Part shown: one piece after another, positions 1 to 64,000 of the stretch
Numbering within the stretch: position 1 is the stretch's first letter
How the letters are laid out: each line of letters starts with the position of its first letter
NCBI RefSeq assembly: GCF_016757965.1
Contig: NZ_JAEKIW010000001.1
Coordinates: 1 to 64,000, forward strand
Origin: Archaeoglobus neptunius
GTDB taxonomy: Archaea > Halobacteriota > Archaeoglobi > Archaeoglobales > Archaeoglobaceae
Direction: 5' to 3'
DNA length: 64,000 nt
Notes under the pieces: generated by a model
Told to the model about the DNA's origin: nothing
The model's database searches: none
The model's input: only the letters and a program-made list of their open reading frames with translations
Made by a program: the position numbers and the translations under genes

Positions 1-1
1 G

Positions 2-124
2 GATGCAAGAATTCTTGAGATCTACGAGGGTACGAGGGAGATCGAGCTTGAGGTCATTGGCAGATCACTGCTCGGCAAGATACCCTCAAGGCTGGGTACG
101 GTGAGGAAGCATCCATTGATGTAA
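2..124 (+). CDS. Acyl-CoA dehydrogenase, C-terminal end (partial)
   Basis: Only the last 40 codons are in the window. The frame reads ARILEIYEGTREIELEVIGR and ends in TAA at 122-124. The IYEGT-x-EI signature is the conserved C-terminal helix of acyl-CoA dehydrogenases, flavoenzymes that introduce the alpha,beta double bond of acyl-CoAs. The gene converges on the 4-hydroxybutyryl-CoA dehydratase-like gene with an 8-base gap, so this corner of the genome is devoted to acyl-CoA chemistry. Substrate specificity cannot be judged from this fragment. Confidence 0.8.
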   Translation, partial: DARILEIYEGTREIELEVIGRSLLGKIPSRLGTVRKHPLM

Positions 125-132
125 AAAATAGG

Positions 133-1575
133 TTAGTCTCCTGGAAGATCTCTTGAGATCCCCACGAGATATTTTGCGATATCTTTTTTCTTCTCAAAAT
201 CATAGCTTCTCCATATCGCAATGTCCTCCATCACCGGTGAACCTCCTCCGTGCACGCCTGCGACTGCATACACTCCTCCAAAAGATGAACAGAGAATGTT
301 GGAAATTCCGTAAAGACAGCGATACACATCCTCCGCAGGAATGTCGCTTCTTCTCTTGATGTACTTTCTTATCAGTGGTCCTGTTTCGGGACTCAAAAAG
401 TCTTCAGCGAAAGGCAGTGCTGCAGGCAGTCCACCAGCAAGTTCGGCAAGAATCTCAAGCTCCTTGTAGAAGTTAAGGCCTGCATGCCTTCTGCCTATAT
501 TCGCATACACCTCATTGGGCATGTAAGTTCCGGCAGGCGTTTTTGTTCCGTGAATTGCCGAGGCTATTCCGGCAGCGTAAACGAGCTCTGCAGTTGCTGC
601 CAGTTCGACAAGCTTCTCTCTTACGTTGTGCTTTTCGTAAACCCCATTATAGTCTGCAATTAGGGCTCCGAATCCTGTTATGACGTCTGTTGTTGCTGGT
701 TTGCATCCGGTGTAGCTGTGACGATGGAAGAGAGCGAAAAGATGTGCTGCGAGTGTGGCCTCTCTGTTCTCACCGCACAGAAAAACCCTGTCCCACGGAA
801 CGAAGACATCGTCGAATATAATCATATTTTCGTCATCACCCACCCCGCTCTGGGGCATTTTAAGTTCTTCTGGGGCCCTAAGTCTTGTTGTTCTGGCAAT
901 AATTTTAACTCCTTCAGTATCTGCAGGAATTGCGAATGCAACACTGTAATCTCTATCGTTTTCCGTCATCGCTCTTGTTGGAACCACTATTATTTCGTCC
1001 GCAACAGCAGCCATCGTTATGCAGTTCTTCGCTCCTCTGACCACTATTCCATCACTTCTCTTTTCAACAACCCGTACGTACATGTCCGGATCATCCTGCT
1101 GGTGAGGTCTCCTGCTTCTGTCGCCCTTAACATCGGTCTGAGCGCATGCAGCGACAAGATCCCTTTCCTGAAATTCCTTCAGGTATTCCAGAAATCTTTT
1201 GTGGTAATCGGTACCGTGAGCAATATCGGCAGCATAGGTTGCGATCGACAGGCCGTTGATTGCATCACATCCCATACAGCGCTGTATACATCCCCCAACA
1301 AGTCTGCAGATTTTTCTGGTCATCTCCTGCTTTTTCATCAGGTCTTCTGCAGTTTGATTTACGTGGGTAAATCTGTTAATTTTCTTACCGCTGATGTGAG
1401 ATCTGGCAGTCAGAAGGTCCTTAAAATTCGGATGATCGACGAGGTCGAAGGTATGGGAAAGAGTGTATATGCCTCCTCCAAGTTCTGGCGAGTTTCTACC
1501 GACTTTCTTTCCTCTAACGTACACATTCGGCTTCATTTTATACAAATCTTCCTTGTATTCTTCCGAAGTTCGCAT
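133..1575 (-). CDS. abfD: 4-hydroxybutyryl-CoA dehydratase / vinylacetyl-CoA isomerase family
   Basis: The 480-residue protein belongs to the flavin- and [4Fe-4S]-dependent AbfD/HpaB family. The enzyme dehydrates 4-hydroxybutyryl-CoA to crotonyl-CoA by a radical mechanism. The four cluster ligands known for this family seem to be present: C96 and C100 (CIQRC), then H284 and C291 (HRHSYTGC), with the correct spacings of four and seven residues. Presence of the ligands separates it from 4-hydroxyphenylacetate hydroxylases, which lack the cluster. A GAGGTAA ribosome binding site precedes ATG 1575. Next to a thiolase and an acyl-CoA dehydrogenase it probably works in 4-hydroxybutyrate or related acyl-CoA catabolism; use in CO2 fixation is not shown. 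Confidence 0.85.
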   Translation of the reverse strand: MRTSEEYKEDLYKMKPNVYVRGKKVGRNSPELGGGIYTLSHTFDLVDHPNFKDLLTARSHISGKKINRFTHVNQTAEDLMKKQEMTRKICRLVGGCIQRCMGCDAINGLSIATYAADIAHGTDYHKRFLEYLKEFQERDLVAACAQTDVKGDRSRRPHQQDDPDMYVRVVEKRSDGIVVRGAKNCITMAAVADEIIVVPTRAMTENDRDYSVAFAIPADTEGVKIIARTTRLRAPEELKMPQSGVGDDENMIIFDDVFVPWDRVFLCGENREATLAAHLFALFHRHSYTGCKPATTDVITGFGALIADYNGVYEKHNVREKLVELAATAELVYAAGIASAIHGTKTPAGTYMPNEVYANIGRRHAGLNFYKELEILAELAGGLPAALPFAEDFLSPETGPLIRKYIKRRSDIPAEDVYRCLYGISNILCSSFGGVYAVAGVHGGGSPVMEDIAIWRSYDFEKKKDIAKYLVGISRDLPGD

Positions 1576-1616
1576 TTTCTTACCTCATCACTTAGATTTT
1601 AAAATTATCTCTCCTG

Positions 1617-2807
1617 CTAGACTCTCTCTATCACCACTGCCGCACCCTGCCCGCCTCCAACGCAGGCCGTTGCAACGCCATAGTCTCCACCCTCTTCCTG
1701 CAAAATTCTGGCGAGAGTCCCGATGAGCCGTGCTCCACTTGCAGCGAGCGGATGCCCTATAGCAATTGCACCACCCTTTACGTTAACTCTTTCCGGTTCT
1801 ATCCCCAGTTCGTGTATGGCATAGAGAGTAACCACGGCAAAAGCCTCGTTTATTTCCCAGAAATCTATGTCCGTAACTTTCAAATCAGCCTTCTGCAGTG
1901 CCTTTTTGCTTGCAGGTACCGGACCCTTACCCATCACGTATGGTGGAACTCCTGCAGTGCCATAGGAAACAATTTTTGCGAGAGGGTCAAGGCCCAACTC
2001 CGCGATTTTCTTTTTAGAAGCCAGAAGCAGTCCGGTAGCTCCCGCATTTAAGGGCGAGGAATTGCCGGCTGTAATTACACCTCCTGGCTTGAATGCCGGT
2101 GGAAGAGAGGCTATTTGCTCGAGGGTTGTATCTGGCCTTATCGACTGGTCTGAGTCAACAACGATAGTCGAACCATCTGCCTGCCTTGCTTCAACGGGAA
2201 TGATCTCGCCTTTAAAGTATCCCTCTTTGAGTGCTTTTGCAGCCATCTGATGGCTTCTCAGACTCCATCTATCGAGATCTTCCTTGGTGAGATATCCGGC
2301 CTCCTCAAACAGTCTTTCAGCAGTTAAACCCATCACAAAACCTGTGGCCATGTCATATTCTCTGTATTCCTCTCCTGCAAGTTTCAGATTGGGGCTGATA
2401 TGCGGGTTGTCCGTGCCCATGGGAACCCTTGTCATGTGCTCGTATCCACCCGCTATTGCCACATCAACATTGCCCGTCGCTATTTCGAGGTAGGCATAGG
2501 CAGTTGTTATGAGTGATGAGGCGCACTGCATGTCCATATGGGTCGTGGAAGTTTCTACAGGATATTTCGCAAGCAGTGCCGGGCCCTTTCCTCCATATGC
2601 CCAGTTCTCCCATACGGGAAAGGCGCAACCGACCAGGATTCTTTCGACTTCCTTTTTTTCAATTCCTGCCATTTCGGGTAGCTTTTCGAGAACCACCGCC
2701 ATCAATTCGTCTCCCCTATTCTGGTGAAAGACATCTCTCTCGGGCTTTTTCGGTCTGCTTCTGGAAAATGCAGTTCTTGCATATTCCGCAATATATACTT
2801 CCTCCAC
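1617..2807 (-). CDS. Thiolase (acetyl-CoA C-acyltransferase)
   Basis: This is a 396-residue thiolase that condenses or cleaves beta-ketoacyl-CoA. The nucleophile C95 lies in MDMQCASS, the NEAFA motif follows, then GGAIAIGHPLAASGAR with the catalytic His, and CVGGGQGAA with the second Cys. The set is complete, so it should be active. The start is GTG at 2807, preceded by a full AGGAGGTGAT ribosome binding site (2811-2820). It is followed 41 bases later by the dehydratase-like gene on the same strand, which suggests one operon for beta-oxidation-like conversion of C4 acyl-CoAs. Confidence 0.9.
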   Translation of the reverse strand: MEEVYIAEYARTAFSRSRPKKPERDVFHQNRGDELMAVVLEKLPEMAGIEKKEVERILVGCAFPVWENWAYGGKGPALLAKYPVETSTTHMDMQCASSLITTAYAYLEIATGNVDVAIAGGYEHMTRVPMGTDNPHISPNLKLAGEEYREYDMATGFVMGLTAERLFEEAGYLTKEDLDRWSLRSHQMAAKALKEGYFKGEIIPVEARQADGSTIVVDSDQSIRPDTTLEQIASLPPAFKPGGVITAGNSSPLNAGATGLLLASKKKIAELGLDPLAKIVSYGTAGVPPYVMGKGPVPASKKALQKADLKVTDIDFWEINEAFAVVTLYAIHELGIEPERVNVKGGAIAIGHPLAASGARLIGTLARILQEEGGDYGVATACVGGGQGAAVVIERV

Positions 2808-3122
2808 GAAATCACCTCCTACTTATCCTCCACTCCTAACAATCCCGGGATACGTGTCTTCGGGTTTTTCAGCCAGAATCTGTCCTCTCCGAAATCCGAA
2901 ATTTTTACCATCTATCGTGAACTATCCTTCTTTATTTTTAAAATTTTTCGTTTTCTACGAAAATTATTTTTGAAACATTCATAAAAAATGCATTTTGTCA
3001 GATTCTTTCAATTGGTGTCCTGTAAGATTTGTTCCAGCCAGCAGACTTTTATTTCATTTGCCGATTAATAAACTTTCAGAGCCGAGCAAAAATTTTTATT
3101 TTAAAATTCTCTGTTAGAACTC
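2808..3122. promoter_or_regulatory. Divergent AT-rich promoter region with inverted repeat
   Basis: This 315-base gap separates the thiolase operon from the DUF2148 gene. It holds an AT-rich, TATA-like tract at about 2931-2945 (read on the minus strand), and directly upstream of that an inverted repeat, TTTTCGT (2945-2951) and ACGAAAA (2957-2963), separated by five bases. The position, next to the presumed basal promoter of the thiolase, fits an operator. A second AT-rich tract (3088-3108) lies just before the DUF2148 gene. No open reading frame of note was seen. Confidence 0.45.
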
Positions 3123-3677
3123 ATGATTCTGAATGAGGAGGATTTTAAAAAGGAGGGTATCAGATTAGCGGCATTTCTAATGGCAGAAAGTGCGAGAACG
3201 GCTCCGAAGTCCAAAGGTGAGGACGTAATCGAAATCGTTTATGCTGATGGTAATGAACTGGAGAAACTGGCGTTAAAGATGGAAGAACTGGCATCCGGTG
3301 GTGACAGGGACTTTTTAAGAGATGCCGAGAGTCTGAGAAAATCACAGGCTGTGTTACTTTTAGGGGCGAAGGGTGAGAAAACTGTTGGGGTGAACTGCGG
3401 AGCATGCGGCTTCGAGAGTTGTGCCGAATTTAAGAAGGCTCAGCGGGGAGGGGAGAATTTCATCGGGCCTAATTGCGCCTTTAGAATGATCGATCTTGGA
3501 ATTGCCCTTGGCTCGGCAGTTAAACTTTCCGCTGTGATCGGTGTTGATACGAGGATAATGTACAGAATCGGGATAGCAGCGAAGAAACTCGGTATGGTGG
3601 ATGCCGATGTTGTGATGGGCATTCCGATTTCAGCGACAGGAAAAAGCCCTTATTTTGATAGAGCGTTCAAAAAATAA
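3123..3677 (+). CDS. DUF2148 iron-sulfur protein
   Basis: This 184-residue protein matches the DUF2148 (ferredoxin-like domain) family. The cluster-binding stretch is NCGACGFESC (C92, C95, C100), with a fourth candidate ligand at C118 (GPNCAF). The C-terminal half (about 120-175) is rich in Gly and Ala and typical of the family. The family has no assigned reaction. It stands alone, divergent from the thiolase, with a 53-base gap before the downstream kinase gene. Role unknown; a redox or Fe-S function is inferred only from the cysteines. Confidence 0.75.
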   Translation: MILNEEDFKKEGIRLAAFLMAESARTAPKSKGEDVIEIVYADGNELEKLALKMEELASGGDRDFLRDAESLRKSQAVLLLGAKGEKTVGVNCGACGFESCAEFKKAQRGGENFIGPNCAFRMIDLGIALGSAVKLSAVIGVDTRIMYRIGIAAKKLGMVDADVVMGIPISATGKSPYFDRAFKK

Positions 3678-3730
3678 GTTTCAGAGTGGAAAGAAAATTT
3701 TATTAATTATTTTGAGGTGCTGGAGTCCAA

Positions 3731-5302
3731 ATGACGTCAATAAAGCGGAAATATTTGCTTGTGCTGGCGTCAGTATTTCTTGCAATAATCCTGGTCATTT
3801 CAGTGTATGCCTACTTTGCCACATCCAAGGCCTTTGAAGCTGTTGGGATGGAGGAAGTTTTGGAACATTCCACGATTGTGGAGGATGCCCTCTACAGGGA
3901 GCTCGAAGAAATTGATAGGCTCTGCAGCGATTGGGCTTACTGGGATGATACCTACCGGTTTATCGCTGATCCCAATGAGGAGTACATCCGATCCAACCTG
4001 GTAAACGAGACCTTTGCCGACATCCAGATGAACTACATCGTTTTCGTAAACAAAAGCGGAGGTATTGTTTACGCCGGAGCATACGACTGGAAAAACGATA
4101 CCCCGATGAATTTTTCGAGCAGGTTTCTTGATTTTGTGAGGCAGGTGGATGGAGAGTTCACGGGAGTGGTTAAGCTTGACAGAATTCTGCTGGTTTCGGT
4201 AAAAAGTATACTGCCCAGCAATGAAAGCGGGGAGGCAAGGGGATATCTGATATTCGGAAGGTATCTGTACCCGGAGAAAATCTCGCAGATATCCGGCTTT
4301 CCTGTGAGCATTGTTGATGCCAGGTTTGGAAATGTAACCTACCAGTACAGCGGTGATAACCTGGTGGTTTATGTACCGATAAGGGATTTCAAAGGTGGGG
4401 TTGCTGGAAACTTCGTTTTCAAGATTCATCCATTCTGGCATGAAGTTTTCTACACGTATGTTACGGGACTCATTGCATTTATAATGCTGTCGACAGTTCT
4501 CTTTGGTATTGCAGTGGGGGTCGTACTCTACAGAGACCTCAGAAGAATCCTAGAAATTCAAAAATTTGTGAGCAGAGTTGGGGGTAATTTTGAAGATAGG
4601 CTGTCTGTAAGCGGTAGTGATGAGATATCTGAGCTGGGGAAGCAGATAAACCAGATGCTGGACAGAATTGAGCTGTCGTTCAAAAGAATTGCTCTCCTTA
4701 CCGACACTCTGAAGTTCATGAACAGGATGTTAAGACATGAAATAAAGAACAGGCTAACCTCCATTGTAGGGTTTCTGGAGGTGGGTATGGAGAGCATGGA
4801 TGTAAAGTACTTTGAGAGGTCTCGTGACATCGCACTGGACACTTCCAGACTGATAGACAGGTTGAGGGTGCTTGAGAGATCGTTTCTCAGTTATGAACCA
4901 AAGGCAATTGACATTGGCTCTGTTGTGGAGGATGTTATGAGGAACTACAATGTGGAGTGGGATATGAAAGGCAATGCCAGAGTTATGGCTGACGAAGGTC
5001 TGTATACTGTATTTGAGAATCTTGTTCAAAATGCAATTGTCCACGGGAATGCCACGAAAATAGAATTTGAAGTTCTTGATTATGGAGAGGTTGTTGAGAT
5101 ACTGGTAAAGGACAATGGAAAGGGAATTCCAGATGAGCTGAAAGGCAGGGTTTTCGAGGAGGGTTTTTCGACGTCATCGGGATACGGTTTTGGGCTTTAC
5201 ATAGTTAAAATGCTCGTTGAAAGATATGGAGGTGCGATCTCTCTTTACGACAATAAGCCATGTGGAGCGATTTTTTCGATAAGGTTACCTAAGGCTTTTT
5301 AG
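3731..5302 (+). CDS. Membrane sensor histidine kinase (CHASE4-like, HAMP)
   Basis: The 523-residue protein has a membrane segment at about 7-29, an extracytoplasmic CHASE4-like sensor (about 35-235), a second membrane segment (about 240-265), a HAMP linker (about 268-315), and a kinase core. The phospho-acceptor is H336 in MLRHEIKNRL. The ATPase domain has an N box (ENLVQNAIVHGN), a G1 box (DNGKGIP) and a G2 box (GYGFGLYIVK). All the parts of an active kinase are there. No response regulator lies beside it, so it is an orphan. Its end overlaps the end of the convergent rnp4 by 14 bases. Confidence 0.9.
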   Translation: MTSIKRKYLLVLASVFLAIILVISVYAYFATSKAFEAVGMEEVLEHSTIVEDALYRELEEIDRLCSDWAYWDDTYRFIADPNEEYIRSNLVNETFADIQMNYIVFVNKSGGIVYAGAYDWKNDTPMNFSSRFLDFVRQVDGEFTGVVKLDRILLVSVKSILPSNESGEARGYLIFGRYLYPEKISQISGFPVSIVDARFGNVTYQYSGDNLVVYVPIRDFKGGVAGNFVFKIHPFWHEVFYTYVTGLIAFIMLSTVLFGIAVGVVLYRDLRRILEIQKFVSRVGGNFEDRLSVSGSDEISELGKQINQMLDRIELSFKRIALLTDTLKFMNRMLRHEIKNRLTSIVGFLEVGMESMDVKYFERSRDIALDTSRLIDRLRVLERSFLSYEPKAIDIGSVVEDVMRNYNVEWDMKGNARVMADEGLYTVFENLVQNAIVHGNATKIEFEVLDYGEVVEILVKDNGKGIPDELKGRVFEEGFSTSSGYGFGLYIVKMLVERYGGAISLYDNKPCGAIFSIRLPKAF

Positions 5303-5600
5303 GTCTTATCGGAACCCGTCTCTCGTAGCCGCAGTTCAGGCATTTGATTATCACCCTGCTCTTCCTCACCCTCACCCTAAATTTTTCGGCCCTGTATGGA
5401 TAGAGACATTTTTTGCAGTAAGCCATTTTCAACTCTTTTGGTATTCTCACCCTGTATTTCATTGCAATTTTTCTTGCAAGCTCTATGTATCTTCTTGAGA
5501 GTTCGTAATCCTTATTTTTCCACTCCTGCGCTCTCTCGATAAGGAAAACAACTCTCTCTCTTGCCATTCTGTTCTCTCTCTTTTTATCCCTTCTCAGCAC
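5289..5600 (-). CDS. rnp4: Ribonuclease P protein component 4 (Rpp21)
   Basis: This 103-residue protein is the archaeal Rpp21 subunit of RNase P, which helps the catalytic RNA cut 5' leaders from pre-tRNA. It has a basic N-terminal helical half and a zinc ribbon made by C62, C65, C87 and C90 (YCKKC and KCLNC), as in characterised Rpp21 proteins. Length fits the family. It is divergent from sepS with only 50 bases between the starts, so the two tRNA-related genes share a promoter region. Confidence 0.9.
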   Translation of the reverse strand: MLRRDKKRENRMARERVVFLIERAQEWKNKDYELSRRYIELARKIAMKYRVRIPKELKMAYCKKCLYPYRAEKFRVRVRKSRVIIKCLNCGYERRVPIRPKKP

Positions 5601-5650
5601 GGGTAGTGGTAAACAACAAAGATAAATAGTCTTTTGTTCTTTCAGCCATT

Positions 5651-7255
5651 ATGAAATTTGACCCCCAGAAATACAGAGAACTCTCCAGGAAAGACTTTGA
5701 GGAAGCATGGCGAATGGGTGGTGAAGTGCTGGGCATCAGAAATCCGAATGACGTCTACCCCAGAATCGGTTATGAATTCGGGAGAGAACATCCGGTCTTT
5801 AGCACAATCGAGAAGCTGAGAAGGGCGTATATCTCCATTGGATTTACCGAGGTCATAAACCCGCTTATAGTGGAGGATGTACATGTGAGAAAGCAGTTTG
5901 GCAGAGAGGCTCTGGCAGTGCTGGATAGATGTTTCTACCTGGCATCCCTGCCAAAACCAAATGTTGGAATGTCGGCAGACAAAATTCGAAAGATTGTGAA
6001 CATTACTGGAAAAGAATTTGACAGCAAAAAACTTCAGGAAGTTTTTCATAGATACAAAAAGGGGGAGATAGATGGGGATGATCTGAGCTATCTGGTTGCT
6101 GATGTCCTGGATGTCGATGACATAACAGCCGTCAGGGTTCTTGACGAGGTTTTCCCCGAGTTCAAGGATCTGAAACCTCAGGCGGGCACCCTAACTCTCC
6201 GGAGCCACATGACCACAGGATGGTTCATAACTCTCAGTCACATTGCAGATAAGCTCCCCCTGCCAATCAAACTCTTCAGCATTGACAGATGTTTCAGAAA
6301 GGAACAAGGTGAGGACGCAACGAGACTGTACAGCTACTTTTCTGCGAGCTGTGTTGTTTTGGACGAAGAGGTTGGAGTTGATGATGGAAAGGCAGTTGCA
6401 GAGGCACTACTCAGACAGTTTGGTTTTGAAAAGTTCAAATTCAGGAAGGATGAAAAGAGAAGCAAGTATTACATACCGGATACACAGACCGAGGTTTTTG
6501 CCTTTCATCCGATGCTGGTTGGCTCTCACACCAAGTACAGCGATGGCTGGATTGAAATCGCAACTTTCGGAATTTACTCTCCAACAGCTCTGGCTGAGTA
6601 CGACATAGAGTATCCGGTGATGAATTTGGGACTGGGGGTCGAAAGGCTGGCGATGATTCTGCATGGCTATGATGATGTCAGAAAAATGGTGTATCCGTAC
6701 ATCTTTGGCGAAGTCAAAATCAGCGATCTGGATATAGCAAGGGGGATAAAGATAAGGGCAGTACCGCAAACGCAGGTTGGGTTGAAAATAGCACAAAAAA
6801 TAGTCGAGACAGCCGAAAAGAATGCATCAGCACCGAGCCCGTGCAGCTTTCTCGCTTTTGAGGGGGAGCTATTTGACAGGGAGGTAAAAGTTTACGTTGT
6901 TGAGGAGGAAGAGAACACGAAACTCTGTGGTCCGGCCTATGCAAATGAAATAGTCGTACATCACGGGGATATATACGGAATTCCTAGAACCAAAAAGTGG
7001 AAAAGCTACTTTGACGAGGGTGTGAGCACGGGAGTGAGATATATAGACTCCTTTGCATATCTTGCAGCGGAGAGAATAGAGGAAGCAGCAATGTTTGGCA
7101 GGGATGATGTTGTCGTGCGGGTCAGGGTGGTTGAAAATCTCTCGGATGTTAACATGTACATTCACGAAAATCTCAGGAGATATGTTATCTCCAGGAGAGG
7201 TAAAATTGATGTCAGAGGACCCATGTTTGTAACGGTTAAGGCCGATATTGGTTAG
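5651..7255 (+). CDS. sepS: O-phosphoserine--tRNA(Cys) ligase
   Basis: SepS charges tRNA(Cys) with phosphoserine, which SepCysS then turns into Cys-tRNA. This route is restricted to methanogens and Archaeoglobales, so the gene is a good lineage marker. The 534-residue length matches the family. It is a class II synthetase: the motif 2 region follows the stretch LTLRSHMTTGWF, and the motif 3-like GLGVERLAMILHG is near residue 325. An AGATAAATAG box lies 22-31 nt before the ATG. No SepCysS gene is in the window. Confidence 0.95.
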   Translation: MKFDPQKYRELSRKDFEEAWRMGGEVLGIRNPNDVYPRIGYEFGREHPVFSTIEKLRRAYISIGFTEVINPLIVEDVHVRKQFGREALAVLDRCFYLASLPKPNVGMSADKIRKIVNITGKEFDSKKLQEVFHRYKKGEIDGDDLSYLVADVLDVDDITAVRVLDEVFPEFKDLKPQAGTLTLRSHMTTGWFITLSHIADKLPLPIKLFSIDRCFRKEQGEDATRLYSYFSASCVVLDEEVGVDDGKAVAEALLRQFGFEKFKFRKDEKRSKYYIPDTQTEVFAFHPMLVGSHTKYSDGWIEIATFGIYSPTALAEYDIEYPVMNLGLGVERLAMILHGYDDVRKMVYPYIFGEVKISDLDIARGIKIRAVPQTQVGLKIAQKIVETAEKNASAPSPCSFLAFEGELFDREVKVYVVEEEENTKLCGPAYANEIVVHHGDIYGIPRTKKWKSYFDEGVSTGVRYIDSFAYLAAERIEEAAMFGRDDVVVRVRVVENLSDVNMYIHENLRRYVISRRGKIDVRGPMFVTVKADIG

Positions 7256-7821
7256 ATCGGGATGAGGAGTCTCAGATAGCCAATGTAGGGGATTCTGAAC
7301 TTTGCGACACCTATGATCCATTCCTTCTTTACGGGCTTTATTTTTTCTCCGATGGGTGAAAAAGCACCTGGAACTGCCTGATCAGGAAGCTGATTGGTTC
7401 TTACGTTATCACCCTGAGTGATATACCCGTCGTTTTCTGCAATCTGATTTGTGTAAACGAGTTTTCCATTAACTAGAGCAGGAATGTGCTCTCCCTTATG
7501 CACGTACGCAATTGCACGGTGTATGATTGGCTTGCCGTAACCGTTGGGTTTGTAGACGATAACGTCACCATAATTACCGAAGCTCATGTAACCTGTTTTC
7601 ACACCTTCTTCCCATGTAACCACTCCACCGTTTCTATCCACTCCAACTAAAATAATCACATCACCTTTATACATGTGTGGCTCCATGCTGCCAGACTCAA
7701 CCGCAACCATAAAGGGCCATGTGCCTGTTAGGGCAATTCCACCACCGATTATGACCGCAACGATAATTAATGTTGAGACCACATCTTTTATGAACTGAAC
7801 AGACTTCGATTCATTACTCAT
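7252..7821 (-). CDS. Signal peptidase I
   Basis: This 190-residue membrane protease removes signal peptides from exported proteins. The start at 7821 (MSNESKSVQF) gives an N-terminal membrane helix at about 14-34; the frame stays open further upstream, but that part is antisense to the PolD gene. The catalytic Ser45 is in ESGSMEP, and the general base is His101 (PIIHRAI), which replaces the bacterial Lys as in other archaeal and ER enzymes. A GDN motif follows, and a short hydrophobic C-terminus ends the protein. It converges on sepS with a 4-base overlap. Confidence 0.9.
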   Translation of the reverse strand: MSNESKSVQFIKDVVSTLIIVAVIIGGGIALTGTWPFMVAVESGSMEPHMYKGDVIILVGVDRNGGVVTWEEGVKTGYMSFGNYGDVIVYKPNGYGKPIIHRAIAYVHKGEHIPALVNGKLVYTNQIAENDGYITQGDNVRTNQLPDQAVPGAFSPIGEKIKPVKKEWIIGVAKFRIPYIGYLRLLIPI

Positions 7822-7825
7822 GCTT

Positions 7826-7833
7826 AAAGGAGG
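7826..7833 (+). promoter_or_regulatory. Ribosome binding site fixing the start of the PolD small subunit
   Basis: AAAGGAGG lies seven bases before ATG 7841. The frame also opens at ATG 7820, but that start would overlap the start of the divergent signal peptidase gene and would put this strong site inside the coding region. ATG 7841 is therefore preferred. Confidence 0.6.
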
Positions 7834-7840
7834 AGAGGGG

Positions 7841-9307
7841 ATGGTAATTAAAAATATCGATGTGGCCACGGTGGCGAAAAAATTTCTGGTGAAGGGATAC
7901 AACATAGACCCAAGAGCGGCAGAGCTTGTTTGCAGTTTTGGCAGTTTTAATGATGAACTTGTATCCGAGATATGTAAAATTGCGAGAGGCAAGTTTATTA
8001 TTTGCGAGGAAGACGTCAGGGCTGCTATAAGAAAATTCAGCTCATCCAAGAAAGATATCAAACAGACTGCTGTAGATTCGGGATTAAAAGAAAAAAGAGA
8101 GGATAGAGAGAGTTTGAGGATACTGATGGACGTAACTGGTAACTCTGTGTGTGAGGGCAAGATTGATGATTTTGTTGTGTACTTCAACTCAAGACTCGAG
8201 AAACTGTCCAGAATTTTAAAGAGCAGAATCTACCCGACACCAATCGCCCATGTTGGAAAGAGGAGGATAGAAACGGTGAACGTGGTGGGAATGGTCACCA
8301 ATGTCTGGGAGAGAGGAGAGAAGTACATTATCCAGCTTGAAGACTCTACGGGCAGCATAAACTGCCTTGCGACGGGGAAAAATGCTGAAATTGCTTCAGA
8401 ACTTTTGGGTGATGAGGTCATCGGTGTGACGGGTAAGCTGAGGGGAAAAACCATCATTGCAGATAGAATAATTTTCCCTGACGTGCCCGTAAATGGAAAC
8501 GGCGGGAAGAAAAGGGATTTTACAATTATCTTTCTTTCGGACACGCACTTTGGAAGTAAGGAGTTTCTGGAAAGAGAGTGGGACCTTTTTATCAGATGGC
8601 TGAACGGCGAACTGGGGGATAGAAAAGGTGAAGAACTGGCTGAAAGTGTGAAGTATATCGTAATCGCAGGAGACGTTGTGGATGGTATAGGAGTATATCC
8701 GGGTCAGGAGAACGATCTCGAAATAATGGATATCTATGGGCAATACGAAAGTGCAGCAGAGCACATAGATAGAATTCCGAGGAGAATAAAGATAATCCTC
8801 GCCCCTGGCAATCACGATGCTGTGAGACAGGCGGAACCCCAGCCTTCACTGCCAAAGGAGATACGGGATCTTTTTTCGGGCAACGTGTATCATGTTGGCA
8901 ATCCGGCTTTTATCGAGATCGAAGGCGTTAAAGTTCTGGTATATCACGGGAGAAGCTTCGACGACATTGTTGCCAAAATACCCAGGCTGAGCTATGATGA
9001 ACCGCAGAAGATCATGGAGGAACTCCTGAAAAGAAGACACCTCAGCCCGATGTATGGAGGACGAAGTCCAATGGCTCCCGAGAGGGAGGACTATCTGGTT
9101 ATAGAGGAAATACCTGACATTCTGCACTCGGGACATATCCATACATACGGTACCGGGTTTTACAGGGGGGTTTTCATGGTCAACTCATCTACCTGGCAGG
9201 CTCAGACTGAATTTCAGAAAAAAGTAAATCTCAATCCCATGCCCGGAAACGTTGCGGTCTATCGTCCCGGAGGAGAGGTCGTCAGACTGAGATTCTATGG
9301 TGAGTAA
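7841..9307 (+). CDS. polB: DNA polymerase D (Pol II) small subunit, DP1
   Basis: DP1 is the small, exonuclease-bearing subunit of the archaeal replicative polymerase PolD. In this 488-residue protein an OB-fold-like region (about 125-215) precedes a calcineurin-like phosphoesterase domain (about 225-480). The Mre11-type metal and catalytic motifs are all visible: SDTHFGS, GDVVDG, PGNHD, YHGRSFD and SGHIHTYG. Proofreading 3'-5' exonuclease activity is thus expected. The large subunit DP2 is not in the window. The stop overlaps the beginning of the phosphoribosyltransferase frame. Confidence 0.93.
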   Translation: MVIKNIDVATVAKKFLVKGYNIDPRAAELVCSFGSFNDELVSEICKIARGKFIICEEDVRAAIRKFSSSKKDIKQTAVDSGLKEKREDRESLRILMDVTGNSVCEGKIDDFVVYFNSRLEKLSRILKSRIYPTPIAHVGKRRIETVNVVGMVTNVWERGEKYIIQLEDSTGSINCLATGKNAEIASELLGDEVIGVTGKLRGKTIIADRIIFPDVPVNGNGGKKRDFTIIFLSDTHFGSKEFLEREWDLFIRWLNGELGDRKGEELAESVKYIVIAGDVVDGIGVYPGQENDLEIMDIYGQYESAAEHIDRIPRRIKIILAPGNHDAVRQAEPQPSLPKEIRDLFSGNVYHVGNPAFIEIEGVKVLVYHGRSFDDIVAKIPRLSYDEPQKIMEELLKRRHLSPMYGGRSPMAPEREDYLVIEEIPDILHSGHIHTYGTGFYRGVFMVNSSTWQAQTEFQKKVNLNPMPGNVAVYRPGGEVVRLRFYGE

Positions 9308-9308
9308 G

Positions 9309-9920
9309 ATGAGTTATCTGGTTCTAAGCTGGAATTACGCTGACAAACTCTGCAGAAGAATCGCTTTTGATATCTTTGAGGATGGATTTTGTCCTGACTC
9401 GGTAGTTGCTCTGGCGAGAGGCGGAGTTTTTGCTGGAAATCTTTTGTGTGATTATCTTGATGTGGACGAGTTTTTCTGCCTCGATATCGATAAAGGTGAT
9501 CGTATTGCTGGGAAAAGGGTTCTGGTGGTTGACGATTTCATAAACACCGGCAGAACCATGAGGAGGGCACTTGAGCTGGTTGAGGCGGAGGAGGTTAAGA
9601 CCGCATCGCTCCTCATGCTCGAGCGATCAGAGTTCATACCCGACTACCTCGGGGACTACATGACTGACTACGCCTGGATTATATTCCCGTGGAATTTTGT
9701 TGATGATATCTCCAGACTCATTCTGGAAATTCTTGAAATGGAAGTGGAGGTCAGCCAGCCGAAACTCAAGAGACTGCTTTCAGAGAGAGGATTGAATCCG
9801 TTCAGTCTTGAAACTGCTATTCCTGGCAGATTTGAGGAAGTATTGAGGGTACTTGAACTGAGGGGACTCGTTGAGAGGAGAGTTGAAGAGGGGAGAATTT
9901 ACTGGAGGATACTGAAATGA
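9309..9920 (+). CDS. Phosphoribosyltransferase with C-terminal helix-turn-helix-like region
   Basis: Residues 1-125 form a type I phosphoribosyltransferase fold, with the PRPP-binding motif VLVVDDFINTGRT. The last 70 residues look like a small winged-helix or other helical domain (LKRLLSERGL ... LRGLVERRVEEGRIYW). Such PRTases salvage purine bases, although the acceptor base is unclear here. ATG 9309 is chosen because GGTGA lies five bases before it; an in-frame ATG at 9297 is possible. It overlaps the nucleoside phosphorylase gene by four bases, so the two probably act in one purine salvage unit. Confidence 0.8.
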   Translation: MSYLVLSWNYADKLCRRIAFDIFEDGFCPDSVVALARGGVFAGNLLCDYLDVDEFFCLDIDKGDRIAGKRVLVVDDFINTGRTMRRALELVEAEEVKTASLLMLERSEFIPDYLGDYMTDYAWIIFPWNFVDDISRLILEILEMEVEVSQPKLKRLLSERGLNPFSLETAIPGRFEEVLRVLELRGLVERRVEEGRIYWRILK

Positions 9921-10648
9921 TAGGGATCGTCGGTGGTACCCACATTCTTGAAATTGAGGTACTGTCCGATGTAAAGGAGGTACAGATTGAAACCCCCTAT
10001 GGCCGTGCTGAAGTAGATATCGGCAGGATTGACGGAATCGATGTTGCTATCATACAGAGGCACGGAAAGAGGAAAGATAAACCTCCACACAGAATCAACC
10101 ACGCAGCAAATTTCTTTGCTCTGAAAACTCTTGGTGTGAGGTACACGATAGGTATGGGCTCTGTGGGATGTCTGAGGGAAGAGTACGAATTGCCCTCTCT
10201 GATAATTCCGGACGACTATATAGATTTTTTCAGCGGAATAACCGTTTTTAACGACTCACTTGTGCATGTAACACCAGGATTTGACGAATATCTCAGAGGG
10301 GTTTTGCTGGATACGGCAAAAGATATTTCGAGCTTTCCTGTAATAGAGAAAGGGGTGTATTTCCAGACAAAAGGGCCGAGACTCGAGACCCGTGCAGAGA
10401 TTGCAATGATAAAGAACTTTGCAGACTGCGTCGGAATGACTGCAGGGAGTGAGGCGACTGTGGCTAGAGAGCTGGGGATGAGCTATGCGGTAATCTGTAC
10501 GATGGACAACTATGCTCACGGGATTAAAAATGAGGTTGTAGATTACAGAGAAATCGTGATGAGGGCCAGAGAGAACGCTGAAGAATGTTTGAAAATCGTA
10601 AGTGAGGCGGTGAAAAGAATCTGGCATGAAAAATTCCTAAAGACATAA
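9917..10648 (+). CDS. S-methyl-5'-thioinosine / 6-oxopurine nucleoside phosphorylase
   Basis: The 243-residue protein belongs to the MTAP/PNP trimeric phosphorylase family, which splits (methylthio)nucleosides with phosphate. The phosphate-site start GIVGGTH, RHG (residues 49-51), GPRLETRAE and a C-terminal base-binding stretch MDNYAHG are visible. The base-binding loop differs from the Asp-x-Asp of adenosine-type MTAP, which suggests a 6-oxopurine substrate such as methylthioinosine; this is inference. The ATGA overlap with the upstream PRTase supports translational coupling in methylthio-purine salvage. Confidence 0.85.
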   Translation: MIGIVGGTHILEIEVLSDVKEVQIETPYGRAEVDIGRIDGIDVAIIQRHGKRKDKPPHRINHAANFFALKTLGVRYTIGMGSVGCLREEYELPSLIIPDDYIDFFSGITVFNDSLVHVTPGFDEYLRGVLLDTAKDISSFPVIEKGVYFQTKGPRLETRAEIAMIKNFADCVGMTAGSEATVARELGMSYAVICTMDNYAHGIKNEVVDYREIVMRARENAEECLKIVSEAVKRIWHEKFLKT

Positions 10649-10651
10649 GCC

Positions 10652-10659
10652 TTATATAG
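10652..10659 (+). promoter_or_regulatory. TATA box for the HTH regulator gene
   Basis: TTATATAG is centred about 27 bases before ATG 10682. That is the usual archaeal distance between TATA box and transcription start, so the mRNA is probably leaderless. Confidence 0.6.
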
Positions 10660-10681
10660 TAATACAACTACACTAATAAAA

Positions 10682-11626
10682 ATGCATGCTGCACTGATAG
10701 AGTCGGTGGTCAAGATACTGATAAAGGCTGATTTTAATGTTGCTGACTTAGCTGAGACTAAGCCTCGCTGCTTTGACGTTGTGGCGAGGAAAGACAACAC
10801 AGTTTTGATTATCAAGGTTCTGTACAATGTCGATTCCCTCAAGCCCGAGGCTGCCGATGAAATGAAGAAGCTGGCAAAGATTCTCGAGGCAAGCCCCCTG
10901 GTTGTGGGAGAAAGGTTCAAATTTGATTTTCTTGAAAGGGGGGTTGTGTACACCCGTTATAGCTTGCCTGTCATCAACCTTGCAACATTTTACGATTTCA
11001 TTCTTGAGGGCATTCCGCCGTACATATTCTCTGCCCCAGGAGGTTATTATGTAAAGCTGGACAGTGAGAAAATAAGGGAGGCGAGAGAGAAGCTTGGAAT
11101 AAGTATTGGAGAGATGGCAAAACTTCTCGGTGTTTCGAGGAGAACTATCAAGAAATATGAGGAGGGAACTGATACCTCTCTGTCAATAGCAGCTAAAATT
11201 GAGGAGGTTCTTGGTACATTTGCAATAAAGCAGATAGATCTTCTGAATTTTACCAAGGTAAATTTTGAGGAGGAATGTGAGGCCGAATTTGAGGGTCGGG
11301 AGGGAGAAATTCTCGATCAGCTCAGGGTAATCGGACTATCAGTTTACCCGGTCAGGCAGGCTCCTTTCGATGCCGTGTCAAGGGTTGAAAAGTTGGATCA
11401 GGAACAGATTCTAACAGGGGTCAGACAGGTGAGGGAAATAGAAAAAAGAGCGAGACTCCTTGGAAGAATTTCAGAGGCTCTTGAGACAAAGGCTGCGTAT
11501 ATCACCGATAAAGACTGCAAGAAAAAGGTTGATTCGGTTGTTTTTGTGCTTAAAGAGGAGCTTTACTCTGTCAGCACTCCGAAAGATTTTATTTCCCTTT
11601 TGAAGGAAAAAAGCTCTGAAAACTGA
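10682..11626 (+). CDS. Archaeal HTH-type transcriptional regulator with nuclease-like N-terminus
   Basis: This 314-residue protein matches a conserved archaeal family of putative HTH regulators. Residues 1-110 resemble a restriction-endonuclease-like fold (CFDVVARKDNTVLIIKVL), here probably non-catalytic. An XRE/Cro-type HTH follows at about 127-180 (IGEMAKLLGVSRRTIKKYEEG), and the C-terminal half is family-specific. Targets are not known. It has its own TATA box and lies 11 bases before the flavin reductase gene, so the two may be cotranscribed. Confidence 0.8.
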   Translation: MHAALIESVVKILIKADFNVADLAETKPRCFDVVARKDNTVLIIKVLYNVDSLKPEAADEMKKLAKILEASPLVVGERFKFDFLERGVVYTRYSLPVINLATFYDFILEGIPPYIFSAPGGYYVKLDSEKIREAREKLGISIGEMAKLLGVSRRTIKKYEEGTDTSLSIAAKIEEVLGTFAIKQIDLLNFTKVNFEEECEAEFEGREGEILDQLRVIGLSVYPVRQAPFDAVSRVEKLDQEQILTGVRQVREIEKRARLLGRISEALETKAAYITDKDCKKKVDSVVFVLKEELYSVSTPKDFISLLKEKSSEN

Positions 11627-11637
11627 GGTGATGGTAT

Positions 11638-12150
11638 ATGCTGGAGTATCTGTATCCGTTAAGAACCTATCTGATAGTTTCGGGAGTTGAGAGGCCCAAC
11701 GTGATGACAGCGGACTGGGTTGTACCTCTCTCGTTCACACCTCCTATGCTTGGGGTTGCCATTGGCCATACAAGGTACACCCACGGACTAATCAAGGAGT
11801 GCGGGGAGTTTGTTGTTGCCGTTCCGACAATCGAGTTGCTCAGGGAAGTGTGGATCGCAGGCACCATGAGCGGTGGGAAGAGTGATAAGATGGAGAAGCT
11901 TGGATTGACGCTGGTAGAATCGAAAAGCGTGAAGGTGCCGTCTATCAGAGAGTGTCAGGCGAACATCGAATGCAGGGTTGTTAAGGAGGTGGATGTGGGT
12001 GATCACACGCTCTTTGTTGGGGAGATTGTCAGCGTTACTCACGGGGATGCCTTCAGGGACGGGAGGCCTGATATCAGCTATAGGTTTGTCATGCACGCTT
12101 CATTCGGCAAAAACTTCACGACAAATTCGGGCGAAAGATTTTCGCCATAA
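11638..12150 (+). CDS. Flavin reductase-like FMN-binding protein
   Basis: The 170-residue protein has the split-barrel flavin reductase / flavoredoxin fold. Family-typical segments are NVMTADWVVPLSF and PPMLGVAIGHTRYTHGLI near the N-terminus, and ECRVVKEVDVGDHTLFVGEIV in two parts near residues 108-128. Such proteins bind FMN and pass electrons to or from NAD(P)H or ferredoxin partners. A GAGGTGAT site precedes ATG 11638. The physiological partner is unknown. Confidence 0.85.
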   Translation: MLEYLYPLRTYLIVSGVERPNVMTADWVVPLSFTPPMLGVAIGHTRYTHGLIKECGEFVVAVPTIELLREVWIAGTMSGGKSDKMEKLGLTLVESKSVKVPSIRECQANIECRVVKEVDVGDHTLFVGEIVSVTHGDAFRDGRPDISYRFVMHASFGKNFTTNSGERFSP

Positions 12151-12163
12151 AAATTTTTGAAAA

Positions 12164-12820
12164 TCACTCCTTTCTGGAGAGGTATATCAGGGCAACATAG
12201 GAACCGGCGAATAGGGAGACCAGGAAGAAGGTTGCTATTCTGTAAATGCTGCTCTGTCTGTTGAGTTCCATGATTCTCTCCTCCTGCTGAGCCAGTTCAT
12301 CCTTTTTTTTCTCCAGTTCTTGACTGGTTTTGTTCAGGTTTAGCTTGATTTTTTTCAGCTCGTTTTTAAGAACTCCATTCTCCAGCTCAAGCATTCTCAT
12401 GTTAATCTCGGCATCTCCAAGCTTGGATTTCAACTCTTTGATTTCCTTCTGGAGGGCATTTGTTTTTAAATTCAGATTTTCAACTTTTTTCTCGAGGGCC
12501 ATGTTTTCCCTTTCTATAGCAGCAGCGTAGCCTGTTATGTTACTGCAGGATAACCCTGAAACTTCTATTTCCACCAGCTCTTTTCCGTCAGCGTAAACTT
12601 TCTTTATTCCCTCCGTGCAGTTTATTCCGATTTTCAGCTCGTGAACTCCTGGTGTTGCCATGAGTGTGCTGTTCAGGTTCTCCACGAAGTACATGCATGC
12701 GTCACTCACATTCAGCATTGCAGGCTCGGTAATGTTAAGATTTACAACATCACCCGGATTTGCCTGCAGGGTGGCCTGCATTGCTGCTAAACTGAGCAGG
12801 ATGAATATTGCCGGATTCAC
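12164..12820 (-). CDS. Secreted/membrane-anchored coiled-coil protein, unknown
   Basis: I do not recognise this 218-residue protein. It has an N-terminal signal peptide (about 1-19), a small beta-rich extracytoplasmic part with cysteines (C42, C68, C95) up to about residue 100, then a long coiled coil (about 100-185; repeats of KELKSKL, NELKKIK, EELEKKKDEL type) and a C-terminal membrane helix (about 190-212) ending in SRKE. The mature protein would stand outside the cell on a stalk. It is the last gene of a four-gene minus-strand cluster; its start overlaps the stop of the previous gene by four bases. Confidence 0.65.
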   Translation of the reverse strand: MNPAIFILLSLAAMQATLQANPGDVVNLNITEPAMLNVSDACMYFVENLNSTLMATPGVHELKIGINCTEGIKKVYADGKELVEIEVSGLSCSNITGYAAAIERENMALEKKVENLNLKTNALQKEIKELKSKLGDAEINMRMLELENGVLKNELKKIKLNLNKTSQELEKKKDELAQQEERIMELNRQSSIYRIATFFLVSLFAGSYVALIYLSRKE

Positions 12821-13326
12821 ACCAATCCCTCCATAACCATATTTATTTCGTTAACTATTCTGTCCATCTCTTTCCTTGAGATGTCTCTGGCAATTTTGGC
12901 GTGAAGGATGACATCTGGATTTGCCTGGGCAACAAAGATTCTTCTGTCTTCTCCCGCCAGCACAATTTTGTTTGAGTTGAGCAGTCCTCTGGCAACCTTC
13001 AGTAGTTCAGGTGCAATTGCCGCATCCTCCTCAGCCGTTGAGCTGTTGGAAACTATCGGCAGCCCATCAGGGGTGAGAATTGTAATCTCGCCCAGAATGT
13101 ATTTATCGCTCAAATAGTCTACGAACTCGCTCAAATCCGAAGGCGGAGTCAACACCTGTGTTTCTGACACCTGTTTTTCAATTGTCGTGGAAATTGAAGA
13201 AATTTTTGCCCTTCTGACCTCCTCTTCTTTTTCTTTCTCTTCTCTTAGAGCTGCGGATATGAACTTCCACGTAATACCAAACCCCAGAACTCCACCAACC
13301 ACTGTGGCGAGTATCTCGTACATCAT
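12817..13326 (-). CDS. Membrane-anchored roadblock/LC7-like protein
   Basis: This 169-residue protein has an N-terminal membrane helix (about 5-27), a charged linker, and a C-terminal domain (about 65-169). That domain resembles roadblock/LC7 proteins: ITILTPDGLPIVSNS as the first strand pair, a helix, then KIVLAGEDRRIFVAQ and a final helix. Such domains usually form dimers that hold small GTPases or assemble signalling platforms. The assignment rests on pattern, not on a search. Neighbours are two other small proteins of possibly similar fold and a surface coiled-coil protein. Confidence 0.6.
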   Translation of the reverse strand: MMYEILATVVGGVLGFGITWKFISAALREEKEKEEEVRRAKISSISTTIEKQVSETQVLTPPSDLSEFVDYLSDKYILGEITILTPDGLPIVSNSSTAEEDAAIAPELLKVARGLLNSNKIVLAGEDRRIFVAQANPDVILHAKIARDISRKEMDRIVNEINMVMEGLV

Positions 13327-13327
13327 A

Positions 13328-13660
13328 TCACCTTAAAAACTTTGCAATACCGTTAAGGTCAGCTTTTTCAAGTTCTTCTGCAAACTTGAATGCGTCTTCA
13401 ATTGTGCTGAGATTGATCTTCTTTGATTCTCTGGCTATCTTTTTTATAAAAATCTTGGCTGCTCCGAGATTTCCTCTGCTCACCTCAACAATAGCTGCAA
13501 CATTGTTTTTCTCAAAGTACAGGGCATTGCTGTTTAGCAGAATTACGGCATTCCTGATACCCAGTTTATCAAGCTCACTGAGAATTTCTCTGAATTTATC
13601 CGCACCCTCTCCATGTTTTCTGAATTCATCACCGATTTTCAGGAGATAAGATTTTATCAT
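13328..13660 (-). CDS. Small cytosolic protein in the roadblock-like cluster
   Basis: The 110-residue protein has no signal or membrane segment. A helical N-terminus precedes a strand pattern RNAVILLNSNALYFEKNN followed by AAIVEVSRGNLGAAK and two helices. This alternation resembles a minimal roadblock or profilin-like fold, but I cannot assign a family. Its start overlaps the 3' end of the upstream gene by 32 bases, and the next gene begins one base after it, so translation is probably coupled. Confidence 0.55.
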   Translation of the reverse strand: MIKSYLLKIGDEFRKHGEGADKFREILSELDKLGIRNAVILLNSNALYFEKNNVAAIVEVSRGNLGAAKIFIKKIARESKKINLSTIEDAFKFAEELEKADLNGIAKFLR

Positions 13661-13934
13661 AGATGTTCACCTCTACATCTCTGATTATCTCCATAATGTT
13701 TTCCTTTTTTGTTGGGAAGCAGATAAACTCAGATCCGTTTCTCAAAATCACGACTTTGGTATCGTCGTATGTGAATACTCCCATCCTGAACTTTTCGGGG
13801 AGAATGGAGGTAATATTGCAAAACTTCTCCATCAGTTCTACCTCTTCGTCACTTAGCAGGTAGACGTCAGCTATTTTTCCGTCTTTGATAATACATGCAC
13901 CGTGACCTGTGGCGGAGTAAATTTTTTTCAACAT
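13629..13934 (-). CDS. Small protein, first gene of the roadblock-like cluster
   Basis: The 101-residue protein begins MLKKIYSATGHGACIIKDGK and has alternating strands (VYLLSDEEVELM, MGVFTYDDTKVVILRNGS, EFICFPTKKE), which could again be a small roadblock-like fold. No known family was recognised. A minus-strand TATA-like box (956-967 of the 13-kb block) sits about 28 bases upstream of ATG 13934, so it heads the operon 13934-12164. Function unknown; the context suggests a soluble partner of the membrane-anchored roadblock-like protein. Confidence 0.55.
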   Translation of the reverse strand: MLKKIYSATGHGACIIKDGKIADVYLLSDEEVELMEKFCNITSILPEKFRMGVFTYDDTKVVILRNGSEFICFPTKKENIMEIIRDVEVNIYDKILSPENR

Positions 13935-13955
13935 TACCGAAAAATATGCCTTTAG

Positions 13956-13967
13956 TTATTTATTAAA
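13956..13967 (-). promoter_or_regulatory. TATA-like box of the roadblock-like operon
   Basis: Read on the minus strand the stretch is TTTAATAAATAA, centred about 28 bases before ATG 13934, which fits a leaderless transcript for the four-gene operon. Confidence 0.5.
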
Positions 13968-13990
13968 TTTTCCTCATTCTCATGTGAGTA

Positions 13991-16246
13991 TCATGTTCTC
14001 GACCTGTGGTTGTTTAGGATGGAGGAGAGTCTTGCATCCAGTCCTTCAGTGAGCATAAGAAAAGCCGGAACGACGGTTAGGGCAGCAAACAGACTGAACA
14101 GTATTGCGATAAGTGCGATGAAACCAAAATTCTGGATGATGGGGAATGATGAGAACATCAGTGAGCCAAAACCTCCAGCCATGGTTAAAGCGGAGGTTGT
14201 TATAGCCTTTCCTGTCCTCTCTATTGTCCTCCTTACCGCATCTACCGGTGAAAACTTCTCCCTCTCCTCAAAGTATCTTTCGAGGACATGGATCGAGAAA
14301 TCTATGCCGAGACCGAGCGTGATGGAGTTCAGAGCGATTGACATCATGGTCTGCTTCGTCCCGGTGATGAACATAACTGTGTTCAGCACGCCTATCACCG
14401 AGGTAATGGCTATCAGCGGAACTATTGCCTTTCTTAAAGACCTGTAAACGAAAAGCAGTAGCAGAATTATCAGGATATAGGCAGTGGCTGTCATAGTCGT
14501 CTGTCCGGAAGTCATCAACCTGCCCATTTCTCCGTAGATCACCGGCCCCCCGGTCACGTAGAATCCACCGTGCCATCCAAAATACTCGACATCCTTTTTA
14601 AGGGCGTTATAGAGAGAAATGTACTCCTCCTGAGTGTCTGCATTGGAATAAAAGTGAACAGCCACAAGGTTTCCGCTTATGTACCGGCTTACTTCCGATT
14701 CAGGAAGAGAGTTGAGGATGTGCGTAAGCTCTGCATCGCTTTCAGGCAGCCCACTCAATCCATAGGCTTTTCTGACATCTGAAATGAGCTTGGTAATCGA
14801 GCTGTAATCGTAAACAAGCTCTTCCTTCGAGACGATGTATCTGGACAACTTGTCTATTCTGTTCAGAGTATCGGCGTTTATTTCATCGGTCACGAAAACG
14901 ATTGTATACGTTGACTGCCCACCCACTATTCTTTCAATCTCGTTGAATCTCTGAATTGCCGGCAGATCCTGTGGCACATACTTGTTATAGTTGGTTTCGA
15001 GTCCGATTTGGGGAGCGGAGTACGCACCGAATAGGACTATCAGGAAGGCGGCGATAAGAATCCCCGTCGGGCGGGATGCAGTCAGTGTTGAGATCGCAGA
15101 GAGTGAGCGTTCAAGAAGCCCGACCCTTTCAGGACTTTCTCTTATCTCGACCTTTCCACGTGAGTTCCAGTGATCTATAAGCTTCAACACGGCAGGAAGG
15201 AAAGTCAGGGTGAGCAGATAGGCGAAGATGAGTCCGAGGGATGCAATTATCCCGAACTGCGCCATTGATGGGATACCGGGAGCCAGCATTGACATGAAGC
15301 CGATAACAGTTGTAACAAGGGCCATGATAATTGCCAGCCCGGTTCTGGTTACAGAAATTACGATGGAATCGTCAACGTTTCTCCCTTCTTTTCTCTCCTC
15401 CTCGTATCTGTTCTGCAACTGTGCCCCATACTCGATTGCGAGGCCTATGAGCATTGGCAAAGCTCCGTTGGTATGCTCGGAGAGTGGAATGCCAAGCAGA
15501 GGCATTATTCCGTAAACAATCTGCACCGAAAGTACCGAGATTAACAGGGGCATAAAGGCTGTGTATTTTTTCCTCACCGCTCCGCTGAAGGTGACGAACA
15601 ATATGGCGATCATCAGGACTATCGAGATCACCATTGTTATGCCAAAACTCCTTCCGATCTCCTTCTCAATCTGGTAGTTAAGAGCGGGTCTCCCGGTAAG
15701 CTCCAGTGTAAGTCCTGTTGGTGGATTGCTGAAGTCTATTGCCTTTTCAACCTCAACTGCAACCTCTTCCTGCTTGTTTTTGTCAGCAGTACCAAGCTGT
15801 ATAATCATCATTGCAAGAGTTGGTTTTGGAACCAGATCGGAGGCATAACGATCTGTCAGCTCACTTATCACGGACTCATCCGAAGGCAGATAGCCGTAAA
15901 TTTCAGAAACTATTGAAGCTGGAGACACGACACTGCTAACTCCATCTATTTTCTCGATTCTGTGCTGTAGATCGAGCAGGTATCGGTATGTTTCGAGAGT
16001 TACAACTTCATCTCCTTTGATTAGTACAAAAAGCTGATCCGCTCCAACTCCGAAATCCTTCTGGTAGAGCTGGTACTGTTTGTAGATGACATTATCCTTG
16101 CTGAACATTGATTCCGTGCCAGAGGTCAGGGTGACATTTTGGGCCGAGATGGCGGAGAGTATGATGATTATGGAAATAACTGATACCACGAATCCCGGTC
16201 TTCTGGCAACGAATCTGGCTATTTTGTCAAGTGTTTCGGCGAACAT
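13991..16246 (-). CDS. RND superfamily exporter (MMPL/HAE3-like)
   Basis: The 751-residue protein is built as two similar halves, each with one membrane helix, an external domain and a bundle of five helices, as in archaeal HAE3/MMPL-type RND transporters. The conserved segment after TM4 reads GLGIDFSIHVLERYFEER in the second half (about residue 630); the first half has the variant GLAIEYGAQLQNRYEEER. RND proteins of this type move lipids or other hydrophobic molecules with proton energy. The upstream CARDB protein ends one base before it, and the pair probably works together. The substrate is unknown. Confidence 0.88.
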   Translation of the reverse strand: MFAETLDKIARFVARRPGFVVSVISIIIILSAISAQNVTLTSGTESMFSKDNVIYKQYQLYQKDFGVGADQLFVLIKGDEVVTLETYRYLLDLQHRIEKIDGVSSVVSPASIVSEIYGYLPSDESVISELTDRYASDLVPKPTLAMMIIQLGTADKNKQEEVAVEVEKAIDFSNPPTGLTLELTGRPALNYQIEKEIGRSFGITMVISIVLMIAILFVTFSGAVRKKYTAFMPLLISVLSVQIVYGIMPLLGIPLSEHTNGALPMLIGLAIEYGAQLQNRYEEERKEGRNVDDSIVISVTRTGLAIIMALVTTVIGFMSMLAPGIPSMAQFGIIASLGLIFAYLLTLTFLPAVLKLIDHWNSRGKVEIRESPERVGLLERSLSAISTLTASRPTGILIAAFLIVLFGAYSAPQIGLETNYNKYVPQDLPAIQRFNEIERIVGGQSTYTIVFVTDEINADTLNRIDKLSRYIVSKEELVYDYSSITKLISDVRKAYGLSGLPESDAELTHILNSLPESEVSRYISGNLVAVHFYSNADTQEEYISLYNALKKDVEYFGWHGGFYVTGGPVIYGEMGRLMTSGQTTMTATAYILIILLLLFVYRSLRKAIVPLIAITSVIGVLNTVMFITGTKQTMMSIALNSITLGLGIDFSIHVLERYFEEREKFSPVDAVRRTIERTGKAITTSALTMAGGFGSLMFSSFPIIQNFGFIALIAILFSLFAALTVVPAFLMLTEGLDARLSSILNNHRSRT

Positions 16247-18085
16247 TTACCTTTTCCTCAGATATACGATCACCGATACAACCACTATCAGCACGACAAT
16301 TCCGTAAAGCACGTAAGGCGGTCTGGCAGGGGTGACTTCGATTATTGCCTTTGTTGGTTCGCTGAAAGCCCATTCACCCTCCGGATCTTTGTATTTAACT
16401 TCGAGGTTGAGGGCGTAAACCTTTGGCGTTGCATCGCTGTCTACAGAGATTTTGAAACTGGCATTGGCGGATTCTCCGGGCTTCAGATTTCCGAGATAAG
16501 CCGTGTCATCCGATGAGGAGAAAGGATCGACAATGGTCAGTCTGGCTGTTGCATCCTTGACCTCAAACTGCCCCGCATTCCTGACAGTAAATGTGATTAT
16601 CTTGCTTTCTCCCGCAGCTATCCTGGGTTTCCCGATTACCTTGAATTCCATTTTTGGATTTACCTTAACCCCTATTCTTATCGGGTCAAGCTCTATGTAC
16701 TCGTCCATGGACTTGAAAACAACAGTGATGTCCGCCGGGTATGTGACGGGATTGGCTTCACTGGAAGCTTTGAGTTTGAACACAGCAGTAAAGTCCTCTC
16801 CTGCCTTCACATCCCCAACGTAATATTCCGAGCTTAGAACAGAAAGCGGTGGCTGGGCGGTAATTTTTACACTCACGTCCTTAAGGTCCGTGTTGCTGGT
16901 GAGGATTACGGTCACATCTCCTCTGGCGTTTACGTAGACTCTGCTTTCGACGTTTTTAACCTTGATTTCGGGAGCATCCTTAACCTTTATGCCAAAGGTT
17001 GTGCTGTCACTCTCCGTCAGCTTTCCGTAGTCATCGAGATATACAGCCTTTATGTGGAGCGGATACACTCCCCCCTCTTTCATGTTAATCTTTAGATAGA
17101 ACGTTGCCTCGGCAGTTTCGCCGGGTTTGAGGTCTCCGATATAGTAGGTGGCAAGCCCTCCTTTTGCTGATGCCGTCCCACCGGGTAATGTAGCCATACC
17201 GGGCATTCCTGTCAGCCCCATGCCACCTGCTTCCGGCATGACTGGCAGATTTTGCATCCCAATCACCCCTGCCGCACCCTGAGGTTCCGCACTTGCTGCA
17301 AAACTCAACCCACTTGCCTCAATGCCGGAAGGGGTGTCGAGAACAAGATAGGCGCTCCTGGCGGTCTTATCTCCAACGTTTTTCACTGTTACAGTAATCT
17401 TGCCCTTGCTTTCTCCGTAGAGGTTATATGATTTCACCTCCACAACCTGAAGAGTAACGGGCTTTTGCTCAACATGGATCGTTAAGGGGATTGTATCAGT
17501 CTTTCTGGTATACGTCAGCTCGTAGTACTGTGTCTGGTACTGGTAGACGTAAACTATGGTTCCGTTGCCGGTCGGCGTTCCGCTGTTGAGCTCTATATTT
17601 TCCTGCTCCGGGACAGTTGTAATGGGGAACGGTACAAGTGAGTCAAGACGATCGATTATGTAATACTCAACCTTCAGATTGAGTTTGTAGTCTCCCGGAC
17701 TGACAGCATCACCAATTTCGATCACGAAGTTCAGTGTTTGTGGTTGCATGGGCGGGAGAGCTGGCAGATTCTGTTCAGGTGTTTTGACCGTTATCCCCTC
17801 ACACCCCTCCAGTGCAATATCAACATCGTAGGCTGTAAAAAGCATGTTCTCCCGTCCGGAGAAGAACTTTGCTTCACCACTGTTTGCATATTCAATTTTT
17901 TCGTTTTTTGCATCGTTGAAGATCACAACTGTAAGGAGGTTCTCAGCTCCCCTCTGGAAATAGTTGCTGCCGTATTTTGACCCGTAATAAGAAACCTTTA
18001 TTTCGGGTTTTTTTTCGTAATCAAGTGCTGACGCAACTCCGGAAAGCAGAATCAGTATCGTCAGGACAAGCAATACCCTCCTCAT
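16247..18085 (-). CDS. COG1361-type surface protein with CARDB-like domains
   Basis: The 612-residue protein has a signal peptide (MRRVLLVLTILILLSGVASA), several immunoglobulin-like CARDB/NEW3-type repeats (about 210-580; repeated phrases such as LGNLKPGESANASFKI and IGDLKPGETAEATFYLKI), and a C-terminal membrane helix ending in YLRKR. It should display beta domains on the outside of the membrane. ATG 18085 is chosen because AGGTGAT precedes it by six bases; the frame opens eight codons earlier. It is followed directly by the RND exporter gene, which it probably serves as an extracytoplasmic partner. Confidence 0.8.
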   Translation of the reverse strand: MRRVLLVLTILILLSGVASALDYEKKPEIKVSYYGSKYGSNYFQRGAENLLTVVIFNDAKNEKIEYANSGEAKFFSGRENMLFTAYDVDIALEGCEGITVKTPEQNLPALPPMQPQTLNFVIEIGDAVSPGDYKLNLKVEYYIIDRLDSLVPFPITTVPEQENIELNSGTPTGNGTIVYVYQYQTQYYELTYTRKTDTIPLTIHVEQKPVTLQVVEVKSYNLYGESKGKITVTVKNVGDKTARSAYLVLDTPSGIEASGLSFAASAEPQGAAGVIGMQNLPVMPEAGGMGLTGMPGMATLPGGTASAKGGLATYYIGDLKPGETAEATFYLKINMKEGGVYPLHIKAVYLDDYGKLTESDSTTFGIKVKDAPEIKVKNVESRVYVNARGDVTVILTSNTDLKDVSVKITAQPPLSVLSSEYYVGDVKAGEDFTAVFKLKASSEANPVTYPADITVVFKSMDEYIELDPIRIGVKVNPKMEFKVIGKPRIAAGESKIITFTVRNAGQFEVKDATARLTIVDPFSSSDDTAYLGNLKPGESANASFKISVDSDATPKVYALNLEVKYKDPEGEWAFSEPTKAIIEVTPARPPYVLYGIVVLIVVVSVIVYLRKR

Positions 18086-18123
18086 CTCAATCACCTGTCG
18101 TAGTAGCAATGACGAAACGATTA

Positions 18124-18149
18124 TTTATACCTTACGATAACTTATATCG
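18124..18149 (+). promoter_or_regulatory. Divergent promoter and possible TrmB-family operator
   Basis: TTTATACC (18124-18131) is a TATA-like box 22 bases before ATG 18150. Between it and the start lies an inverted repeat CGATA (18135-18139) and TATCG (18145-18149) with a five-base spacer. The repeat abuts the start codon and would cover the transcription start, as expected for autoregulation. It also lies only about 50 bases from the start of the CARDB/RND operon. Confidence 0.4.
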
Positions 18150-18848
18150 ATGGCTCTGATAGAGGTGCTGAAAAGTTTTGGTTTAAGCGAATATGAGGCC
18201 AGGGCTCTGATTGCACTGATCTCAAAAGGCACTCTGACAGCGAAGGAAGTTTCCGAGATGAGCAGGATACCGAGAACTTCAGTATATGATGTAATGGACT
18301 CGCTTGTTTCAAAGGGGCTTGTGGAGTCATTTGGCAAGCCCAGAAAGTTTAAAGCATTAAGTGCAGGGGAGATAATCTCCATTCTCTCGAGGAGAGTTAA
18401 TGAGAACATAAATATCCTTCAGAAAGAGTTGCCCAAGCTTGAAACTGAAGAGATTGATGTTATAAGGGTATACAGAGGAGAGGTTGTACTGGAAAAATTT
18501 AAGGAGCTTGTTAACAGTGCGAGGGAGGAAATTGTGGGAGTGCTGTCATATATCCCTGAAAGTGTTGCGGAAATTCTTAAGAATGCAAAATGCAGACTCA
18601 TATTGATCTCATCCAACGCAAGTAAAATCAAAAACGCAGAAACATACGAATTCAGGAAAAAAGAAGAGGTTGCGAAGGGGTTCAAGAAGTTCTGTCACGG
18701 TCTGTTCATATTTGACAACCAGAGGACGATGTCGATATTTCTTAACGGAACGCAGATTGCAATAGTGAGTGAAAGCTCGGCTCTAATCGAGTTTTCCAGG
18801 ATGGTTATCGAACCCGTGATTGAGTTTATGAAGCTCAACTCGAAATAG
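18150..18848 (+). CDS. TrmB-family transcriptional regulator
   Basis: The 232-residue protein starts with a TrmB-type winged helix (about 5-80): a typical GLSEYEARALIALISKGTLT-like beginning, then AKEVSEMSRIPRTSVYDVMD as recognition helix. The C-terminal part (about 105-230) resembles the phospholipase-D-like effector region of TrmB proteins (EEIVGVLSYIPES). TrmB proteins in other archaea sense sugars and control transporters or metabolism. Because it is divergent from the CARDB/RND exporter operon with 64 bases between starts, it may control that operon; this is inference. Confidence 0.85.
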   Translation: MALIEVLKSFGLSEYEARALIALISKGTLTAKEVSEMSRIPRTSVYDVMDSLVSKGLVESFGKPRKFKALSAGEIISILSRRVNENINILQKELPKLETEEIDVIRVYRGEVVLEKFKELVNSAREEIVGVLSYIPESVAEILKNAKCRLILISSNASKIKNAETYEFRKKEEVAKGFKKFCHGLFIFDNQRTMSIFLNGTQIAIVSESSALIEFSRMVIEPVIEFMKLNSK

Positions 18849-18876
18849 TTTTTTGTCTCATTCACAACCGGTACTT

Positions 18877-19515
18877 GTGATTGACCTTCATGTCCACTCT
18901 TCGTACTCTGATGGAACGGCGGGAGTCGAGGAGATAGCCAGAAAAGCAAGGGAAATGAGGCTTAAGGCCATTGCAATTGTTGACCATTCCATCGAGCTGC
19001 ACTTCGGGCTGACGGAATCCAAGGCAAAGCTGAGGCAGATCGATATTGATAATGCCTCATCCCTCTATGGATTGAAGATCTACAGCGGAATAGAGTGTGG
19101 AATAAATGCGATCGGAGAAATTTCACTTCCCGATTTTGACTTCGATTTTGTTATAGCATCAGTTCATGAGCCTGTTTATGGAGAAGATTATTACAGAAGG
19201 TTGTTAGGATGTATGGAGAGATATGAAGAGGTGGATGTGATCGGACATCCATTTTCAAAGCTGTTTGGATTTGATGGTAGAATGGCAGAGCTTGACGAGA
19301 AAGTTCTTGATGTCGCCGAGCAGCTTGGGATCGCTATCGAGGTAAATTCTTCTCATAAGTCGCCTCCCGATCACTTTCTCGAACTCTGCAGGGGTAGAAA
19401 AATCCTGTATTCTGTTGGAAGCGATGCTCACACTCTTGCGAAAATTGGTGATGTGGGCTGGAGTTTTGAGAAGGCTAAAAAATATATGACGGGAGCCAAA
19501 CTCTTCAATCCATGA
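18877..19515 (+). CDS. PHP-domain phosphoesterase
   Basis: This is a compact PHP-fold metal-dependent phosphoesterase of 213 residues. The metal ligands are seen in order: DLHVHSSYSDG, IVDHS, a Glu in GIECG, SVHEPVY, GHPFSK and SDAHT. The set is complete, so it should bind two or three metals. The start is uncertain: GTG 18877 begins right at the first motif, and TTG 18853 would add eight residues. It follows the TrmB gene by a few bases and overlaps the NUDIX gene by four. Substrate unknown. Confidence 0.85.
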   Translation: MIDLHVHSSYSDGTAGVEEIARKAREMRLKAIAIVDHSIELHFGLTESKAKLRQIDIDNASSLYGLKIYSGIECGINAIGEISLPDFDFDFVIASVHEPVYGEDYYRRLLGCMERYEEVDVIGHPFSKLFGFDGRMAELDEKVLDVAEQLGIAIEVNSSHKSPPDHFLELCRGRKILYSVGSDAHTLAKIGDVGWSFEKAKKYMTGAKLFNP

Positions 19516-19925
19516 AGTGCATCACATTAACTGTAGACGCCATCATTCCTTATGGTGGGAAGATCGTGCTTATAAAAAGGATGAACGATCCGTTTAAGGG
19601 ATACTATGCTCTGCCAGGGGGTATAGTCGAGTATGGGGAGAGGGTGGAGGACGCAGTACTCAGGGAAGTTGAGGAGGAGACCGGACTGGAGGGTAAAATA
19701 CATTCACTGGTAGGTGTGTACTCAGATCCGATGAGGGATCCCAGAGGACATTTCGTTTCTGTCTGCTTTATTGTAGTCCCGGAGGGAGGTGAGCTTAGGG
19801 CCGGTAGTGATGCGAAGGAAGTTGAGCTCTTCAGTCTCGATAACCTCCCCAGGCTGGCTTTTGATCATGGAAAAATGATAAAAGATGCGGAGGGGATGCT
19901 GCGTGGAATTCTGTCCGAAATGTAA
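19512..19925 (+). CDS. NUDIX hydrolase (ADP-ribose pyrophosphatase-like)
   Basis: The 137-residue protein carries a perfect Nudix box (GGIVEYGERVEDAVLREVEE followed by ETGL), which binds magnesium and cuts nucleoside diphosphates linked to other groups. Archaeal relatives of this length act on ADP-ribose, so that is the likeliest substrate. ATG 19512 lies in an ATGA overlap with the PHP gene, suggesting translational coupling. The end overlaps the next gene, tfs. Confidence 0.88.
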   Translation: MKCITLTVDAIIPYGGKIVLIKRMNDPFKGYYALPGGIVEYGERVEDAVLREVEEETGLEGKIHSLVGVYSDPMRDPRGHFVSVCFIVVPEGGELRAGSDAKEVELFSLDNLPRLAFDHGKMIKDAEGMLRGILSEM

Positions 19926-20214
19926 AAGCATTATGATATATCAGGGTGAAAAGGTCGTCTGCAGAAAGTGTGGTTTCGAGAAGAAGGCTGAAAACGAGGA
20001 GGAGATGGTGATTAAGGTTGAAAGGAACAAGGAGGAGGTTCCAATCATAGAGGGGGAGAATCTTAAAACGCTGCCAACCACAAGGGCAATCTGTCCCGCA
20101 TGCGGGCACAATGAAGCATTTTGGTGGCTCAGACAGCTTAGAGCAGCAGATGAAAGCGAAGTCAGATTTTTCCGATGCACGAAATGTGGAAAGACATGGA
20201 GAGAGTACGATTAA
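19903..20214 (+). CDS. tfs: Transcription factor S (TFS, TFIIS/RPB9-like)
   Basis: TFS binds RNA polymerase and stimulates RNA cleavage in backtracked complexes. The 103-residue protein has both zinc ribbons: N-terminal C4, C7, C20, C23 (FCPKC, CRKC) and C-terminal ICPAC and FRCTKC. The catalytic acidic pair is present in the loop RAADESEV. GTG 19903 is the start; a GGAGGGGAT site lies just before it, inside the end of the NUDIX gene. Length is typical for the family. Confidence 0.93.
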   Translation: MEFCPKCKSIMIYQGEKVVCRKCGFEKKAENEEEMVIKVERNKEEVPIIEGENLKTLPTTRAICPACGHNEAFWWLRQLRAADESEVRFFRCTKCGKTWREYD

Positions 20215-20249
20215 ATGAAAAAATTTAAAATTAAATGAAATAAGAAAGC

Positions 20250-22565
20250 ATGGGAATGAAAATCGGAGTATTTGTCTGCCATTGTGGGCTAAACATTGCA
20301 AGAGTCATTGATGTAAAGGAACTGGTGGATTACGCTCAAACTCTCGAAGGAGTTGTTCATGCAGAGGATCTTGATTATGCCTGTTCGGATTCAGGTCAGG
20401 AAGAAATTGCAAATATTGTAAGGGAGAAGTCTCTGGATGCCTTTGTTGTTGCAGCTTGCAGTCCAAAACTACACGAGCCAACATTCAGGAGGGTTGCGAT
20501 AAGAGCAGGTCTGAACCCCTACATGGTTGAAATTGCAAATATCAGGGAGCAGTGCTCATGGGTGCATCAGGCGAAACCAAAGGCTGCCCTAGCAAAGGCC
20601 AAGGATCTCATCAGGATGGCAGTGGCCAAAGCGAGAGTTAATAAACCTCTTGAGAGGAGAAAGGCTGAGATTGAGAAAAGTGTGGCTGTTATCGGTGGTG
20701 GAGTTGCAGGGATCGAGGCGGCATTGACACTTGCGGATTCGGGAATAAAAGTTTATCTCATAGAGAAGAATCCGACAATTGGAGGACACATGGCAACTCT
20801 CAATGAAGTCTTTCCCACCAATGATTGTTCGATCTGCATTCTGGCTCCGAAGATGAGTGACGTCTGGAATCATGAGAATATAGAGGTTATAACCAACGCT
20901 GAAATTGAGGAGCTGAACGGCACGGTAGGAAATTTCAGATTAAAGGTGCTGAAACATCCCAGATACGTTGACGAATCCAAATGTAAGGGTTGCATTGATG
21001 ACTGCAGCAGCGTCTGTCCTGTTGAGGTGCCGAACGAGTTCGATTACGGGGTAGGTGTGAGGAAGGCCATTTATATACCAATTCCTCAGTCCACACCTCT
21101 CTATGCTGCAATTGACTGGGATCACTGTATAGGATGTAGATTGTGTGAAAAGGCCTGTCAGCCAGAGGCCATAGATTTCAACCAGCAACCCGAGGTGCTG
21201 GAGCTGAAGGTGGGTGCGATAATCGTTGCCACTGGCTACAGGGTTTTTGACGCAAGAAGGAAAACAGAATACGGATATGGCAGGTTCGAAAACGTTATAA
21301 CCACAATCGAGCTTGAAAGACTGCTCTCAGCCAGCGGACCCACAATGGGGAAATTGCTTAGACCATCAGATTCAACAGTTCCGAAAAAAATAGCTTTCAT
21401 CCAGTGTGTGGGGAGCAGGGATGAACGGTCAAACAGATACTGCAGCAGAGTTTGCTGCATGGTGAGTCTCAAGAACGCATACGCAATAAAGGAGAGATAC
21501 CATGATGCTGAAATCACAATTTTTTACATTGACATCAGAGCCTTTGGGAGGATGTACGAGGAGTTCTACAGGAGGGTTCAGGAGAGCGGGATACGGTTCA
21601 TTCGTGGAAAGGTTGGGGAAATATATGAAGCGGAAAATGGAAATCTCGTTTTGAGCTATGAGAGCACCCTTGAAGGAGAGATAAGAGAAGAGGAATTTGA
21701 TCTGGTGGTTCTCTCCATCGGTATAGAAGGTAACAGAGACCTTGCAACCAAGCTCGGCTTGGGGGTAGGGGAGGATGGTTTTTTCGAAGTAGCTCATCCG
21801 AAGCTGCGGCCCGCCGAGACGAACGTAAAGGGGATATTTCTCGCCGGGTGTGCAAGCGGTCCGAGGGATATTCAGGACAGTGTGGCCTCTGCGGGACTGG
21901 CAGCGATGAAGGCTGCTCAGCTTGTTTTAACGGGAGAAACCGAATTCGACCCGTACAACGCCTTTGTGGATGAGGAGAAATGCATTGGGTGCAGAATTTG
22001 TGAGAAGGTCTGCGAATTCAACGCCGTAACGGTTGATAAAAAAGCAAGAATTGACCCGAATGCCTGCTCCATGTGCGGGGTCTGTGTAGCCGCATGTCCG
22101 GCTGATGCGATAGATATGGGGTTCTTCAGTGATGAGGGGATAAAGGCAATGATAGATGCACTCGTTGAGGAAAGAAATGCTGATCCGTTAATTCTTGTAT
22201 TCGCCTGCTGGTACTGCAGCTACGGTGCTGTGGATCTTGCAGGAACGACGAAGGTTCAGTACGAACCGAACGTGAGAATAGTGAGGGTACTTTGCAGTGG
22301 GAGGGTAGACCCGGAGTGGGTTCTGAGAGCTCTGAAGAAGGGGGTAGATGGGGTTATAATTGCCGGTTGCAGACTGGGCGAGTGCCACTTCAAGTATGGG
22401 AACTACAAGGCAAAGAGCAGGTTCGAAGCTCTGAGAGAAGCGTTGAATGAGGTTGGTATAGAGCCTGAGAGGGTCAGGTGTATATGGCATTCTGCAGGAG
22501 AGGCTGAGGGTATTGCAAGGGACATAAACGATTTTATTGAGGAAATAAAGAAACTCAAAAGTTAA
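20250..22565 (+). CDS. hdrA: Heterodisulfide reductase subunit A fused to MvhD
   Basis: The 771-residue protein joins HdrA (about 1-640) and an MvhD/FlpD domain (about 645-770). HdrA carries the FAD that bifurcates or passes electrons. Visible motifs are the dinucleotide site VAVIGGGVAGIEAAL, the Cys-rich PTNDCSICILAPKMS, two ferredoxin regions in the middle (CKGCIDDCSSVCP and CIGCRLCEKAC) and two more at about 575-625 (CIGCRICEKVC, CSMCGVCVAAC). The MvhD part has FACWYCSYGA and GCRLGECHFKYGN, which bind a [2Fe-2S] centre that links to a hydrogenase or formate dehydrogenase. No HdrBC or hydrogenase genes are beside it. Confidence 0.93.
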   Translation: MGMKIGVFVCHCGLNIARVIDVKELVDYAQTLEGVVHAEDLDYACSDSGQEEIANIVREKSLDAFVVAACSPKLHEPTFRRVAIRAGLNPYMVEIANIREQCSWVHQAKPKAALAKAKDLIRMAVAKARVNKPLERRKAEIEKSVAVIGGGVAGIEAALTLADSGIKVYLIEKNPTIGGHMATLNEVFPTNDCSICILAPKMSDVWNHENIEVITNAEIEELNGTVGNFRLKVLKHPRYVDESKCKGCIDDCSSVCPVEVPNEFDYGVGVRKAIYIPIPQSTPLYAAIDWDHCIGCRLCEKACQPEAIDFNQQPEVLELKVGAIIVATGYRVFDARRKTEYGYGRFENVITTIELERLLSASGPTMGKLLRPSDSTVPKKIAFIQCVGSRDERSNRYCSRVCCMVSLKNAYAIKERYHDAEITIFYIDIRAFGRMYEEFYRRVQESGIRFIRGKVGEIYEAENGNLVLSYESTLEGEIREEEFDLVVLSIGIEGNRDLATKLGLGVGEDGFFEVAHPKLRPAETNVKGIFLAGCASGPRDIQDSVASAGLAAMKAAQLVLTGETEFDPYNAFVDEEKCIGCRICEKVCEFNAVTVDKKARIDPNACSMCGVCVAACPADAIDMGFFSDEGIKAMIDALVEERNADPLILVFACWYCSYGAVDLAGTTKVQYEPNVRIVRVLCSGRVDPEWVLRALKKGVDGVIIAGCRLGECHFKYGNYKAKSRFEALREALNEVGIEPERVRCIWHSAGEAEGIARDINDFIEEIKKLKS

Positions 22566-22602
22566 TCGAAGATGTTATTAACCTGAAATCCAATCCCCCT
22601 TG

Positions 22603-23736
22603 ATGGATTCACCGTTCATTGTTTTCTGGGAGCTGACGAGAGCATGCATGCTGGCATGTAAGCATTGCAGAGCAAAGGCTATGAGAAAGAGGCATCCCGA
22701 CGAGCTGTCTACTGAGGAGTGCTTCGAAGTCATTGAGCAGCTCTCGAAATTCAAACCCAGACCTCTTCTCGTCATCACAGGTGGAGATCCACTCATGCGG
22801 GATGATGTTGTGGATATAATATCCAGAGCAACACACGAAGGATTCAGAACGGCGATAGCCTTCAGTGGCACTGAAAAAGCCACACTTGACAGGTTAATCG
22901 AGCTTAAGAGGGCGGGCATATCAAGAATCGCTGTCAGTATTGACGGCAGCAGTGTGGAGAAACACGACTCATTTAGAGGGGTGGAGGGAACATTCGAAAT
23001 GAGCATGAGGGTCATCGAAAACGCCAGAAATGCCGGCATACCATTTCAAATCAATACTACGGTAACAAGGGAAAATATTGGAGATCTTCCGGAAATTGCG
23101 AGACTTTGCATCAACCTTGGGGCGGTGATGTGGGATGTATTTTTCATTGTGCCGACGGGAAGAGCGAGGGTTGAGATGATGCCTACACCTCAGCAGTTCG
23201 AGGATATTCTGTGCTGGCTGTATGATCTGAGCAAAGTAGCAGGCTTAAACGTCAAAAGTTCTGCAGCCACACATTTGAGAAGAATCGAGCTGATGAGGGA
23301 TAGGGGTGAGATGCCGGAAGTGGGGGAGCTGTACCGGTACCTCGTCTCAAAACTCGAGAACTTCCCGACAGGTGAAGGGAGAAAAATTGTTGCGGGCGGC
23401 CATGGGAGGAGTTTGAGCACCGACGGAATAAGGAGGGCTGTGAGCGTTACAGATGGTAGAGGAATGTTTTTCATAAGCCATACTGGTGATGTCTATCCAA
23501 GTGGTTTTCTGCCCATCGTTGCTGGCAACGTCAGGGAAAGAAAAATTTCCGAAATCTACCAGAAATCAGAAATTTTTGTAAATTTAAGAGATCCGGATAG
23601 GCTCGAAGGAAAATGCGGCGTATGTGAATACAGGGCAATATGCGGAGGGAGCAGGGCGAGAGCCTACGCCATTCATGGCAATTATCTTGCAGAGGAGCCG
23701 TGCTGCATCTATACTCCCAAAATCCTGCGGGGTTAA
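22603..23736 (+). CDS. Radical SAM/SPASM protein, AhbC/AhbD-like
   Basis: This 377-residue radical SAM enzyme has the cluster motif CMLACKHC (C15, C19, C22) and GGDPL for SAM binding. A C-terminal SPASM-type Cys set (CGVCEYRAICGGSRAR and a final CC) would hold an auxiliary cluster. The overall pattern (FWELTRACMLACKHCRAKA, the GGDPLMRDDV segment) resembles AhbC/AhbD of the siroheme-dependent heme pathway and related unassigned families. The exact reaction is therefore open. ATG 22603 is preferred over TTG one codon earlier. It lies 37 bases after hdrA and may be cotranscribed. Confidence 0.7.
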   Translation: MDSPFIVFWELTRACMLACKHCRAKAMRKRHPDELSTEECFEVIEQLSKFKPRPLLVITGGDPLMRDDVVDIISRATHEGFRTAIAFSGTEKATLDRLIELKRAGISRIAVSIDGSSVEKHDSFRGVEGTFEMSMRVIENARNAGIPFQINTTVTRENIGDLPEIARLCINLGAVMWDVFFIVPTGRARVEMMPTPQQFEDILCWLYDLSKVAGLNVKSSAATHLRRIELMRDRGEMPEVGELYRYLVSKLENFPTGEGRKIVAGGHGRSLSTDGIRRAVSVTDGRGMFFISHTGDVYPSGFLPIVAGNVRERKISEIYQKSEIFVNLRDPDRLEGKCGVCEYRAICGGSRARAYAIHGNYLAEEPCCIYTPKILRG

Positions 23737-23774
23737 TTCCACAATTGACGAATCTCTTTTCGACTATCCGTTAA

Positions 23775-23784
23775 CTTTATAAAT
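23775..23784 (+). promoter_or_regulatory. TATA box of the mevalonate-entry operon
   Basis: CTTTATAAAT lies about 24 bases before GTG 23803. If transcription starts at the usual distance, the in-frame GTG at 23785 would lie upstream of the transcript, so 23803 is the likelier start of the downstream gene. Confidence 0.55.
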
Positions 23785-23802
23785 GTGAAGCTAACTTATT
23801 TT

Positions 23803-24501
23803 GTGGACATTGAAAAGGAGTATTCAAACGTGGCTGAAAGAATATGTGGAAATATTGTTCTTGCAGAGAGTTCCGGAGAGGCGATGAGAAAGTGGAGGGG
23901 AATATTCAGCATCACACAGAGCGATCTGGCAAAAAAGATAGGGGTAAGGGCTTCGGTAATCAGTGATTACGAGTCTGGAAGGAGATCTCCGGGAATAAAC
24001 TTCGTTAGAAAGTTTGTTCTGGCTTTGATTGATCTGGACAGGGAGAGGGGGTATCCAACTCTTTCCAAATACAGGTATATAATTGAGGACAGCAAGGCGA
24101 TTCTGGATATGGTTGAATACTCCAGGACTGTTGGTATCGGAGAATTCTGTGATGCGGTTGAGGGGGTTCTTCTGAATGATTTTGAAAAGCTCATCCACGG
24201 ACATACATTTGTTGACAGCATCGTTGCGATAATGACCTTCAATGCATTTGATTTTTACAAACTGTATGGGCTTACAAGCGAGAGGGCGATAGTTTTTACA
24301 CAGGTATCGAGTGGAAGATCGCCGATGGTTGCGGTGAGAGTTTCCAATCTAAAGCCATCGGCAGTTGTCCTTCATGGAATTGAGGCCGATTCGGTGGACA
24401 GGATAGCGATGAAAATTGCTGAGGTTGAGCGAATTCCTCTGATAGTTTCTGATATGGGGGTTGGTGAGATGATTGATGAGTTGAGGAGGAGGTTTGCATG
24501 A
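23803..24501 (+). CDS. HTH transcriptional regulator of the HMG-CoA synthase operon
   Basis: The 232-residue protein has an XRE-type HTH at about 28-85 ([24 protein letters not shown] in two parts) and a C-terminal ligand-binding-like domain that ends in a conserved [15 protein letters not shown]. It matches the COG1709-type archaeal regulators. The stop overlaps the HMG-CoA synthase start by four bases, so it probably controls isoprenoid supply; the ligand is unknown. GTG 23803 is chosen from the TATA position; GTG 23785 would add six residues. Confidence 0.8.
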
Positions 24502-25529
24502 TAGGGATAGTTTCGTATGGCAGCTACATTCCAAAGTACAGGATTAGGGTCGAGGAAATCGCAAGAGTGTGGGGAGAGGATGCAAAGAAGATAAGGGGAG
24601 GTCTGGGGGTGCATGAAAAATCCGTTCCAGATGTGGACGAAGATGCAGCCACGATAGCGGTAGAAGCTGCAAGAGAGGCAATAGCGAGGGCAAAAATTGA
24701 TCCTAGAGACGTGGGGGCCGTTTTCGTTGGCTCTGAAAGTCATCCGTATGCTGTTAAGCCCACGGCAACAATTGTAGGGGAGGCTGTGGGGTTGGGGAAT
24801 GAATATTTCTCAGCAGATCTTGAATTTGCCTGCAAGGCTGGTACTGCGGGAATGCAGATTTGCTACGCAATGGTGAAGTCGGATATGATCAAGTATGGGC
24901 TCGCCATCGGCTCAGATACAAGTCAGGCGAGGCCGGGAGATGCCCTTGAATATGCTGCGGCTGCGGGTGGAGCAGCGTTTGTGATTGGGAAGAATCCCAT
25001 TGCGGAGATTGAGGCCACGTATTCATTCACATCAGATACCCCCGACTTCTGGAGAAGAGATCTGCAGCCCTATCCAAGTCATGGTGGCAGATTTACCGGC
25101 CTGCCTGCTTACTTCAGACACGTCACGTCAGCCGCTAAGGGATTGATGGACAAATACGGCTACAATGCCGATGATTTTGATTATGCGGTATTTCACATGC
25201 CCAACGCAAAGTTCCCGGTGAGGGCTGCAAGGATGCTGGGATTCAGCACTGAGAAGATCAGTCAGGGACTGGTGGTCAGGGCCATAGGGAACACGTATTC
25301 CGGGTCTTCGCTGCTTGGCCTGTGTGCAACACTAGATGTGGCGGAACCGGATGAGAGAATTCTTCTGGTATCCTTCGGCTCCGGTGCTGGAAGCGATGCC
25401 TTTGCTATCAGGGTTACTGATAGGATAACGGATTTCCCGAGAAGTCCAACAGTATGGGAGAAAATTGAGAGGAAGGTGTATGTGGATTATGCTATCTATC
25501 TTAAACACAGGAGGAAGATAAAGGCATGA
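24498..25529 (+). CDS. Hydroxymethylglutaryl-CoA synthase (archaeal)
   Basis: The enzyme condenses acetoacetyl-CoA with acetyl-CoA to HMG-CoA, the first committed mevalonate-pathway step for archaeal lipids. In this 343-residue protein the catalytic residues are E80 ([12 protein letters not shown]), C112 ([10 protein letters not shown]) and the His in FHMPNAKFP. All are present. It forms a stable complex with thiolase and a DUF35 protein in other archaea, and those two genes follow here with 4- and 1-base overlaps. Confidence 0.95.
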
Positions 25530-26680
25530 GGCGTGTTGCAGTTGTTGGTGTTGGTCAGAGCCGGTTCGGAGAGCTTTGGGAAAAGGGTTTCAGAGATATT
25601 GTGCTGGAAGCCGGGGCTGAGGCCCTTACCGATGCGGACCTTGAGGGAAGGGAAATTGAGGCGATTTATGTTGGCAACATGAGTGCAGGCAGATACATCG
25701 GTCAGGAGCACGTAGCAGCATTGATCGCAGATTATGCCGGTCTGGCGGAGTTTGGTATTCCTGCAACCAGAGTTGAGGCTGCAGATGCGAGCGGAGGTCT
25801 GGCAGTCAGACAGGCATACATGGCGGTTGCTGCAGGACTGCATGATATTGTAATTGCAGCCGGAGCAGAGAAGGTAACGGATGTCGGCGATCCAATGGAA
25901 ATACTCTCTGCATCGGTGGATATTGAGTGGGAGAGATTCGTGGGGGGCAGTTTACCGGCACTTTACGCAATAATGGCGAGAATGCACATGGAAACTTTCG
26001 GCACGACTGAGGAGGATCTTGCAATGGTAAGCGTCAAGAATCACAGAAATGGGGCCAAAAATCCGAAAGCCCAGTACAGGACGGAAATAAGCATTGACAG
26101 TGTTCTCAACTCACCTTACGTAGCTGACCCCCTAAAGCTCCTCGACTGTGCGTCCATAAGCGATGGTGCAGCAGCCGTGATTCTGGCCAGTGGGGAAATT
26201 GCGAGAAAGATAACCGACACTCCAGTGTACATTGAAGCATGCACGCAGGCGAGTGATTATCTTGCTCTGCAAAACAGGAAGGATATCCTGACGATGAAGG
26301 CGGTTGTGAAGGCCGGGAGGGAGGCGTACAGGTTTGCCGGAATTCTTCCCAGAGACATAGATGTTGTGGAGGTGCATGATTCATTCACCATAGCGGAAAT
26401 ACTTGCCTACGAGGATCTGGGCTTCGCTGAGAAGGGCAGGGGAGCAGAGCTGATCAGAGAGGGTGTTACTGAGCTGGATGGCGATCTGCCGGTGAATCCC
26501 TCGGGCGGGCTCAAGTCATGTGGACATGCTGTGGGTGCAACGGGAGTCAGACAGATTGTCGAGCTAACCCTTCAGCTAAGAGGGGATGCAGGGAAGAGAC
26601 AGGTAGATGCTGAGAAAGGTCTGGCGCTGAATGTTGGGGGTACAGGTGCCACAGCAGTGGTTTCAATCCTTGGGAGGTGA
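25526..26680 (+). CDS. Thiolase-like subunit of the HMG-CoA synthase complex (nucleophile replaced by Asp)
   Basis: The 384-residue protein is the SCP2-type thiolase that in other archaea makes acetoacetyl-CoA inside the thiolase/HMGCS/DUF35 complex. It keeps [26 protein letters not shown] (with the catalytic His) and NVGGTGAT. At the position of the nucleophilic Cys, however, the sequence reads EAADASGG, with D87 encoded by GAT, where the family has a Cys before ASG. The protein is full length with no frameshift. It may keep a structural or channel role while another thiolase, such as the one at 1617-2807, supplies acetoacetyl-CoA. The family call is firm; loss of catalysis is inference. Confidence 0.85.
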
Positions 26681-27054
26681 TGTCTTTGGTTCCGAGATTC
26701 TGGAGGAAAATAAAATACAGGTACGATCTTGTTGGAAGTTACTGCGAGAACTGCGGCAACCATTTCTACCCGCCAAGAAATTTCTGTCCGGTATGCAGGA
26801 GAAGGGGTGCTGTAAGGGAGACGGAGCTTCCTGACGAGGGTACGGTGTTGAGCTACACCGTTATAAGGGACGGAGAACCGTGTGTGGTGGCGCTCATAGA
26901 GCTCAAAAACGGATCTAAACTGGTTTCACAGCTTGCCTGCAGCCCGGAAGAAGTCAGGACCGGAATGAGGGTCAGAAAGGTTTTCAGAAGGTACGGGGAA
27001 GATGGGGAGGAGGGAATCATACACTACGGTACCAAATTTGTTCCCTCAGAGTGA
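26680..27054 (+). CDS. DUF35 zinc-ribbon OB-fold protein
   Basis: This 124-residue protein has a rubredoxin-like zinc ribbon (YCENCGNHFYPPRNFCPVCR, four Cys) and an OB fold (about 55-120). In archaea such proteins bridge thiolase and HMG-CoA synthase and form the wall of the shared CoA channel. ATG 26680 overlaps the thiolase stop (TGATG) and follows GGGAGG. An in-frame GTG lies one codon before. Its 3' end overlaps that of the convergent nuclease gene by 31 bases. Confidence 0.9.
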   Translation: MSLVPRFWRKIKYRYDLVGSYCENCGNHFYPPRNFCPVCRRRGAVRETELPDEGTVLSYTVIRDGEPCVVALIELKNGSKLVSQLACSPEEVRTGMRVRKVFRRYGEDGEEGIIHYGTKFVPSE

Positions 27055-27689
27055 TCCATATTTTTTCTGAATATCCTGTAGATCAGTCTCGCCTGCTTTT
27101 CTCCAATTCCACTAACCCTCATCAGCTCGCTTACACTGGCATTGGCTATTCTGTACACGCTTCCAAAATACCTGAGAAGTCGTTCGGCCTTCTTCTCTCC
27201 GATACCCGGTATTGCCGTTAGCATGGCAACTTCGGGTCTCTCTACTCTCTGCAGTCTCGGGAGAATTCTCAGATCACCCTCCCTCAGCCTCCTGTCAATG
27301 GACCTGAGGGCGAGACAGAAATCGTCCTCGTTGCTGAAAATAAGCGGTATGAGCTGTCCCGGATCGTTTTTAACCGCAATTGATACGATGGCCGAGATCA
27401 CGGCACTTCTGCTGAACATTCTGTCTTCAAGAGCTTCATCAAGATCTCCAACGATTATGAGGAACGAGAGGGGGTATCTTGCGGAGAGTGAGTGGCACTG
27501 TCTGAATATTCTTCCGTCAGCAATTGAGTTGAGAAAGTCGTTCACGTCTTTTCTCTCTATAGCCACCTCATAGTGGGTATGCTTTATCAGGTAATCTCCA
27601 GCATCAAGGACCTTAACCACAACGTCGGTTCCAAGCCTTTTAAGCTTCGCAACGATTCTTTCGGGTTCCCGGCTGTCAACGTAGATCAT
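27024..27689 (-). CDS. XPF/Hef-type structure-specific nuclease (ERCC4 + HhH)
   Basis: The 221-residue protein has an ERCC4 nuclease domain (about 1-135) with the GDYLI ... IERKDVNDF motif and a tandem helix-hairpin-helix (about 150-215; AIPGIGEKKAERLLRYFGS and VSGIGEKQARLIY). It should cut branched DNA such as flaps and stalled forks as a dimer, probably with PCNA. There is no helicase domain, so it is the short XPF form rather than Hef. Its start overlaps the response regulator stop by four bases (ATGA). Confidence 0.9.
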   Translation of the reverse strand: MIYVDSREPERIVAKLKRLGTDVVVKVLDAGDYLIKHTHYEVAIERKDVNDFLNSIADGRIFRQCHSLSARYPLSFLIIVGDLDEALEDRMFSRSAVISAIVSIAVKNDPGQLIPLIFSNEDDFCLALRSIDRRLREGDLRILPRLQRVERPEVAMLTAIPGIGEKKAERLLRYFGSVYRIANASVSELMRVSGIGEKQARLIYRIFRKNMDHSEGTNLVP

Positions 27690-28030
27690 AGATACTTCCT
27701 GACAGTTTCAAGCAGCTCCCGCATTCTGAATGGCTTCTTCAAAACGTCTACGGCTCCAGCATCAAGAATTTCTCTTCCCCTCCTTGATGCAAAGGCTGTT
27801 ATGGCGATAACCTTTGTTTCAGGTCTGGTTTTGGTAATTCTTCTTGTTGCCTCGACACCGTCTATCCCGGGAAGCTCTATGTCCATAAGTACGAGATCGG
27901 GAAGGTGTCTTTCAAACAGTTCGAGCGCCTCATGGCCGTTACTGGCCTTTATAACTTCGTACCCCGAAAGCATGTGCTCAAAAATCTCCAGTAAATCCGG
28001 TTCATCTTCTACCAGCAGGATTTTTTTCAT
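27686..28030 (-). CDS. Response regulator, receiver domain only
   Basis: This is a single 114-residue receiver domain. It carries the acidic pair E8/D9 (LVEDEP), the phospho-acceptor D50 (LVLMDIELPGIDG), the Thr switch in AITAF and Lys in KKPFRM. No output domain follows, so it acts through protein contacts. ATG 28030 follows an AGGAGGTTGGAGA ribosome binding site, and the gene begins 29 bases inside the end of the sensor gene. Its partner is presumably that sensor or another kinase. Confidence 0.88.
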   Translation of the reverse strand: MKKILLVEDEPDLLEIFEHMLSGYEVIKASNGHEALELFERHLPDLVLMDIELPGIDGVEATRRITKTRPETKVIAITAFASRRGREILDAGAVDVLKKPFRMRELLETVRKYL

Positions 28031-29726
28031 TCTCCAACCTCCTAAGAAGGTTTTTAACATCTTCTGACTCCAACCAGCCTTTTTCGAGCATTTCGATAAT
28101 CTCTTCAATTTTTTTCACAGCAGCTAAAATTTTGTCTTTCTCTTTAACATCCCACAATTCAGCAGCTCCGGATATAATTGCAAGGGGATTTCTTATTTTA
28201 TCAACCAGAATCGCAAACTGCTCAATATTTTTTTCTATTTGTTTGAGAGACTTCTCTCTGATTTTTTCGAGCTCTGCTGTATTTATTGCAAATGCAATGT
28301 CATCAGAGAGAGTTTGGATAAGCTGGACTTCCTCATCACCCATCCTTTCCTCCGAGCATATCGCCACAACTCCTGAAATTCTGTTTTCATGCTTTACCGG
28401 GAAAATGTAGCAGTTCAGGTTAAAATGCCGCTCGAAATTGGGACAGTTCTCAGGATGCTCACCGCAATGCATGATTACCGGTTTTTTACTTTTCAAGGCC
28501 TCTTGTACACACATCATTCCCTCCTCAAGCTCTTTTTCAACCTCTTCTTTCTTGATACCACTGATACCTTCGATTTCGATTTTTCCTTCTCTGGTGAGAC
28601 CAATCCACGAATATCTGTTGTACTTGGCAATCTCCTCTGCAATGCGGTTCATCAAATTTTTCACGTCTTTTTCTCTGACTATCAGCTCGTTTATCCTGTT
28701 TATGATTTTCAAAAGTCTGTTGGTTCTTTTTAGCTCTTCTTCAAGCCTCTTTCTGTCTGTGATGTCTCTGAAGTTGGACACGAATCCCACAACTTTGGAA
28801 CCCTTTGTCAGCGGTCTGACACTCGCTTCCACAATCTTTGTTTCTCCGTATTTCGTTTTAAAGCTGAATTCCAGACCGTAAACGTTCTTTCGATTTCTGA
28901 ATGCCCTGTTATAGACTTCAAAAATCTGTTTTGCATCCACTGACGAAAAAAATTCGCTGAAATTTCTGCCCAGAACTTCTTCTCTGCTGTACCCGCTACG
29001 GTTCTCAAATTCCTTGTTTACCTCCATGAAGTTTCCTTTCAGGTCTGTGACCACAATCATGTCGAGAGAGTTCTCAAAGAAATCCCTATACCTGCTCTCA
29101 CTTTCCACAAGATCCCTTTCCATCTTTTTCCTCTCGCTGATATCGTTGATAACCAGCAGTATTGCAGGTCTCCCATTGAAAGTAATGTAGCTCGCCGCCA
29201 CCTCAACGTCTATTACCCTTCCATCGGGAAGAATGAACTTTTCCACTGCGGTCGGAGCTGCAGTGCCCTCACTCATCATTTTTGAAATTCTGCTTCTGAC
29301 GAAGTCTAGGTAATCCGGGTGGATGAATTTCAGTACAGGATATCCGATCATTTCCTCTGGGCTTGCAAATCCCGCAACCTCCGCAGCTTTTTTATTTGCG
29401 AAAAGCAGCCTCTGACCATCGTGAACAATAATACCGTATGGACTCAGATCGACGAGGGTTCGATAAGTTTTCTCCTTCTCCTTGAGTTCCCTCTCACGCT
29501 CCTTGCTGTGAGTAACATCTCTAAGGACGTAGATTATATGTGAATTAAGCCTGGAGACCTTCACGTGGTAAATCTTTCCGTTGATTTCGCACTCACCCTC
29601 TTCAATCGAAATAATTGAGCCGGTGGAGAAGCCCAGGTCACGGGCATAAGTATTCAGAGCCAGTATCCTGCCCCTGTAGTCTGTGACTATCACGGGGTCA
29701 GGGAGTGCATCAATTTTTATATCCAT
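28002..29726 (-). CDS. PAS-PAS-PAS-GAF sensor with degenerate histidine kinase core
   Basis: The 574-residue cytosolic protein has three PAS domains (about 1-75, 90-200 and 205-330; each ends with an ISERK/ITDRK-type linker), a GAF-like domain (about 345-495) with several Cys and His residues (HCGEHPENCPNFERHFNLNC), and a short C-terminal helix pair. That pair looks like a dimerisation domain, but the H box reads VDKIRNPLAII, with D509 where the His should be, and no ATPase domain follows. It should not phosphorylate. It may sense redox or ligands and work as an adaptor for the coupled response regulator. The family placement is firm, the role is inference. Confidence 0.8.
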   Translation of the reverse strand: MDIKIDALPDPVIVTDYRGRILALNTYARDLGFSTGSIISIEEGECEINGKIYHVKVSRLNSHIIYVLRDVTHSKERERELKEKEKTYRTLVDLSPYGIIVHDGQRLLFANKKAAEVAGFASPEEMIGYPVLKFIHPDYLDFVRSRISKMMSEGTAAPTAVEKFILPDGRVIDVEVAASYITFNGRPAILLVINDISERKKMERDLVESESRYRDFFENSLDMIVVTDLKGNFMEVNKEFENRSGYSREEVLGRNFSEFFSSVDAKQIFEVYNRAFRNRKNVYGLEFSFKTKYGETKIVEASVRPLTKGSKVVGFVSNFRDITDRKRLEEELKRTNRLLKIINRINELIVREKDVKNLMNRIAEEIAKYNRYSWIGLTREGKIEIEGISGIKKEEVEKELEEGMMCVQEALKSKKPVIMHCGEHPENCPNFERHFNLNCYIFPVKHENRISGVVAICSEERMGDEEVQLIQTLSDDIAFAINTAELEKIREKSLKQIEKNIEQFAILVDKIRNPLAIISGAAELWDVKEKDKILAAVKKIEEIIEMLEKGWLESEDVKNLLRRLENEKNPAGRR

Positions 29727-29765
29727 TGAGTGGGAATTTGTAATAATATTATATAAAATTTTACT

Positions 29766-32567
29766 TCATATCACATATATTGCAGGTTTGCCAGGTACAG
29801 CCCCCTTCTTCTTTGCTTCCGGAACTTTTGAGGGATCCAGTGATACCTTCAGCCCGGTTTCTGCCTCTATGAACCCGGAATTCTCTTTTATGATTCTCAG
29901 CTCGTCGAGGATTGCAATCTTCTTTCTGTCCCTGAATATTCGTTTTACGAAGTTCGTTACATCTTTTCCAATTTTTCTCAGCTCTGTGTCCTGCATTAGC
30001 TCCTTCATGGCTTCTCCCACATCATTGCTGTTGATAACAACTCTTGCAGCCTTGACCTTCCACTCGTCTGCGGGGTATATGCAAACCTCCCTCGGGCCAT
30101 CCACAAACTTCTTTACCTCGAGAATATCGTCTATTAATGCTTTCAGGTACTCTTCGGCCGCCTCAGCTTCCTCGTCAATTTTTGATTCGTCGAATTCCGG
30201 ATATGACTCCAGACTGACAAAGCTTTTGTGTTTCATGTGCCAGAGCTCCTCGCATATGTGGGGAGCGAACGGAGAGAGGAGCTTTATCCAGTCATCCAGA
30301 ATGAGTGAAAGATTTTTCCCGCCTCTTCTCAGGTACCACCTCACATCGTTCATCAGCTCGAAAAATGCAGCATTTACGGCCCGTCTGGTCTGCAACTTGT
30401 CCATGGCATCTCTGACCTCTTTTACAGCTCTCTGAAATCTGCTCATCAGCCAGCGATCGAGCATTGTTGTTTCTTCCTGCCCCTCAGGGTAGTATTCCAC
30501 AACCAGGTTGTAGAATCTTTTCAAATGATTCGCAAGCCCCTCCACCTCTCTGCTTTTCCAGTCGGCGTCGCTGTCATATTCTGCAGCATGGAGGATATAC
30601 AGCCTGGTCACATCCGCTCCGTACTGCTGAACTGCCCGTTTCATTGTCAGCAGGGGACCCTTGCTCTTGCTCATCTTCTTGCCCTCAAGGCTTACGTAGC
30701 CGTTAACCGCTATCGCTCTCGGCCACTTTTCGGGCGGGAAAATGGCGATATGATGGAAGAGGTAAAAGAGCAGGTGATTTGCCACGAGATCCTTACCACT
30801 GCTCCTCAGGTCAACAGGATACCAGTACTCAAACTCCTCTCTGATCTTGCTGATTGTGTCTATGGCAACATTTGAGGCTTTTGCCACGTCTTCAGGGTTA
30901 CCTCTGCCCAGCATGACGTAATCAAGCAGCTCTGGAACCATGTTCTCGGCCCTCAAAACACCCTGGTTGATGTACTTTGCCAGAATGTAGTAGGCCATGT
31001 AAATTGTTGAGTCTGAAAGACTCTCAATCAGCCATTCCCTGTCCCACGGTATTCTTGTCCCCAGTCCCTTTCTTCTTGCACAGGCCTTGTCCTTCAACCA
31101 GTCGATCTTGTTCCTGAATTCCTCCTTGTAGTATTCGGGAATTATCTCCATCCTATCCAGATGCTGGAGAACTCTGTTCTTCCACTCCCTGTTTGAATAG
31201 TTCAGGAACCACTGGTCCCTTACTATCTTGACAACACATTTGGTTCCACACCTGCAGATCACCGGTTTTTCACTGAATTCATAGAAGACATCTCCAAGAC
31301 CGGATCTTATCAGATCCTCGTGAACCCGTTCCTTGGCTTCAGAAACTTTCATTCCAGCGTAATTCATTGTGTTGTTGAGCATAACTCCCGTGTGGTATTC
31401 TTTCTTGTAAAGCGTTTTCGTGGCTTTTTCCAGCAGGTCCACGTCTTTCTGACTTTTAACTCCGAATTCTTCTATCAGATGCTTTGCCGGAATGCCCTTC
31501 ATCTCTGGAGTGGCTATCAGCGTGATTGGATCGATGTTCTCGATTATGCTTTTGTCAATTCCAAACTCCTTCAGCCACTCTTCATTCTTTTTTAGATCCT
31601 CAATGGCTGCAAGATCGAATGGGGCATGAGCGGGTACGCTCATGACAACCCCGGTAGCGTTGTCCGTATCGACAAAATCAGCAGGTAGGATCGGTACCTT
31701 TCGATTTACCAGTGGAACAATAACGTATTTTCCCAGATACTCTCTGGCATCGACCTCGCGAATTAACCTGACCTTCTTTTCCGTGTATGTCAGCTTTTCG
31801 TATGCCTCCCTGCTTACCAACCACTTTTCGCCATCCACCTCCACTATCACGTATCCAGTCGGTTTGAGCCAGATGTTTGTAACCCCAAACACAGTTTCAG
31901 GGCGCAGAGTTGCACACGGAAAGATTATATCGCCATCTTCAAGCCTGAATTTGATTACAGTGAACTCAACTATCGTTGCCTCCTCGCCCATCAGCAAATC
32001 ATGATCCTCAACCGGATTCTGGTCATTAGGGCAGTATCTGACCGGGTGTGTTCCCTTGACTATCAGGCCCATTTCCCTGAGCTTCCAGTACTGCCACTCT
32101 ATGAACTTCTGATATTCCTCGTCAGTTGTTGTGAAAACTCTTCTCCAGTCTATTGAGTATCCTATATTCTTTAATGCCTGAAGCGCCTCTCTTGAGAAAT
32201 ATTCCACTATCTTTTCTGGAGTTGTAAGCTGAAGCAGATCTTTCAGCGGAACGTCGTGGTACTTCGTGTAAACCTCAATCGTCTTTTCATCCCTTTTCTG
32301 TATCAGTTCGGCAAGCCCTATTATCGGGGTGCCGGTAACGTGGAAGCCAAGAGGAAAGAGAACGTTGTATCCCTTCATTCTCATGTATCTGGCAAAGGCA
32401 TCTCCAATTGTAAATGTCCTGGTATGGCCTGCATGCAAATTTCCATTAAGGTAAGGATAGGGTATTGTCAGGAAAAATTTTTTGCGGTTATCGGGATCGG
32501 ACTCAAAAATTCTGCTCTTCTCCCACTCATTCTGCCACTTTTTCTCAATTGCCCTGAAATCCACCAT
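29766..32567 (-). CDS. leuS: Leucine--tRNA ligase
   Basis: The 933-residue protein is a full-length archaeal/eukaryotic-type LeuRS. Class I signatures are HAGH at 45-48 (LNGNLHAGHTRTF) and KMSKS at 631-635. The editing domain is inserted in the Rossmann fold (about 150-440), including the ATLRPETVFG motif at the beginning. A large C-terminal anticodon-side domain ends the protein. It stands as a single gene between the sensor and the adenosine-specific kinase, both on the same strand. Confidence 0.95.
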   Translation of the reverse strand: MVDFRAIEKKWQNEWEKSRIFESDPDNRKKFFLTIPYPYLNGNLHAGHTRTFTIGDAFARYMRMKGYNVLFPLGFHVTGTPIIGLAELIQKRDEKTIEVYTKYHDVPLKDLLQLTTPEKIVEYFSREALQALKNIGYSIDWRRVFTTTDEEYQKFIEWQYWKLREMGLIVKGTHPVRYCPNDQNPVEDHDLLMGEEATIVEFTVIKFRLEDGDIIFPCATLRPETVFGVTNIWLKPTGYVIVEVDGEKWLVSREAYEKLTYTEKKVRLIREVDAREYLGKYVIVPLVNRKVPILPADFVDTDNATGVVMSVPAHAPFDLAAIEDLKKNEEWLKEFGIDKSIIENIDPITLIATPEMKGIPAKHLIEEFGVKSQKDVDLLEKATKTLYKKEYHTGVMLNNTMNYAGMKVSEAKERVHEDLIRSGLGDVFYEFSEKPVICRCGTKCVVKIVRDQWFLNYSNREWKNRVLQHLDRMEIIPEYYKEEFRNKIDWLKDKACARRKGLGTRIPWDREWLIESLSDSTIYMAYYILAKYINQGVLRAENMVPELLDYVMLGRGNPEDVAKASNVAIDTISKIREEFEYWYPVDLRSSGKDLVANHLLFYLFHHIAIFPPEKWPRAIAVNGYVSLEGKKMSKSKGPLLTMKRAVQQYGADVTRLYILHAAEYDSDADWKSREVEGLANHLKRFYNLVVEYYPEGQEETTMLDRWLMSRFQRAVKEVRDAMDKLQTRRAVNAAFFELMNDVRWYLRRGGKNLSLILDDWIKLLSPFAPHICEELWHMKHKSFVSLESYPEFDESKIDEEAEAAEEYLKALIDDILEVKKFVDGPREVCIYPADEWKVKAARVVINSNDVGEAMKELMQDTELRKIGKDVTNFVKRIFRDRKKIAILDELRIIKENSGFIEAETGLKVSLDPSKVPEAKKKGAVPGKPAIYVI

Positions 32568-32601
32568 GCGGTTTGTTTTGTTGGTGGGATTAAAAAATTT
32601 G

Positions 32602-33090
32602 TTAGTCCAGCTTGTATCCGAGCTTCTCGCAAAGCTCTCTTCTTTGTACCTTTTCCCCCTCGTTTTCTACTCTGGTTACAGAAGATCCATCCACAGCTCC
32701 GAGAACGGCTCTACCAAGCTCCGTTTCTGCCACAATTATTTCAATCGGGTTTGCGGATGCCACGAAAACGTTGCAGACGGCAGGATGCAGCTTTACCGTG
32801 TTGAGGATGTTCAGGGGGAATGCATTGGAGGTCACGATTACAAAAACGTGGCTCGCAGCAATTTTCAGGGCGTTTTCTGCTGCAATATTCTTTAGTTCCT
32901 CGTCGTTGCCCGTAACTCTCACAAGCTTTGGAGCAGCCTCGTTCATTGCAACAGCAACCTTTATGCCCGGAACTGCTGTAAGCAAGGCTCGGAAAAGGTC
33001 ATCTACCGTAAAAACTGAGAAGTTCGCCTGTCCCACTATAATCTGATACTTCAGATCCGGATTCAGGATTTCGACCTTATCCAGTTTCAT
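32602..33090 (-). CDS. Adenosine-specific kinase family protein
   Basis: This 162-residue protein matches the archaeal/thermophile family called adenosine-specific kinase (PF04008). Family-typical stretches are LIIVGQANFSVFTVDDL-like QIIVGQANFSVFTVDDL, HVFVIVTSNAFPLNILN, VCNVFVASANPIEIIVAE and GRAVLGAVDGSSV. The kinase activity was reported for a family member; I cannot confirm it here. It lies 34 bases upstream of leuS on the same strand and may share its transcript. Confidence 0.85.
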   Translation of the reverse strand: MKLDKVEILNPDLKYQIIVGQANFSVFTVDDLFRALLTAVPGIKVAVAMNEAAPKLVRVTGNDEELKNIAAENALKIAASHVFVIVTSNAFPLNILNTVKLHPAVCNVFVASANPIEIIVAETELGRAVLGAVDGSSVTRVENEGEKVQRRELCEKLGYKLD

Positions 33091-33100
33091 GTTCCTGTCT

Positions 33101-33715
33101 TTATTTTGCAGAATTTATGTTTTCCTCTTCTACGCTTTTGGCCAGAATGTAAGCACCTGCAAAAAAGGCTGCGATTCCTATCAGACCGGCAATTATCCTG
33201 TCAATTTTCACTTCGAATCCAATGCTGGCAATTGCAGGATATATGAGGAGTATTAGAAGGGAGAAAGCTATTGCGGGGGCATATGTGAGCAGTTCTCCTT
33301 CAATGGTAACTCCATTCTCCTTTGCCGCTTTTATTGATTCGTAATTTCCCTGAATAACTTCAGAAGTGATGTAGAGCCATGTAATGATCAGCAAACTCTC
33401 TGCAGTACCGCTAAAGTTGGAAAATGCACCATAAATGCTTTCCGCTATACCGGAAAATCCAAGTGCATACAGCGTGTCTATAACACCTTCAAAGGTCTCC
33501 GATGCTGGGAGGAATGGTGAGATGTTGAAGAAAACGAGGAAGATGTAGTAGTAAAAGCTGAAGGGGCGTCTGAAAAGCATGCCTATCAGCGGAATTGCGA
33601 AAAGGAGAATCTCTGCTGGGTAGGGTATGAAAAATCTGAGCGGTGAGGAAACGAACTGTTCATAGGTGTAATATGCGGCAATTTCTGCGATCAGAAGGTT
33701 CAGGATTTGTATCAT
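33101..33715 (-). CDS. Polytopic membrane protein, MoxR-DUF58 operon
   Basis: I do not recognise a family. The 204-residue protein shows five or six hydrophobic helices (about 1-20, 33-48, 52-70, 100-120, 140-165 and 170-193) and no obvious catalytic residues. Its start overlaps the stop of the DUF58 gene by four bases, which places it in one operon with MoxR and DUF58. Third genes of such operons often encode transglutaminase or membrane proteins that take part in envelope assembly; this one may be a short version. Confidence 0.65.
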   Translation of the reverse strand: MIQILNLLIAEIAAYYTYEQFVSSPLRFFIPYPAEILLFAIPLIGMLFRRPFSFYYYIFLVFFNISPFLPASETFEGVIDTLYALGFSGIAESIYGAFSNFSGTAESLLIITWLYITSEVIQGNYESIKAAKENGVTIEGELLTYAPAIAFSLLILLIYPAIASIGFEVKIDRIIAGLIGIAAFFAGAYILAKSVEEENINSAK

Positions 33716-34935
33716 CTTCCCAGCCCCATCATCATTTTCTCAACCGGCTTACCCGCCTCAACCTCGATAACGTTGACCCCCGCTCCCCTCAACTTTCGCA
33801 CGACTTTTTCCTCCATTGCGTTCACCAGTGTGTATGCCAGTCCTCCGCCCTTTTCCGCTGCTCTAATCGTTATCACGGAAACAGGGAGATTTCGCCGACC
33901 CATGGCCCTTAACGCTTCTCTGACGGGGTTGCTGTATTCAGCTCTTGTGACGAAAATTGATGCCGGCTTTACCGCTTCGATGTACTTTTTAGCCCGGTCG
34001 AGAGCGATTCCAAAACTCTCTTCTCTATCAGATACATCAAGTTTCATCAGTGTTGAGAAGATTTTGCTGAATTGCCTTCGGCCCGATTCTGGATAAATCA
34101 CAATCCCGTGCCCGACGATGTAGATCCCAACTTTGTGCCCCCTCACAGCGAAAAAGTAGGTGAGAGAAGCAGCCGTTTCTATGGCCGTTTCAAAACAGTT
34201 CTTTCTGATATCTCCATGGAGCATGTATGGATTTGCATCAAGGAATATCCAGATTGCCTTTTTACCCTCTCTCTCAAACTCATTTACCATGAGTTCTCCG
34301 ATTTTTGCCGAAGCCTTCCAGTTGATGAACTTTACCGGGTCACCGAAGCTGTATTTTCTTATCTCTCTGAAGTCTGTACCCGGCGTCCCGACTCTTGAGA
34401 TGTCTATTTCCGGCATCGGTCTTACTGCAATACCCCTTCTGGCCTCCACTCTCTTTATTCTATATATTCTGCTTTTAACTTCTATTTTCCTGTCAAAATC
34501 AAATTTTTTTATTATTCTTCTGGTGGCAAAGACATTTTCAGCCTCGAATATAAGCCTGCCGACATCGTATTCTCCTCTTTTCATAGGAACACAGGTATAT
34601 GTGAGGCTGATTTTACCCCTCCCGGTGATGAATTTTCCCACAGCATTTGAGCTCTCAATGAGCTCAAAAGAGTCGGGAAGTACATGCATGACTTTTATTA
34701 TCCCGAAGCCAAGAATTTTAAGTTCAATTTTAACTCTGAGTGGCTCACCGACCCTCTTTCCACCCTCAAGGTTTACGGACGAAACTTCAAATCTGAACGG
34801 GATGTTTGGAAACACCAGAACTAGGAGTGGAAGTAGGATTATTTTGAGAATATCGCCGGAGACAAGAATTACTGCAAGCTCAAGGAGGAAAATGGAGGTA
34901 ATAATCAGAGATCTACTGACTCTTCTGACTCTCAT
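33712..34935 (-). CDS. DUF58 domain protein
   Basis: The 407-residue protein has two N-terminal membrane helices (about 8-45), a beta-rich region, and the DUF58 domain (about 185-290: GTDFREIRKYSFGDPVKFIN, then WKASAKIGELMVNEFERE) leading into a von Willebrand A-like fold (IWIFLDANPYML). DUF58 proteins pair with MoxR ATPases, and the genes overlap here by 23 bases. The pair is thought to serve as chaperones that load metals or assemble envelope complexes; the client is unknown. Confidence 0.85.
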   Translation of the reverse strand: MRVRRVSRSLIITSIFLLELAVILVSGDILKIILLPLLVLVFPNIPFRFEVSSVNLEGGKRVGEPLRVKIELKILGFGIIKVMHVLPDSFELIESSNAVGKFITGRGKISLTYTCVPMKRGEYDVGRLIFEAENVFATRRIIKKFDFDRKIEVKSRIYRIKRVEARRGIAVRPMPEIDISRVGTPGTDFREIRKYSFGDPVKFINWKASAKIGELMVNEFEREGKKAIWIFLDANPYMLHGDIRKNCFETAIETAASLTYFFAVRGHKVGIYIVGHGIVIYPESGRRQFSKIFSTLMKLDVSDREESFGIALDRAKKYIEAVKPASIFVTRAEYSNPVREALRAMGRRNLPVSVITIRAAEKGGGLAYTLVNAMEEKVVRKLRGAGVNVIEVEAGKPVEKMMMGLGR

Positions 34936-35881
34936 ACTTTGGTACCCTTACACTGTTCAGGACGTCTTCGACAACCTCCTCAGCCCTGACACCCTCAACA
35001 GCGTACTCGAACTTCAGAATGATCCTGTGACTCAATGCCTCGACAGCAACCCTCTTGACATCATCGGGAATAACGAAGTCCCTCCCTTCCATCACTGCAA
35101 AAGCTCTTGAAAGCTTCAGCAAAGCCAAACCGCCTCTCGGACTGGAACCGAGTTCAACAAGCTCGTGATTTCTGGTTTCTCTGACAAGTTCCGAAATGTA
35201 TCTCAGTATGGATTCGTCAACATATACCCTTTCAACCTTGGCCTGCAGCTCCATAAACTCCCTGAGCGTGATTACCGGTGATATATCGTCGGTCGGGTCA
35301 TCCTTTTGCCACTCCATTCTCCTTCTGAGTATCTCCATTTCCTCTTCTATGGTCTCAGGATAACCGGGACGCATTCTCAGCATAAATCTGTCCATCTGGG
35401 CCTCCGGTAGTGGGTACGTACCCTCCTGTTCTATTGGATTTTGGGTTGCTATCACAAAAAAAGGCAGGTTCAGTCTGTATGTTTCGCCCTCAACAGTGAC
35501 CTGTTTCTCTTCCATGGCCTCAAGCAATGCAGCCTGGGTTTTTGGAGGACTTCTGTTAATTTCATCGGCCAAGAGGACATTGGTAAAGATAGGCCCTCTG
35601 ATAAACTCAAACCCGTTTCCTCTCCAGATTTTGATTCCGATTATGTCGGAAGGAAGCAGATCAGGTGTGAACTGTATCCTGCTGTAGTCAGCTCCAATAA
35701 CCCTTGCGAAAACTTTAGCGAGAAGTGTTTTTCCGAGTCCGGGATAATCTTCAAAAAGGATATTTCCATTGGTCAGGGCGGCAGCAAGCATCTTTTCAAC
35801 AAGCTCTCTGTTTCCAACGTAAACATCGCATACAGATTCAACAATTTCCCTGCAGGATTCCATATCTGCAGTAGCATGCAT
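34913..35881 (-). CDS. MoxR family AAA+ ATPase
   Basis: The 322-residue ATPase has Walker A (FEDYPGLGKTLLAK), Walker B (VLLADEINRSPPKTQ), sensor 1 (FFVIATQNPIEQEGTYPLPE) and a C-terminal lid, all typical of MoxR. ATG 35881 is used; GTG 35884 and ATG 35863 are alternatives. The latter lies about 25 bases from a TATA-like CATAAATAAG on the minus strand and would make a leaderless message. It heads the operon with DUF58 and a membrane protein. Confidence 0.92.
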   Translation of the reverse strand: MHATADMESCREIVESVCDVYVGNRELVEKMLAAALTNGNILFEDYPGLGKTLLAKVFARVIGADYSRIQFTPDLLPSDIIGIKIWRGNGFEFIRGPIFTNVLLADEINRSPPKTQAALLEAMEEKQVTVEGETYRLNLPFFVIATQNPIEQEGTYPLPEAQMDRFMLRMRPGYPETIEEEMEILRRRMEWQKDDPTDDISPVITLREFMELQAKVERVYVDESILRYISELVRETRNHELVELGSSPRGGLALLKLSRAFAVMEGRDFVIPDDVKRVAVEALSHRIILKFEYAVEGVRAEEVVEDVLNSVRVPKYESQKSQ

Positions 35882-35934
35882 CACTTATTTATGTTTAATG
35901 TTATCTCCTCAGAACTATCAGGAAAGGAAAAGAC

Positions 35935-38695
<2,761 letters not shown>

Positions 38696-38696
<1 letters not shown>

Positions 38697-39487
38697 TGAG
38701 ACTGCTTTTTTCGTCAATGTTCCTTTACGAGTACTCGACTGACATGATTGCAAGAGCCGTTGAACTTTCCGGATATGACGGCATTGAATTCTGGCCTGAA
38801 ACGCCCTATTTCTGGGTTGACAGAAAAATAGAGAAGCTTGAACCTTTTTTTGACCATGAGATGGCCATTCACGTACCCGTTTTGGATTTGAATCCGGTCT
38901 CGGTGAACAAAGACCTCTGCGATATAACTCTGAAGGAAAGCCTGTACTCCATATCTCTCGCCTCAAAGCTGGGAGCTTGGCCTGTAACAGTCCATGCAGG
39001 AAAGAGAAGTGCAGCAAGAGAACCAGTATGGGCGGATTATCTCTCTCTCGACAGATATCTCAGAATTTTGAGCGGTTATGGAAAGATAAAAGGTGTGAAG
39101 ATCGCTCTGGAAAATTCAGAGAACGGGATAAATCATCTGTGCAAAAGGGCAAGTGAAACGAAGGGATTTATTGAAGCTCATGAACTGGAATTTACGCTGG
39201 ATATAAAGCACGCTCTGATGAATGGTGGTGTCGAGGAGTTTTTAGATGCCCTATTCAGCAGAATCTGCAACATTCATGTGAGCTACTACGATGAGAGGGG
39301 GAGGCACATTCAGCCAAGCAAAGGTGAGGAGGTTGCAGAATCGTTAAGACTCATTTCCGATTTGGGATACGATGGCACAATTACTGTGGAACTCGACGAC
39401 TTGGGGATAGGTAGCATGGACTTCATGAAGAAGGTTGAGATATTGAGGAAGGAAGGGCGGTTTGTTGAAAGATTTTTTGAAAATTAG
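38696..39487 (+). CDS. Xylose isomerase-like TIM barrel protein
   Basis: The 263-residue protein belongs to the AP endonuclease 2 / sugar phosphate isomerase superfamily. Metal-binding TIM barrel elements are visible: GYDGIEFWPE, a His in VTVHAGKRS, KIALENSENG, TLDIKHALMNGG, CNIHVSYYD and the final TVELDD. Whether it cuts DNA at abasic sites or isomerises a sugar cannot be told. GTG 38696 overlaps the DUF460 stop by one base (TAGTG). It is the last gene before the CRISPR array. Confidence 0.8.
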
Positions 39488-40006
39488 AATCCTTTCAATC
39501 CCATTTTGGTCTGATTTCAACTCTGGCAGGAGCAGTGCTGCTCATAGTATTCTTTTACTCAACTTTCAATCCCACTTTGGTCTGATTTCAACATAACGTG
39601 CTCAACGACGGAATTAGCTGTTCAGTATCTCTTTCAATCCCACTTTGGTCTGATTTCAACAGAAGTATCTGAAGATAATCTTGATCGGCCTCGCTGGCGT
39701 CTTTCAATCCCACTTTGGTCTGATTTCAACCTGCGAACACTGTATTCAGCATCAGCCCGACGTAAACCTTTCAATCCCACTTTGGTCTGATTTCAACTAC
39801 TTTAGAAAAAATGTGGTTGAAATATCTTGAAAAGCTTTCAATCCCACCTTGGTCTGATTTCAACTTTAATCGGCGCATTTTCATGTTTCTTGAGATACTT
39901 CCTACTTTCAATCCCACCTTGGTCTGATTTCAACAAATTTCACGGAATATGTGATTCTAACGAACAATTAGACTTACTTTCAATCCCACCTTGGTCTGAT
40001 TTCAAC

Positions 40007-40041
40007 CTTGTATTGACTTCGAACAGCATCGGGAGGGCCTT
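40007..40041 (-). repeat. CRISPR spacer, first copy of a duplicated spacer
   Basis: The spacer between repeats 8 and 9 contains TATTGACTTCGAACAGCATC and the rest GGGAGGGCCTT. The same spacer occurs again at 40829-40862, one base shorter at its left end. All other spacers I compared differ from one another. Confidence 0.85.
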
Positions 40042-40828
40042 CTTTCAATCCCACCTTGGTCTGATTTCAACCTTGCAGAGTTAAAGCTGAGATTTGCATC
40101 AATTGCTTTCAATCCCACCTTGGTCTGATTTCAACTGTACAAAGACGGAGATATGGTTATTGCTGAAAACCTTTCAATCCCACCTTGGTCTGATTTCAAC
40201 TGCTTTTATATTTGTACAGATATCCACTACCACACTTCTTTCAATCCCACCTTGGTCTGATTTCAACAAGTTCGGCATTCCTGATGGCTTCTTCTCTTTT
40301 CTGTTTTAGCTCTCTTTCAATCCCACCTTGGTCTGATTTCAACTGCCGTTTCCGCTGTCGTCTGCAGTTTTGAATGTGATCCTTTCAATCCCACCTTGGT
40401 CTGATTTCAACTTGTGACCCTTGACGACTTCAGGAGAGTATGGTGACAGAGCTTTCAATCCCACCTTGGTCTGATTTCAACGTACATATGGGGAAGGCAG
40501 TTGCGGGTCAGGGACTGCGTATCTTTCAATCCCACCTTGGTCTGATTTCAACATCATAAAATGCGTCCTGATAGTCGGAGAACGATATATCCTCCTTTCA
40601 ATCCCACCTTGGTCTGATTTCAACCCCGATAACGTTCGTGACGTTGCTGTTGACGACAATACCTTTCAATCCCACCTTGGTCTGATTTCAACGGCTGATG
40701 CGTGATGGGCTGCTATGAATCGCAGTTGATCTTTCAATCCCACCTTGGTCTGATTTCAACAGAATGAACAGACATATGTTATATAAATGTTGGTTCACCT
40801 TTCAATCCCACCTTGGTCTGATTTCAAC

Positions 40829-40862
40829 TTGTATTGACTTCGAACAGCATCGGGAGGGCCTT
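40829..40862 (-). repeat. CRISPR spacer, second copy of a duplicated spacer
   Basis: The spacer between repeats 20 and 21 equals the one at 40007-40041 except for one missing C next to the left repeat. The two copies are 12 units apart, so they do not form a simple tandem duplication. Confidence 0.85.
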
Positions 40863-42539
40863 CTTTCAATCCCACCTTGGTCTGATTTCAACTGGGAGCT
40901 CGGACGAAGAAACTTTCGCTGATGGTCCTTTCAATCCCACCTTGGTCTGATTTCAACGAAAATGAAGAACAAAGAAGAGTCTCAGGTAAGAAAACTTTCA
41001 ATCCCACCTTGGTCTGATTTCAACTTACCTCTATTGCTTCCCTCTTCAAAGCTCTGTATCTCCTTTCAATCCCACCTTGGTCTGATTTCAACACGAGCTT
41101 CGGCCTCGCAACGGGGAAGAGCTTTGCAAGGCTGCCAGCTTTCAATCCCACCTTGGTCTGATTTCAACGGAAAAGGCATTGTCGTTAAGAAAGTTCATGT
41201 GGAAGGTCCTAAGCAACTCTTTCAATCCCACCTTGGTCTGATTTCAACAGCCACTGATTGTATATGTCAAACTCCCTCAAAATCTTTCAATCCCACCTTG
41301 GTCTGATTTCAACAGATATATCAAAGAAGTCAATATGAGAATGCTAAGCTTTCAATCCCACCTTGGTCTGATTTCAACTCCAAATAGACTAGTATCTGTA
41401 TCTCTCAATAAAAACTTTCAATCCCACCTTGGTCTGATTTCAACCGGTATTAACGTTAAATGTCAAAAATGCGGCTATACACTTTCAATCCCACCTTGGT
41501 CTGATTTCAACTCGTCAGTCATGCGGTCTCATGGTTCGCAAAAGAGTGGGCTTTCAATCCCACCTTGGTCTGATTTCAACAGGCGTTACCGCCTCTATCT
41601 ACCATCTCTCCGGTCATTGCTTTCAATCCCACCTTGGTCTGATTTCAACAGTACCAGTAATCTATGTTGTAGTCCGTTGCATTCTTCCTTTCAATCCCAC
41701 CTTGGTCTGATTTCAACGGTGGCTCCTCGCCGCAGCGCCTGTAGAGGCTATAATCCTTTCAATCCCACCTTGGTCTGATTTCAACAGATTAGTATAAGTT
41801 CTAATGATTTGTATGCTAAATGCTTTCAATCCCACCTTGGTCTGATTTCAACTTTCTTAGACTCTGCAGTGTATTCGCTGTATCTCGACAACTTTCAATC
41901 CCACCTTGGTCTGATTTCAACCCTGACGAGCTGGCCTATCATTGTGTTCACCATCTCCCTTTCAATCCCACCTTGGTCTGATTTCAACGTATATCAGAAA
42001 GATAACGGAACATTAAAGGTATCATTCTTTCAATCCCACCTTGGTCTGATTTCAACTATCCTATCAGCTCTTGCGGTGTTTAACATTGCAAATCCTTTCA
42101 ATCCCACCTTGGTCTGATTTCAACACATGAGCTTCGTGATGTGGATTGCTGATGTTGTTAGGGGGCGTGCTTTCAATCCCACCTTGGTCTGATTTCAACA
42201 AAAGATTACGCAGCCTCGCAAAGTCATTTCTGAACTCTTCTTTCAATCCCACCTTGGTCTGATTTCAACCGTTTACATTTGTTGTTATTGTGGGAATCAT
42301 ATCCCTCCTTTCAATCCCACCTTGGTCTGATTTCAACATTCGTCGCAGAATAAATTTCATAATACAGATAAAACTTTCAATCCCACCTTGGTCTGATTTC
42401 AACCTGCTGCACTGCTTCGGCAGTTCTGGTGGAACGAGTTACTTTCAATCCCACCTTGGTCTGATTTCAACTAGCTCATCTTTATCTTTCCATCCTTTGT
42501 GAATGCCTTCTTTCAATCCCACCTTGGTCTGATTTCAAC

Positions 42540-43030
42540 CTCTGGTAATATTTCTTTCATTTCTAATTTAAAGCTTTCTCAACCCTTCTTTAGTTTATAT
42601 ACTGTCGTAAATCCCCAGAGTTGCAGACCATTTATAAAGATATGCGACTTTTATTCTGGAGATTTATTTCAAATTGGACGAACCAGATCACATTTTAAGG
42701 AAATTAAAGGTGAATCGGCGTGATTATACCATTAAATAAAATTTTCGCCAGCAGGTTTTAAAAACGAAGGAAGTAAAAATTAAAAGTTTATGCTATTAAA
42801 AATTAAAAATAATTTGATTTACGACGGCCATACACTTAAGAAAATACTGAAATTTGACCATAGCAGCTCTTATTTTCGGATTAAAGATGATTTGGCAAGC
42901 GTGACTGACAGCTAACCCATAACATTTCATCCGGTATCTTCCGGCAACAACGGCAGTTGACGTTACTGAACATTGATAAATTTGAAGCCTTTCCAAATGT
43001 TTTTAAAGTAGTGGGGATACTTTCTCTCCG
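42540..43030 (-). promoter_or_regulatory. CRISPR leader and AT-rich intergenic region
   Basis: This stretch of 491 bases without a gene follows the newest end of the array. It is AT-rich. On the minus strand AGTATATAAA (42594-42603 region) forms a good TATA box about 55 bases upstream of the first repeat, so pre-crRNA would start about 30 bases before it. A 10-base inverted repeat, GTCGTAAATC (42604-42613) and GATTTACGAC (42816-42825), brackets the middle of the region. On the plus strand TTTTTAAAG near 43000 is the likely promoter of the next gene. No reading frame looks coding. Confidence 0.7.
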
Positions 43031-43306
43031 ATGAGGTACAGAATCGTACGAATTGAACTCAGGGACGAGGATTCAGTTCTGCTTTATCTAAAAAAAGTCG
43101 ATAGAAAGCCCGGTTTTGTGACACAGGCTGATATAAGCGATCCCGCAAAGATCATTGAGTTTGGTTTGCAGGTGGGAATGGATCTGGCAAAGAGATTTGA
43201 AGAGCTCATGCAGTTCGATGCGTTTATCACTGTTAGTTATGAATATTACAGCATGAACGAGCTGAGGGTCGGGGATATCGTTGAAGTTGAAGTAAGGCCA
43301 TGTTGA
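43031..43306 (+). CDS. Small protein of unknown function
   Basis: The 91-residue protein was not recognised. It has the strand pattern [20 protein letters not shown], a central helix ([20 protein letters not shown]) and a C-terminal beta part ending [12 protein letters not shown]. There is no signal or membrane segment. Composition and codon use look native, and a TATA-like TTTTTAAAG lies about 27 bases before the ATG. It stands alone between the CRISPR leader and tRNA-Glu; a link to CRISPR is not supported beyond position. Confidence 0.6.
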
Positions 43307-43347
43307 AAGCATTTGTCTGGCGTTTTGGGACCCTATTTTTAACCCTG

Positions 43348-43362
43348 CGAAAGTAATATATA
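43348..43362 (+). promoter_or_regulatory. BRE and TATA box of tRNA-Glu
   Basis: CGAAAG (43348-43353) followed by TAATATATA (43354-43362) is a textbook archaeal BRE plus TATA element, centred 30 bases before the tRNA 5' end. Confidence 0.7.
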
Positions 43363-43387
43363 CCCACTTCAGCGTAGTGATGGCTAG

Positions 43388-43462
43388 GCTCCGGTGGTGT
43401 AGCCCGGCCAATCATACGGGACTCTCGATCCCGTGACCCGGGTTCAAATCCCGGCCGGAGCA
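43388..43462 (+). tRNA. tRNA-Glu (CUC)
   Basis: The sequence folds as a 75-base cloverleaf. The acceptor stem is GCTCCGG paired with CCGGAGC, with A as discriminator; the anticodon stem CGGGA/TCCCG encloses loop CTCTCGA, so the anticodon is CUC (Glu). The T arm GGGTTCAAATCCC is normal. The CCA end is not encoded. No intron is seen. Confidence 0.97.
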
Positions 43463-43464
43463 TA

Positions 43465-43474
43465 TTCCTTTTTC
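43465..43474 (+). terminator. T-rich terminator after tRNA-Glu
   Basis: TTCCTTTTTC follows directly after the tRNA and would end transcription, as short T runs do for archaeal RNA polymerase. Confidence 0.4.
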
Positions 43475-43588
43475 TGTGGGGGTGGGTGTAAGGAACGGGT
43501 TAAAGGTGTAATGAGGAGGATTAAATTTACCGCGTTAAATACCCTAAAAATTTTTAAGACTTTGGCCAACTCTGAACGAGGTGAGTGA

Positions 43589-45841
43589 ATGCCGGTACTG
43601 TGGTTAGCGGATGTCGATAAAAATGATATTCCATTGGTGGGTGGAAAAGGCGCTAATCTGGGTGAACTGCTCAGGGCTGAAATTCCCGTTCCTGATGGCT
43701 TCGTTGTCGATGCAAGAACTTTTAGGGAGTTTATAGAGAAAACCGGGATTAGTGAGAAGATTTATTCGCTTCTTGAAAATCTCGACGTGGAAGACACTGA
43801 AAAGCTTGATGCCGTTTCAAAAGAGATAAGGGAGATAATAGAAAACGCAAAAATGCCTGAAGAAATAGAGAAAGAAATCAGAGAGGCATACAGGAAGCTG
43901 TGTGAGGAAGAAGGAGAAGAAGTTTATGTGGCAGTAAGAAGCTCGGCAACGGCAGAAGATCTGCCAGATGCAAGTTTTGCTGGTCAGCAGGATACATATC
44001 TGAATGTTGTTGGCGAGGATAACGTGGTGAAGAAGGTTAAGGAATGCTGGGGAAGTTTATTCACGCCACGAGCCATTTACTACAGAGTCCAGAAGGGTTT
44101 CAGACATGAGGATGTCAGCATCGCTGTTGTTGTGCAGAAAATGATCAACAGTGAGAAGAGCGGGGTGATGTTTACATCGCATCCTGTAACCGGAGAGAAA
44201 CTGTGTATAATTGAGGCTGTTTTTGGTCTTGGAGAGGCCATTGTGAGTGGTCTCGTTACGCCGGACACCTACGTTTACGATAGAAGAAGCAGGAAGCTCG
44301 TTGAAGTGAAAATAGGAGAAAAAGAGTTCATGATAACAAAGCAGGATGGTAAGACCGTTAAGATAAAACTCGATCCTGAAAAGGCTAAAGAAAGAGTATT
44401 GAGTGATGATGAGATAGACCGGCTCATTGTACTTGGTGAGTTAATAGAGGATCACTATGGAAAACCTCAGGATGTCGAGTGGGCGATTGAGAAGGGCAAG
44501 ATATACATCGTTCAGTCCAGACCTGTAACAACAATCAGAGACAGCGATGCAGAGATAGAAGAGGTGTCTGAGGAGGGTAAGATCCTGCTCAAAGGCCTTG
44601 GCGCATCTCCTGGAATCGCAACCGGGAAGGTCAAGGTAATCTTCAGTGAGGAGGAGATATCAAAGGTGGAGGATGGGGATATTCTTGTTACCACAATGAC
44701 AACTCCCGATATGGTTCCTGCAATGCAAAGAGCAGCGGCCATTATCACCGATGAAGGAGGTATGACCTGTCACGCTGCGATAGTTTCCAGAGAGCTCGGA
44801 GTTCCGGCAATTGTGGGGACAAAGGAGGGTACGAAGATTTTGAAAGACGGAATGATAGTGACGGTTGATGGTGAGAAGGGCATTGTTTACGAGGGAAGGA
44901 TAGAAAAGAAAGAGAAGCCAAAGCCGGCTGTTGCATCAGTGCCCGTAATAACAGCGACTGAAGTTAAGGTAAACATTTCAATTCCGGATGTGGCTGAAAG
45001 GGTTGCCAGAGAGACAAATGCTGATGGTGTCGGGCTCTTCAGAATAGAGCACATGATTCTCGGATTGGAGAAGCATCCGATGAAGTTCATCAGTGACGGG
45101 GAGATAGACAGATACGTCGATCTTCTTTACGAGGAGATGAAGAAGGTCGTTAAGGCCTTCTACCCCAAACCAGTATGGATAAGGACGATTGATGCTCCTA
45201 CAGACGAGTTCAGATCCATGGAGGGTGGAGAGGATGAGCCAATAGAGTCAAACCCCATGCTGGGTTTCAGGGGGATAAGGCGAGATCTGGCAAATGATGA
45301 GCATTTCAGAGCGGAGATGAGGGCCATAAAGAAACTGATAGATGAAGGGTACACAAACGTCGGAATAATGCTTCCGCTCGTAACATCCCCATGGGAGGTC
45401 AGAAGGGCGAAGGAGATAGCGATAAGCGAAGGATTACCTCTTGATAAAATCGAGTTCGGGATAATGGTGGAAACCCCTGCAGCGGCTATGATAATTGAGG
45501 ACCTCATTAAGGAGGGAATTGATTTTATCAGCCTCGGTACAAATGACCTTACACAGTACACCCTTGCAGTTGACAGGAACAACGAGAACGTCGCATACCT
45601 CTACGACGAAACACATCCGGCAGTAATGAAACTAATAGAGAGAACAATACGGATCTGCAAAGAAAATGGTGTGAAGACCTCAATCTGCGGTCAGGCAGGA
45701 AGCTATCCGCACGTTGTGGAGAAGCTTGTGAAGATAGGCATTGACAGTGTATCAGCCAATCCTGATGCCGTGCAGAAGATAAGAGAGGTCGTCGCAAGGA
45801 TTGAAAAGAAGATAATCCTGGAAAAGCTGAGAAAGCTTTAA
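43589..45841 (+). CDS. ppsA: Phosphoenolpyruvate synthase
   Basis: The enzyme makes PEP from pyruvate and ATP, giving AMP and phosphate, for gluconeogenesis. The 750-residue protein has the ATP-grasp-like PPDK_N domain (about 1-320), the swivelling His domain with H395 in GGMTCHAAIVSRELGVPAI, and the PEP/pyruvate TIM barrel (about 460-745) with the catalytic Cys in SICGQAGS. GAGGTGAGTGA precedes the ATG. An A/T-rich box lies at about 43547-43561. The last bases overlap the end of the convergent bactofilin-like gene. Confidence 0.95.
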   Translation: MPVLWLADVDKNDIPLVGGKGANLGELLRAEIPVPDGFVVDARTFREFIEKTGISEKIYSLLENLDVEDTEKLDAVSKEIREIIENAKMPEEIEKEIREAYRKLCEEEGEEVYVAVRSSATAEDLPDASFAGQQDTYLNVVGEDNVVKKVKECWGSLFTPRAIYYRVQKGFRHEDVSIAVVVQKMINSEKSGVMFTSHPVTGEKLCIIEAVFGLGEAIVSGLVTPDTYVYDRRSRKLVEVKIGEKEFMITKQDGKTVKIKLDPEKAKERVLSDDEIDRLIVLGELIEDHYGKPQDVEWAIEKGKIYIVQSRPVTTIRDSDAEIEEVSEEGKILLKGLGASPGIATGKVKVIFSEEEISKVEDGDILVTTMTTPDMVPAMQRAAAIITDEGGMTCHAAIVSRELGVPAIVGTKEGTKILKDGMIVTVDGEKGIVYEGRIEKKEKPKPAVASVPVITATEVKVNISIPDVAERVARETNADGVGLFRIEHMILGLEKHPMKFISDGEIDRYVDLLYEEMKKVVKAFYPKPVWIRTIDAPTDEFRSMEGGEDEPIESNPMLGFRGIRRDLANDEHFRAEMRAIKKLIDEGYTNVGIMLPLVTSPWEVRRAKEIAISEGLPLDKIEFGIMVETPAAAMIIEDLIKEGIDFISLGTNDLTQYTLAVDRNNENVAYLYDETHPAVMKLIERTIRICKENGVKTSICGQAGSYPHVVEKLVKIGIDSVSANPDAVQKIREVVARIEKKIILEKLRKL

Positions 45842-46239
45842 CCGTAGGCAATAATCTTTCTAGCCTCCATTTTTCCAATTTTTGAGTTGCCCTCTATTAA
45901 CAACCTGTTCCCGGCCACCACCTCTCCCACTTCACACCCCCTTGAAATTCTCACATCTGACTCTGCTACAATCCGATTGCCCCTGCAGCGAGAGAGCAGT
46001 ACAACATCTTCAGCCCTGATTTCATTGAACTCCGAGTAGGCTCCAACAGTAACCTCCTCAGCCCGGATAACCCCACCAACAACACATCCCCTGCCAAGAT
46101 TTACCTCTCTGGCCTCTATGCTTCCCAGAAAGCTGCAGTTTATCCCAGCAACAACCGTTCCCTCAAATCTTATATTTCTGGTTATTACACTCCCGGACTT
46201 AATGCTCAGAACCATGTTTTTCCTGTCAATCCTTATCAT
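45838..46239 (-). CDS. Bactofilin-like/polymer-forming beta-helix protein
   Basis: This 133-residue protein is made of short beta repeats with the phrases FEGTVVAGINCSFLGSIEAR, VVGGVIRAEEVTVGAYSEF and GCEVGEVVAGNRLLIEGNSK. That pattern fits the right-handed beta helix of bactofilins or other polymer-forming proteins. There is no signal or membrane segment. It overlaps the PUA gene by four bases and is last in a three-gene operon. A structural role is likely, but not shown. Confidence 0.65.
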   Translation of the reverse strand: MIRIDRKNMVLSIKSGSVITRNIRFEGTVVAGINCSFLGSIEAREVNLGRGCVVGGVIRAEEVTVGAYSEFNEIRAEDVVLLSRCRGNRIVAESDVRISRGCEVGEVVAGNRLLIEGNSKIGKMEARKIIAYG

Positions 46240-46703
46240 TTCTTCACACCCTGCCTAACCTTCACAGCCATTCCTCTCTCCATCTCAAGCATTTCAAATG
46301 CAGATAACACAGCTCTACCTGTTGCGAGAAGTTCGTCCTTTGTGTTAACGACTATGACTTCATCATTTGCCCTTATGTCCTCATCAACCTCCACAACATG
46401 CTTGGCAAACACGCTCTTCCCCTTTGCAATGAAATCCGAAACCTCATCCAGGACCACAACCCTCATTCGGGGATATGGGAGAGATCTGTGCAGCCTTCTT
46501 GCCCCCTCGATGCTGAGAGTGAACCATCCTGAATCCGCTTTCAGTGTGGCAATTCTCAGTCCGTTGTCTGTGATTTGCCTTACTCTTCCTGTGGTTGACA
46601 GGATAAACTTAACCGAATCCGGGAACAGGGCTTTTCCTGCCCCCTTTCCGAACTGATAGTCTGCGATCATCCTCACAGTCCTGAGGTTTACATCACCTTC
46701 CAT
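46236..46703 (-). CDS. PUA-domain RNA-binding protein
   Basis: The 155-residue protein has a PUA domain at its C-terminus (about 75-150: RVVVLDEVSDFIAKGKSVFA, then VVEVDEDIRANDEVIVVN and LLATGRAVLSAFEM), as in archaeosine transglycosylases and pseudouridine synthases. The N-terminal 70 residues (DYQFGKGAGKALFP, then VKFILSTTGRVRQI) resemble the C2 region next to PUA in tRNA-guanine transglycosylases. No catalytic domain is present. It probably binds tRNA or rRNA. The start lies 11 bases inside the end of the cis-prenyltransferase-like gene. Confidence 0.8.
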   Translation of the reverse strand: MEGDVNLRTVRMIADYQFGKGAGKALFPDSVKFILSTTGRVRQITDNGLRIATLKADSGWFTLSIEGARRLHRSLPYPRMRVVVLDEVSDFIAKGKSVFAKHVVEVDEDIRANDEVIVVNTKDELLATGRAVLSAFEMLEMERGMAVKVRQGVKK

Positions 46704-47247
46704 ATCGCCTCTCCCTCCTCTGGTACTCTCTCAAAATCCTCAAAAAGTCAATGTATCTGAGATTGTCCCAGTCGATGTCAGCAAAGTACAGCTCGCTGTA
46801 TATCCCCTGCCATATCAAAAACTCGGGCACCTCGTTTCCAGCCTTTATTATTATGTCGGGCTGAGTTTTCACAGTGAGAAATTTCTCAAAAGTCCTCTCG
46901 TCTACATCTTCCGGGTTAAGTCTGTTTTCCGCAATCATCTGGGCCAATTTTCTTATAACCGTTAGAATTTCCTCATGTCCGGTATGGTTTATGATATTTA
47001 TCACGGGCTCTCTACCACTCAGCTCCCTGACAATTCCGTTTCCGATAATTCTAACCCTGTAGCCCCGTAGAAGAGATTCCCTGACTTTATCGTATGAGCA
47101 GACTGTAACCTCGCTGATGCCGAATTTTCCACACCACTCAGCAAATTTCAAAAAACTCTCACCAAGCTGCTTGCATACTACGACCACGTGTCTAGGAACC
47201 TTTTTTATTTCCCTTTCCAGTATCTTTTCGTAAATTTTGGTCAGCAT
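46693..47247 (-). CDS. Cis-prenyltransferase-like protein without catalytic Asp (NgBR-like)
   Basis: This 184-residue protein has the undecaprenyl diphosphate synthase fold but is short. The catalytic MDGNGR segment that should follow HV[AV] is replaced by HVVVVCKQLGES, so the Asp is gone. The C-terminal signature is kept: ELYFADIDWDNLRYIDFLR, then YQRRERRYGR with an RxG motif. That combination is what the eukaryotic NgBR/Nus1 partner subunit shows. ATG 47247 is chosen since a TATA-like box (47269-47279, minus strand) lies 28 bases upstream; the frame extends to 47370. A catalytic partner is expected elsewhere in the genome. Confidence 0.75.
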   Translation of the reverse strand: MLTKIYEKILEREIKKVPRHVVVVCKQLGESFLKFAEWCGKFGISEVTVCSYDKVRESLLRGYRVRIIGNGIVRELSGREPVINIINHTGHEEILTVIRKLAQMIAENRLNPEDVDERTFEKFLTVKTQPDIIIKAGNEVPEFLIWQGIYSELYFADIDWDNLRYIDFLRILREYQRRERRYGR

Positions 47248-47255
47248 TCTACCAA

Positions 47256-47279
47256 CATTTAAATGCAACCAATACTTAA
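47256..47279. promoter_or_regulatory. Overlapping divergent promoters
   Basis: CATTTAAATG (47256-47265) is centred 28 bases before ATG 47289 on the plus strand. TTAAGTATTGG (47269-47279, minus strand) is centred 28 bases before ATG 47247. Both genes would have leaderless mRNAs, and their TATA boxes would compete for space. Confidence 0.5.
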
Positions 47280-47288
47280 CTTTTCCCA

Positions 47289-48488
47289 ATGCTCCCGGTA
47301 ATAATCCTGTCAGCAATATCACTACTCGCCATAAAGCTTGATTCGAGACTGGTATTTGCCATTCTCGCAATAACGACTTTGATTTATGCTGACAGGAAGA
47401 ATCTAAAACTGACTCTCAGAAATCCTGATAAGGAAGATTCATACTTCAACATGCTCCTTTTTTCAACTTTTTTGGCCCTGCTTTCCTGTTTTGCTCTGCC
47501 AAAAGATGTCGTGTTTGCCTCAATGTTTCTGCTCTTCGTACACGAGTTCAGAAAAAATTCCATTCTCAACATAGCCGCATACAGCTCGGCAGCAATTTTC
47601 TACTTTCTCGCTTTTGAATTGCTCACAGGGATTCAGTACAGTACAACTCATCTTTTTTTTGTCTGTCTGGCGGGAGGACTGTCAGCATCCCTTGTTGAAA
47701 GTGTCGAGACTGACACGGACAAGAGGCTGACCCTCCTCATCACGCTCTCGACAGTCTTTACAATTTTTAAAATCTACATACCCTCAGCATCAGTTACGGA
47801 TTTGGGGATTGCATTTCTGGTTTCTTTTCTGATGAGCCTTCTCGCCCTTAAAGCTGGAGTGGCAGACGAGTCCGGGTTGATGAGTGCAACCCTGGTGGGG
47901 ACAACTTTAATACTTTTCACAGACATCAGATTTTTTGCCGTTATCCTCCTGTTCTACGCCCTGGGCTCAGCGGTAACGAAATACAGATACGAAGTCAAGC
48001 AACGCAGGGGTATTGAGGAGCAGGCGGGAGGGGCAAGGGGTTATACAAATGTTTTTGGTAACAGCCTTGCAGGATTATTTTTTGCCATACAGTACAGCGT
48101 TACAGGAAATCCAGCCTTTGCCGCCGCATTTGTTGCTTCTGTTGGCGCAGCTCTTTCCGACACAATGGCCAGCGAGATTGGAAAGGCGGGAGAGAGAGCG
48201 TACCTCATAACTACTTTTGAGAAAGTTAAACCGGGTGTCAGCGGAGGGATATCACTCAACGGCGAGCTGGCCGGACTGGTAGGGGCGGTTGTAACCTCAG
48301 CCCTTGCAGTTTCACTCGGAATACTGGACATGTATTCCGCAGTTATTTCTGCCGTTGCAGCATTCACCGGAATGCACATTGACAGCATTCTCGGGGCAAC
48401 TCTCGAAAAAAAGGGATATCTGACAAATTCAACCGTGAACTTTCTTGCGACGCTCTTTGCGGGTATTATCAGCCTTTTCTTTTTCTGA
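47289..48488 (+). CDS. DUF92 family integral membrane protein (VTE6-like)
   Basis: The 399-residue protein has about ten membrane helices. The second half is the DUF92 domain with the conserved GARGYTNVFGNSLAGL, ASVGAALSDTMASEIGKAG and KPGVSGGISLNGELAGLVGA. Plant VTE6, a phytyl-phosphate kinase, belongs to this family, so a prenol-phosphate kinase role is plausible. The divergent cis-prenyltransferase-like gene supports a link to polyprenyl phosphate. The N-terminal 180 residues are less conserved. The end overlaps the convergent protease gene by 20 bases. Confidence 0.82.
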   Translation: MLPVIILSAISLLAIKLDSRLVFAILAITTLIYADRKNLKLTLRNPDKEDSYFNMLLFSTFLALLSCFALPKDVVFASMFLLFVHEFRKNSILNIAAYSSAAIFYFLAFELLTGIQYSTTHLFFVCLAGGLSASLVESVETDTDKRLTLLITLSTVFTIFKIYIPSASVTDLGIAFLVSFLMSLLALKAGVADESGLMSATLVGTTLILFTDIRFFAVILLFYALGSAVTKYRYEVKQRRGIEEQAGGARGYTNVFGNSLAGLFFAIQYSVTGNPAFAAAFVASVGAALSDTMASEIGKAGERAYLITTFEKVKPGVSGGISLNGELAGLVGAVVTSALAVSLGILDMYSAVISAVAAFTGMHIDSILGATLEKKGYLTNSTVNFLATLFAGIISLFFF

Positions 48489-50253
48489 CCGTCAGTGCCA
48501 CAAATGCAATTGCAGCAATGGACAGTACACCCTCAAATCCGGGAGCCTCAATTATCTGTTCGATTCTGGATTTCTTTTCGGGGGTGTAGTAGTTGTACGG
48601 GTTAAATTCAGCATGCTGAAGTTCCCTCTCGCTTCCTGCATTTGCCATGTTTGTCAGAAGCTTTGCCAGCCTTTCCGAGAGTTTAAAGTACATCAGTTTT
48701 GCGTACTTGTTATCCAGACTCTCTGCATACTCATAATAGGCAGCGGGAAGAACGGGGAAAAGTACCTGTTCAGCCTCGTAAATTGCCGTGTTTGCGGCCT
48801 CCTTAGCGCCCTGCACTTTGTCGTCTATCGAACCGTAGTTGACCTCAATTGCGAGACTTGAATCGGTAATTGAATTGATTGCCATCACAGCCGCACCGGC
48901 ATAAAATCCTTCAGAAAGCATCCTTTTGGCAGTTTCAAGAGATTCGTAGCCGTCATTGAGCAGATCTTCATTACCATGTAACGATGAGGCGTAAATCATT
49001 ATCGAACTCGCCTGGGTGATGTAAAATTCAGCTCTTTTTTTGAGTGCTTCGTTTGATATCTCGTAGTCGTTTTTGAGATATGGCAAAATGGACAGCCAGA
49101 CTTTTGCGCTTTCAACCCTTTCCTTTGCGTATGCGAGATAATGCAGCGCTTCATCATCTGAGCTGGCTGTCTTGGACTTTTCAAGCAGGTTTTCAGCCTC
49201 AGCGACCCTTTCCTGTGCAGCCGCTATTACCTGAAGAGAGTTCACCCCTATTTTCTCCGATCCGAGGTAACTTTTCAGAGACTGTATTTCTCTCTTTATG
49301 CTATCAGCTTCGTTGTCATACTGCTGTGCGGTAACAATATTTTTCTTGTAAATCTCATATCTCAATAGTATTTTTGCCTGAAAATACGTGCTTGTCGCAG
49401 CATAGTATTTACCCTCTCTGTAATATTCCTCAGCTTTTTTGATTAACTTGTCTGCCTCCTCGCTGCTAACCTGTTTTCTCAGAGGCTCGATTGAGCTTTT
49501 CATTTCCTCTGCCAGCATTTTTAGGATGTCCGAATACTCGCCAGGGCTGAATTTTCCCTTTGGCTTTTTTATTTCATAACCTGTAAAAAACTTCAGCGCA
49601 TCGTTCAGAGTGTTTACCTCGTAAACTTTCACACCGAGAGTTTTTCCATACTCCACCAGGTCTATTTTCTTGTACTCTGTGGTTACCACATTGATTATTC
49701 CGACTCGCCTGACCTTCTGCTCCTCAACGTACGTGATCCTCTGTCCATGAGGTATAAGAAATATCTTCCCCCCGTTGGCGGCTGCTGCTTCCAGCTTGTA
49801 TTTCAAACCACCTACCGGGCCTATAAAGCCGTCGGGATATATCATCCCGGTCATGAAGACATCGTTTCTAATCTGCAGTCCTTTGAGTGCAGCGACGGTG
49901 GCAACTGTCATCACCCCTCCTGCTGATGGGCCACCCACAATCGGCGCTTCTGCCTCAATTATGTAGAAGAAATCGTATTTCGTAAAGTCCAGACCAAGCA
50001 GGTCGCAGGCAGTCAAGGCAGCAAGTTGAGCACTACCCTGCATGTCTATTTCAGTGTACGGTGTTGTTGAGACGAATACCTTGCCATCTCCTGGTGTTAC
50101 AATAACACTGATGTTTATGACCACACCCACCGGGTTTTCTCCACTTGTAACTGCAACTGCCTTAATATCGGCCCTTTTTGCGTTTTCGAACTGACCGTGG
50201 ACAGGGTATGCCAGCAAAACAAACAGCGTTAAAAGGATGATGACTTTTTTCAT
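48469..50253 (-). CDS. Exported Lon-like S16 serine protease
   Basis: The 594-residue protein has a signal peptide (about 1-20), an S16 (Lon) protease domain at about 25-235, a helical region of about 300 residues, and a C-terminal membrane helix (about 572-590) ending RKRKG. The catalytic dyad is S110 in IVGGPSAGGV and K153 in GPVGGLKYKLEAA. There is no AAA domain, as in the COG1750 family. It should be a membrane-tethered protease on the outer face. The substrate is unknown. Confidence 0.88.
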   Translation of the reverse strand: MKKVIILLTLFVLLAYPVHGQFENAKRADIKAVAVTSGENPVGVVINISVIVTPGDGKVFVSTTPYTEIDMQGSAQLAALTACDLLGLDFTKYDFFYIIEAEAPIVGGPSAGGVMTVATVAALKGLQIRNDVFMTGMIYPDGFIGPVGGLKYKLEAAAANGGKIFLIPHGQRITYVEEQKVRRVGIINVVTTEYKKIDLVEYGKTLGVKVYEVNTLNDALKFFTGYEIKKPKGKFSPGEYSDILKMLAEEMKSSIEPLRKQVSSEEADKLIKKAEEYYREGKYYAATSTYFQAKILLRYEIYKKNIVTAQQYDNEADSIKREIQSLKSYLGSEKIGVNSLQVIAAAQERVAEAENLLEKSKTASSDDEALHYLAYAKERVESAKVWLSILPYLKNDYEISNEALKKRAEFYITQASSIMIYASSLHGNEDLLNDGYESLETAKRMLSEGFYAGAAVMAINSITDSSLAIEVNYGSIDDKVQGAKEAANTAIYEAEQVLFPVLPAAYYEYAESLDNKYAKLMYFKLSERLAKLLTNMANAGSERELQHAEFNPYNYYTPEKKSRIEQIIEAPGFEGVLSIAAIAFVALTVRKRKG

Positions 50254-50276
50254 GAACTGGCTAGGGACGAAGGGAA

Positions 50277-51101
50277 TTAAAACTTTACTTCAACGTCCGC
50301 CACGTATCTGTTTACATAAGGTGCAAAGTTTCCACACTTCTTTATTTTTATTACATCTACATTGATGCCGTGTTCCCTGAATTTCCTGGCAACAATTTCA
50401 GAAAGCCTGTTTTCGATATTTTCGCTTTCGAAAGTGTAGTAGTGGATGATGCTGCCATCCGTCACCTTTCCCTTAAGCAGATGGATGAAATTTTCTGCCG
50501 AATATGGGGCGGGCATAACCACCCTGTCAAATTTTCCTGGAAGACCCGGAACAACATCCTCCACATCCCCTTCAATAACACTGACAACCTCCTCGACCTT
50601 GTTCAGCCTGATATTTTTGCGGAAGTAATCGACCGCTGCGGGGTTCAATTCTATTCCAATAACTTCCTTCGGTCTTGCAAGCTTTGCAATAACAATCGGG
50701 TAGGGCCCAACCCCTGCAAACATCACAAGAACCCTCTCTCCTTTCCTCACCTGCCTGGCAATCCTTTCTCTCTCCCCCGAAAGTTTAACCGAGTAATAGG
50801 CCTTTGTCGGGTCAACTGCAAATCGGCATCCGTGCTCTTTCACAATTGTTTCGGTCTCTCCACCATATACTGGCTCGTATTTGGCCACCCTGTATACGCC
50901 ATCAACCTCTCCCACCTTCCTCAGAATTGTTTTGACGTGCTTGTGTCTCGCCAAAATGGCAGCCACGATCTCCTTCCTGCGATGCAGTATCTCATCAGGG
51001 ATGTCGATGATCACGACATCACCGATTATCTCGAAACTTCTTCTTACCATCCTGATTTCCTCGTCGCTCAACTTTCCTTTGAGCAAATCCTTAATGGACA
51101 C
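50277..51101 (-). CDS. tRNA (guanine37-N1)-methyltransferase family (Trm5-like)
   Basis: This 274-residue class I methyltransferase has SAM motif I VLVMFAGVGPYPIVIAKLA and the Trm5/Taw2 segments VIGIELNPAAVDYFRKNIRL, VMPAPYSAENFIHLL and a C-terminal NFAPYVNRYVADVEV. Trm5 makes m1G37, the first step toward wyosine in tRNA-Phe. Taw2-type transfer cannot be fully excluded from sequence. Start is GTG 51101. Taw1, the next enzyme in the pathway, lies 1 kb away on the other strand. Confidence 0.85.
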   Translation of the reverse strand: MSIKDLLKGKLSDEEIRMVRRSFEIIGDVVIIDIPDEILHRRKEIVAAILARHKHVKTILRKVGEVDGVYRVAKYEPVYGGETETIVKEHGCRFAVDPTKAYYSVKLSGERERIARQVRKGERVLVMFAGVGPYPIVIAKLARPKEVIGIELNPAAVDYFRKNIRLNKVEEVVSVIEGDVEDVVPGLPGKFDRVVMPAPYSAENFIHLLKGKVTDGSIIHYYTFESENIENRLSEIVARKFREHGINVDVIKIKKCGNFAPYVNRYVADVEVKF

Positions 51102-51105
51102 ATAG

Positions 51106-51114
51106 CTTATTTAA
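51106..51114 (+). promoter_or_regulatory. TATA box for thiE
   Basis: CTTATTTAA is centred 28 bases before ATG 51138 and supports that start, although the same frame is open far upstream through the antisense of the methyltransferase gene. Confidence 0.5.
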
Positions 51115-51137
51115 CCCTTCATGCTAAAATTGTTGCG

Positions 51138-51770
51138 ATGATTGAAAAAATGCGCGTGTACTTCATAACCGACTCAAGGTTCGGTAAACATGAAGAACTT
51201 GCCATAAAAGCACTGGAGGGCGGTGTCAGAACAGTACAGCTAAGAGAGAAAAAGAGGTCTGCGAGAGAGATTTACGAAACTGCTAAAAGGATGAGGGCGA
51301 TAACCCATGATTACGATGCATTGCTGATAATTAACGACAGGGTCGACATAGCTCTGGCAGTAAATGCGGATGGAGTCCACATTGGGCAGGAAGACCTGCC
51401 GCCAGAGTCAGTCAGGGACGTTTTTGATGGCATTATAGGAGTTTCAGCCCATACAGTTGAGGAGGCCTTAAGGGCAGAGATGTGCGCAGACTACCTCGGC
51501 GTCGGCCCCGTTTTCATGACAAGAACCAAAAGGGATGCAAGAGAGCCTATTGGAATTGAAGGTCTTAAAAGAATCGTGGACGCCACGAAGGTTCCTGTAA
51601 TCGCTGTAGGGGGGATTGATGAGAGCAATGCAGTCGAGGTTCTCAGAACCGGTGTGGCAGGGATTGCTGTTGTATCGGCAATAGCCGGTGGAAAGGATGT
51701 GGAGGGGGCAGCGAGGACACTAGTTAATGTTTCAGCTAATTATGACTATGAGGTGGTTAGAAAAAATTAA
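51138..51770 (+). CDS. thiE: Thiamine-phosphate synthase
   Basis: ThiE joins HMP-pyrophosphate and thiazole phosphate to thiamine phosphate. The 210-residue TIM barrel has VYFITDSRF, GVRTVQLREK, LIINDRVDIALAVNADGVHI (in two motifs: NDR for phosphate/Mg and the GVH strand), LGVGPVFMTRTKRDA, and PVIAVGGID. All catalytic segments are seen. ATG 51138 follows the TATA box; ATG 51150 is an alternative. No TPP riboswitch was seen in the short upstream gap. Confidence 0.93.
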   Translation: MIEKMRVYFITDSRFGKHEELAIKALEGGVRTVQLREKKRSAREIYETAKRMRAITHDYDALLIINDRVDIALAVNADGVHIGQEDLPPESVRDVFDGIIGVSAHTVEEALRAEMCADYLGVGPVFMTRTKRDAREPIGIEGLKRIVDATKVPVIAVGGIDESNAVEVLRTGVAGIAVVSAIAGGKDVEGAARTLVNVSANYDYEVVRKN

Positions 51771-51796
51771 ATATTGATAAATCTCAGGAATTTCCA

Positions 51797-51979
51797 ATGA
51801 TTGGGATCTTGATACCGCTGATTCTGCCGATCCTCCTTCTGGAAGCTGTTTCTTTCATACCCGTATTTCTGTTTGCGCCACTCTACCTTGCTGGCAGCGT
51901 TCTATCTCAGAATATCGGAGAGGCAAGCGTGGGTCTTATCGGAGCCGTTTCGCTTTACTATTACTTCATGCGTGGATGA
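51797..51979 (+). CDS. Small two-helix membrane protein
   Basis: This 60-residue protein has two hydrophobic helices (about 2-32 and 42-57) separated by a short polar turn (SQNIGEAS). It has its own TATA-like TTAAATATT about 25 bases before ATG 51797, and the next gene begins 27 bases later with its own TATA-like box. No family recognised. Being short and hydrophobic, it could be spurious, but the promoter spacing speaks for a real gene. Confidence 0.5.
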   Translation: MIGILIPLILPILLLEAVSFIPVFLFAPLYLAGSVLSQNIGEASVGLIGAVSLYYYFMRG

Positions 51980-52006
51980 TTTTAAATAACCGGGAACAAA
52001 CTTTCT

Positions 52007-52897
52007 ATGATGAACGATAAACTGCTCAGCGAACTCAAAGGTTATCAGATAGTTGGCAGGCATTCAGCCGTGAAAACCTGCCTGTGGCTCAAAAAATCTC
52101 TCAAAGATGAGGGTGTGTGCTACAAGCAGAAGTTTTACGGCATACACAGCCATCGCTGTCTTCAGATGACCCCTTCATTGATGTGCAACCAGTCGTGTGT
52201 TTACTGCTGGAGACCTCTCGAACTGCTGAAGGGTTTCAGGGGTTGGGACGATCCTGGATTTATAGTGAGGGAAAGTATAAAAGCCCAGCATCGTCTACTG
52301 AGCGGCTTTCACGGCACGCCGGGTGTAAACAGAAAAAAACTGGATGAGGCATACAATCCCAATCAGGTTGCCATAAGCCTCATAGGGGAGCCCACCCTTT
52401 ATCCGTATCTTCCCGAGATGATTGAGGAGTATAAAAGGAATGGTTTTACGACATTTCTTGTCACAAACGGAACAATGCCGGAAATGTTAGAGAAGGTCAA
52501 TCCAACTCAGCTATACGTAAGCCTGACAGCATTTGACGAGGAAAGTCATTTGACCCTCAACAGACCGCCAAAAAGCAACTGGACCAGAATTCTGGAGAGT
52601 CTTGATGTAATGAGAGAAAAGGAGTGCAGGACTGTTATAAGGCTGACACTCATAAAGGGCATGAACATGGGTGAAAATGCTATAGAGAACTATGCAAGGC
52701 TTATCGAGAGAGCAGAACCGGATTACGTGGAGGCAAAAGCCTACATGTTCTTGGGCTATTCCAGATTGAGGCTGAAATATGAGAACATGCCTGAGTTTAC
52801 CGATATCATTGAATTTTCCAGAAAACTGTCGGAAGTGAGCGGATACGAAATTGTGAAGGAGTCCGAGCCGAGCAGGGTTGTGCTTTTAGAGGGGTAG
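52007..52897 (+). CDS. taw1: Wybutosine synthase Taw1 (TYW1-like, 4-demethylwyosine synthase)
   Basis: Taw1 is a radical SAM enzyme that adds a two-carbon unit from pyruvate to m1G37 of tRNA-Phe, forming the tricyclic base. The 296-residue protein has the radical SAM cluster motif CNQSCVYC (C60, C64, C67); Cys residues before it (C25, C38, C51) include the ligands of the second cluster known in this family. The WRP and SLIGEPTLYPYLPE segments are typical. It lies one base before the translin gene. Confidence 0.92.
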   Translation: MMNDKLLSELKGYQIVGRHSAVKTCLWLKKSLKDEGVCYKQKFYGIHSHRCLQMTPSLMCNQSCVYCWRPLELLKGFRGWDDPGFIVRESIKAQHRLLSGFHGTPGVNRKKLDEAYNPNQVAISLIGEPTLYPYLPEMIEEYKRNGFTTFLVTNGTMPEMLEKVNPTQLYVSLTAFDEESHLTLNRPPKSNWTRILESLDVMREKECRTVIRLTLIKGMNMGENAIENYARLIERAEPDYVEAKAYMFLGYSRLRLKYENMPEFTDIIEFSRKLSEVSGYEIVKESEPSRVVLLEG

Positions 52898-52898
52898 T

Positions 52899-53489
52899 AT
52901 GGAAATTGAGGAATGCAGAAACAAATTGATTTCACTTGAGAGGGCCAGAGAGGAGCTTCTCACACTTGTCAGAGATTTGAGGACGAATTCCACAAAGGCA
53001 ACTGCCCTACTTCACGCTGGAGACATCGAAGGGGCGGAAGAAAAAATCCAGAGAGCTTTGAAAGTACTTGAAAAGGTCGTGAGGTTCAGAAAATTTCCCG
53101 AAATTTACTACTCCCTCACACACGATGCCATGCAGGAGCTTGTAGAAGCATTTGCTTTCCACAAAGCAGTAAAGGGGGAATTCAGCTTTTCAATTGATCT
53201 TGATATAGAGCCATCGGCAATGGTTACGGGACTGGCAGATTTGATCGGAGAACTTAGAAGGTACGCATTGAACAGGCTGGTTGAGGGGAATTTCGAAGAT
53301 GCAGAAAGGATGATGGTGCTGATGGAGAAAATATATGATGAGCTAGTATCTTTCACGTTTCTGCCGGAAAAGCTCGTTCCCGGGTTGAGAAGGAAACTTG
53401 ATGTTGCAAGAGCAGGTATCGAGAGAACGAAATCTGATTATATCGCAGCAAAGGTAGCGAGATTGAATGAGGGTCTGGGTAGGAATTGA
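52899..53489 (+). CDS. Translin/Trax family protein
   Basis: This all-helical 196-residue protein matches the archaeal Trax/translin homologue first characterised structurally in Archaeoglobus. Eukaryotic C3PO cleaves RNA, including tRNA leaders and passenger strands, via acidic residues of Trax. Segments such as FRKFPEIYYSLTHDAMQELV, GLADLIGELRRYALNRL and KLVPGLRRKLDVAR are typical. Its position between taw1 and tiaS supports work on tRNA. The end overlaps tiaS by 23 bases. Confidence 0.85.
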   Translation: MEIEECRNKLISLERAREELLTLVRDLRTNSTKATALLHAGDIEGAEEKIQRALKVLEKVVRFRKFPEIYYSLTHDAMQELVEAFAFHKAVKGEFSFSIDLDIEPSAMVTGLADLIGELRRYALNRLVEGNFEDAERMMVLMEKIYDELVSFTFLPEKLVPGLRRKLDVARAGIERTKSDYIAAKVARLNEGLGRN

Positions 53490-54735
53490 TGATACGGACA
53501 GCAGCAGGGGGATGTGCACAACGTATCTCGCAACTCTCATCATGGAGAGAGTTGAGAGTGAGCTGGGGAGAGTTGAGGGGTTCCCAAGGCTTATAAGACT
53601 TAACCCCACAATTCCGTACAAAACGAGAGGGAATGGTGCGGTAAGCTTTCTTGTGGACGTTGAGGACAGGGAAGATCTTATGGAGGTCGTAAATGAGGTG
53701 GTTCTTGAACATGCAATGATTGAGGACGAGAACACAGATCCCGGTGTGGTTTTTGTCGACGATGATCTGGCACTTAAGCTGAAGAGCTTTGCAGACAGGG
53801 CCATGAAAGACGTCGTAATGCTTGATGAAGCTCTTTTCCTGATCGGAAAGTATTTCATCCCGCATCTTAAGTACAAAAAAGGAAGGGGATTGATTGGAGC
53901 GCTTGCTGCAGTGGGTGCAGAGTTGAATGACCATACGCTTGAGCTAATAGCGTACCGGTATCCAGAAAAGTTCGGAACTGAGAGAGAGTACGATGAAGAA
54001 AGTTTCTTCGATATGGATTTTGAGCTGTATCCCCTGACCTTCGACAATGTTGACTGGTGTAATGAAAAGGTTGTCTGCATTCCAAACACACCGTGTCCTG
54101 TGCTTTACGGATTGAGAGGGGAGAGCGTAGAGGCTCTCTACGATGCACTCGACATGATCAGAACCGAACCCTATGACAGAAAAATGATCTTTATAACAAA
54201 TCATGCAACAGACATGCACATTATAGATACGGACAGGATCAGCATAACAGGGCTTGAGAACTATCGCTCATATAAGGTGACGGGTAGAGTTACGGGAGAA
54301 CCCTATGACATCGAGGGGGGTCATGTATTCTTCGAAATTGACACCAGGTTTGGTGAGATTAAATGTGCAGCCTTTGAGCCAACCAAGCAGTTCAGAAACA
54401 TAATCAGACAGCTCAGACCCGGAGATGAGGTTGAGGTTTACGGATCGATGAAAAAGGATACCATCAATCTTGAGAAGATCAGGATCGTGAAACTGGCCAA
54501 GGTGTATGTTGAGAGAAACCCAATCTGCGCCATCTGCGGAAAAAGGATGGAGTCTGCAGGAAAAGGACAGGGATTCAGATGCAGAAAATGCAAAACAAGG
54601 GCGTCGCGAAAGGTTAAGGAGCTACTAAGTAGAGAGATCGAAACAGGATTTTATGAAGTTCCACCTTCTGCAAGAAGACACCTTTCTAGGCCGCTTATCA
54701 GGATGGATGGTGATAAAAGACACATTTTCCGATAA
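53467..54735 (+). CDS. tiaS: tRNA(Ile2) 2-agmatinylcytidine synthetase TiaS
   Basis: TiaS attaches agmatine to C34 of tRNA-Ile(CAU) so that it reads AUA codons. The 422-residue protein starts with the typical MRVWVGIDDTDSSRGMCTTY, has the TCKD-like region and FLD domain in the first 270 residues, an OB fold (about 275-350: SYKVTGRVTGEPYDI-like YKVTGRVTGEPYDIEGGHV) and a C-terminal zinc ribbon (PICAICGKRM and FRCRKCKTRA). All domains are there. It overlaps the translin gene. Confidence 0.94.
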   Translation: MRVWVGIDDTDSSRGMCTTYLATLIMERVESELGRVEGFPRLIRLNPTIPYKTRGNGAVSFLVDVEDREDLMEVVNEVVLEHAMIEDENTDPGVVFVDDDLALKLKSFADRAMKDVVMLDEALFLIGKYFIPHLKYKKGRGLIGALAAVGAELNDHTLELIAYRYPEKFGTEREYDEESFFDMDFELYPLTFDNVDWCNEKVVCIPNTPCPVLYGLRGESVEALYDALDMIRTEPYDRKMIFITNHATDMHIIDTDRISITGLENYRSYKVTGRVTGEPYDIEGGHVFFEIDTRFGEIKCAAFEPTKQFRNIIRQLRPGDEVEVYGSMKKDTINLEKIRIVKLAKVYVERNPICAICGKRMESAGKGQGFRCRKCKTRASRKVKELLSREIETGFYEVPPSARRHLSRPLIRMDGDKRHIFR

Positions 54736-54765
54736 GGTTTTAATTCCCCGGATGTAGGAACTTCG

Positions 54766-56262
54766 ATGTCCGATAATATCCTCAAGAGCTGGATAGCCTT
54801 CCTTCCTGTAAGTGCCGGACTGTTTATGGTTCTGCTGGATGTGAGCGTTCTGAACGTTGCCCTCCCGAGAATTGCAGAGGACTTCAGGGCTACAATGTCG
54901 GATCTCCAATGGATAATGAATGCATACACCCTTACCATGGTTGTTCTTCTGGTCATCACCGGCAGAATAGGAGATATGGTAAGGAGAGATCGGTTTTTCA
55001 TCTTTGGGATGGCAATATTCACACTGGGCAGTTTTCTGTGCGCACAATCGTGGAATACTCAGTCGATTATCGCCTTCAGAGCCCTGCAGGCTGTTGGCGG
55101 AACAATACTCAGCGGAAATACTCTTGCCATCGCAGCAGAGCTGTTTCCTCCCGGTAAAAGGGGAGAAGTCATGGGACTCAATGCCATTTTAATAGCGTCG
55201 AGCTTTACACTCGGTCCGATTATTGGTGGATGGCTGACAACGAACTTTAGCTGGCACTGGGTGTTCTACATCAACGTTCCAATTGGGATCATTTCCATAA
55301 TCGGAGCGTGGTTCCTTCTTCCCCCACTGGGTGGTAAGGAAAAGGTACCTGTGGATCTGCTTGGGGCGGCTCTGCTATCGATCGGATTGGGGGCTCTAAC
55401 TCTTGGAATTATCAAGGGTCAGGACTGGGGATGGACGAATCAGAAGACCATATCATGCTTTATTGTGGCTATCCCATACCTAATCGCCTTTATTATGAGG
55501 GAAATAACCTATGAGTATCCTATGCTGGATTTAAGTCTTTTTAAAATCAGAAATTTCAGCGTATGCATGGCGGCCACACCCATTTTATTTTTTGGCATGT
55601 CTGCATCTCTGTTCGTCATCCCCTACTTTTTACAGGGTCTGAAATTTCTCAGTGCTGAGGATTCGGGATACTGGATGGTCGCCATACCTATCATGAATAC
55701 ACTCGTTGCACCGATTTCGGGGAGACTGAGCGATAGGATAAATCCGAAGTATCTAATGACACTCGGTCCAATTCTTTTTGCTGTCGGTCTGTATAATCTG
55801 ACCCACATCTACCTCGATATTGGCTACTGGGAATTCTTTGCCCTCATAGCGCCAATGGGTCTTGGAATGGGATTGCTCATGTCCCCCTCATTCAACGTGA
55901 TGATCTCTTCAGTCCCCATTGAGAAGGTGGGTATGGCCAATGGAACTATCAGGTCAATGAACACTCTGGCGCAGGCCATGGGTGTGGCTGTTGGCGGTGT
56001 TCTTCTCACTGCCAGAATGAAAGAGTGGATTCCGGGTTATGCAAATCAGGTTCCGGATCCCGGTACCATGAGAATACTGCTGAACTATGCAAGATACGGA
56101 TATCCGGCACCGCTAATTGCCATGGTCGAGGGCTTCATTGACAGCATGCAGCACGTCTTCACAATCATGGTGCTGTTTCCGCTGATAACTGCAGTCATAA
56201 TAGCAGTATTCCTGAAGGGTGGTGAACACCTGAGCAGAGTGAGAACCGCAACAGCTTATTAA
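54766..56262 (+). CDS. MFS drug-efflux-type transporter (DHA2, 14 helices)
   Basis: The 498-residue protein has about 14 membrane helices, as in DHA2 multidrug:H+ antiporters. Typical motifs are the beginning LLDVSVLNVALPRIAEDF, motif A-like GRIGDMVRRDRFF, motif C-like SFTLGPIIGGWL and INVPIGI after helix 5. The substrate is unknown. It follows tiaS by 30 bases but codes for an unrelated function. Confidence 0.9.
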   Translation: MSDNILKSWIAFLPVSAGLFMVLLDVSVLNVALPRIAEDFRATMSDLQWIMNAYTLTMVVLLVITGRIGDMVRRDRFFIFGMAIFTLGSFLCAQSWNTQSIIAFRALQAVGGTILSGNTLAIAAELFPPGKRGEVMGLNAILIASSFTLGPIIGGWLTTNFSWHWVFYINVPIGIISIIGAWFLLPPLGGKEKVPVDLLGAALLSIGLGALTLGIIKGQDWGWTNQKTISCFIVAIPYLIAFIMREITYEYPMLDLSLFKIRNFSVCMAATPILFFGMSASLFVIPYFLQGLKFLSAEDSGYWMVAIPIMNTLVAPISGRLSDRINPKYLMTLGPILFAVGLYNLTHIYLDIGYWEFFALIAPMGLGMGLLMSPSFNVMISSVPIEKVGMANGTIRSMNTLAQAMGVAVGGVLLTARMKEWIPGYANQVPDPGTMRILLNYARYGYPAPLIAMVEGFIDSMQHVFTIMVLFPLITAVIIAVFLKGGEHLSRVRTATAY

Positions 56263-56280
56263 AAAATTTTTAAAAAAGCA

Positions 56281-56844
56281 TCATTCTGAATAGGCTATGA
56301 GGACTGTATCGCCGTCGTCTGCTACCTCCTGCGGTGCAACATTGTATCCGTACTTCCAGCTCCAGCCCGGATTAGCGTCGATGTCCGGTCCACCGGCTGC
56401 CAGGTAAGCCGCCCAGGCCAGCTCACTGCAGTAGTAGCTGTCTCCATAGACCTCCTTGCCTCCAACGTAGGTTAGCCATTTGTAATCGTATGGTTTGCCA
56501 ACCTGTTTTAGGGCAAACTCTATTGCAGCCCGTCTTACGCTGTCTGTTGTTTTAACCCGGTAGATAGCTGCTTCGTAGGCTTTGTGGACGTTTGTTACCG
56601 GATTCACTACAACCCCATCTTCTGTGGCCTCCACGATTTTTCCATCTCCGATGTAAATTGCTACATGTGTCCAGTGTCCCGGGATTAGCAAGGCGAATTT
56701 CGGATTGTACTCCAGAATTAAATCACCCGGCTGCAGTTTACTCAAATCCAGATTGTTTCCGCTGTCACCAATCCAGAAAGCCGACACGGGTGTCAGAAAA
56801 ATCACAAACAGGACTCCGGCAAGTAAAAGCTTTCGTCCCTCCAC
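56281..56844 (-). CDS. Secreted YiiX/NlpC-P60-like papain-fold protein
   Basis: The 187-residue protein has a signal peptide (about 1-22) and a permuted papain-like domain of the YaeF/YiiX type: LQPGDLILEY at the start, H60 in GHWTHVAIYIGDG, and C139 in SYYCSELAWAAY. The order His before Cys is the mark of the permuted group. Such enzymes hydrolyse amide or ester bonds of lipids or peptides. It would act outside the cell. The substrate is unknown. Confidence 0.82.
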   Translation of the reverse strand: MEGRKLLLAGVLFVIFLTPVSAFWIGDSGNNLDLSKLQPGDLILEYNPKFALLIPGHWTHVAIYIGDGKIVEATEDGVVVNPVTNVHKAYEAAIYRVKTTDSVRRAAIEFALKQVGKPYDYKWLTYVGGKEVYGDSYYCSELAWAAYLAAGGPDIDANPGWSWKYGYNVAPQEVADDGDTVLIAYSE

Positions 56845-56861
56845 GGTTCAGCACCTCCTAA

Positions 56862-57133
56862 TTAATGTTGTTAATCTGCATAATAATTTCTATAAAAATT
56901 TTTCGTTATGAAATTGGGAATGTCAGACCGGATTAACCGGAACCTTCGGGAACGTACTTCTAGCCCGGCTGACATCTTTTTGCAGCCCGGGCTCCAGAAG
57001 GATACTCTTGCACACTGACACATCCATAACAAACTATAAACCTGGCTGAGAGCTGCTGGATGTGGATCCACAGTCCGGAAATATCATAACAGAGCTACCG
57101 CAAACTCAGCTACTTTTTTATTCTTTCATGTAG
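56862..57133. ncRNA. Gene-free region with a possible structured RNA
   Basis: No convincing protein gene is seen in this 270-base gap. Within AT-rich sequence there is a GC-rich patch that can fold: ATGTCAG (56920-56926), bulged A, CCGG (56928-56931) pairs with CCGG (56965-56968) and CTGACAT (56969-56975). Inside it is a CC-TTCG-GG tetraloop hairpin. A 10-base palindrome, AGCCCGGGCT, follows at 56984-56993. In a hyperthermophile such GC islands often mark structured RNA. Strand and extent are unknown. Confidence 0.35.
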
Positions 57134-57151
57134 CATGATGTACTTTGCTTT

Positions 57152-57307
57152 ATTACTCCACTTGAAAAGATTGCAAGAGATGTTGAAGACCTCAAGAAGA
57201 AGATCGATTATCTAATAGAGGTCATCGAGAGCGAAAAGAAAAAGAACCTCATCGAAGATATGATGAGAATAGAGGAAGAAGAGGAGTTTGTGGAGCTGAA
57301 ATTTTGA
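57152..57307 (+). pseudogene. RelB-like antitoxin without a normal start codon
   Basis: The frame reads ITPLEKIARDVEDLKKKIDY and continues as a charged helix ending in EEEEEFVELKF and TGA at 57305-57307. It is open from 57134 but has no ATG, GTG or TTG before the conserved part; ATT 57152 sits where the start codon of relatives would be expected. It overlaps the RelE start by TTGA. Either it uses ATT as a rare start or it has lost its start codon. The frame is thus a probable antitoxin of doubtful expression. Confidence 0.5.
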
Positions 57308-57567
57308 GATATAAAGTACTAATCAGCAAAAAAGCACTTGAGTTTATCGACTCCCTACCTGAAAAGAGTCAGGGGATAATAAAAGACAAACTTAGCAGTC
57401 TTGTTAACAGCCCATACCCCGGGAAAAGGGGAGATAAAAAGAAGCTAAAGCTTCCAAGCTACGAGTTATACAGAATGCATATTGCAAGAAGCTACACAGC
57501 TTTTTGCAGAATCTATGAAGATGAGAAAGTTGTTAAGATTCTCGACATCATGACGGTTGAAATGTAG
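57304..57567 (+). CDS. RelE/ParE-type toxin
   Basis: The 87-residue protein is a RelE-superfamily toxin, probably an mRNA interferase: MRYKVLISKKALEFIDSLPE at the start, a helix pair, then LPSYELYRMHIARSYTAFCR and VVKILDIMTVEM. Full length, with basic residues on the central strands. The start is TTG 57304, in a 4-base overlap with the antitoxin frame. If the antitoxin is not made, toxin activity would be dangerous to the cell, so it may be weak or the antitoxin may use ATT. Confidence 0.75.
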   Translation: MRYKVLISKKALEFIDSLPEKSQGIIKDKLSSLVNSPYPGKRGDKKKLKLPSYELYRMHIARSYTAFCRIYEDEKVVKILDIMTVEM

Positions 57568-57576
57568 TTCACTTTC

Positions 57577-58835
57577 ATGGATAAGGTAACGAGAAGAAAC
57601 TTTCTTAGAAGGTCTCTTCTCACAACAGCCTTTTTTCTTGGCTTACATTTTGAAGGTTGCTCAGAACCGTGTGAATCGATGCGTGTTACACCAACACCGC
57701 ACACGCCACAAACACCCAAAAACACACCATACAACATAGACACCAAAATAACCCAAACTATAGACAAGACATAAGGAAACATAGTTACAATCCTCGAAGT
57801 CTACACACCCCCAAAAACCAGAAATAAGAATCACAAGCCCAGACTATACCGAGCTCGCAACCAAGAGCGCCGACTGGTACATAACCCTAACCAAACAGGG
57901 AAAAACATTCTTCCCGGTCGACGACCACACCCTACAACAAAAATTCTCTAAACCAGAAGACAGGGCCCCCGCACTACAACTACTCGCCGAGACACCCCTC
58001 AAGACATGGACCACCAACTACAAAGACTTCCTCTACGGCTTCCATGCAGCACGAGCATTCTGGAACCACCACGTACCACTAGCAAGACGAGTAGCCGACC
58101 TAGCACTAGAAACATGGCCAATGTGGAACAACAAGAAAAACATGCTCTGGAGCTATTACATAATGCTCGGAGACGCTGCAGGACACGGAGAACTACACAG
58201 TATAGCATTTCTACTGGGAATGGACGACATAGACACCAAAGAAGACTACGGGCAACATCCAATTTTAAAACTCATAAACAGCAACCGCAAGAGCCCCGAC
58301 ATGGAAAAAGAATACTACCAAAAATACCCCGACGCGCCCACCAACATACTATCCAAAAACTCGAAAGAATGGAGAGGCAACAAGCTCGTAAAGCGTGGCA
58401 GCATACGCGGACATGTACACCCACAAGGTAGGATGACCCAAAAAACCATACAGCGAGAGAGAAATCTATGAAGGGCTCAACCCAGCAATAGCCGCCGCGA
58501 CAGGACTACCATGGACCTACGAGTACACGGGCGTGTTCAGATCCGAGACGGCCGTGACAATAAGCGACAAAGCCGCCAGCCTTCTCAAACAAAAATATGG
58601 GGACGACCTCGCGATAGGACCAGCCAACCTGGTCGGGCCCTTCCTCTCCAAGAGCGCGGCCAGAAAAGACTGGGAAAAAGCAAAACAAGTAGGAGGATAC
58701 CCCAGCGGGCCACTACCAGAAAAACCCAAAATAGCCATCCGATGGCCCAGGCACACACAAAGAGAACTCCCAATAACAACAAACCAGTACAACCAGAAAC
58801 AACACACCGACGGATACATCATCGCGAGACTATGA
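57577..58835 (+). pseudogene. Decayed Tat-signal protein gene of foreign composition
   Basis: Segment A (57577-57774) encodes a Tat signal with lipobox (VTRRNFLRRSLLTTAFFLGL, then a Cys) and a Pro/Thr linker, and ends in TAA. Segment B (about 57818-58471, second frame) and C (about 58446-58835, third frame) continue one protein of about 400 residues. The frame changes at C5A5 (57808-57817) and A6 (58440-58445) runs; taking one base from each run joins B to its neighbours. From about 57685 on, the plus strand is rich in C and A and poor in T, unlike any neighbour. I recognise no family (e.g. HGELHSIAFLLGMDD, AIGPANLVGPFLSKS). It could be a decayed acquired gene, or hold sequencing errors at homopolymers. 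Confidence 0.65.
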
Positions 58836-58960
58836 AACCCCGAAGCCGGCAATGCAAGGATTGTAGATTACGTCATCAGAATTTTAACTCAATCTTGTTG
58901 TTAAATCCTGCTAACCCTCAAATCATGGATAACCTTTTTATCTTTCCCAACAAAGATAGC

Positions 58961-59179
58961 ATGATGGGTGAAGCAATTGAACTTCTCCGCAGAATCGAGA
59001 ACAAGCTCGAAGAAATTGACAGAAGGCTGAGAAGAATTGAGGAAGAGCTTTTTGATGAGCTGAGTGAGGAGGAATTAAAAGAGGTTAAGGAAATCCTTGA
59101 AGCCTGTAAAACAGGAAAGATGAAGACGTATTCGCTGGAAGAACTGAAAAAGGAGCTTGGAATCGAGGATGAAGTTTGA
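58961..59179 (+). CDS. RelB-like antitoxin
   Basis: This 72-residue protein is a helical antitoxin: MMGEAIELLRRIENKLEEID, then a charged coiled coil and the C-terminal TYSLEELKKELGIEDE, which resembles the toxin-binding tail of archaeal RelB proteins. A T-rich TATA-like box lies 20-25 bases before ATG 58961; an in-frame ATG at 58925 is less likely. It overlaps the toxin start by 11 bases. It is intact, whereas the toxin is not. Confidence 0.7.
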   Translation: MMGEAIELLRRIENKLEEIDRRLRRIEEELFDELSEEELKEVKEILEACKTGKMKTYSLEELKKELGIEDEV

Positions 59180-59422
59180 AGTCAGAATATCCGATATAGC
59201 GGCTAAGGACATCAAGAAGCTTGACAAGATCACGAGGGTCAGGATATACAAAACGATCAGAAAGCTTGAAGATCCCTTTTCTCTCGACATCAAAAAGATT
59301 GAGGACCATATTTAAGGGTCAGAGTCGGTAATTTCAGAATCATCATATAAATCGATTTCGAAAACCAGATTGTATGGATTGCCAAGGTTGACAAACGGGA
59401 AAGAGTTTACGACCGCCTATAA
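59169..59422 (+). pseudogene. RelE-type toxin, broken
   Basis: The frame starts MKFEVRISDIAAKDIKKLDK and runs to IKKIEDHI followed by TAA at 59313-59315. The rest of a RelE protein continues in another phase: RVRVGNFRII, then a stop, then IDFENQIVWIAKVDKRERVY and DRL. At least one frameshift and one nonsense or small deletion (at ATATAAATC, where relatives have YEI) separate the parts. The toxin should be inactive. The antitoxin gene just before it is intact. Confidence 0.7.
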
Positions 59423-59641
59423 CTCCCTCAGCTCCCTGAACAGCTGCATGAAGTAAACAACCATCAGCAAGCTTAACATGAGAGCGTGCTGGTATCCGCT
59501 CCTCAAAGCCAGGACCATTATCACCGCAATAACCCCAACCAGAAACAAAGGAAACAGCGTAACGCTCTCTTTCGGCAGCTTGAACCTCTCATTTTCAAAA
59601 CCGTAAGCCTGCAGGAACTCAACCAGCTTCTTGTTCTTCAA
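59417..59641 (-). CDS. Small membrane protein, unknown
   Basis: The 74-residue protein has a polar N-terminus (KNKKLVEFLQAYGFENERFK), two membrane helices (about 28-45 and 50-66) and a short charged tail. Start is TTG 59641 with AAAGGAAAG upstream. No family recognised. It overlaps the end of the broken toxin by six bases. Codon use looks native. Confidence 0.5.
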   Translation of the reverse strand: MKNKKLVEFLQAYGFENERFKLPKESVTLFPLFLVGVIAVIMVLALRSGYQHALMLSLLMVVYFMQLFRELREL

Positions 59642-59684
59642 AGCTTTCCTTTTGTTCTTAAATGTACTAAAGACATCACAGATT

Positions 59685-60284
59685 TCACTGTTTTGCGATT
59701 CGATTCAAAATCATTTTAATACGATTCAAAAGTTCTGATATATACCCAAGTGTTTCATTAATGTCTGGGAAATAGTCACTCGGGTGTGCGCACTCATTCC
59801 TTTTGCTTAGCAACCCATGTAAAACTTTCATTTCACTTTTTCTCAAAATTTCAATATCTTTTACTGCCTCTATTATCTGGTAATCTGGATACTTCTCTCT
59901 TAATTCTTCTTTGCTTGATACTTTCCAATTTGGCCTTTTTTCTTTGAGTTTTTGGAAATTCTTCAGAAGTAGCTCGTGAATGAAGTCTATAAAACCTGCC
60001 CATGCGAGCACGTGTGCTGCTCTGAAAAGCCCGTTTTCGACACATCTCAGAGCTTCTCTAAATAGCTCATCTTGTTCGAGCGATAGACCGTTTAATTCAC
60101 TATAACTTTCATTTAATTTTACAACTCGTGATTTTTCAGCACTTTCGTATATGCCGAGTATCTTATGGGCAATTATTTCAAATTTCTTCGAATTTTTAAC
60201 AAATTCCTCAATTGTGCTTATTTCATTCTGAAAGCAGATTTCTTTTAAGTGAACGAAACAATTTGTCGTATACCTCCTCATCAT
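59685..60284 (-). CDS. HEPN-like protein, partner of DUF5343 gene
   Basis: This 199-residue helical protein has the RX4-6H signature of HEPN ribonucleases in [11 protein letters not shown] (near residue 166), in the usual place before the last helix. The middle part (about 75-120) has [20 protein letters not shown] and [13 protein letters not shown], as in HEPN-type abortive infection proteins. Its start lies 62 bases inside the end of the DUF5343 gene, in another frame, and I see no later start codon; this implies tight translational coupling. RNA cleavage is inferred from the motif. Confidence 0.65.
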
Positions 60285-60822
60285 TGGTGGCTGGCAATTG
60301 AAGCTGTATGTTTATGTTAATCGCCAGACCGTGTGTTGGAAGCTTTATCGTTGGTGGTCGAGTTAACGATTTATCCATTTTTGCATTTTGAGTGACTGAT
60401 TCGGTTTCCTCAAAATCTGCTAATTCGCATAAGGCTTTGAAAGTTAAAATTATTCTGTCGATCGTATTGCTTGCAAGATTCGTCTGTGCGGCAAAAAAGT
60501 TTTTCAGCGCTTCTTTATCTTTTCTGTGTGCATCAGGATATGTATCAAAAAGTTGTTGATAAGCTCTCTTTATAGCTGATGCCATTATCTTTGGTGCAAG
60601 TTCTCTGTTACGGTAGTTATTCCATGTCTCGGTCGGAATTCCCGATGCATCTATAAATCCCAGATCTTTTAAGAGGCCTACTATAGTTCGATCATTGCTA
60701 CTTTTAAATCCTAAAGCTGCTAACCACCTTTGCGTAACTTTTTCAGGTACATTAGTTTCCTGAATTATTTTAAAGAACTTTTTCAACTTCCCAGGAACCG
60801 TGGTGTATGGGAAATTTGACAT
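60223..60822 (-). CDS. DUF5343 family protein
   Basis: The 199-residue protein begins [20 protein letters not shown] and continues with [38 protein letters not shown] and TETWNNYR, all typical of DUF5343. The first 130 residues look like tandem winged helices, which would bind DNA or a partner. The last 60 residues ([20 protein letters not shown]) form a strand-rich tail of the type seen in defence-associated regulators. It heads the two-gene operon with the HEPN-like gene. A TATA-like TTTATATTTG lies about 35 bases upstream and GGGGAT just before the ATG. Confidence 0.7.
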
Positions 60823-61010
60823 TCGAATCCCCAGTTTTTATTAGCATACAACAAATATAAATTTTACCTTACTAAACAGTTACTTGTCAGAATGGGCCCG
60901 GTTAACATTTTCGTCTTATCTCAAATATCTCAAAATTATTTCACGATCCAACATGATTAAGATGCTCAGAGGTCGCTAAATATTGTTTTTAAGAAATTTA
61001 AAATATAAGA

Positions 61011-61081
61011 TGCGGCCGCCGGGATTCGAACCCGGGCTAACGGCTCGGGAGGCCGTTGTCCTACCACTAGACTACGACCGC
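61011..61081 (-). tRNA. tRNA-Gly (CCC)
   Basis: Read on the minus strand the 71-base sequence folds as a cloverleaf: acceptor GCGGTCG with CGGCCGC (one U-G pair), D arm with GTCTAGTGGTAGGAC, anticodon stem ACGGC/GCCGT with loop CTCCCGA (anticodon CCC, Gly) and T arm CCGGGTTCGAATCCCGG. Discriminator A; CCA is not encoded. Its 3' end points to the accessory island at 56.9-60.9 kb. Confidence 0.97.
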
Positions 61082-61106
61082 ACATTTTGTTCTGAGCTGG
61101 TTAAGC

Positions 61107-61120
61107 AAATAAAAGTTTCG
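61107..61120 (-). promoter_or_regulatory. BRE and TATA box of tRNA-Gly
   Basis: On the minus strand CGAAAC is followed by TTTTATTT, centred about 30 bases before the tRNA 5' end. Distance and BRE are the same as for tRNA-Glu in this window. Confidence 0.6.
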
Positions 61121-61160
61121 AAGTACCGCAAGCTTAATATGTCACATTCTGACTCAAAGT

Positions 61161-62348
61161 GTGCTATACGATGTACTGGTAGGCACCTTACTGGGGATCG
61201 TGGCAGGGATAATTCCGGGTATACACAGCAACACGTTTGCCATTCTTGTGGCCATCAACTCAGAATACTTTGAGAACCCGGGAATTGTGATAGTATGCTC
61301 TTCGATAGCATATACAATTGCGGACATCATTCCTACAACCATTCTCGGCGTTCCGGATGAAGAAACGGTCATTGCAACTTTTCCAGTCCATCAGATGGTG
61401 ATGGAGGGGAGGGCCATGGAGGCTGTGACGTCGTCTGTGATTTCATCCTTTCTTTCTATCCTGATGGTCGTGCCTATGTACTTTACCGTTTCAGTAATAG
61501 CCTCCGAACAACGAATTCTAAAGCTCGTTACTCCCGCTGTGCTTGTTTTCACCTCTGTTTTTATGATTCTCAGCGAGAAATCGGATGAATTTGAGGGAAG
61601 TCTCGCTTCATGGAGGAAGAGATTCTATGCAACGCTCGTTTTTGCGGTTTCGGGTTTTGCTGGATACGTTGCATTCAGGAACATGCACCTTGCAGATGCA
61701 AATCCGGCCGGTTCTGTTCTTCTTCCACTACTTACAGGACTTTTTGGTGTCCCAGTTCTGCTACAATCTTCCAGTTCCTCCTTTCCTGATCAAATCAGAA
61801 AATTCTCTTTTCCTGATGTAAATCCAGTAGCACGCGGGTCTCTTGCTGGTTTTCTCGTTTCAATGTTTCCCGGCGTCAGCAGTGGTATCGCAACCTTAAT
61901 CGCTTCTGCAGGTGAAAGGGATAGAGAGGGATATATCGCAGCCATGAGTGCGGCCAACACATCAAATGCTGTGCTGAGCTTTTATATCTATATGGCTCTG
62001 GGGAAAACCAGGAGTGGTGCAGCGACTTCCTTAAAGAGACTGGGTTACATCCCTGATTTTTATGAAATCGCACTTCTTGTTGTGGTGGCCGGTCTAATTT
62101 CTCTGGTAGCCTCTCTGGTGATTGCATACATCGCTATGCCGTTGGTTTCCCGTGTAAACATGCAGTTTCTTTCAGTTTCAGTTTTCGGTTTTCTAATATA
62201 CGTCGTATATACCTTTACGGGGACTTTTGGCATTGTAGTTTTCTTCTCAGTCGTCCCCATCGGTCTTGCAGCTACCTTTCTGGAGATCAGGAGAGTGAAC
62301 TGCATGGGCAGCCTGATCATACCTGTTCTGCTTTTTTATCTCAGCTAG
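61161..62348 (+). CDS. TctA/DUF112-like membrane permease
   Basis: The 395-residue protein has about ten membrane helices in two related halves, each with a Pro-Gly motif: GIVAGIIPGIHSNT at about 12-25 and FLVSMFPGVSSGIATLI at about 233-249. This matches the TctA/DUF112 family, a single-protein relative of the tripartite tricarboxylate transporters. The substrate is unknown, and no solute-binding protein lies nearby. Start is GTG 61161, with TTAATATG about 25 bases upstream. The end overlaps the convergent methyltransferase by four bases. Confidence 0.82.
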   Translation: MLYDVLVGTLLGIVAGIIPGIHSNTFAILVAINSEYFENPGIVIVCSSIAYTIADIIPTTILGVPDEETVIATFPVHQMVMEGRAMEAVTSSVISSFLSILMVVPMYFTVSVIASEQRILKLVTPAVLVFTSVFMILSEKSDEFEGSLASWRKRFYATLVFAVSGFAGYVAFRNMHLADANPAGSVLLPLLTGLFGVPVLLQSSSSSFPDQIRKFSFPDVNPVARGSLAGFLVSMFPGVSSGIATLIASAGERDREGYIAAMSAANTSNAVLSFYIYMALGKTRSGAATSLKRLGYIPDFYEIALLVVVAGLISLVASLVIAYIAMPLVSRVNMQFLSVSVFGFLIYVVYTFTGTFGIVVFFSVVPIGLAATFLEIRRVNCMGSLIIPVLLFYLS

Positions 62349-63322
62349 ACCTTTCTTATCCTGGCAATAAAAAATCCAGAACATCTGTGAATGTGGGGGA
62401 AGAGTCTTCTGGTCTTTTTTATCTCCTCTGGCCATTTCAGATCTAGCTCGGGAATTGTTAAACCCTCAACGCCATATTCAACTTCCACGACCTCTACATT
62501 TTCTCTCATTTCAAGCAAAAAATCGACAACAATCTCATTTTCTTCTGGAGCCATTGAGCAGGTGGAGTAGACGAGTTCTCCCCCATCTTTCAAAATATCG
62601 TAGGCCGCCAAAATCAGTTCTTTCTGCAGATACGAACAAAAGGACAGATCCTTCGCATCTCTATCTGTTTTTCGTGATGGGTCCTTGTGGATTATCCCCT
62701 CCCCGGTGCATGGAGCGTCAAGTAGCACCTTGTCCACCCCTCCCACCACTTTTTCCCGTATTTTGCCAATACTCCTCCCGTCCATGTTAAGAACCGCCAC
62801 ATTCATTGCACCCATGCGGTGAACGTTATCTATCAGTGGCTGAAGCCTCTCCTTTTGTGGTTCGACAGCCAGAACAGTTCCTTTATTCTGCATAAGCATT
62901 GAGAGAAATGTTGTTTTTCCTCCGGGAGATGCAGCAAGATCGACCACCAGATCTCCGGGTTTGGGAGCCAAGACGAGAGGAGGCACACATGAGCTCTTAT
63001 CCATTATGTAGTAGTAGCCCATCAGGTATTCCGGCGTAGCTCCGATGGAATAGGGCTCGTTTGAGACCATGTAACAGTACGGTATGTCGGTTGGATCAAC
63101 TCTGAATCCTCTCACTTCCAGCCTTTTAATCAGCTCTTTTTCCGGTATCTTTATTGTGTTTACCCTTATGTACTTCGGCAACCCTTCTTCAAATGTTTCC
63201 ATGATTTTTATGGTGTCCTCGCCAAAAAATTTGAACCACCTTCTTACAATAAATTCGTCATAACCGTATTTTTCTGCAAGGACTCTGGTTCTCGTTGTCG
63301 AAGGGAAATCAAGAATTTTCAT
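62345..63322 (-). CDS. RNA m5C methyltransferase (NOL1/NOP2/Sun family)
   Basis: This 325-residue protein is an NSUN-type cytosine-5 RNA methyltransferase. Motifs are VVDLAASPGGKTTFLSMLMQ (SAM), LLDAPCTGEG (Cys that releases the product) and VYSTCSMAPEENE (nucleophilic Cys). The N-terminal RNA-binding part is about 1-115. The target could be tRNA or rRNA. Its start overlaps the stop of the NFACT gene by four bases, so both are in one translation-related operon. Confidence 0.92.
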   Translation of the reverse strand: MKILDFPSTTRTRVLAEKYGYDEFIVRRWFKFFGEDTIKIMETFEEGLPKYIRVNTIKIPEKELIKRLEVRGFRVDPTDIPYCYMVSNEPYSIGATPEYLMGYYYIMDKSSCVPPLVLAPKPGDLVVDLAASPGGKTTFLSMLMQNKGTVLAVEPQKERLQPLIDNVHRMGAMNVAVLNMDGRSIGKIREKVVGGVDKVLLDAPCTGEGIIHKDPSRKTDRDAKDLSFCSYLQKELILAAYDILKDGGELVYSTCSMAPEENEIVVDFLLEMRENVEVVEVEYGVEGLTIPELDLKWPEEIKKTRRLFPHIHRCSGFFIARIRKV

Positions 63323-64000
63323 TCTCTTATCCTCGATTTTCCCGGTGGTATAAACTTCATTATCTCGTCAGGGGTTGCTATTGCTCTCACAATATGCCTC
63401 TCATCTCCGGCCATGTCTGAAAGTCTTTTTGCTATTTCCACACCCAGCCTGTTTGCATCCATCTCCCCTATTTCAAGTTCAACGTAATAGTTAGCGTACT
63501 TTCTCACCGAACTCACAGGGCCTCCAATTACTCTCAGCTTTTCAATTTCAATTCCGATTCCACAGTTTAATTCGACAGTAAGGTAGTTTCTTTTTCCGGT
63601 AATGTAAAAACTTCCTTTAGGCAAATATTCACCAGATTTTGCAGATTTTGACACCTGATCGGGTAGAACGTAGTAAACTTCACCGGCGTGTTTTCCTTCC
63701 TTCCACAGGGCGGAGTATGTTGCGGCAAATTCTGCCGCTTCCCTTATGCTTGTCTCTCCTGCATCCTGACCTCTTTTGAGAATAACCACAGGAGCTCCCG
63801 GTGTTTGTGTGTGGAAAAATAGATCTCCTGTTTCTAGATACTTTGAGACTATTTCCTCATTCATATCGGCGGATCTACCTCCTATCGCCAGGAAACCCTC
63901 GCTTGTAATGAACCATCGGTAATTCTCAAACCACTCCCTTTTTCTTCTTACTTTTATGCTTGAAATGTACCTTCTTTCAAGTTCCTCGTCAATTCTTTCC
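63319..64000 (-). CDS. NFACT protein (Rqc2/NEMF-like), C-terminal part
   Basis: The frame is open to the edge of the window, so this is the C-terminal part (about 227 residues) of a longer protein. The NFACT-R (DUF814) domain starts with RWFITSEGFLAIGGR, followed by NEEIVSKYLETGDLFFHTQT and GAPVVILKRGQDA. In family members this domain binds the tRNA/60S interface in ribosome quality control and adds C-terminal tails. The internal ATG at 63864 is not the start, since conserved sequence continues upstream of it. Confidence 0.88.
   Translation of the reverse strand, partial: ERIDEELERRYISSIKVRRKREWFENYRWFITSEGFLAIGGRSADMNEEIVSKYLETGDLFFHTQTPGAPVVILKRGQDAGETSIREAAEFAATYSALWKEGKHAGEVYYVLPDQVSKSAKSGEYLPKGSFYITGKRNYLTVELNCGIGIEIEKLRVIGGPVSSVRKYANYYVELEIGEMDANRLGVEIAKRLSDMAGDERHIVRAIATPDEIMKFIPPGKSRIRE

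Follow-up and report, generated by a model that had tools for sequence, protein, structure and literature searches.

Organization of the array

The stretch of Archaeoglobus neptunius DNA analysed here, 64,000 nucleotides in length (contig NZ_JAEKIW010000001.1, positions 1 to 64,000; referred to as the window), contains 45 repeats of 30 nt at positions 39492-42539, given as read on the plus strand and separated by 44 spacers of 34-50 nt, which judged by sequence constitute an ordinary type I-B CRISPR array, one of two in A. neptunius. The features of the locus are the following, with spacers numbered from the leader and the second array being that of contig C14.

38696-39487, plus strand: gene encoding a xylose-isomerase-like TIM-barrel protein, which abuts the old end of the array; a flanking gene outside the CRISPR system
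39488-39491, no strand: trailer junction, the 4 nt between the stop codon of this neighbour and the terminal repeat, read directly
39492-39521, minus strand: leader-distal repeat, TT form (crRNA strand ...CCAAAATGGG...), from reading of the repeats
39563-39797, minus strand: repeats 2-5, CT form (crRNA strand ...CCAAAGTGGG...), from reading of the repeats
39835-42539, minus strand: repeats 6-45, CC form (crRNA strand ...CCAAGGTGGG...), from reading of the repeats
40007-40041, minus strand: spacer 37, 35 nt, the first 34 nt of which are common with spacer 25
40829-40862, minus strand: spacer 25, 34 nt, from the same protospacer as spacer 37
42338-42373, minus strand: spacer 3, the same as spacer 26 of the C14 array (61674-61710) and 1 nt shorter at the 3' end
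42540-42825, minus strand: leader, over the extent alignable to the C14 leader, from leader alignment

The sole variable sites among the 45 repeats are positions 13-14, where repeat 1 has the dinucleotide TT, repeats 2-5 have CT and repeats 6-45 have CC. On the crRNA strand the repeat reads GTTGAAATCAGACCAA-NN-TGGGATTGAAAG, with variation confined to NN, which counted from the leader is GG in 40 repeats, AG in four and AA in one (equal to CC, CT and TT). This block order is non-random, none of 100,000 shuffles of the repeats having reached so few runs, and the three-step succession described in an earlier, sequence-only reading of this DNA proved exact. The leader lies to the right of position 42539, where up to 286 nt can be aligned with leaders from other Archaeoglobus arrays, and repeat 1 is therefore the leader-distal unit of the array.

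Regarding the crRNA, it had been claimed that the substitutions alter its pairing potential; this does not agree with the predicted folds, since the four forms of the repeat have folding energies of -3.0, -3.0, -3.0 and -3.1 kcal/mol, the z-scores against shuffled sequences being near 0. In three of the four forms the variable bases are predicted to fall within the loop formed by a weak hairpin, and the CC form, at almost equal energy, has a most stable predicted shape unlike that of the other three.

Regarding the flanking genes, the three that were tested lie apart from arrays and from one another in most relatives, and no ancestral arrangement emerged from the gene order around the arrays there. 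Among the three array neighbours sought within A. neptunius, two were found on other contigs (C5 and C15) and the third had distant matches only, at 28-33% identity. In the genome G005 (2,178,400 bp), which is taken here to be A. fulgidus, the TIM-barrel gene lies about 4 kb from cas4-cas1-cas2, on the cas side of that array.

Second array and cas genes

The A. neptunius assembly comprises 2,115,826 bases in 32 contigs. Two CRISPR loci are given in the accessible part of the genome description of strain SE56 (PMC8322695), which is without mention of repeat variants. A genome-wide search at up to three mismatches yielded 132 repeats, 45 in the window and 87 on contig C14 (59884-65835), the C14 array being the only other array found in the genome with the window repeat. 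From its old end to the leader this array consists of two CC repeats, one CT repeat, 13 CC repeats and 71 CT repeats, and an 11-nt repeat remnant, read directly, is located 38 nt past the last full repeat. The two arrays switch at the same base in opposite directions, from CT to CC towards the leader in the window and from CC to CT on C14, and their make-up is reciprocal, with a CC head and a CT tail in the window and a CT head and a mostly CC tail on C14.

The sequence-only reading had taken the window blocks as a one-way record of two mutations, which dated two events within one array. Its first part, the copying of the leader-proximal repeat into ordered blocks, is supported, but its second part is not: on C14 the oldest repeats are CC and the youngest CT, so that the change in the genome's other array goes the opposite way to that in the window, and with such opposite orders a single one-way mutation series cannot describe both arrays. 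The same reading had named the fusion of repeats 1-5 from a separate array as the case that would overturn it. A separate, mostly CT array, a candidate for the kind of source named, is indeed present in the genome; the comparison covered one genome per species.

The C14 array adjoins cas4, cas1 and cas2, with the genes encoding Cas6, Cas8b1, Cas7, Cas5 and Cas3 further out, which is a type I-B set. As to the proposed comparison of the genome's cas1 and cas6 with the newer repeat form, a single cas1 was found in the whole A. neptunius genome, on C14, a cas6 is also located on C14, and the leader ends are identical between both arrays; the CT and CC forms thus appear, from these sequence features, to use one common adaptation machinery. 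A genome-wide search with the Pfam Cas6 model returned no matches, and this model also missed the Cas6 encoded on C14. The Cas3 gene on C14 (about 54250-56460; L034 14249-15999 and L021 3-461) is found in two reading frames, and its counterpart in S5B4_HD70 (G004; L024 1944-4175) is a single open frame of 744 codons. The newest C14 spacer (59914-59986) has a length of 73 nt, about twice the usual 37-38 nt.

A tail-to-tail placement of the two arrays, 41 kb apart and with an inversion between them, was suggested by an acyl-CoA dehydrogenase gene that apparently extended from the end of C14 into the start of the window. This link was rejected, firstly because the genome has two genes of this kind, both truncated at contig ends, and secondly because flank orthology with the genomes G006 and G005 joins C14 to C15 and C6 to the window contig. 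The cut genes are located at 1-121 of the window, 66741-67217 of C14, 2-430 of C6 and 60667-60786 of C15, the left edge of the window being one of the breaks. Their middles were absent among the matches listed, as expected if identical middles had collapsed in assembly.

It might also be supposed that the draft misjoined the two arrays, given that it is a short-read assembly (Illumina 2x150, SPAdes, 32 contigs, according to the accessible part of PMC8322695). However, exact stretches common to both arrays reach at most 36 nt around the window boundary, 33 nt around that of C14 and 59 nt at any place, the longest duplications within an array are 65 and 74 nt, and reads of 150 nt should span two units of about 68 nt. 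Because of the 36-nt maximum for exact stretches shared near the boundaries, such an artefact is considered very improbable.

Repeat forms in related genomes

Of 59 relatives searched for the repeat, nine carry it. The TT form is found in six of these nine, namely in both arrays of G005 and in S5B4_HD70, G026, G034, G032 and G039, which agrees with the statement of the sequence-only reading that the oldest form in the window is the one known from Archaeoglobus. The TC form is present in S5B11_HD70 (G001) and GB_MAG2_100 (G002), and the CT form in UBA230 (G007), whose array, orthologous to the cas-side array of A. neptunius, is CT in all 65 repeats within the contig. The NN dinucleotide therefore differs between species (TT, TC, CT and CC), the arrays of the relatives being uniform as far as read and A. 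neptunius alone being mixed.

Exact copies of the repeat in the nine relatives number 546, of which 441 lie within the arrays that were read and together with six variants make up 447 repeats in ten arrays. Each of these six departs from the majority of its own array without recurring in a neighbouring repeat, and in none of them is NN affected. Copied repeat steps thus look rare in this repeat family, with a base rate that comes from partly incomplete arrays: those of G026, G034 and G039 were read in part (44 of 71, 56 of 104 and 4 of 34 repeats, respectively), so that blocks at unread ends could be missed, and the contigs of UBA230 and G032 end within the arrays. In the array of GB_MAG2_100 (L023), the spacer block 32-33 recurs as 34-35.

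As TT is the commonest form in the relatives, the terminal repeat of the window array is probably an ancestral relic, although it is one unit only and a single C to T change is possible. Degenerate or variant terminal repeats are known (PMC4466440; PMC8047081, from the accessible parts of both), and the window array resembles such arrays in that its leader-distal repeat differs from the rest; unlike the arrays described there, its terminal repeat has one internal substitution matching the form of the genus and no 3' decay.

The diversity of NN in the genus bears on the possibility that the repeats mutated in place, from TT to CT to CC in the window and independently from CC to CT on C14, each change being copied to the later units. 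The blocks are clean, as this would predict, the occurrence of all four dinucleotides in the genus indicates that the positions tolerate C/T change, and copied variants have published precedent: in arrays of E. coli and Salmonella, 'stretches of conserved repeat variants' were read as duplication of the adjacent repeat (PMC2886076, accessible part). The copying of variant repeats as such is therefore already published there. The runs of identical variant repeats inside an array are common to those species and A. neptunius, but A. neptunius, unlike what the accessible part of that study describes, has two arrays with the same two variants in reverse order. In-place mutation would need opposite changes at one base in two arrays, against 447 repeats of relatives without a copied change, and would have to treat the lone CT unit of the C14 tail as a coincidental change of the very same base. 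It is regarded as possible, though doubtful.

Leaders and the cas module

The leaders of the window and C14 arrays have no mismatch in the 43 nt next to the repeat, while further out 47 of 251 alignment columns differ (19%, gaps counted); the chance of a mismatch-free run of this length beside the repeat is 0.0003. The two leaders of G005 are similar to each other in the same manner, with 45 mismatch-free nt and nine mismatches in the next 102 (chance 0.03). Between the leaders of C14 and UBA230, nine positions differ within the last 43 nt.

At 51 sites within 287 nt of the repeat the C14 leader matches only one of the window array and UBA230, and of these sites the inner ones are mostly like the window array and the outer ones mostly like UBA230. 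Sites were used only to 287 nt, the full list extending to 329, because the window leader no longer aligns beyond. When the breakpoint was left free, the best mosaic breakpoint fell between 147 and 153 nt from the repeat and was equalled by 6 of 20,000 permutations. A test of the same site pattern with a limit fixed at 107 nt gave a Fisher p of 0.00008, this limit having been picked after the sites were seen; its repetition with the free breakpoint left the odds of the explanations as they were. The C14 leader is the odd one out at four sites within 107 nt and at 15 sites at 108-287 nt. The C14 leader is thus a mosaic, the repeat-proximal part of which is common with the other array of the genome. 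Conversion or crossover close to the leader end would produce such a pattern, and selection for one integrase could add to it. Signs of exchange between the loci are therefore present in the mosaic C14 leader and the near-identical leader ends, with selection as a possible alternative: identical leader ends could instead reflect selection for one integrase, and the leaders of G005 show the same tendency.

Regarding the cas genes, cas6, the vapC-like gene, cas2, cas1 and cas4 of C14 have 90-95% DNA identity to UBA230, compared with 69-77% for five other genes, and hisD, which lies beside cas6, has 84%. The effector genes between cas6 and cas2 had no DNA match to UBA230, their protein matches being weak (26-42%). 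The high identity of the cas genes points to a transfer of the cas module between lineages, with which CT repeats could have travelled, and the conserved cas4-cas1-cas2 next to differing effector genes would correspond to modular exchange of the cas locus. Extended to the repeats, a transfer of this kind would mean that C14 once had a CC array of its own, whose leader side gave way, through recombination within the repeats, to cas4-cas1-cas2, the leader and CT repeats from a UBA230-like lineage, with a separate event behind the step in the window. The uniformly CT array of UBA230 and the high identity of the cas genes speak for this; however, the repeat-proximal C14 leader matches the window array and not UBA230, no spacer match was found between the C14 and UBA230 arrays, and the step in the window array is left unexplained, and this replacement is considered improbable. 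The block of C14 from 56530 to 59883 (L021 531-3884), comprising cas4-cas1-cas2 and the VapC-like gene, has about 92% DNA identity to Archaeoglobus sp. UBA230 (L022).

Spacers

Copies of a repeated protospacer in A. neptunius have the same start base and differ by 1 to 5 nt at the other end. Spacers 49, 65 and 66 of C14 also stem from one protospacer taken up repeatedly, and among these the identical neighbours 65 and 66 are the exception to the difference in length and could be a duplication. The differences in length suggest independent acquisition from one fixed end. One fixed spacer end is what a PAM would give.

To date the array by viruses, three repeated spacers were searched as exact patterns in viral_contigs and gave no matches, and no match was found for the whole window array in the phage collection. 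Self-targeting was not seen in the A. neptunius stretches compared, the best matches listed to the genome's own spacers being of 14 nt (E up to 0.05). In G005, one pair with the same start was found between two arrays (L030 spacer 20 and L031 spacer 19; 5 nt), and in a pair of G026 (L028 spacers 6 and 11) the start is shifted by one base.

Origin of the repeat blocks

The explanation towards which we lean is that the blocks represent the copied leader-proximal repeat and that at least one boundary came from recombination between the arrays. Two type I-B arrays would use one Cas4-Cas1-Cas2 adaptation set, and each acquisition would copy the leader-proximal repeat, as block structure and published precedent indicate, so that a variant at that place is multiplied into a block. 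The opposite CT/CC boundaries would then derive from recombination or gene conversion between the arrays, as against two independent opposite mutations at one base. In the simplest version, one CT and one CC array would have exchanged their tails inside the repeats, with 40 CC, four CT and the TT repeat in the window and 71 CT and 16 mostly CC repeats on C14 as the outcome; in a second version, conversion would have taken place at the leader end.

Several observations favour recombination over repeated mutation: the blocks run in opposite order, the two arrays have their leader ends in common, copied changes are rare in relatives, and there is the isolated CT unit, which is the third repeat from the C14 tail, the sole isolated variant in A. 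neptunius, and carries exactly the base of the other form. Since copied steps look rare in relatives, the presence of such steps at the same base in both A. neptunius arrays supports exchange, and since the cas-side array of UBA230 is all CT, CT would be the state expected beside the cas genes, where the CC tail of C14 looks foreign. The protospacer common to the CC zone of the window and the CT zone of C14 suggests that CT and CC were both leader-proximal in the same era. Against exchange, the boundaries offer no more than 36 nt of homology, comparison of the spacers of both arrays showed no sharing at the block boundaries, and recurrent C/T change is evidently tolerated at both variable positions, because species differ there. 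We infer the exchange as well as its direction and place, whereas the block orders, the single cas1 and the near-identical leader ends are directly observed.

A related mechanism, here considered unlikely, is concerted evolution at the integration ends, in which conversion would repeatedly move the leader end and first repeat between the arrays, the variants flipping and each flip being kept as a block. If this is true, the history of inter-array conversion could be read off the blocks against the order of the spacers.

Overall the repeat blocks look more like traces of inter-array exchange than like a one-way mutation record, and before the repeat variants of one array are used as a mutation clock, the genome's other arrays should be consulted. 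Rearrangement by recombination between CRISPR arrays has a parallel in Thermotoga, where chromosomal recombination was credited to CRISPR arrays (PMC5637354, accessible part, citing DeBoy 2006); unlike the case described there, the exchange in A. neptunius is deduced from repeat variants in one strain and not from a comparison of rearranged with unrearranged strains. If the exchange is true, the array pair would offer a natural experiment, on a small scale, on the frequency with which CRISPR arrays swap ends, and also on the way in which repeat and leader are kept compatible with one Cas1-Cas2.

Follow-up and report, generated by a model that had tools for sequence, protein, structure and literature searches.

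A DUF5343-HEPN gene pair of Archaeoglobus neptunius as a likely variant of the candidate phage defence system PDC-M34

The closest described counterpart of the locus treated here is PDC-M34, a phage defence candidate of PADLOC-DB 2.0 whose component A is a DUF5343 protein and whose component B is a Swt1-like HEPN protein. PDC systems are described as candidates of Payne et al. (PMC11811056) that are still unpublished; those of archaea were found by guilt-by-embedding, with most of them awaiting validation (PMC12988326). In the literature searched, neither DUF5343 nor PDC-M34 is named, and no activity, toxicity or defence assay was found for any family member. Other described systems resemble the locus through their HEPN components, namely HEPN-MNT (MntA-HepT), likewise a two-gene operon, as well as PD-Lambda-3 and Argonaute-linked systems (Aga_HEPN in PADLOC), which use HEPN effectors of the Ymh family.

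The window, i.e. the whole stretch of 64,000 nucleotides that was analysed (positions 1 to 64,000 of contig NZ_JAEKIW010000001.1), harbors a DUF5343 gene (gene 1) followed by a gene for a small helical protein (gene 2), both located where the original prediction had placed them (Table 1). That prediction knew of no described system made of these two families, which does not hold as far as the kind of system is concerned: since PADLOC already lists PDC-M34, the pair is, judging from its sequences, a variant of this candidate with a HEPN family overlooked by current models. Gene 1, whose DUF5343 identity is firm, matches M34A over its full length (E 2e-52), and gene 2 occupies the same position as M34B and shows a HEPN fold; no M34B model matches gene 2, however, M34B recognizing Swt1-like HEPN proteins instead. 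The fold of gene 2 also resembles HepT (6m6w, 7bxo), whereas its partner is DUF5343 and not an MNT nucleotidyltransferase. As family searches yielded no nucleotidyltransferase match to gene 1, no AMPylation mechanism is expected in the window pair. From the Ymh systems the pair differs in that its HEPN protein is not of the Ymh family and no Argonaute or PD-Lambda-3 A gene was found adjoining.

Table 1. Features of the DUF5343-HEPN locus and its surroundings, in window coordinates
Feature	Position	Strand	Basis
Gene 1, DUF5343 protein (PDC-M34A family), 199 aa, first in operon	60223..60822	-	PF17278, E 4.2e-49; PADLOC PDC-M34A (PDLC04589), E 2.3e-52
DUF5343 core, residues 1-140, helices and small wing at ~57-63	60403..60822	-	AlphaFold pLDDT mostly >90, secondary structure
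Gene-1 linker, residues 142-167, low conservation, disorder predicted	60322..60399	-	pLDDT <50; alignment
Tail at C-terminus of gene 1, residues 168-198 ([31 protein letters not shown]), proposed to dock HEPN	60229..60321	-	Tail profile
Gene 2, HEPN-fold protein, unnamed family, 199 aa by longest ORF	59685..60284	-	ORF; AlphaFold/Foldseek; 14 homologues
Conserved part of gene 2	59685..60221	-	Junction comparison
RX4H HEPN motif R162-NECA-H167 of gene 2	59784..59801	-	Alignment of 14 homologues
TATA-box-like TTTATAT ahead of gene 1, probably the operon's archaeal promoter	60855..60861	-	Similar box in 5/5 archaeal loci compared
tRNA-Gly(CCC), adjoins module; 3' flank is variable site	61009..61082	-	Found in sequence
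ParE-type toxin ORF	57304..57567	+	PF05016, E 7e-6
Small antitoxin-like ORF overlapping short RelE-like fragment	58961..59315	+	No family match

The pairing of both genes is real and strict. Across 84,980 genomes, a profile of five archaeal copies detected ten gene-2 loci; Archaeoglobi account for two of them, and Chloroflexota, Actinomycetota, Nitrospinota and candidate division B38 for the remaining eight. DUF5343 immediately precedes gene 2 in all nine loci having upstream sequence; the tenth locus lies at a contig end, as does the sole DUF5343 of that genome. Within the organism's own phylum, the gene-2 family is present in five genomes (295 searched) and DUF5343 in six (394 searched); the five make up all but one of the DUF5343 carriers, with the pairs adjacent, and in the sixth DUF5343 adjoins a HEPN_Swt1 gene (PDC-M34B, E 5e-45). 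A search with gene 2 alone in the same 295 genomes returned these five and one distant multidomain relative. The window's genome harbors a single DUF5343 copy. Pairwise distances of gene 1 and gene 2 correlate (r 0.76, Mantel p 0.0005). The module proposed from the window alone thus extends over archaea and bacteria, its homologues being adjacent wherever this is checkable. In these comparisons, L004 and L010 denote one congeneric locus (G102) and L003 and L011 one confamilial locus, within Archaeoglobi/Archaeoglobales. In G102, a metagenome-assembled genome, both genes of the pair are frameshifted, due to either assembly error or decay.

In the window, the longest ORFs of the two genes overlap by 62 bases, which had originally been read as a sign of fixed stoichiometry. 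The overlap as such exists; the stoichiometry reading was ruled out, since the long overlap is missing from relatives, where an ATG lies one nucleotide after the gene-1 stop (L002, L003), at the place of an ATA in the window (60219-60221). From this comparison, the overlap is probably a start-codon effect, and would otherwise be a local oddity. Outside Archaeoglobi, the two genes overlap by up to 26 nt or are separated by up to 12 nt. The TATA-like box before gene 1 is consistent with a single operon. Small adjacent genes kept as a stable pair in one operon, as present here, are a feature of type II toxin-antitoxin systems. A classical system of this kind would have DUF5343 as the DNA-binding antitoxin, neutralizing a HEPN toxin with its tail and repressing its own promoter, and would serve mainly to maintain mobile DNA rather than to sense viruses. 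The gene order fits this reading, which is nevertheless considered rather unlikely; a conserved palindromic operator or inverted repeat upstream of gene 1, for instance, was absent from five loci.

Gene 2 is most readily described as a HEPN protein with the HEPN four-helix fold, as its predicted structure and its motif suggest. The AlphaFold2 model is a helix bundle (pLDDT 84.9), and its first eight PDB matches in Foldseek have probabilities of 0.80-1.00 at E-values of 0.17-0.63, poor E-values being usual for short helical proteins. These matches include AF_0298 and HepT (6m6w, 7bxo); some carry HEPN in their description, and the remaining ones are HEPN or HEPN-MNT proteins, so that the HEPN fold anticipated from the sequence is recovered. 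The RX4-6H motif noted earlier ([11 protein letters not shown], including R162-H167) is likewise borne out: in an alignment of 14 homologues, which come from Archaeoglobi, Chloroflexota, Actinomycetota and other groups, R162, N163, E164, A166, H167 and P168 are invariant (14/14; R-N-E-x-A-H-P, where x is C or A), and therefore the motif is not due to chance. Pfam, NCBIfam and PADLOC (the latter searched at E up to 1) gave no worthwhile match to gene 2, and no curated HEPN sequence model scored above its cut-off for the gene-2 family. The nearest one, DUF4145, which is a HEPN family, reached 21.2 bits (E 3e-4) against a cut-off of 23.1, in one homologue (L064) only. By analogy of motif and fold, gene 2 would act as an RNase. 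Proteins of 434-506 aa from viral contigs and one archaeon (L020-L022, L088) have at their N-terminus a relative of gene 2 (hhalign 98%), with the motifs KRNECAHA/RSKCAHPS; the archaeal one adjoins a gene resembling a DNA methylase.

The core of gene 1 is predicted to be winged-helix/HTH-like and may represent a nucleic-acid-binding part. A PDB fold search gave no confident structural relative of this core, its matches being weak, and searching the sequences of solved structures with gene 1 and gene 2 returned nothing of use. An HTH-like core with a disordered linker and a toxin-linked tail fits an antitoxin, although at 140 aa the core is bigger and better conserved than in typical antitoxins. 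A putative nucleic-acid-binding core would also suit a targeting subunit that brings the HEPN protein to particular RNA or DNA, giving constitutive immunity or RNA quality control harmless to the host. This reading is regarded as improbable: the DEAH-helicase winged-helix/ratchet matches of the core (probability 0.14) are too weak to assign RNA binding, and the full RNExAHP motif is invariant in the window family, as expected of a nuclease.

DUF5343, as newly reported here from sequence comparison, adjoins at least four HEPN families: the gene-2 family, Swt1, Ymh and DUF4145-like proteins. At two loci (L006, L063), the partner is HEPN_Swt1 (PF18731, E 2e-12), corresponding to PDC-M34B in PADLOC. 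Three further loci (L035, L051, L057) encode Hypoth_Ymh after DUF5343 (E 3e-31, 1e-28 and 1e-28), a family which Anantharaman et al. 2013 (PMC3710099) include among the HEPN families. The partners at L048, L034 and L073 are DUF4145-like, the DUF4145 match exceeding the Pfam cut-off in L048 only; the assignment is least secure for L034 (E 0.014), whose partner is nevertheless 53% identical to that of L048. Their motif, GDxSAH/GNLSAH, lacks the arginine of RX4H, and RNase activity can therefore not be general across the wider partner set; such partners may only bind, in keeping with a targeting role. Profile-profile comparison revealed no convincing sequence link of gene 2 to the Ymh, Swt1 or DUF4145-like partners, so that they are treated as separate HEPN families.

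What the paired DUF5343 proteins share beyond the core is a C-terminal tail of ~31 residues, consisting of a beta-type stretch, a proline or serine turn and an amphipathic helix. It is found in 20/20 DUF5343 ORFs that adjoin a HEPN-type gene (spacing -62 to +12 nt, or +159 nt for L004 with its frameshifts) vs 0/26 others (Fisher p 1.8e-13), for loci that are mostly from Chloroflexota and not independent, and with a profile built from some of the counted tails, neighbour presence being scored independently of it. Where the neighbours of tail-less DUF5343 genes can be named, they encode DnaE-type, stress, nuclease or transposase proteins, with no HEPN gene among them; tail-less copies in several Chloroflexota (L036, L041, L049) lie beside DnaE/PHP genes. 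A core-genome role of the bare domain is possible. That standalone DUF5343 lacking the tail adjoins housekeeping genes argues against the toxin-antitoxin reading, as the core then has a job of its own. The same neighbours, dnaE-like and universal stress genes, could suggest that the whole pair is an ordinary housekeeping or regulatory one with no link to conflict, and this is judged very improbable: those copies have neither tail nor HEPN neighbour, and paired copies are confined to few genomes (any DUF5343 in 6/394 of the phylum).

In the tree of DUF5343 cores, two deep groups are resolved (100/100). Judged by their cores, L034 and L035 belong with the window type. Their tails, in contrast, share 55-59% identity with tails of the Ymh/DUF4145 type vs 23-26% with those of the window type, and they are paired with HEPN proteins of the kinds typical of the other core group. 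A topology that keeps the window type monophyletic is rejected (AU p 0.008). Tail type, by these comparisons, tracks the HEPN partner and not the DUF5343 core, the simplest reading being a joint exchange of tail and HEPN gene; hence we infer that the tail may be the contact with the effector, and it would dock the HEPN RNase. The idea that the tail marks neighbours of Ymh-HEPN genes in general was rejected: in 17 Chloroflexota genomes that gave Ymh matches, a tail protein adjoined the match in a single case, the one paired with DUF5343. Separately, a Chloroflexota contig (L071:158-931, minus strand) encodes a 257-aa winged-helix-type protein (PF09821), not DUF5343, that bears the same C-terminal tail; it adjoins a gene identified by eye as encoding an Mrr-like nuclease, and the contig ends before the partner position.

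The window copy of the pair lies on the 3' side of the tRNA-Gly, the neighbouring tRNA having been noted correctly from the start. Synteny with four congeneric genomes is kept on the permease/tRNA side; the opposite side differs each time, without match in the window. Two of these four genomes (G112, G102) carry the module away from this tRNA-Gly site, from which it follows that the module moves as a unit. These different loci, and a copy on a viral contig, speak further against a housekeeping pair. Partner exchange, patchy spread and the variable tRNA-side location fit a toxin-antitoxin system as well, as do genes resembling TA components, namely ParE close to the window copy and, judged by eye, others around L002 and L015. 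Of two relBE-type remnants described earlier in the window, one is a ParE toxin with a Pfam match and the other (59157-59315) has none; it belongs to what is possibly a decayed TA pair.

Restriction-modification genes are located near L019 (C5 methylase, HNH) and near L073 (M.Eco57I type, viral contig), neighbours that speak for a defence operon of sensor and effector and would also suit a targeting subunit. Most gene-2 neighbourhoods (L012, L013, L014, L016) are housekeeping-like and not defence islands, and because they look ordinary the defence-island evidence is modest. DUF5343 proteins gave no hits when searched against plasmids and phages, and the DUF5343 profile found no relative on viral contigs; on these contigs, the tail profile detected one DUF5343-type pair, L073. 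There, DUF5343 and the DUF4145-like gene directly precede the Eco57I-type restriction-modification pair.

Slightly better than even, in our estimate, are the chances that the locus is one operon combining a sensor/adaptor, DUF5343, with an RNA-cleaving HEPN effector, held by the tail and triggered by infection. DUF5343 would comprise the helical winged-helix-like core, the flexible linker and the partner-specific C-terminal tail, and gene 2 would contribute the RX4H active site. The tail would bind the HEPN protein and keep the complex controlled, probably inactive, with the core binding nucleic acid or another infection cue. Once infection or other invasion disturbs the complex, the HEPN dimer would cut RNA, leading to growth stop or death. 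The original label of a candidate defence or toxin system is fair in this respect, adjacency, RX4H motif and HEPN fold all holding, with function still a matter of inference.

A partner-dependent tail suggests a mix-and-match defence or self-poisoning switch. On a wider and more tentative view, somewhat short of an even chance, DUF5343 might be a common chassis of immune modules, with a nucleic-acid-sensing core, exchangeable HEPN effectors and a docking tail swapped along with the effector. DUF5343, absent from the literature searched, is now tied to several known RNase effector families, and the ~31-residue tail offers a concrete interface. If true, tail type would predict effector type, tail swaps would rewire a sensor's effector, and PDC-M34 in PADLOC should extend to other HEPN families.
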